20,728 nt of DNA from Nitrospina sp. (GTDB taxonomy: Bacteria; Nitrospinota; Nitrospinia; Nitrospinales; VA-1), in assembly GCA_003545625.1 (NCBI GenBank), contig DODH01000008.1:1-20728 (forward strand), in the 5' to 3' direction. The notes under the pieces were generated by a model. It was not told the DNA's origin, did not search any database, and was given only the letters and a program-made list of their open reading frames with translations. Of the stretch, positions 1 through 20,728 are shown piece by piece; position 1 is the first letter of the stretch, and each line of letters starts with the position of its first letter. Position numbers and translations under genes: made by a program.

Positions 1-1188
1 CCGGGAATAGGAAATCAGGCTGGTCCGTTTGATAAAATCATACACCCCTAATGGGGATGAAAACCGGGCCGTGCCACTGGTAGGTAATACATGATTAGGG
101 CCGGCCAAGTAGTCTCCGACTGCTTCCGGCGTGTAATGCCCTAAAAATACTGCCCCCGCGTTCTGTATCTTTTCCGCCCAATAGTCTGGATCTTCCACTG
201 CCAATTCCAAGTGCTCAGGAGCCAGCCGATTGGCCAGATCCACTGCCGCCTCAAGGGACTCTGTCACCAGCAGTCGGCACTGGGTGTTTAAAGAAGCTTC
301 CATAATAGATTGGCGGCTCAGGCTGTTTTTCTGTTTTTCCAGTTCGGTCATCACCTCTCGGGCCAGTCCTTCCTCCGGGGTCACCAGAATCGGTACCGCT
401 TCTTCATCATGCTCTGCCTGCGATAGCAGGTCTGCCGCCACATAGGCCGGGTTGGCGCTGTGATCGGCGACTATCAGGATTTCACTGGGACCGGCTATCA
501 TATCGATATCCACAATGCCAAACACGAGACGTTTGGCCAACGCCACATAAATATTGCCGGGTCCAACTATCTTGTCCACCCGAGGAACAGTAGCGGTACC
601 GAAAGCCATGGCCCCGATAGCCTGCGCGCCCCCAACCTTATAGATTTCCGTGACCCCTGCAATATCCGCTGCAACCAGAACATGCGGACGCGTTTGCCCA
701 TCGGGAAACGGCGAGCACATGACCACGCGTTCCACCCCCGCCACTTTTGCCGGAACCGCGTTCATCAGCACCGAAGAAGGGTAGGATGCTTTCCCACCCG
801 GAACATAGATCCCCGCCGTAGTAAGCGGCCTCACCATCTGGCCCAAAGTTACCCCTTCTTCCCCATAAGACCAGGACTCCTGCTTCTGGCGCTCGTGAAA
901 ACGGCGAATCCGTTCTTCCGCTTCCTTCAGTGCCGCGAGTTCTTTTTTGCTCACGCCCTCATAAGCCAGTCGAATTTCAGCTGGCGTAACCCGCATCTGC
1001 TCCAGCGAAAGGTCAGTGCGGTCAAAGCGGTGCGTGTACTCCAGCAAGGCGGTATCCCCTCTTTCCTGCACGTCCTGCAATATCTTGCGGACGGTGTCAT
1101 CATGGGTAAACAAATCCATATTGGAACGATTCTCCAACGCCTCGATCACCGCTTGATAATCCGAATCTGTAAATTTGCAAAGTTTCAT
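1..1188 (-). CDS. hisD: Histidinol dehydrogenase HisD (C-terminus cut by window edge)
   Basis: The minus strand is open from ATG at 1188 to the window edge, giving 396 residues. HisD performs the last two steps of histidine synthesis, the NAD-dependent oxidation of L-histidinol to L-histidine, with zinc. Visible family motifs are the TAGIYVPGG block, GGAQAIGAMAFGT, KIVGPGNIYV, AGPSEILI, SQAEHD (zinc ligands), the LAPEHLEL catalytic Glu-His pair and GPNHVLPT near the edge. HisD proteins are usually about 430 aa, so only some 35 residues are missing, including the last zinc-binding His expected near the C-terminus. The ribosome-binding site is weak. The gene lies 48 nt downstream of the DUF2064 gene on the same strand, so cotranscription is likely. 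No other his genes are visible. Identification is secure from motif content. Confidence 0.96.
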   Translation of the reverse strand, partial: MKLCKFTDSDYQAVIEALENRSNMDLFTHDDTVRKILQDVQERGDTALLEYTHRFDRTDLSLEQMRVTPAEIRLAYEGVSKKELAALKEAEERIRRFHERQKQESWSYGEEGVTLGQMVRPLTTAGIYVPGGKASYPSSVLMNAVPAKVAGVERVVMCSPFPDGQTRPHVLVAADIAGVTEIYKVGGAQAIGAMAFGTATVPRVDKIVGPGNIYVALAKRLVFGIVDIDMIAGPSEILIVADHSANPAYVAADLLSQAEHDEEAVPILVTPEEGLAREVMTELEKQKNSLSRQSIMEASLNTQCRLLVTESLEAAVDLANRLAPEHLELAVEDPDYWAEKIQNAGAVFLGHYTPEAVGDYLAGPNHVLPTSGTARFSSPLGVYDFIKRTSLISYSR

Positions 1189-1236
1189 ATATAAATACCG
1201 TCCAACTTAATCGAAGGATGCGCACATGGCAGCCTG

Positions 1237-1920
1237 TTAGTGATCTCCTAAAATTTTATTTAATAACTTTCCTGTCTCACCGGATTTTCCGAGTCCGGCC
1301 TGTTCAATGAGTTGTAAATGGGTTTGGAAAAATCTTAAATCTTCCGGATTGTCGATATCATACCAAACCGGCAAAAGCTCCAGTTCTGCCCCATCTTGTT
1401 CCAAGTGTGCGCACGTTTCCCGCAAGACCTTCTGTGTCCCCCAGCTCACCCCATCGAAAACCTCAACCACTTTTCCCCGCATTCCGATCAGGTAATAGCC
1501 CCCATCGGTGCTCGGCCCCAAAACCAGGTCTTTGTCGGAACCCAGAGCCCGCTCAATATAAGTAACAGGGAGCGAAGGGCTATCCGAACCAATGATAACG
1601 GCTTTATCATACCCTTCCGCAAACCGGTCCTGAAGAGCCCGGCGCATTTTATCTCCCAGGTCCTTTCCCTCCTGAACAAAAAGGCGGATATCAGTACCCG
1701 ACGTTCCGGTAAAAAAGCCGGACTGGTTCGAGGGAGCAACTCCTACAAATAGGTCTGCGTTTTCCACTTGCCGGATCTTGTCGAGGCTGTCGTGGAGAAA
1801 GCAGGTATAAAGTTCGAGAATGGTTTCGTTATCCAAAAAAGGGGACAGTCGAGTCTTCACCTGGCCCAGAACCGGGTCCCGGGCAAACAGGATCACCGCG
1901 TTGTCACAAGATTTAGTCAT
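1237..1920 (-). CDS. CofC-like glycosyltransferase (DUF2064 / TIGR04282 type)
   Basis: A 227-aa protein of the GT-A-fold, nucleotidyl/glycosyl-transferase-like family DUF2064. The N-terminus carries the signature FARDPVLGQVKTRL (residues ~12-25). GSDSPSLP (~110-117), LGPSTDGGYYLIGM (~133-146) and VSWGTQKVL follow in the usual order. Some members have been annotated as arsenosugar glycosyltransferases, others as CofC-like nucleotidyltransferases. The substrate here is unknown, and nothing nearby suggests arsenic chemistry. Length is normal for the family and the protein is cytosolic with no signal peptide. ATG at 1920 has a purine-rich site (GAAGGTGG) just upstream. It is the first gene of a probable two-gene unit with hisD. 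Confidence 0.85.
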   Translation of the reverse strand: MTKSCDNAVILFARDPVLGQVKTRLSPFLDNETILELYTCFLHDSLDKIRQVENADLFVGVAPSNQSGFFTGTSGTDIRLFVQEGKDLGDKMRRALQDRFAEGYDKAVIIGSDSPSLPVTYIERALGSDKDLVLGPSTDGGYYLIGMRGKVVEVFDGVSWGTQKVLRETCAHLEQDGAELELLPVWYDIDNPEDLRFFQTHLQLIEQAGLGKSGETGKLLNKILGDH

Positions 1921-1950
1921 TAACCACCTTCAAGCAACCCCCTCAATCCC

Positions 1951-1987
1951 CCTTATCAGAGGGACGATCAATTCCCCTCTGACAAGG
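1951..1987. repeat. REP-like hairpin between divergent genes
   Basis: Arms at 1951-1963 (CCTTATCAGAGGG) and 1975-1987 (CCCTCTGACAAGG) pair at 12 of 13 positions around an 11-nt loop. The surrounding C-rich/G-rich flanks (CCCCCTCAATCCCC before, GGCCAAGGG after) are typical of dispersed palindromic elements of environmental bacteria. There is no T-tract, so a terminator role is doubtful. It sits between a minus-strand gene start (1920) and the promoter at 2008. Confidence 0.7.
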
Positions 1988-2007
1988 AGGCCAAGGGAAT
2001 AAATCGT

Positions 2008-2036
2008 TTGACTCAAACCATCAAACTCCATAAAAT
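2008..2036 (+). promoter_or_regulatory. Sigma70-type promoter for the PAP2/LPS operon
   Basis: The -35 box is TTGACT at 2008-2013 and the -10 box is TAAAAT at 2031-2036, each 5/6 to consensus, with an ideal 17-nt spacer. Transcription would begin near 2043. This leaves a ~30-nt leader before the AAAAGGA ribosome-binding site at 2061-2067 and bears on where the phosphatase starts. No start-site data are available. Confidence 0.6.
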
Positions 2037-2074
2037 TCAAATGTATCTACAACTCTCGCTAAAAGGAACCGCCC

Positions 2075-2617
2075 ATCTTATACGATCTTGATGTTTCGCT
2101 ATTCTACTGGATCAACCAGCATTTTCAATCCCCAATAATGCAGGCGTTCATGGTGTTTGTGACCATGAAGCATAACTTTTACCAGTTAGGCATTGCCTGC
2201 GCAGTAGCTATACTTGTTACCTACAGGCTCAATGGTTTGCTTTTTCTTCTGACCGCAGTCGCGACCATCGCCATTAATGATGCCAGTAGTCATTATATTC
2301 TTAAAGAGGGGATCACCCGCCTCAGGCCCTGCCATGTGTTGCCAGATCTGGAAATGGTTATAAGATGCTCAAATAGTTTTGCTTTTCCCTCAAACCATGC
2401 CAGCAATACTTTTGCCGCCGCAACTCTCATAAGCCTTTGTTTTCGTAATACCACTTTGCTGGCTTTAGCCTTGGCCCTGCTGGTCTGCTATTCAAGAGTG
2501 TACCTTAAGGTGCACTACCCGTCCGATGTTTTGGGCGGAGCAATCTACGGCAGTTTGATAGGCTACCTGTGTTACCGCCACATTTATTCCCGACTTTTGA
2601 AACTCACCAAATCCTGA
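2075..2617 (+). CDS. PAP2-family lipid phosphatase, probable non-AUG (ATC) start
   Basis: Membrane acid phosphatase of the PAP2 superfamily, probably an undecaprenyl-diphosphate or lipid-phosphate phosphatase. All three active-site motifs are present: K-x6-RP (KEGITRLRP), PSxH (FPSNHAS) and SR-x5-H-x2-SD (SRVYLKVHYPSD), between hydrophobic segments. The first in-frame ATG (2138) has no ribosome-binding site. Its upstream codons still encode a typical family N-terminus (ILYDLDVSLFYWINQHFQSP), open back to a stop at 2060-2062. That stretch has no ATG, GTG or TTG, but AAGGA at 2063-2067 lies 7 nt before ATC at 2075, just downstream of a good promoter. I therefore annotate from 2075 (180 aa); starting at 2138 gives 159 aa. 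A sequence error or start mutation is the alternative. First gene of the LPS-type operon. Confidence 0.75.
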   Translation: MLYDLDVSLFYWINQHFQSPIMQAFMVFVTMKHNFYQLGIACAVAILVTYRLNGLLFLLTAVATIAINDASSHYILKEGITRLRPCHVLPDLEMVIRCSNSFAFPSNHASNTFAAATLISLCFRNTTLLALALALLVCYSRVYLKVHYPSDVLGGAIYGSLIGYLCYRHIYSRLLKLTKS

Positions 2618-2634
2618 TGGGGAGCCATGACCCC

Positions 2635-3684
2635 ATGAAAACACGCAAAATACTAATCCTTAAATTCAGCGCTTTGGGAGATGTGGTTCACACCCTTCCC
2701 GTTGCCGCCACCATCAGAAAGTCCCTACCCGATTCTTATATCGCCTGGATGGTGGAAGAGCGTTATCAGGATCTCTTGCTTGGCAACCCCGATGTCGATG
2801 AGGTCATTCCCCTACGTACCAAAGTGTGGCGCAAAAACTGGAACAGCAAATCGCTTTTTGAAATTCTGCAAACCATCAAAACCTTACGTCGGCAAAACTT
2901 TGATCTCGTGCTCGACCTGCACGGTCTTCTCAAAAGCGGCATTATCGCCAGGTTGAGCGGTGCACCAACCCGTATCGGATTCCATCAAAAAAACTGCAAG
3001 GAAAAAATCAACGCCCTGTTCACCAACCAGAAAGCTCCCTACATGGCAAAGGGACTCCATGTGGTAGACATGACCCTCACGCTTTTGCGAACTGCGTTGG
3101 GCGAGGTTGAGGAAACAAAACTTTTCCCTCTCCAGGTTCCTGGTGAAATGGATGAAAAAGTTGCCCATTTTTTTAGCCGGAACCCGGACCTGGCCCGCCG
3201 CCCAATTATAGGAATCAACCCCAGTGCAGGGTTCGAAAGCAAACAATGGGAAGAAGTCCGCTTCGCCGAATTGGCCGACCGCATTTCTGAAGAATTGGGA
3301 TGCTCCATATTGCTGACTTGGGGGCCGGGAGAAAAATTCAAAGCCCAGCAAATCTCTGCCTATATGAAACAAAAAAACTGGATCGCCCCACCCACTTCAA
3401 TCCTGGAATCTATTGCCCTGTACAAACGGATGGCACTGCTGGTAAGCTGTGACTCAGGCCCGCTTCACCTGGCGGCGGCGTTGGGCATTCCCACGGTTTC
3501 CATCTTTGGCCCCACCGACCCGGTGCGTAACGGCGCCTATGGCGTGAATCATGAAGCAATCTACAAAGTACTCGCATGTAGTTTTTGCTGGAAAAAAACC
3601 TGCCCGCTGGGAACCAAAGAATGCATGCAACAAGTTACCGTGGATGAAGTGTTCCAGGCTGTGAAGAGGAATCAACATATTTAG
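2635..3684 (+). CDS. Lipopolysaccharide heptosyltransferase-type glycosyltransferase (GT9), first copy
   Basis: A 349-aa GT-B-fold glycosyltransferase of family 9, the WaaC/WaaF class that adds heptose to the lipid A-Kdo core at the inner membrane. The start FSALGDVVHTLPVA (residues ~11-24) is the classic acceptor-side loop. VSCDSGPLHLAAALGIPTVSIFGPTDP (~270-297) is the nucleotide-sugar site. The C-terminal CSFCWKKTCP...C cysteine pattern is common in WaaF-like members. I chose ATG 2635 because GGAG lies 10 nt before it and the conserved N-terminus begins there; earlier in-frame ATGs at 2569 and 2617 lack such a site. The gene begins 17 nt after the phosphatase stop. Whether the sugar is heptose I or II cannot be told. 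Confidence 0.88.
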   Translation: MKTRKILILKFSALGDVVHTLPVAATIRKSLPDSYIAWMVEERYQDLLLGNPDVDEVIPLRTKVWRKNWNSKSLFEILQTIKTLRRQNFDLVLDLHGLLKSGIIARLSGAPTRIGFHQKNCKEKINALFTNQKAPYMAKGLHVVDMTLTLLRTALGEVEETKLFPLQVPGEMDEKVAHFFSRNPDLARRPIIGINPSAGFESKQWEEVRFAELADRISEELGCSILLTWGPGEKFKAQQISAYMKQKNWIAPPTSILESIALYKRMALLVSCDSGPLHLAAALGIPTVSIFGPTDPVRNGAYGVNHEAIYKVLACSFCWKKTCPLGTKECMQQVTVDEVFQAVKRNQHI

Positions 3685-3694
3685 GAGAAGAATT

Positions 3695-3868
3695 ATGGGA
3701 ATCGATAAGGAACTACTGGAAATTCTGGTCTGCCCCAAATGCAAGGGAGATCTTGAATTGAGTGAAAACGAAGATGGACTGGTTTGCAAACCCTGCGCTT
3801 TGAAATACCCGATAAAAGGGGACATCCCCATCATGCTCATTGATGAAGCACTGCCGTTGCAGTCCTAA
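3695..3868 (+). CDS. Trm112/YcaR-like small zinc-binding protein
   Basis: A 57-aa protein with the Trm112-family (UPF0434/YcaR) layout: LLEILVCPKCKGDLEL, then a second cysteine pair (VCKPC), then YPIKGDIPIML and an acidic tail. The two CxxC pairs should bind one zinc. In eukaryotes Trm112 activates methyltransferases; the bacterial YcaR proteins have no settled role but often sit in LPS or lipid A gene clusters, as here. A strong ribosome-binding site (AGGAGAAG at 3683-3690) overlaps the stop of the preceding heptosyltransferase, so the two are translationally linked. Length is normal for the family (~60 aa). Confidence 0.88.
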   Translation: MGIDKELLEILVCPKCKGDLELSENEDGLVCKPCALKYPIKGDIPIMLIDEALPLQS

Positions 3869-3897
3869 AGATAATTCTTCTGACCTGCACTCAATCC

Positions 3898-4989
3898 ATG
3901 GCAAACCCAGTCCTGCGCAGCATAGAAAAAAAAGCCAAACAAATGTTATGGCGCCTGATCGGAGCGTGCGCAGGAAGGGCCCCCAAGCCACCCGGCTTGC
4001 CTTTGGATTTTACCGGCATTCATAAAGTTTTAGTCATACGCCCCGACCGGCTGGGTGATGTAGTGCTCTCCACCCCGGTTTACGAAACCCTTAAAAAAGC
4101 CTTCCCGCATTTGCATATCAGTGTCCTGGTGGACAAGAGTCAGGCAGGGCTTTTGGCAGATAACCCGAATATAAGTTGGGTGTTTGCTTTCGATCCCAAA
4201 CAACCTTTAAACGCTTTTCGCCAACTGAGAGACGAACAGTTTGACCTGGCACTGACACTCAACAAAAAATTCAGCGCCACCGCCACCTTTTTCACCCTTT
4301 GCTCCGGAGCAAAGATACGCATCGGATACGACCACCCGGAAAATGCCTGGGCCCATAACATCCGGATACCGCTGGAAGGCCCACCCCGCCACGAAACTGA
4401 AAACAACCTGGCCCTCCTACGGACTCTGGGTATTGAGAATATCCAGAGCCAGCCCCGGCTTTATTTTAATCCCGATGAAACGCGAAAAATTGCCGACCTC
4501 ATGCAACAATACCGCCCCACGCAGGACCAGCCTGTGGTGCTGGTCAAGTCTGGCACCCGTATCGCAAAATGGGGCTGGCGGTGGGAGAAGTTCCAGGCAG
4601 TGATTGAGCGCCTGTTGGAATCGGACAAGGCACAAGTTTGGTTGGTCAACGGGCCGGGAGAAGAAGCCGAACTTAAAACCGCCATCACCAACATGCAACC
4701 CCCGCCAAAACTTCTTCCCCTGCTCAGCGCAAAAGAACTTGCGCTTTTGATACAGGAATGCGATGTTCTACTTTGCAACCACACCGGCATCATGCACCTT
4801 GCATCGGCAGTCGATAAACCGGTTTGCGTGATCTTTAAACATGGGGAAATCAAACGCTGGGGACCCTTGAATTGTGACAGTGTGGTCCTGGAAGAACGGG
4901 ACGAAGACTCGCTATCGCCCGACACAGTGCTCAACACCCTGCTTGAAATATTAGGGGGAGCTCCATTTATAAGGAAAAATTATGAGTGA
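3898..4989 (+). CDS. Heptosyltransferase-type glycosyltransferase (GT9), second copy
   Basis: A 363-aa second GT9 enzyme, only distantly similar to the first. The N-terminal loop is RPDRLGDVVLSTPVYETLKKAFP (~48-70), the middle has VVLVKSGTRIAKWGWRWEKF, and the nucleotide-sugar site is CNHTGIMHLASAVDKPVCVIF, in which the usual D-[ST]-G-P is N-H-T-G-I. A ~45-residue basic leader precedes the Rossmann domain. It may be membrane-associating, or the real start may lie further in, because ATG 3898 has no clear ribosome-binding site. Probable role: transfer of heptose or another sugar onto LPS core. The stop overlaps the next start (ATGAGTGA), so it is tightly coupled to gcvPB. Confidence 0.85.
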   Translation: MANPVLRSIEKKAKQMLWRLIGACAGRAPKPPGLPLDFTGIHKVLVIRPDRLGDVVLSTPVYETLKKAFPHLHISVLVDKSQAGLLADNPNISWVFAFDPKQPLNAFRQLRDEQFDLALTLNKKFSATATFFTLCSGAKIRIGYDHPENAWAHNIRIPLEGPPRHETENNLALLRTLGIENIQSQPRLYFNPDETRKIADLMQQYRPTQDQPVVLVKSGTRIAKWGWRWEKFQAVIERLLESDKAQVWLVNGPGEEAELKTAITNMQPPPKLLPLLSAKELALLIQECDVLLCNHTGIMHLASAVDKPVCVIFKHGEIKRWGPLNCDSVVLEERDEDSLSPDTVLNTLLEILGGAPFIRKNYE

Positions 4990-6478
4990 CGCAGAAGCCA
5001 CACACACACCGGGAATTCCGGGATTGATCTCCGAAGAACCCAGCATTTTTGAAATGGGTTCGCCGGGCCGAAAAGCCTACTCCCTGCCTTCCTGCGATGT
5101 GCCGGAAGTGGAAATTGAGACACTGCTCCCGCCCGGAGAAATCCGCGCTGCGATTGATCATCTTCCCGAACTGACAGAACTCGATGTGGTGCGCCATTTT
5201 ACTCGGCTTTCACAATGGAACTTCAACATTGATACCAATTTTTATCCATTGGGGTCCTGCACCATGAAATACAATCCGAAAATCAATGAGACGATGGCAA
5301 GGTTACCTGGCTTCGCCCAGCATCATCCCATGACACCGGACGCAGACTCGCAGGGAAGCCTGCAGTTGCTGTATGAATTACAGGAATGCCTTAAAACCAT
5401 CAGCGGTATGGATCACGTCAGCCTGCAACCCGCCGCCGGAGCACAAGGCGAGTTTGCCGGCATGCTGATGATCAAAGCCTTTCTTTCTGCCCAGGGCAAT
5501 GCCCGGAAAAAAGTATTACTGCCCGACTCCGCGCACGGCACCAATCCGGCCAGTGCTACGTTGTGTGGATACAAGACCGTTCAGATCCCGTCCAACGCTG
5601 AAGGGCTGATCGATGTTGCCAAGCTCGAAGCGGCGATGGATGAAGATACTGCTGCCATCATGCTGACCAATCCCAATACATTAGGAATGTTCGAGAAAGA
5701 TATTTTAAAAATCACCGATATCGTGCACAAAAAAGGTGGGCTGGTTTACTGCGATGGCGCCAATCTCAACGCCGTCATGGGCATCACAAAAATGGGCGAC
5801 ATGGGAATCGATGTGCTTCATATCAACCTGCACAAAACTTTTTCCACCCCGCATGGCGGCGGCGGACCCGGTGCCGGCCCCGTATGTATTAAAGATATTC
5901 TCGAACCCTACCTACCCGCTCCCGTGGTGGAAAAATCCGGCTCGAAGTATCGGCTCAATGCAGACCGGCCACAAAGTGTGGGCCGGCTGAAATCATTCAA
6001 CGGCAATTTTGGCATGCTCCTGCGAGCCTATGCCTACATCCGCACTCTCGGGCCCGAAGGTATTAGAGAAGTGGCGCAATCGGCTGTGCTGAACGCCAAT
6101 TATATTCGCGCAAAGTTGAAGGACACGTTCCACCTGCCCTATACCGGGCCCAGCCTGCACGAATGCGTTTTCAACGATAAAGGGCAAGGCATTACCACGA
6201 TGGATTTTGCCAAAGCGCTCATCGACCACGGCTTTCATCCGCCAACGGTTTATTTTCCGCTGATTGTCAAAGGGGCGTTGATGATCGAACCTACCGAAAC
6301 AGAATCGAAAGAGACGCTGGATAACTTCGTCGAAGCTATGCAGTCCATCGCCAAAAAAGGCAAAGAAGATGCCGAGAGTTTCCACTCTTCCCCACACCTC
6401 GCGAAAGTGACGCGCCCCGATGAAGCCCAGGCCGCACGCAATCCCAAACTCCGCTGGGCGGCGCACCGCCGCGGGTAA
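4982..6478 (+). CDS. gcvPB: Glycine dehydrogenase (decarboxylating) subunit 2, GcvPB
   Basis: A 498-aa PLP-dependent C-terminal half of glycine decarboxylase (P-protein), of the two-subunit type found in many bacteria and archaea. It pairs with GcvPA to decarboxylate glycine and load aminomethyl onto lipoyl-GcvH. Family blocks are present: FYPLGSCTMKYNPK (~88-100), LQPAAGAQGEFAG, SAHGTNPASA, VYCDGANLNA, and the PLP-lysine motif HINLHKTFSTPHGGGGPG with Lys285. Length is normal (about 480-500 aa). gcvPA, gcvH and gcvT are usually beside it but are absent here. Instead it overlaps the preceding heptosyltransferase by 8 nt and ends the operon. Its partner genes must lie elsewhere in the genome. 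Confidence 0.95.
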   Translation: MSDAEATHTPGIPGLISEEPSIFEMGSPGRKAYSLPSCDVPEVEIETLLPPGEIRAAIDHLPELTELDVVRHFTRLSQWNFNIDTNFYPLGSCTMKYNPKINETMARLPGFAQHHPMTPDADSQGSLQLLYELQECLKTISGMDHVSLQPAAGAQGEFAGMLMIKAFLSAQGNARKKVLLPDSAHGTNPASATLCGYKTVQIPSNAEGLIDVAKLEAAMDEDTAAIMLTNPNTLGMFEKDILKITDIVHKKGGLVYCDGANLNAVMGITKMGDMGIDVLHINLHKTFSTPHGGGGPGAGPVCIKDILEPYLPAPVVEKSGSKYRLNADRPQSVGRLKSFNGNFGMLLRAYAYIRTLGPEGIREVAQSAVLNANYIRAKLKDTFHLPYTGPSLHECVFNDKGQGITTMDFAKALIDHGFHPPTVYFPLIVKGALMIEPTETESKETLDNFVEAMQSIAKKGKEDAESFHSSPHLAKVTRPDEAQAARNPKLRWAAHRRG

Positions 6479-6501
6479 TTTGCGGCAAACGCTCGGTTGT
6501 T

Positions 6502-6530
6502 TTGCGGCCCGGGAGCACCGTCCGCCGCAA
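6502..6530. other. GC-rich inverted repeat between convergent genes
   Basis: TTGCGGC at 6502-6508 and GCCGCAA at 6524-6530 form a perfect 7-bp stem with a 15-nt loop. It lies in the 65-nt gap where gcvPB and the minus-strand DyP-like gene converge. No T-tract follows, so it may be a weak or factor-assisted transcription end, or chance. Confidence 0.3.
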
Positions 6531-6543
6531 GTTGCCTAGCAGT

Positions 6544-7287
6544 TTACTGCTTCCATTTTGCGTTGATGGCGAGAGAGCCCATGCGGATGCCACCCATTCT
6601 CAGGCTGGTCAGGAGATTAAGAGAGGGGATGAAAAACAGTCCGCGGGAAACAGGGGGGCGGGAGACAGAGTCCCCATGCTCTTCCAACTGGGCCGGGTCA
6701 TTGCTGAAGGTCATGGTATAACGATCGCCCGCGCAGGAAAAACTGGTTTGATATTGTGTTGAAAGGATTTCTTTCTCACCCTGAAACCGCTGGGTGAAAA
6801 CAAAACTGCCCTGCTCGGTATCAAGATTAGTGGAGCTATCTATTAAAATATTTTTTGCGGTTTTTTCACTGGCGTTCGTTTGCGCAAAGCCCTCTGCAGA
6901 AAATTCTTCAACAAGTTCTCCATCTTTGCCAAACAGGTCACGCACCTGACTGGCTATTTTCTGGTTCAGTTCGGCATGGTCGGAAGAAAAATAGAGCAGG
7001 ATGTCGCCTTCAGTTTCGGCAACGTCTTGCCCTTCTATTTCGGTTTCATCAAAAGCTCTAAATCCGCCGGGCACCGGTTTGTCGGGCGTGAGCCATATCC
7101 AGGTCATGGGGCCGAACCCAATCACGGCATAATGCTTTTCCTTGCCAGCAATTTCCGAGGCCATGCCGGGAGTCTGGGCTCCTATTCTCGCCACGTTCAT
7201 GGTGACCAGCGGCAGGTCGTCAAAGTTGTAAACCTGAATCAATGTATGTCGTTTCGGGGGATTCAACACCCCTGCCTGTGCCTGCAC
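6544..7287 (-). CDS. DyP-type peroxidase-like protein lacking the haem-ligand region
   Basis: A 247-aa homologue of dye-decolourising peroxidases (YfeX class). Both ends match: QAGVLNPPKRH (4-14), AVIGFGP (54-60), ETEGDILLYF (91-100), LVEEFSAEGF, GSFVFTQRF (150-158) and PPVSRGLFFIPSLNLL (201-216), which parallels the YfeX C-terminus. The catalytic GFxDGTxNP block is degenerate (NILIDSSTN, 136-144). Between GSFVFTQRF and the C-terminal block there are only ~43 residues where YfeX has ~100, so the segment with the proximal haem histidine is missing. The frame is intact. GTG at 7287 has GGAGG 6 nt upstream, so it is probably expressed. Peroxidase activity is unlikely; a structural or haem-independent role, or an early pseudogene, are options. 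Last gene of the PilZ operon. Confidence 0.7.
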   Translation of the reverse strand: MQAQAGVLNPPKRHTLIQVYNFDDLPLVTMNVARIGAQTPGMASEIAGKEKHYAVIGFGPMTWIWLTPDKPVPGGFRAFDETEIEGQDVAETEGDILLYFSSDHAELNQKIASQVRDLFGKDGELVEEFSAEGFAQTNASEKTAKNILIDSSTNLDTEQGSFVFTQRFQGEKEILSTQYQTSFSCAGDRYTMTFSNDPAQLEEHGDSVSRPPVSRGLFFIPSLNLLTSLRMGGIRMGSLAINAKWKQ

Positions 7288-7316
7288 AGAACGCCTCCGG
7301 ATATTATCGATTGGGG

Positions 7317-7538
7317 TTATCGGGGTTTAGGGAAACTGAGGATTTCATCGGTAAAGAAACGCTTCTCGCATTTATCCAAGCTGGATTTGACGAGGCAATG
7401 TTTGAACGCGCTGTCTATGCGAATCTACCGTTCGGCCAAAGCCACCGCAACCTTGCAATCTGCCCATTGGTTTCCGATCCGGATTTTAATGGTCAGATCC
7501 ACCAATGAACGTGAAAAACTTCTTTGATCTTTTCCCAT
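7317..7538 (-). pseudogene. Small PilZ-like ORF interrupted by an in-frame TAG
   Basis: ATG at 7538 has a good site (GAGAGG) and begins 16 nt after the upstream PilZ gene. It encodes 37 residues before TAG at 7427-7425. The start (RSFSRSLVDLTIKIRIGNQW, then ADCK) parallels the neighbouring PilZ protein (RSSPRSSIDTAVFVHIMDEW, then IECK), including the R-x3-R motif. After the TAG the same frame stays open for another 35 codons to TAA at 7317. It looks like a decayed PilZ paralogue, or a 37-aa gene whose downstream frame is chance. A plus-strand frame at 7242-7508 is open over the same bases, so the coding strand is not certain. Confidence 0.4.
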
Positions 7539-7554
7539 ACCGCACCTCTCAGGG

Positions 7555-7896
7555 TTATTCAGGGGATTTGCTTTGAATCAAAGATTTTGCATCTCTTAGA
7601 AAATCTTCGCTGGGCTCGATATATTTCATTATAGAACGATGGGTAACAGGATTGGTCTCCAGAGTATCGCAACGCAGAATTTCGGTTAGTATTTCATGCT
7701 TTTTCATTCCCTCACTCTGACGGAGGTCTAGGGCTACCAGGTTTCCCGGGGCAAGGGGATACGCCATTTCCACGGATATCGCTTCCGGTGACAGATCAAT
7801 AGTTTTACACTCGATCCATTCATCCATGATATGCACAAATACCGCAGTATCTATCGATGAGCGCGGTGAACTTCTTTTATTTTTTTCGCTATTCAT
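7555..7896 (-). CDS. PilZ-domain-like protein
   Basis: A 113-aa single-domain protein. KRSSPRSS provides the R-x3-R motif that in PilZ domains binds c-di-GMP phosphates. About 25 residues on, TIDLSPEAIS occupies the place of the [D/N]-x-S-x2-G motif, but the glycine is an alanine. Weak or lost c-di-GMP binding is therefore possible. I chose ATG 7896 because AGGGAG precedes it; the same frame extends upstream to 7995, but that part overlaps the terminator hairpin and is not PilZ-like. Lead gene of a minus-strand unit with the broken ORF and the DyP-like gene. Family call is from motifs only. Confidence 0.65.
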   Translation of the reverse strand: MNSEKNKRSSPRSSIDTAVFVHIMDEWIECKTIDLSPEAISVEMAYPLAPGNLVALDLRQSEGMKKHEILTEILRCDTLETNPVTHRSIMKYIEPSEDFLRDAKSLIQSKSPE

Positions 7897-7978
7897 ACTA
7901 CTCCCTTCAAAACTGAGCAAGGTTCCGAATCCGTACCTTCTAAGCAGTGGGGTTTTACCAAAACCTGATTCGAAAAGC

Positions 7979-8014
7979 AAAAAGCCTTTAACCAACTCAG
8001 GGTAAAGGCTTTTT
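7979..8014. terminator. Strong hairpin terminator downstream of aclA
   Basis: Perfect 12-bp inverted repeat: AAAAAGCCTTTA at 7979-7990 and TAAAGGCTTTTT at 8003-8014, with a 12-nt loop. Read on either strand it ends in a run of five T, so it can act bidirectionally. It lies ~90 nt after the aclA stop and before the PilZ gene, so it most likely ends the aclBA transcript. The 8015-8106 stretch between it and aclA holds nothing else I recognise. Confidence 0.85.
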
Positions 8015-8106
8015 GAACTATCGGACTAGGAATAAAACAAACACTTGCCGCCGATACTTCCTGCTAGCTTAAAAAGTTATGCCCTTCGCCACCGGCGGCT
8101 CGCCAG

Positions 8107-10821
8107 TTAGCCTACGTAAACACATTTACTGGCGGGGGTGCGGGTATCCATATTTTTTCCGCGTGAGGTGTGGTCATCAATTTCCGCGGCGCAACCGATC
8201 ATCCTGCCGAACAGGAAGGTCGCGAAACTGGCTGACTCGATATCCTCTTCTTTTATCTTTCCGTCATTGAAGTCGGCCCAGACGATCTTGAGCAGGATAA
8301 CGGCGATGACTGCATCAATATTCACGCAGTAAACATTTTTACTGACCTTGGCTTTGAACAGCGCCTCGACCAGGCTGTGGTAGAAATCGAGAAAAACGTT
8401 ATGGATACCTTTCTTCTTAAAAAGATCCTGCACAAAAACTTCCCGAGGGTCGTAGTTAACATCTTTCCCCTTAAATATCGGGTGATTGATACAAGGTAGT
8501 TTTGCGTAATCGAGATTGCCAATGGCTTTCTGTTTCTTTTTATAGTCGGCGTAGTTGTTCGCTACTTCCAGTGCCATGGCATCAAGATCAAATCCATGCT
8601 TGGCATCGGCGGCACTTTTAAGACCTTTGTCTTTAAAATTTTCCAGCAGGAAAGCCGCGGCTTCATAACCGTTCCCGCCATGGGCAAACCCGGTATGGGT
8701 AAGAAACCCGATAAAGGCTTTGTTAATCTGAACCCGTTGTGGTTGCTCCGGTCCGTCTGCACTGACCGCCCCTTTGCAACCCTGGGCCGAGATGGTACCC
8801 GGTCCATTGGTGATGATGAGCCCGAGCAAAACCTGGAACTCATAGAGTTCCGATTCGGAAGGCTGGCGACCCAGAAGTGTAACAAACGCCGTTTTAGTGA
8901 AACCGTAGTTGGGAATCAACTCTTCCAGCTTAACACCTGCAATACTGTCTTCGCCGTGCCGGTCCGCCGGGGCAGAAACGCCAACAATAGTGCTGTAAAT
9001 ACGCGAATACCAGGGCAGACGTGTCAATGTACCAGTGGAAATCTTTTTGCCTCTCAATGCGGCCCAACCCAAAGTGGTCCACACAGCGGCGAACAACGCA
9101 TCGGTAGAAAGTTTGCCGCCATTGACTTTTGCATAATCCTGCACAAACTGGATAAAAACGGAGTGACCGGCTTTATTGAGACATGCGGCCAGTTTTTCTG
9201 CACAGGGGTCTTCGCCTTCTGCAAGGAGCGCGTCTTTATACTTATCAGCTGATTTCAACTGCTCGGCATAATCGAATTTTTCACGCGCATCGTTCATCTT
9301 GCTGAACTGGAACAATTCCAGTAACGCTTTAGAAGCGTCCATGGCTTTTTGAACCATTTTTTTACCGCAGATCGCGACTGCCGAAGACACCACAGTGTTC
9401 GGGGAGTTGCCGTTTTCACGTGCCGCTTCCGCGGCGGCCAAGGTCGGCTGACCGTGCTGATTGACATACATATTCAGTACGATGTTGGCAATCTTTTCGC
9501 CATATTCACAGGTATAAACCCGGGTCAATGCGAACACCAGATTAGCTTCAAAAGTTTTCAGGGAAGCATCAAGAATCGAAGTCTTATGGATTTTGGAAAC
9601 CTGGGTTTTCGGGTCCATCATGGAAGCGCCGCTGGCATCCTTGAGTGTCTCCCGACGATGCTGGACCCCAACCATTTTATTCAAAACCTCAATCTGCTCG
9701 TTGTAAGGAGATGCCGCTTCAACAACTGGAACATCCAGTTCAGTTGGTAACAACAGTCCCTGATTATTACCAAACCAGCTTTTTAGGGACAGGCTTCCTC
9801 TTGGTTCAAAGTCAGGCTTTTGTCCGTTAAGCTCCATAACCTTGGTCACTGCTTCCGGGATATGGGCGATATTAGTTACCAGTGCGCCTTTTTTCGATAA
9901 AATCGGTTTTTGCGGGGTGTAGATACCATCCACGCCAAAATAGTCCATGAACCACTGTTCCTTGGCAAGGGCATCGTCTCCGGAACCAGCCAGTGACCCG
10001 GCATGACCACAGGCTTTAGTCAATCTTGCTTTCCAGCGACCCACCACACAGGCAACGATAGGTTTATCGGATTTGAGACCGTATTCATAATATCCACCCG
10101 GTTCACTGTACATGACCGCCACTTTTGAGCGATCGTCATTATCAAAGGCATGCAGGAACTCTTTCGCCCCATATTGAATATAAACGTCCTTACCACTGGA
10201 AACGGAAGTGGTGGTGCCCCACCCTGCCGTGGTCAAATAAACCGCAATGGTGGTAGTAAAATTTCCGGAGTTGGAGAACAGGGCCACCGTTCCCTTGACC
10301 AGAGATTCTTCTGGTGCATTGCCCCCCAGCGCACCGCCGAGACGGATGTGATTCCAGGCATCCGCAAGCCCCAGGCAGTTGCCGCCAAACAGGTCAACAC
10401 CGTTGGCCTGACAAATAGCACGCATAATACGGGAATCTTTGACCGACACTTTCTCAGTCAGAATGATGGCTTTCTCCAGATCCGGATTTTCGCGCACCGC
10501 TTCGGCGATTCCATCCTTCACGCCAGAGGGGGGTAAATAGACCACAACAGTGTTGAATTTATGACCCGCATCAAGGCCCTCCCTAATAGAGTTGTAAACA
10601 GGAATTTTCCCCGACTTGGTTGCTAGAGATTTACCAGATTTACCCGGCCCAGTGCCGAACACAATATTGCCACCGGAATAATCGTTGCTGATGGGGGTAA
10701 CTCCTGAGCTTTCTTTGCCCAGAATATTCAAGACCACTACCCTGTCTTCTTTGACTGCCAGTTCAGACAAGGAGTTAATGCCACAGTAAAAGGGGAAATC
10801 TCCCACACCTCGCTTATGCAT
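8107..10821 (-). CDS. aclA: ATP-citrate lyase alpha subunit, long (type II) form
   Basis: A 904-aa subunit that, with AclB, cleaves citrate with ATP and CoA to acetyl-CoA and oxaloacetate in the reductive TCA cycle. Residues ~25-330 are the succinyl-CoA-synthetase-alpha-like CoA-binding/ligase part, with GNCLGL, FSNSGNFTTT and the phosphohistidine motif GHAGS (His273). Residues ~600-904 are a citrate-synthase-like citryl-CoA lyase part, with FAHGGNGYEAA (712-721), NHPIFKGKD (779-787), NYDPR, NIDAVIAV (Asp836) and a C-terminal FGRMIG block like animal ACLY. About 290 extra residues relative to Chlorobium AclA sit mostly in the middle (~350-600). By eye, ACLY's conserved His in DHGP is Asn672 here (TNGPG). 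ATG 10821 has GGAGG nearby. Ends ~90 nt before a terminator. Confidence 0.93.
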   Translation of the reverse strand: MHKRGVGDFPFYCGINSLSELAVKEDRVVVLNILGKESSGVTPISNDYSGGNIVFGTGPGKSGKSLATKSGKIPVYNSIREGLDAGHKFNTVVVYLPPSGVKDGIAEAVRENPDLEKAIILTEKVSVKDSRIMRAICQANGVDLFGGNCLGLADAWNHIRLGGALGGNAPEESLVKGTVALFSNSGNFTTTIAVYLTTAGWGTTTSVSSGKDVYIQYGAKEFLHAFDNDDRSKVAVMYSEPGGYYEYGLKSDKPIVACVVGRWKARLTKACGHAGSLAGSGDDALAKEQWFMDYFGVDGIYTPQKPILSKKGALVTNIAHIPEAVTKVMELNGQKPDFEPRGSLSLKSWFGNNQGLLLPTELDVPVVEAASPYNEQIEVLNKMVGVQHRRETLKDASGASMMDPKTQVSKIHKTSILDASLKTFEANLVFALTRVYTCEYGEKIANIVLNMYVNQHGQPTLAAAEAARENGNSPNTVVSSAVAICGKKMVQKAMDASKALLELFQFSKMNDAREKFDYAEQLKSADKYKDALLAEGEDPCAEKLAACLNKAGHSVFIQFVQDYAKVNGGKLSTDALFAAVWTTLGWAALRGKKISTGTLTRLPWYSRIYSTIVGVSAPADRHGEDSIAGVKLEELIPNYGFTKTAFVTLLGRQPSESELYEFQVLLGLIITNGPGTISAQGCKGAVSADGPEQPQRVQINKAFIGFLTHTGFAHGGNGYEAAAFLLENFKDKGLKSAADAKHGFDLDAMALEVANNYADYKKKQKAIGNLDYAKLPCINHPIFKGKDVNYDPREVFVQDLFKKKGIHNVFLDFYHSLVEALFKAKVSKNVYCVNIDAVIAVILLKIVWADFNDGKIKEEDIESASFATFLFGRMIGCAAEIDDHTSRGKNMDTRTPASKCVYVG

Positions 10822-10866
10822 TCAAACCTCCAAAATTAATATTTCAGCAGCAAACCGCCGCTGGTA

Positions 10867-10943
10867 ATTGGGCATAGCCTGCTCAGCCGAGACAACTCTT
10901 TGCCAGCAAATGAAAGCTTTTGCCAGTTGGCCCCACGGCGAGT
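10867..10943. repeat. Dispersed repeat, copy A, between aclB and aclA
   Basis: A ~77-bp sequence sharing ATTGGG, an identical 17-mer (GCCGAGACAACTCTTTG, 10886-10902), AAAGCT and GCGAGT, in order and spacing, with copy B at 12734-12809. It ends 2 nt from the aclB stop codon, so it occupies most of the aclB-aclA gap. Function is unknown. It could affect RNA processing between the two subunit genes. Confidence 0.7.
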
Positions 10944-10945
10944 GG

Positions 10946-12214
10946 TTATATTTTGAGTTTCGCTTTAATTTCGTCCTTACCGCCATTTTTCATCCACTCG
11001 TTGATCGCCAGAGCGTAGTTGATGACTTCGGACATGGCACTGTCGTGCCCGAAGAAACGGTAGGGGATTCCTAATGAATCAAGAATATCGCGTAGATAGT
11101 TCATCCCGCGAATGACATTGGGTCCGCCTCGGCCAACCACAACAAACAGGGGGATCGGCCCGTGAGTCTGGAAGAACTCACGCAATCCATCACCCATGGC
11201 GCGGAACGTTTCATAAATATCGGTGTTATTGGCCTTGCCGCCGATGATGAACAGAACATTGGATTGCGGCAGCCAGTATTTGAAACTGATCTTGGAAATT
11301 TCGTTCATTTTTACGTAAGGGGGGTTACCGCCAAAGTCGGAAGAGATGGTCGCCTCTTCTCCCAGAAGTTCCGTAACCATGGCGTTGGCACCGCCGCCGA
11401 AAGTTGGCGCGGTGATGGTGCCCTTATCATTCATAACGAATACGTCACTCTGCCCCTGATAGGTGCGAAGCTGGTTGATCTCCTGCTCAAACTCAGAGTA
11501 GTCGGAAGCGAACAGATGCGCCGGAAGGTGCAAACGTTTCCAGGCCGGATCATCAAGATCAAAGGCGCATTTAAAATCGCAGGCTATCGGTGCCAGGCGT
11601 CCGCCTTTGCCCGGTTGCATGCGGATGGGGTTGAGCTCCAGCATCAACATGCCATAGTTATTATAAAGGTCCCAAAGCTTAGGGAGATTTTGAACCAATG
11701 GACTTATCAAAGCTGTGGGTGCGCCCAGCTCCATCAACGCATTGGAGACATGAAACGCTTTCAGTCCGGTCAAGGCATCAAACGGCACAACTTTTATTTT
11801 ATCGTCATCCAGTTCTTCGATATCAACCCCACCGTGGTGGGTGATGGTCATTATCGGGCAACGGTGTTCCGTGCTTTCGGAAATAGAAAAATAGACCTCG
11901 TAATCGGCAGGCACCGACCCTTCATAGGTGACACCGTCAGACTTTGCCTTAAGGTACCCATCTACATGTTCGGCAAAATACAGACGTTCCTTTTCTTTGA
12001 GAGCATCGGTAATATTGTCTACCCGACCCAGTAAACCGGACTTGCCTTTTTTACCAACCCCGCCTTTAAACAACGGCTTAATAAAAATCTGACCGTGCCG
12101 CTTGATCATGTCTTTGATTTCGTCGACACTGAGTTCAGGACCCCGGACTTCTGAATGAGGAAATTCCACGAGGTCTAATAATTTGCGTCCCCAAAGCATG
12201 CCAGTTATCTGCAT
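10946..12214 (-). CDS. aclB: ATP-citrate lyase beta subunit
   Basis: A 422-aa ATP-grasp and CoA-ligase-like subunit, equivalent to the N-terminal half of animal ACLY and to succinyl-CoA synthetase beta. Motifs: IFIKPLFKGGVGKKGKSGLLG (ATP-binding lysine region, ~43-63), THHGGVDIEELDDDKI (125-140), MLELNPIRM (191-199, metal binding), TFGGGANAMV (271-280), NVLFIIGGKANNTDIYETF (citrate-site side, ~319-337) and VVVGRGGPN. Length matches known AclB (~400-440 aa). ATG 12214 has AGGAGAAG just upstream. It is the first gene of the pair, with AclA 124 nt downstream. A strong promoter at 12360-12387 suggests high, possibly constitutive expression, as expected for a carbon-fixation enzyme. Confidence 0.95.
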   Translation of the reverse strand: MQITGMLWGRKLLDLVEFPHSEVRGPELSVDEIKDMIKRHGQIFIKPLFKGGVGKKGKSGLLGRVDNITDALKEKERLYFAEHVDGYLKAKSDGVTYEGSVPADYEVYFSISESTEHRCPIMTITHHGGVDIEELDDDKIKVVPFDALTGLKAFHVSNALMELGAPTALISPLVQNLPKLWDLYNNYGMLMLELNPIRMQPGKGGRLAPIACDFKCAFDLDDPAWKRLHLPAHLFASDYSEFEQEINQLRTYQGQSDVFVMNDKGTITAPTFGGGANAMVTELLGEEATISSDFGGNPPYVKMNEISKISFKYWLPQSNVLFIIGGKANNTDIYETFRAMGDGLREFFQTHGPIPLFVVVGRGGPNVIRGMNYLRDILDSLGIPYRFFGHDSAMSEVINYALAINEWMKNGGKDEIKAKLKI

Positions 12215-12359
12215 CGTCTTCTCCTGCCTTCCAAAATAAAAATTGAAATGGGTTTTAGGTGTGAGAGTTTAAAGAATCAATAATTTAACAAAATTCCATT
12301 GAACCGGAATTCAGCTAAATCCATATATTTACTTAATTTCAGGGTAATTCGAGGGTTGT

Positions 12360-12387
12360 ATTGTATGACATTTCAGTATTTTGTCAA
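12360..12387 (-). promoter_or_regulatory. Strong sigma70-type promoter for aclBA with ~140-nt leader
   Basis: On the minus strand, TTGACA (12387-12382, perfect -35) and TACAAT (12365-12360, 5/6 -10) are 16 nt apart. Transcription would start near 12353, leaving ~140 nt of untranslated leader before aclB. The leader is AT-rich and includes a small inverted repeat (AATTCC 12292-12297 / GGAATT 12306-12311). No known riboswitch was recognised. Confidence 0.65.
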
Positions 12388-12440
12388 TAATATCCTGACG
12401 GACTATTTGCGGGGAAAATTGAAAGGAATTGCTTCTATTT

Positions 12441-12642
12441 GGAGGGCTTTGCATAAGCCGTCATTGGGCACAAAGTGCAGCAATCCAGCGAAACTCTGGA
12501 TCGCCACGCCGCTTTGCTACCCCTCCGGAGCAAGAAGCTAATGAAGTAATATCACTGGCTCGCGATGACGATCATGTGGGGTTTGATTTGTTATGCTGAA
12601 GAACGTATGTAATGAAAAATCTCGACTTATGCAAAGCCCTCC
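12441..12642. mobile_element. MITE-like element with 20-bp terminal inverted repeats
   Basis: Left end GGAGGGCTTTGCATAAGCCG (12441-12460) and right end 12623-12642 are inverted repeats matching at 19 of 20 positions, bounding 202 bp with no coding potential. TTT flanks both sides and could be a short target duplication. Inside are CGTCATTG...CGATGACG and ATCCAG...CTGGAT inverted motifs, like the widespread 'CGTCATTGCGAG' intergenic repeats. No transposase is present, so mobility would need one in trans. Confidence 0.65.
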
Positions 12643-12663
12643 TTTGAGAGGGAGCAAATCCAA

Positions 12664-12718
12664 CCCTCCCTTGCCCAACCCCTCAACTCATCGGGCTTGG
12701 GTCCCTATGAAGGGAGGG
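12664..12718. repeat. Hairpin-forming C-rich/G-rich repeat
   Basis: CCCTCCCTT at 12664-12672 and AAGGGAGGG at 12710-12718 pair perfectly, with a further inner pairing (CCCAA / TTGGG). It resembles the REP-like element at 1951-1987 in style but not in sequence. It lies just beyond the MITE-like right end. No T-tract. Confidence 0.5.
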
Positions 12719-12733
12719 AAGTATGAAGTTAGC

Positions 12734-12809
12734 ATTGGGTAAGAACTCATCAAGCCGAGACAACTCTTTGTTCGCCGAAAAAAGCTGTGGCAAACTGAGT
12801 CCAGCGAGT
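12734..12809. repeat. Dispersed repeat, copy B, downstream of the CitE-like gene
   Basis: Same element as 10867-10943 and in the same orientation. The 17-mer is at 12754-12770, followed by AAAGCT and GCGAGT at matching offsets. It lies 54 nt beyond the stop of the CitE/HpcH-like gene, so both copies are in the 3' region of minus-strand genes. A small hairpin (ATGCCCC 12830-12836 / GGGGTAT 12841-12847) separates it from the stop. Confidence 0.7.
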
Positions 12810-12863
12810 TATGCTTATCATTTACCTTCATGCCCCGAATGGGGTATCACGCTGGTCGCCGGT

Positions 12864-13649
12864 TTATTTCAATCTTTTTTTCAGTTCTTTGATGCGGAAC
12901 TTTTCTTCATCGCGGGAGATGAATTTTCGGGAGCCATCGTGTTCGAGCATAAGAATCTCAAAACGTAACGCCGATTGCACCGCTTCACAATAGTCTCGAC
13001 CCGGCTCCACTTTGAATGTGATAACCCGTGTATTGAATTTATCTGGTCGGACTTGTTCCAGGAATCCATCAATGGTTTGGGGAGAAATGCCACCTCCCAC
13101 CGAAACGGGGATGTTTTTTCTTTGAATTTTTTTGACCACCTCCACCACTTGAGCCATGAAACTTGCGTCCCACCGGGATTTCTTCATAGACCCGGACAGG
13201 TCACTGCAACCAATGGTGATCTCGTCAATATATTTCGCTTCCGGATCCAAGAGGATGGAGTCCAGTTGGCGGACCGCCGTCTCGGTTTCAATATTGATCT
13301 GTTTTTTCAATCGTTCAAACTGCATGGGGGTGGTGAAGTCGCGCACAGCGGAAATAAAATTTTCCAAGCCATAAGGCGATTCCACCATAGGGGCGATCAG
13401 TCCATCAATATTCATAGGCAGGAGCTGTTTAATATCGTTGCGGGCGTTAGGTCCGCCAATCTTGACCGTAGCCGGCAGGATATCGACCTCTGCCCAGTAA
13501 CCGATCTGCTCGATACTCATGGCGGCATCTTCGGTCGACAGTTTAAGCCCGCAAGCCCCGAACTGATTTTTCAATTGCAGGAGGGCGGACCGTAGGCCCT
13601 GATCCGGTTTGACCGGCACCACCTGCAAAACCGTTTTTTTGGATTTCAC
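12864..13649 (-). CDS. HpcH/HpaI aldolase / CitE-superfamily protein
   Basis: A 261-aa TIM-barrel protein of the phosphoenolpyruvate/pyruvate superfamily, home to HpcH aldolases and CitE citryl-CoA lyase. Motifs: TVKIGGPNARND (61-72), IDGLIAPMVESPYGLENF (81-98), INIETETAVRQL (118-129; Glu121 in the usual metal-binding place), EITIGCSDLSGSM (143-155; Asp150, second metal ligand) and PVSVGGGIS. These suggest a working divalent-metal site. The exact substrate, probably an acyl-CoA or 2-keto acid, cannot be told. GTG at 13649 directly follows the TAA of the fusion gene (0-nt gap), with AGGGGGAA as ribosome-binding site, so the two are translationally coupled. Downstream lie repeats and then the acl operon on the same strand. 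Confidence 0.7.
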   Translation of the reverse strand: MKSKKTVLQVVPVKPDQGLRSALLQLKNQFGACGLKLSTEDAAMSIEQIGYWAEVDILPATVKIGGPNARNDIKQLLPMNIDGLIAPMVESPYGLENFISAVRDFTTPMQFERLKKQINIETETAVRQLDSILLDPEAKYIDEITIGCSDLSGSMKKSRWDASFMAQVVEVVKKIQRKNIPVSVGGGISPQTIDGFLEQVRPDKFNTRVITFKVEPGRDYCEAVQSALRFEILMLEHDGSRKFISRDEEKFRIKELKKRLK

Positions 13650-15902
13650 TTACCGTTCCCCCTTTTTACGGAATATGACAGAAGGATCAATACGACCGAT
13701 GGAACCACAGCCTGTCAGGATCATGGCTTTTTTCAATTCATTCAACTTTTCCCTTAAATAAAAGGAGACGCCTTCCTGACCAGCCCCAAACGCGGCGATG
13801 CAGACCGGCCGACCAATCATGACAGCATCGGCCCCCAGTGCCAGCATTTTGAGGATGTCGATGCCTTCACGAATACCTCCATCGACCAGGACTTTGATCC
13901 GGCCTCCCACGGCATTGGCAATTTCTGGAAGAACTTCCGCAGTCCCCGGCATATGGTCCATCACCCTTCCGCCATGATTGGAAACCACGATGGCATCGGC
14001 CCCGGCCTCTATCGCCGCCAACGCCGACTCCACATTCATGATGCCTTTTAATATGAAGGGAACTTTCAACTGCGATTTCAGTTCCTGCAATTCCGTGATC
14101 GTTTTGGGCCCTACCGCCTGGCCTTTCAGGGTCATGGTTTTAAACGAAGCGGCGTCAATATCAATTCCAACGGCAATGGCTCCTGCGTCTTCGGCAGCTT
14201 TGAACCGCTTAATGATATCGAGATTGTATTCCCGCGGTTTGAAAATGGGAATTCCCAATCCGCCACGTTTTTTAATGGCCTCCAATCCGATCAAATATTT
14301 TTTGGGACTCGCCCCATCGCCTACCATTCCCAAGGTGCCGCATTCGAGGCAACCGTCGAGGATAGCATCGGCATATTCTCTTTCGTCCATGCCTTCTGCC
14401 AAATTGGTTTCCATACCAGTGATGGGTGCCGCCAGAACAGGAAGAGCCAGCTTGTGTCCGAACAACTCCACCGAAGTATCAGGAGTTTTTATGTCATGTA
14501 TGGTTCTCAGGTTGACCTGATAACGAGCCAGCGCCGTCAGGTTTTCAGTGAACGTACTACCCGTGCCGATTCCGCCAATGCCCGGAACTTTACCTGCGCA
14601 TTCCACTCCATCACAAACTGTGCAAGCTTTGCAGGCGACATAAAATTTTCTCCGGGCGTTGTTGCGAATGATGTCCCAGGTCAAGTCATTGGGAACACCG
14701 ATTTCTATTTTCAAGGTTTCCCGGGCCAGATCGTTGATGCGAATGGCCTCCTCACGGGTTTTTGCAACGGTGATGACGTAACCCACTTTGCCCATATTGC
14801 TTCGGGGTTCTTCTGCCATATCCCCGGCTTCTTTCATAAGAATAATTTCTTTAACCCCTTTAATTTTGCGGGCTTCTTCTACTCCTCGAATGGAAAGGAT
14901 TTTTCCCGGCAGGGGAAACAGGGACCGTTCCGCAGACACCAGCGAGGTTTTCGGTTTCAGATCGGTGGGTGTTTCACCCAGAGCAACCTGGATCGCCGCT
15001 TTATAAAGGTTGACTCCCGTAGCCAACGGATAAGTGTAGGCCGACATCCAGCCCCCGCTCAAGCGGGCGGCAATCTCGATAATTTTTGGTCCTTCAGGTG
15101 TTATTTTGATATCGCCCTTGGCGGCCCCGATATCGATCCCCAACGCAGAAATAGCTTGTTTAAAAACTTCAACAGCTCTTGCCTGTTGTTTCTCTGGCAA
15201 GGCAGAAGGAAGCGTATGCCCGACTTCAACAAAATAGGGAGCCCGTTCGATGATCCGATCCGCCACTCCGGTAATATGAATAGTGTCGTCAAACACCAAC
15301 GCATCCAGACTCAGTTCAGGCCCTTCCATAAACTCTTCAAGGATCAGTTTTCCACTGATTGAGGCTTCTTTGGCCTCACGAAAAGCAGGAATCAGGTCAT
15401 CGAGACGTTCTATTTTCCGCACCCCACGAGCCCCCATATTATCGCAAGGCTTGATAACCAGAGGCAGGGGCATGTCTTGGACGGCCTTCTGGCATTCTTC
15501 CAGAGTCCATATAGGCCGAAAGTCCGGAATCGGCACCCCTCTTCCTTTTAACACCTGGCGCATCTTGATTTTGTCGGTGGCGCGTTCGGCAACCTCAAAG
15601 GGAATTCCCGGCAGGTTCAAAGCATCGGCCACGGCCGCAACCGTCTGGGACGCGTCTGTCCCCACGGTCATCACTCCATCAAGCGGGCAAGACCTGTGGA
15701 ACTGTTTGGCAATATTGACGGTAAGATTGATATTGCGAGTGCTGACCTCAATCGGGTAGTCGGCCAAAAGCATACCTTCCGCTTCCCGGTTATAGTCCGT
15801 CACCACAACCTTCAAGCCCATGGACTTGGCAGTCTTGATGGCAGGCACCTGGAACACCCCACCCCCAATTATCAGCAAATGTTTAGGACGTTTTATTGGC
15901 AT
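13650..15902 (-). CDS. ATP-grasp ligase fused to FMN-dependent alpha-hydroxy-acid dehydrogenase
   Basis: A 750-aa two-enzyme fusion. Residues 1-~410 are an ATP-grasp carboxylate-amine-ligase-like protein: pre-ATP-grasp start HLLIIGGGVFQ, VIKPCDNMGARGV (149-161), LILEEFMEGPE (186-196) and IIEIAARLSGG (274-284, metal-binding Glu). A linker has four cysteines spaced C-x2-C-x2-C-x4-C (424-435), possibly a metal or Fe-S site. Residues ~460-745 are an FMN-dependent (S)-2-hydroxy-acid dehydrogenase barrel: APITGME, FILKG, VVSNHGGRVMDH (639-650, catalytic His643) and VLVDGGIREGIDILKMLALGADAVMIGRP (phosphate site). The FMN half with its Cys leader resembles stand-alone clostridial proteins; the fusion is unfamiliar to me. 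ATG 15902 has AAGGA in front; the frame is also open up to 15938. Substrates are unknown; cytosolic. Confidence 0.85.
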   Translation of the reverse strand: MPIKRPKHLLIIGGGVFQVPAIKTAKSMGLKVVVTDYNREAEGMLLADYPIEVSTRNINLTVNIAKQFHRSCPLDGVMTVGTDASQTVAAVADALNLPGIPFEVAERATDKIKMRQVLKGRGVPIPDFRPIWTLEECQKAVQDMPLPLVIKPCDNMGARGVRKIERLDDLIPAFREAKEASISGKLILEEFMEGPELSLDALVFDDTIHITGVADRIIERAPYFVEVGHTLPSALPEKQQARAVEVFKQAISALGIDIGAAKGDIKITPEGPKIIEIAARLSGGWMSAYTYPLATGVNLYKAAIQVALGETPTDLKPKTSLVSAERSLFPLPGKILSIRGVEEARKIKGVKEIILMKEAGDMAEEPRSNMGKVGYVITVAKTREEAIRINDLARETLKIEIGVPNDLTWDIIRNNARRKFYVACKACTVCDGVECAGKVPGIGGIGTGSTFTENLTALARYQVNLRTIHDIKTPDTSVELFGHKLALPVLAAPITGMETNLAEGMDEREYADAILDGCLECGTLGMVGDGASPKKYLIGLEAIKKRGGLGIPIFKPREYNLDIIKRFKAAEDAGAIAVGIDIDAASFKTMTLKGQAVGPKTITELQELKSQLKVPFILKGIMNVESALAAIEAGADAIVVSNHGGRVMDHMPGTAEVLPEIANAVGGRIKVLVDGGIREGIDILKMLALGADAVMIGRPVCIAAFGAGQEGVSFYLREKLNELKKAMILTGCGSIGRIDPSVIFRKKGER

Positions 15903-16022
15903 TAGTTTTCCTTTTCCCAACTGGGAATAAAAGAACACACAAGATCTAACATAGTCTTAACGACATCTTAAAATAGGACCTTTAACGATCCGCCTTTAAT
16001 ATGTACTGAATTCTTCCATATT

Positions 16023-17546
16023 TCATAAGTTTTTTTGGGGAACCGGCAGATAATAGGTTTTCAAGGTCTTGCCAAAAACCACCACCTTTTCGGAATGCAA
16101 TGATGTTTTCACATCCCCGGAACTCTCCAAAACGCGGTGGGTTTTGGGGCTCCCCACGAACGCAGTAAAATACTGCCCACTGTTGGAATAGATACTCCCC
16201 GGATGAGTTTGCTCAATCATCTTGTTTTCGATCAGCCATTGGGCCATGTTATCGGAGGCCCGGGCTTGCGCAACCTGGTAGTTCACCGCAAAAATGTTGG
16301 CCAAAACAAAAACCGCCACCGTGCCCCAACCAAGAACCGACCTGAAAAAAATGCGACCCTGGAGTTTATAAAAAACCAGGAAATAGAAAATTAGTGGAAT
16401 CAAAAATACCAGATATCTCTGGGCCGGGCGGGTGGCAGAACAAATCAATAAAAAGGGAAGACATACCGTCAAAATAAATCCCGCAACAGCATTTTTATTT
16501 TTGTTCGCCTCAAAAAAACAATCAAAAACGAGAAAACAAAAGAATATTCCCCCCAACCCTTTTACCAAAAAAACCAATGATCCGTTCAACAGCCCATCCA
16601 ATGGTCCGTAGTTCATTTCTCCACCCTGAAATCCAAACGGATTTATTCTCGTCCACACACCAAGCCCTAAACCCGCCACCAACAGGACCCACCATTTCTC
16701 CGACCAGTTTTTCCGCACACTGAGAATGCTGACGAGAGCAAGCGGCCCCAACAATATCCCCAGATAACTGGCATATAAGGAAAAGGTTTTTATAAAATTG
16801 GCGAACCCGAATTCAAGTTGGGAATGGTTGTCAGGCGCCAGAAAAAATCCATACTGGTTATAAATGACCCATAAATATGTAAAAAATCCCAGCAGAGGTA
16901 GTAAAAAAAACTGGCCGCATTTTTTGACCCACGCCCTATTGAATTGACACTCGTTCTGACACCAGAAAATATAAATAAAACCTGGGGCCATCAACAGAGC
17001 ATGATATTTAACCAATATAGCTGATAAAAAAATTACCGGCGACAGCCATCTATAAACAGGCTTTGCTTCACTTTTAAAAACCAAGGCGAAGCTCAACAGC
17101 AACAAACCAACCGGCAAGATATCGGCAGTGGCTCGACCTGAAAACAACCAGATCAAGGGAGAAAAGGTCACCAGGGCACACCATAAATGAAACTCTTTGT
17201 TATGGTCCGGCTTTAAAGAAGAGGTGAATACTGCCCCAGCACCTAAAATTGCCACTAAACCTGAAACCGATGCCAGGCGATAACTCCAGAAACCCTCGGG
17301 TTCCCCCATGAGGAAATGAAAAAGCGTGGAGAACCATACGTACCCCAGTGGATTGGCTTGCATGGAAAAATAATTGGACATGCCCGTTTCAGGATCAAGA
17401 AGGCTCTGCGTCGCCTGGGCGAATACATATTCCAAATTCACAAAGGGCGTATTGATATAAAAGGCATGCAGGATTACAGAAAGCGCGCTCCAAAAAATCA
17501 GCGCCGGGAAAACAGAATGATTCAAAGTTTTGGAGGGAAGATTCAA
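16023..17546 (-). CDS. Integral-membrane GT-C-type glycosyltransferase (GT39/ArnT-like)
   Basis: A 507-aa protein with about 11-12 hydrophobic segments and a short C-terminal periplasmic-looking domain (last ~90 residues). The pattern resembles dolichyl/polyprenyl-phosphate-sugar mannosyltransferase-type enzymes: NPLGYVWFSTLFHFLMGEPEGFWSYRLAS in the first loop region, GRATADILPVGLLLLSFAL, and ATRPAQRYLVFLIPLIF near the eighth or ninth helix. These use lipid-linked sugars to modify lipids, glycans or proteins at the membrane. The start is TTG at 17546; the frame upstream to a stop has no ATG or GTG and no clear ribosome-binding site, so the start is uncertain. Divergent from the next gene. Substrate unknown. 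Confidence 0.7.
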   Translation of the reverse strand: MNLPSKTLNHSVFPALIFWSALSVILHAFYINTPFVNLEYVFAQATQSLLDPETGMSNYFSMQANPLGYVWFSTLFHFLMGEPEGFWSYRLASVSGLVAILGAGAVFTSSLKPDHNKEFHLWCALVTFSPLIWLFSGRATADILPVGLLLLSFALVFKSEAKPVYRWLSPVIFLSAILVKYHALLMAPGFIYIFWCQNECQFNRAWVKKCGQFFLLPLLGFFTYLWVIYNQYGFFLAPDNHSQLEFGFANFIKTFSLYASYLGILLGPLALVSILSVRKNWSEKWWVLLVAGLGLGVWTRINPFGFQGGEMNYGPLDGLLNGSLVFLVKGLGGIFFCFLVFDCFFEANKNKNAVAGFILTVCLPFLLICSATRPAQRYLVFLIPLIFYFLVFYKLQGRIFFRSVLGWGTVAVFVLANIFAVNYQVAQARASDNMAQWLIENKMIEQTHPGSIYSNSGQYFTAFVGSPKTHRVLESSGDVKTSLHSEKVVVFGKTLKTYYLPVPQKNL

Positions 17547-17587
17547 ACGATCGGGCGCGTTAAGCTGAAGAGAAAAAATTCGATTGG

Positions 17588-17666
17588 TGCCAGATTCAAC
17601 ACCTGCAATCTGGCAGGCGCAAAATTAAGACAATTCTGCTAAACTAACCAGAGTTAAGATACTCTG
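17588..17666. promoter_or_regulatory. Two inverted repeats in the divergent intergenic region
   Basis: TGCCAGATT (17588-17596) and AATCTGGCA (17607-17615) form a perfect 9-bp stem. CAGAGT (17649-17654) and ACTCTG (17661-17666) form a perfect 6-bp stem. They lie between two divergent membrane-protein genes and could be operator sites or leader hairpins of the TTG-start gene. No convincing promoter boxes were found for either direction in 17547-17763. Confidence 0.35.
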
Positions 17667-17763
17667 TGATTTTGACCCGATTTGGCTTACAAATCAAGCC
17701 CCCAAATAACCACAAGTTTTCACCTGCCTTGTCGACAATGCCCATCTATAACCGTACTGATCA

Positions 17764-19602
17764 GTGAAACTTTTCTTTACCCGGTTGAACACTCTCAATA
17801 TTTTTATTGCCCTCGCCGGAATCATCTTTCTCATTTACGCCAACGGATTAAACACTCCCCTCCAGAGCGATGACGAAAGACATATTTATGGCACACCACA
17901 AATAACTAATGTGGATCATTACACCAACCTGTCAAACATCGGCTATCGCCATATCAATGGCCTGAGTTTTGCACTGAACTACCAATGGGGGCAGGACAAC
18001 CCTTTCGGCTACCACCTCTTCAATATTCTGATTCACATAGGCACCACCTTCCTGGTTTTTTTCATCGCTCAATTGACCATCGCGAAAGGAACGTCCTGGG
18101 GCGAAGACGCGGCACTGAAAATAGCACTGATCACTGCCCTCCTGTTTGGGCTCCACCCCATTCAAACCGAAACTGTGACCTATATCTCAGGCCGACCCGG
18201 TGGTCTGGCCGGACTGTTTTACTTTTTATCTTTGTTGTTATTTATTCTTGCAAGCTTGAAGGGTTCGAGAGTTCTCCGTTTCGCTTTCTATCCCCTATCC
18301 CTGATAATTTTTTTCATGGCAGTCCTGAGCAAGGAATCTGCTATCACCCTGCCTGCAATAATTATCCTTTATGACTTATGTTTTATGCAGGGACAAAAAT
18401 GGCCTCCGTTTCGTTCGCGGCTCGGTTTTTATTTCTGTTACCCGGCTCTGGCCGGGGCCGCTTTTTTCCTTTCTCCTAACGTGTTCAGCGTTATTCAAGG
18501 GTTTTTCAAAAAAATCCACCTCACCCTTGGACTGGTACAGTTAGACCTTCTCAAACACCCGCTGAAACTATTCCTTTTCCCGGTCAATCTGACCTTTGAA
18601 TACGATTTTCCAACCCAGGTAAGCTGGGTCTCGCTTCTGGTTTCCATCGCGATCATTCTTTTATGTGTTTTTCTGGCCTTTAAAAAATTCTATATAAAAA
18701 GTTCAGTTTTGACGTTCTGTGTTTTATGGTTTCCTCTGACCATCGCTCCAACGAATTCGTTCATGCCACGCACCCATTTATTCAGTGAACGCAATATGTA
18801 TATCCCTTCATTCGGACTCTGCCTGTTCTTTGCAGTCCTCCTCTACCTGATTGCGGACAAAGCCAAAAAGCGCGGCATGATATGGGGAGCCGTCCTGTTA
18901 ATATTTATTTGTACTGCTATCATGGTCGTTAAGAGAAATCAGGTTTACGCATCACCTTCGACTCTCTGGGCCGACACCTTCAAGAAATCTCCCAACAAAT
19001 TGAGCATCGGGAAAACCCTGAGCATCCATTATTTAATGGAAGAAGATTATGCCAACGCGTTGACACCGTTAAAGGCGTTATTGCAGATCAATCCCCATCT
19101 CTATGACGTGCATCAGAACCTCGGCATCGCCTACAAAAGTCTCGGAAACTTTCCCGAAGCCGAAAAACATTTTAAGGAAGCCATACGCATTGAGCCTACG
19201 GACCCCAACTCCCATTTCAACCTCGCCAGCCTTTATGGAAATCTGGGGCAATTCGTCCAGGCAAGCCGGGAATTTGATCAGGCCTCTGCGCTGTACAAAA
19301 CCACAGGCAAATATCCACCCCGACAATTTTATTCCGATAAGGCCCGAGCCCATAACCAGGCAGGAATCGAACTGATACAGTCGCAAAAGTTCGAAGAAGC
19401 ACTCATCCAATTTGAAAAATCGATCCGGCAAAATTCAAAACTCCTGTCAGCCCGATTCAACCTGGCAAAACTGTTGTTGGAATTCAAAAATGACCCAGAG
19501 AAAGCCAAAACCCATCTTCAGGCAGGGCTCGCGCTCAATCCCACTCCCGAGCAAATCCAAACTTTAAGGGACCTGTTAAAGCAAATAGAGATCAAGAATT
19601 GA
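17764..19602 (+). CDS. TMTC-like membrane protein with C-terminal TPR repeats
   Basis: A 612-aa protein: ~10 transmembrane segments (residues ~10-400), then a soluble TPR region (~412-610) with motifs such as DVHQNLGIAYKSLGNFPEAEKHFKEAIRIEP and AHNQAGIELIQSQKFEEALIQFEKSI. This is the layout of TMTC/PMT-like 'tetratricopeptide O-glycosyltransferase' proteins. The acidic pair in PLQSDDERHIYG (Asp36-Asp37) in the first loop matches the GT-C active-site DD/DE position. A role in protein O-glycosylation or another lipid-sugar-dependent transfer is inferred. GTG 17764 is the first start after a TGA just upstream; the ribosome-binding site is poor. It heads a run of small genes ending at a terminator near 20276. 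Confidence 0.75.
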   Translation: MKLFFTRLNTLNIFIALAGIIFLIYANGLNTPLQSDDERHIYGTPQITNVDHYTNLSNIGYRHINGLSFALNYQWGQDNPFGYHLFNILIHIGTTFLVFFIAQLTIAKGTSWGEDAALKIALITALLFGLHPIQTETVTYISGRPGGLAGLFYFLSLLLFILASLKGSRVLRFAFYPLSLIIFFMAVLSKESAITLPAIIILYDLCFMQGQKWPPFRSRLGFYFCYPALAGAAFFLSPNVFSVIQGFFKKIHLTLGLVQLDLLKHPLKLFLFPVNLTFEYDFPTQVSWVSLLVSIAIILLCVFLAFKKFYIKSSVLTFCVLWFPLTIAPTNSFMPRTHLFSERNMYIPSFGLCLFFAVLLYLIADKAKKRGMIWGAVLLIFICTAIMVVKRNQVYASPSTLWADTFKKSPNKLSIGKTLSIHYLMEEDYANALTPLKALLQINPHLYDVHQNLGIAYKSLGNFPEAEKHFKEAIRIEPTDPNSHFNLASLYGNLGQFVQASREFDQASALYKTTGKYPPRQFYSDKARAHNQAGIELIQSQKFEEALIQFEKSIRQNSKLLSARFNLAKLLLEFKNDPEKAKTHLQAGLALNPTPEQIQTLRDLLKQIEIKN

Positions 19603-19713
19603 ATGAGAATAATCAAAGGAATGATAATCAGAATGCTCATTAAAGCCTTTTTATTGGGGGCAGTCATTTTATCTGCTTTGTACCTTGTCGACATAAATTT
19701 CTTTAAGAACTGA
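19603..19713 (+). CDS. Small hydrophobic peptide (36 aa)
   Basis: ATG 19603 directly follows the TGA of the TPR gene. The peptide is basic at first (MRIIKGMIIRMLIK), then a single hydrophobic helix (AFLLGAVILSALYLV) and a short tail, so it is a likely one-pass membrane peptide. Internal ATGs at 19621 and 19633 are alternatives; AAGGA at 19616-19620 favours the shorter form. No family recognised. Confidence 0.4.
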   Translation: MRIIKGMIIRMLIKAFLLGAVILSALYLVDINFFKN

Positions 19714-19731
19714 GGGGGAGTTTTAACAATA

Positions 19732-19923
19732 ATGCCGCCTAAATTTTATTTTTTTAAAGTGACCGGTGTATTGACAAATGAAAAGGGTGACGATGAATTC
19801 AGCATTTTCATAAAAGCCATGGACGACAATCATGCGGTAATGTTGGTTCGGGAACATCTGAGAAACCATGCTCCAGCCGGCCAATCTATTATCAAGGGGA
19901 TAGAGAAAAAGGAGATGAGTTGA
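19732..19923 (+). CDS. Hypothetical small protein (63 aa)
   Basis: ATG 19732 has GAGGGGGAG upstream, though ~11 nt away. The sequence begins with a probable beta strand (KFYFFKVTGVL), has an acidic middle (EKGDDEF) and an amphipathic helix (NHAVMLVREHLRNHA). No signal peptide and no cysteines. Its TGA overlaps the ATG of the lipoprotein gene, so the two are coupled. I do not recognise the family. Confidence 0.6.
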   Translation: MPPKFYFFKVTGVLTNEKGDDEFSIFIKAMDDNHAVMLVREHLRNHAPAGQSIIKGIEKKEMS

Positions 19924-20135
19924 TGAAATTTTTGCAAATAAGCACGTTATGGCTGGCTCTTTTTTTACTGGTAGGCGCTGGTTGTGGAGAGCAAAAACAA
20001 AAATCCAAAGAAAGGGGGCAAGCGATTGTTGACACCGTGAAAGATGCTGAAAAAAATATCAATGACGCTGTGTTGAAGATGCAGGAAAACTTGCCTCAAC
20101 TTGAGGAAGAAGAGGAAGTAGAAGCGGATAATTGA
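19923..20135 (+). CDS. Small putative lipoprotein (70 aa)
   Basis: ATG 19923 overlaps the preceding stop (TGATG), with AAGGAG ahead. The N-terminus is a signal peptide (MKFLQISTLWLALFLLVGAG) followed by Cys21, consistent with lipid modification, though the -3 residue is Gly rather than the usual Leu. The mature part is short and charged, with a predicted helix (AIVDTVKDAEKNINDAVLKM) and a glutamate-rich tail. No family recognised. The last gene before the terminator at 20247-20276. Confidence 0.65.
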   Translation: MKFLQISTLWLALFLLVGAGCGEQKQKSKERGQAIVDTVKDAEKNINDAVLKMQENLPQLEEEEEVEADN

Positions 20136-20246
20136 CAATGGACGGGGAGTCCTTCATGATTTTATCCAAACCCACAAGTGGCACAGGAACTGGCAAGGGG
20201 GAGAATCTTAACGATTGACCTTTTAAGGCGATTGCCTATATGAAAT

Positions 20247-20276
20247 CCACTTGACTCCCCCAGGTGGGTTTTTTTT
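20247..20276 (+). terminator. Rho-independent terminator after the small-protein run
   Basis: CCACTTG (20247-20253) pairs with CAGGTGG (20261-20267, one G-U pair), loop ACTCCCC, followed by G and eight T. Placed ~110 nt after the lipoprotein stop. The 20136-20246 stretch before it has no ORF I trust. Confidence 0.8.
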
Positions 20277-20332
20277 AAGGGCAAATAGAGAAGTTAATAT
20301 TTCAAGGATAGTTCAGTTTATAAGGGGACAAC

Positions 20333-20629
20333 ATGCTGGAAATTCAATGCACCCAGTGCAAGGCTTTTATAGCCCGTTACAGGGGATCCGGGGAATTGGT
20401 CTGGCTCTACCTCGATCGGGTCATCAAGCCTGCTTCACTGGCAAAACTCAAATCAGTTCCAAGCAAAACCGATCTGCCCATATTGATTTGTCATGAGTGC
20501 GGTCGCCGCCTTGGGACTCCCGCGGTTCGTGAAGGGGGCCGCCTTGCCTATCGCATGTCCAAAGGCTCTTTTAAGCGCAAAGGTGTTGTGAAGGCCATGG
20601 CTACAAGACCTCATACAAGTTGGAAGTGA
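20333..20629 (+). CDS. Small zinc-ribbon-like hypothetical protein
   Basis: A 98-aa basic protein with two cysteine pairs, C6-x2-C9 and C53-x2-C56, that should form one zinc ribbon. After the second pair come a LGTP segment, RLAYRM and a lysine/arginine-rich tail. The start MLEIQCTQCKAFIARYR is similar to uncharacterised conserved proteins I associate with nitrite oxidisers and deltaproteobacteria, but that is from memory. ATG 20333 has AAGGGG 6-7 nt before it. It stands alone after a terminator. Downstream, 20630-20728 holds nothing I recognise. Confidence 0.75.
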   Translation: MLEIQCTQCKAFIARYRGSGELVWLYLDRVIKPASLAKLKSVPSKTDLPILICHECGRRLGTPAVREGGRLAYRMSKGSFKRKGVVKAMATRPHTSWK

Positions 20630-20728
20630 CTTTGGGTCAATCCTTTTTTTCCGTTTTTCTGTCATTGGACTGAGTTCCTATCTGCAGAAATAATAAATTG
20701 TGCAGGCAATTTCATTATTATGAAAACC

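Follow-up and report, generated by a model that had tools for sequence, protein, structure and literature searches.

We propose that an ATP-grasp/FMN fusion gene and an aldolase-like partner gene of the marine nitrite oxidizer Nitrospina sp. probably belong to flagellin glycosylation, not to carbon fixation, and that together they make an acyl group and attach it to a nonulosonic acid that decorates flagellin. That the pair acts in a flagellin or nonulosonic-acid setting of some kind is quite likely. A preliminary description of the window (the whole stretch of 20,728 nucleotides that we analyzed) had reported a fusion of 750 amino acids with an abutting gene, just upstream of aclBA and on the same strand, and ORFs and Pfam matches confirm this (Table 1). 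We found no published description of the pair in the literature that we searched.

Table 1. Features of the gene pair and its aclBA neighbors, with positions in the window.
Feature	Position	Strand	Remarks
aclA, ATP-citrate lyase large subunit	8107..10821	-	neighbor, outside the module
aclB, ATP-citrate lyase small subunit	10946..12214	-	neighbor, outside the module
Promoter-like TTGACA-16-TACAAT (11/12)	12360..12387	-	upstream of aclB; consensus match only
Partner gene, HpcH/HpaI-fold, aldolase-like	12864..13649	-	261 amino acids, GTG start, abuts the fusion gene; previously called CitE-like
Asp150 of partner	13200..13202	-	aligned with Asp of YfaU/GarL
Glu121 of partner	13287..13289	-	aligned with Glu of YfaU/GarL
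Lys63 of partner	13461..13463	-	invariant in 16- and 21-member family alignments; adjoins the Arg column of the aldolases, where the alignment is gapped
Fusion gene	13650..15902	-	750 amino acids; LAL-type ATP-grasp (about residues 1-400) and FMN_dh fold (about 410-750); ORF, Pfam
FMN half	13653..14669	-	52-59% identity to the listed stand-alone proteins (best 120 of 6976 matches)
SNHGGR His/Arg motif	13965..13982	-	common to LldD (SNHGAR in lactate oxidase); alignment
Four-cysteine motif Cx2Cx2Cx4C, residues 424-435	14598..14633	-	absent from E. coli LldD
ATP-grasp half	14703..15902	-	nearest solved structure is L-amino acid ligase BL00235 (3vot), TM-score 0.87-0.89 by target length

As read from the ORF, the ATG at 15902 gives a fusion of 750 amino acids, and an alternative GTG 36 nt upstream gives 762. 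The TAA of the fusion gene (13652-13650) directly precedes the GTG of the partner (13649-13647), with 0-nt spacing, and an AGGGGG sequence within the 3' end of the fusion gene precedes that GTG by 8 nt. The two genes are translationally coupled. The pair is real, and neither a chance arrangement nor an assembly join, because the fusion is found in 38 of 77 Nitrospinota genomes, usually followed directly by the partner. (This count drops G060, which has a 30% match to the ATP-grasp half only, and adds a fragment in G010.) Genus g7 has the fusion without an adjacent partner, and G019 has the partner without the fusion.

To describe the pair outside the phylum, we used a background of 310 genomes, which assumes that all 77 Nitrospinota are among the 387 genomes drawn. 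The presence/absence sets were compiled by hand from search tables; our protein searches list the best 120 of 205, 6976, and 1208 matches. The full fusion is found in 15 of the 310 genomes, from eight families. These 15 include G241, whose fusion is truncated at the end of a contig, and leave out two genomes with only the ATP-grasp half (G304 and G379) and four with only the FMN half (G098, G189, G196, and G326). The partner was found at E ≤ 1e-60 in 11 of the 310 genomes, all of which carry the fusion (Fisher p = 3e-17, a value inflated by shared descent); at this threshold there were no hits in the fusion-free genomes of this set. In eight of the 15, the partner adjoins the fusion. The two genes form one module, as the preliminary description had supposed.

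We also looked for PF01973, a family that bears the name MptE-like and has matches in archaea too; its use as a marker for Maf in bacteria is our reading. Outside the phylum, 54 of the 310 genomes contain PF01973 at E ≤ 1e-15, including all 15 with the fusion (Fisher p = 7e-13, again inflated by shared descent); the other 39 lack the fusion. Among Nitrospinota, 37 of the 38 genomes with the fusion have PF01973 at this threshold, and the exception (G034) is 76% complete. If we consider the 31 good Nitrospinota genomes, PF01973 is found in all 18 with the fusion and is missing from 11 of the 13 without it, a contrast that varies with the cut-off chosen: with E ≤ 0.001, five of the 13 have matches (G056 and G019, plus G045, G049, and G022, whose matches are weak or partial) and eight do not. 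NeuB tracks the fusion less well: at E < 1e-30 it is found in 17 of the 18 good genomes with the fusion (not in G033) and in 6 of the 13 others.

Seven of the 15 fusion genomes from other phyla (G223, G360, G094, G241, G144, G285, and G209) have the fusion or the partner beside genes of PseG, NeuB, CMP-transferase, Maf, or flagellin type; the other eight do not. Many neighboring genes were named by eye and some were scanned with families; the calls in G360 and G241 are mostly by eye. In G223 and G360, the gene order is a cytidylyltransferase (seen in G360), a PseG-like gene, the partner, the fusion, and Maf. The PseG of G223 is over the NCBIfam cut-off, and its fusion locus also has NeuB and a FliS-like ORF. 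The partner follows PseG-like genes in G209 and G285, and the fusion adjoins Maf in G144 and G285 and flagellin in G209. By eye, we saw no glycosylation- or flagellin-type neighbor in G110, G255, G346, G240, or G093. When we read the ORFs of the Nitrospina window by eye, we saw no Maf, NeuB, PseG, or flagellin genes there; in relatives these genes are elsewhere in the genome.

Sugars of the cell surface other than those on flagellin might also be the target. A module for lipopolysaccharide or capsule, unrelated to flagella, whose ATP-grasp half would amidate an outer-membrane sugar acid or amino sugar, would fit the ATP-grasp relatives (38-42% identity) found at the capsule loci of a Parabacteroides and of an Enterococcus plasmid, as well as two observations by eye: distant paralogs of the partner lie in other glycan-type loci, and there are glycosyltransferase-like ORFs in the window. 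However, PF01973 accompanies the full fusion in each of two separate samples, and in some genomes the fusion is beside Maf, FliS-like, or flagellin genes; we consider this module quite unlikely. In favor of the flagellin reading, another ATP-grasp gene, 37% identical, is in a Solidesulfovibrio plasmid locus annotated with pseB, pseC, and pseF.

The preliminary description had placed a three-activity module near the reductive TCA cycle. On such a reading, the pair would feed or repair the cycle together with ATP-citrate lyase. The gene order does suggest this: several families of the order share the arrangement of fusion, partner, and aclBA, and in 23 Nitrospinota genomes (24 with G010) the fusion and aclA are on the same contig, no more than 10 kb apart. 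In the window, 649 nt separate the partner's stop from the start of aclB (12214), which is followed by aclA, all on the same strand. However, AclA (E ≤ 1e-5) is absent from all 15 genomes outside the phylum that have the fusion; our searches for AclA there hit only SucD-like stretches of 155-283 residues, in seven of them. Conversely, AclA is present in all 31 good Nitrospinota genomes, including the 13 without the fusion. In G026 and G030 the pair is well inside a contig other than that of aclA, and in G013 and G006 aclBA is intact and the pair is simply absent. Also, the promoter-like site between the pair and aclB hints at separate transcription of acl, with the caveat that this is a consensus match and that six such sites were found in the scanned stretch versus 4.5 expected. 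The synteny is old but dispensable. The proposed co-occurrence with aclA fails, an outcome that the preliminary description itself had named as refuting its link, and we think it most improbable that the pair serves the reductive TCA cycle.

Both halves of the fusion score well above the Pfam cut-offs: 233 bits for FMN_dh (cut-off 24.9), 67 for LAL_C2 (29.4), and 56 for ATP-grasp_4 (27). The ATP-grasp half has the fold and the domain set, including LAL_C2, of the LAL-type ligases BL00235 (3vot) and RizA (4wd3), and is predicted to be a carboxylate-amine ligase. It differs from these enzymes in being just 20-25% identical to them and in being joined to an FMN domain.

The FMN half matches PF01070 and shares with LldD and lactate oxidase its C-terminal half, a motif of the SNHGGR type, and the Lys. 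We take the Lys/His/Arg set to be functional residues of FMN-dependent α-hydroxy-acid dehydrogenases, and the SNHGGR motif presumably has a catalytic role. When aligned to E. coli LldD, however, the FMN half has neither the canonical N-terminus, in whose place is the four-cysteine segment, nor the FQLYV stretch, which is gapped; these presumably include residues with known roles. The earlier assignment of this half to the FMN-dependent hydroxy-acid dehydrogenases holds for the Pfam family and the Lys/His/Arg set, and not for the stretch that is missing. The four cysteines could possibly form an Fe-S or other metal site.

Stand-alone relatives of the FMN half (among the best 120 of 6976 matches) are found in many anaerobes, including Clostridia, Thermodesulfovibrio, and others, and several are named alpha-hydroxy-acid oxidizing protein. 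These homologs, and the varied neighborhoods in the loci that we read, are what would be expected if the fusion served general metabolism only, its FMN half acting in energy metabolism as a four-cysteine dehydrogenase of lactate or hydroxy acids and its ATP-grasp half being an unrelated ligase of amino acids. We view this as very unlikely: outside the phylum, the full fusion occurs only in genomes with PF01973, whereas of the four genomes with a stand-alone FMN protein, only G196 has PF01973. Also, the fusion persists in Brachyspira even though its FMN motifs are lost, a loss that counts against our own reading as well.

The partner has the barrel fold of the HpcH/HpaI class II pyruvate aldolases, but its match to HpcH_HpaI (PF03328) is 28.2 bits, barely over the cut-off of 25, and it has no match in NCBIfam at E ≤ 0.001. 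By profile and fold, it seems to resemble 2-keto-3-deoxy-acid (HpcH/HpaI) aldolases more than citryl-CoA lyases or CitE, although the fold tie is broad. The membership in the CitE/HpcH superfamily given in the preliminary description stands for the HpcH/HpaI fold, while the citryl-CoA reading is weak. Its statement that the metal-site Glu and Asp are kept was correct: Glu121 and Asp150 align with residues of YfaU and GarL that we take to be metal-binding. The class II pyruvate aldolases are defined by a substrate Arg and a catalytic His. Compared to YfaU and GarL, the partner is 17-22% identical, its DGEH motif is replaced by STED, which removes the His, and it has no Arg in the VIRP/VVRV column, in a gapped stretch adjacent to Lys63.

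We infer the chemistry of the pair from these folds. The target would be an amino nonulosonic acid (of the pseudaminic or legionaminic type) or its nucleotide-sugar precursor, and Maf-type transferases would then put the sugar on flagellin. First, to judge by its fold and nearest families, the partner might join a pyruvate-like donor to a short aldehyde, forming a C-C bond and giving a 2-keto-3-deoxy sugar acid. Second, the FMN/four-cysteine domain, with its retained Lys, His, and Arg, might set the redox state of C2, from keto to hydroxy or the reverse. Third, as expected for a LAL-type fold, the ATP-grasp half might activate the carboxylate as an acyl phosphate and form an amide with an amino group of the sugar, which would replace or go beyond the usual N-acetylation. 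For ligation of an acyl group to a sugar, we find the case evenly balanced, and this exact order of the three steps is rather doubtful.

ATP-grasp proteins are known from flagellin modification. The sfmABCDE operon of Shewanella oneidensis, which has a Maf gene nearby, encodes an ATP-grasp protein along with a NeuB-type synthase, a TPP enzyme, a methyltransferase, and a predicted reductase, and it contributes to a flagellin modification of the nonulosonic-acid type (PMC3765264). The type B flagellin locus of C. difficile also contains an ATP-grasp gene (PMC5207246). The likeness to our fusion lies in the ATP-grasp protein, for which we propose a similar setting; the Nitrospina system differs in that its ligase is fused to an FMN/four-cysteine domain and that it has a presumed C-C-bond enzyme of the HpcH/HpaI fold.

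An acyl group of the kind that we propose may exist in a spirochete. Kurniyati and colleagues are said to have described, in Mol Microbiol in 2017, a flagellin glycan of 450 Da in Treponema denticola that carries a 2-methoxy-4,5,6-trihydroxyhexanoyl group at N7. This acyl group would have the carbon skeleton of 2-keto-3-deoxyhexonate, and would be the expected product of an aldolase of the HpcH/HpaI type acting with a C2 reductase and a carboxylate-amine ligase. We know of no such acyl glycan in Nitrospina. A more specific version of our proposal, which we consider unlikely to be right, starts from pyruvate and a C3 aldehyde, which the partner would condense to 2-keto-3-deoxyhexonate; C2 would then be reduced by the FMN/Fe-S domain, and the ATP-grasp half would join the product through an amide to the free amine on a sugar of the pseudaminic type. 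The pair would then be a self-contained acyl maker common to unrelated bacteria, and polyhydroxy-hexanoyl nonulosonic acids would be predicted for spirochetes, Nitrospinota, and several other families.

More broadly, synteny with aclBA that is conserved over an order need not mean shared function. For this uncharacterized fusion enzyme, carbon fixation was a guess; our analysis instead offers a role in flagellin glycosylation that can be tested, and makes the pair a candidate route to unusual acyl groups on flagellar sugars. We predict that nitrite-oxidizing Nitrospina with this gene set would bear acyl-modified nonulosonic acids on their flagella.

Two abutting genes were described just upstream of the ATP-citrate lyase genes aclBA, and the open reading frames, Pfam domains, and zero-nucleotide TAA/GTG junction bear this out. 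We refer to them as the fusion and the partner. The first 400 residues of the fusion match the ATP-grasp and LAL_C2 ligase domains and the last 340 match FMN_dh; the partner matches HpcH_HpaI, barely above the cut-off. A gap of 649 nt lies 3' of the partner and is followed, on the same strand, by aclB and aclA. The closest named relatives of the fusion (90–96% identity) belong to assemblies that bear the label Nitrospina or Nitrospinota/Nitrospinae, and the closest comparison genome (G001) has 32% of the window's sampled words, so, judging by sequence, the window is Nitrospina DNA. The upstream TPR gene is retained in many relatives' loci and the glycosyltransferase-like gene in fewer. The direct repeat could be due to chance, as is possible for two-copy families.

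Features of the window and how they were recognized
Feature	Positions	Strand	Basis
Fusion gene, 750 aa	13650-15902	minus	ORF; ends in TAA
Partner gene, 261 aa	12864-13649	minus	ORF; GTG start at the base right after the fusion's TAA
Membrane glycosyltransferase-like gene and membrane TPR gene, 5' of the fusion	16023-19602		by eye
Direct repeat, 39 nt, 77% identical	10885-10923 and 12753-12791		in the gaps flanking aclB

The preliminary description also linked the pair to the reductive TCA cycle. Among 77 Nitrospinota genomes, 38 contain the fusion, 60 contain AclA, and 50 contain the Maf-type marker PF01973 (E ≤ 1e-15). AclA is present in all 31 of the good genomes but the fusion in just 18 of them, and none of the 15 fusion genomes from outside the phylum has AclA (E ≤ 1e-5; seven have SucD-like stretches), which argues strongly against this link. 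The fusion and aclA are on one contig, at most 10 kb apart, in 23 Nitrospinota genomes (24 counting G010). In G026 and G030 they are on separate contigs with over 15 kb of flank, and in G013 and G006 aclBA is beside a ComM-like neighbour and the pair is absent. Thus, the synteny is old, yet dispensable for acl.

PF01973 is Pfam's MptE-like family, and archaeal control genomes also match it. We read it as a usable Maf marker in bacteria, a reading supported by matches of NCBIfam's FlagModPseD to loci L105, L109 (weakly), L112, and L147, all far under the model's 670-bit cut-off. At E ≤ 1e-15, PF01973 is found in 18/18 good Nitrospinota genomes with the fusion and is missing from 11/13 without it. 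The two fusion-free genomes that do match are G056 and G019, the latter with the partner gene at the start of a contig. At a looser threshold (E ≤ 0.001), PF01973 is found in 23/31 good genomes, including 5/13 of the fusion-free ones; the additional matches are partial in G045 and G049 (~80 positions) and below the cut-off in G022. Across all 77 genomes, PF01973 is in 37/38 with the fusion versus 13/39 others. NeuB (E < 1e-30) is in 17/18 good genomes with the fusion versus 6/13 without.

We drew 387 genomes, of which 310 are presumed to be non-Nitrospinota. Fifteen of these 310, from eight families, encode the full fusion. All 15 contain PF01973, versus 54/310 overall (p = 7e-13, Fisher), and all 11 genomes with the partner (E ≤ 1e-60) contain the fusion (p = 3e-17); kinship among the genomes inflates both p-values. 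Weaker partner matches occur in four more genomes, two with the fusion. Among the best 120 of 1,208 matches listed, the named fusion proteins from outside Nitrospinota come from Spirochaetota, including Brachyspira and Leptospiraceae.

The partner adjoins the fusion in 8 of these 15 genomes, and glycosylation- or flagellin-type genes neighbour the fusion or the partner in 7. The gene order in G223 and G360 is PseG-like, partner, fusion, Maf, with a cytidylyltransferase first in G360; G223 also has NeuB and a FliS-like ORF at this locus, and its PseG exceeds the NCBIfam cut-off and its NeuB and Maf the Pfam cut-offs. In G094, a cytidylyltransferase with a weakly PseG-like second half precedes the partner and fusion, and G241 has a similar ORF so placed. 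PseG-like genes precede the partner in G209 (87 bits) and G285 (153.3 bits; cut-off 153.55 for both), where the fusion lies apart, adjoining flagellin or Maf. In G144, the fusion is flanked by the partner and Maf. In G252, G387, and G105, no such neighbour apart from the partner was seen, and G110, G255, G346, G240, and G093 showed none. A Solidesulfovibrio plasmid locus annotated with pseB, pseC, and pseF contains a 37%-identical ATP-grasp gene. In Nitrospina-related genomes, the Maf genes, flagellin arrays, and NeuB loci are located away from the pair; one Maf-type gene (family by scan) follows hook-type genes (by eye). In G018 (L137:4242-14172), a cytidylyltransferase is just ahead of a flagellin-like gene array and a Gfo/Idh oxidoreductase is soon past it; by eye, the latter resembles one near a Glassbacteria ATP-grasp gene (L043:8396-9445).

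Among solved structures, the L-amino acid ligase 3vot is nearest to the ATP-grasp half. The FMN half shares the Lys and the SNHGGR motif with LldD but differs from it in an N-terminal Cx2Cx2Cx4C segment and in the absence of the FQLYV stretch. In alignment A2, the four cysteines are present in 36 of the 38 proteins that extend into the FMN half. The exceptions, P0306 from Brachyspira intermedia and the similar P0309, also lack SNHGGR; their FMN half keeps its length and is probably a pseudo-enzyme domain within the fusion. The exact SNHGGR is also absent from the L112 and P0349 copies, and P0299 is truncated before it. Stand-alone homologues of the FMN half are common in anaerobes (best 120 of 6,976 matches listed). 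The neighbourhood of the stand-alone four-cysteine protein varies among loci L122, L123, L124, and L051.

The partner was initially described as CitE-like, with the metal-site Glu and Asp kept. Those residues hold up: in alignment with YfaU and GarL, Glu121 and Asp150 fall on the metal-binding Glu and Asp of these aldolases. The kinship to CitE appears weak. Searched against the PDB, a profile of the partner alignment matched aldolases of the HpaI, YfaU, HpcH, and GarL types (E = 5.5e-8 for the best), and citryl-CoA lyases were absent from its matches up to E = 0.1, although by fold, with a confidently predicted barrel (pLDDT 91.8), HpaI came first but CLYBL and pyruvate kinase tied with it. 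Because the His of the aldolases' DGEH motif is replaced and their Arg column has no Arg (the adjoining Lys63 is invariant in the family alignments), the partner's sequence places it in a divergent subfamily. A second group in the family, marked by the motif KAEFEAEG or KAEYENEG (L065:7914-8684, L066:7556-8329, L162:9662-10477, and L163:9744-10523), is apparently in other surface-sugar loci, beside ORFs that by eye resemble NDP-sugar enzymes, TPP enzymes, or hydroxy-acid dehydrogenases.

The Nitrospina gracilis genome paper discusses divergent ACL subunits, and the portion available to us does not mention the ATP-grasp/FMN pair (PMC3578206). Our literature searches found no paper on an ATP-grasp fused to an FMN-dependent dehydrogenase, and none that joined ATP-grasp with alpha-hydroxy-acid oxidizing protein, or HpcH with flagellin and nonulosonic acid. 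The known pathways for pseudaminic and legionaminic acid include an N-acylation step (PMC13317340). In Shewanella, an operon with the ATP-grasp gene sfmE contributes to the final flagellin mass; for the flagellin sugar, a mono-acetyl nonulosonic acid plus a further 236–264 Da moiety is the likeliest identity, and deleting sfmE leaves swimming but reduces spreading (PMC3765264).

Several observations temper a similar reading of the pair: no flagellar-glycosylation marker was seen within the window, 39 of the 54 PF01973 genomes outside the phylum lack the fusion, the PF01973 contrast within Nitrospinota weakens at the looser threshold, the FMN half is degenerate in Brachyspira-type fusions, and some ATP-grasp relatives are in capsule loci. 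We therefore consider the flagellin and nonulosonic-acid setting quite probable, are evenly divided on whether the pair ligates an acyl group to the sugar, and view the exact chemistry as doubtful. A T. denticola glycan reportedly carries a 2-methoxy-4,5,6-trihydroxyhexanoyl group on N7, whose skeleton is of the type that the pair's putative acyl product would have. By analogy with the N-acylation step and the sfmE operon, we infer acyl synthesis, redox setting, and amidation: the aldolase-like partner would build the carbon skeleton of the acyl group, the FMN domain would govern its oxidation level, and the fused ATP-grasp ligase would amidate it onto the sugar.
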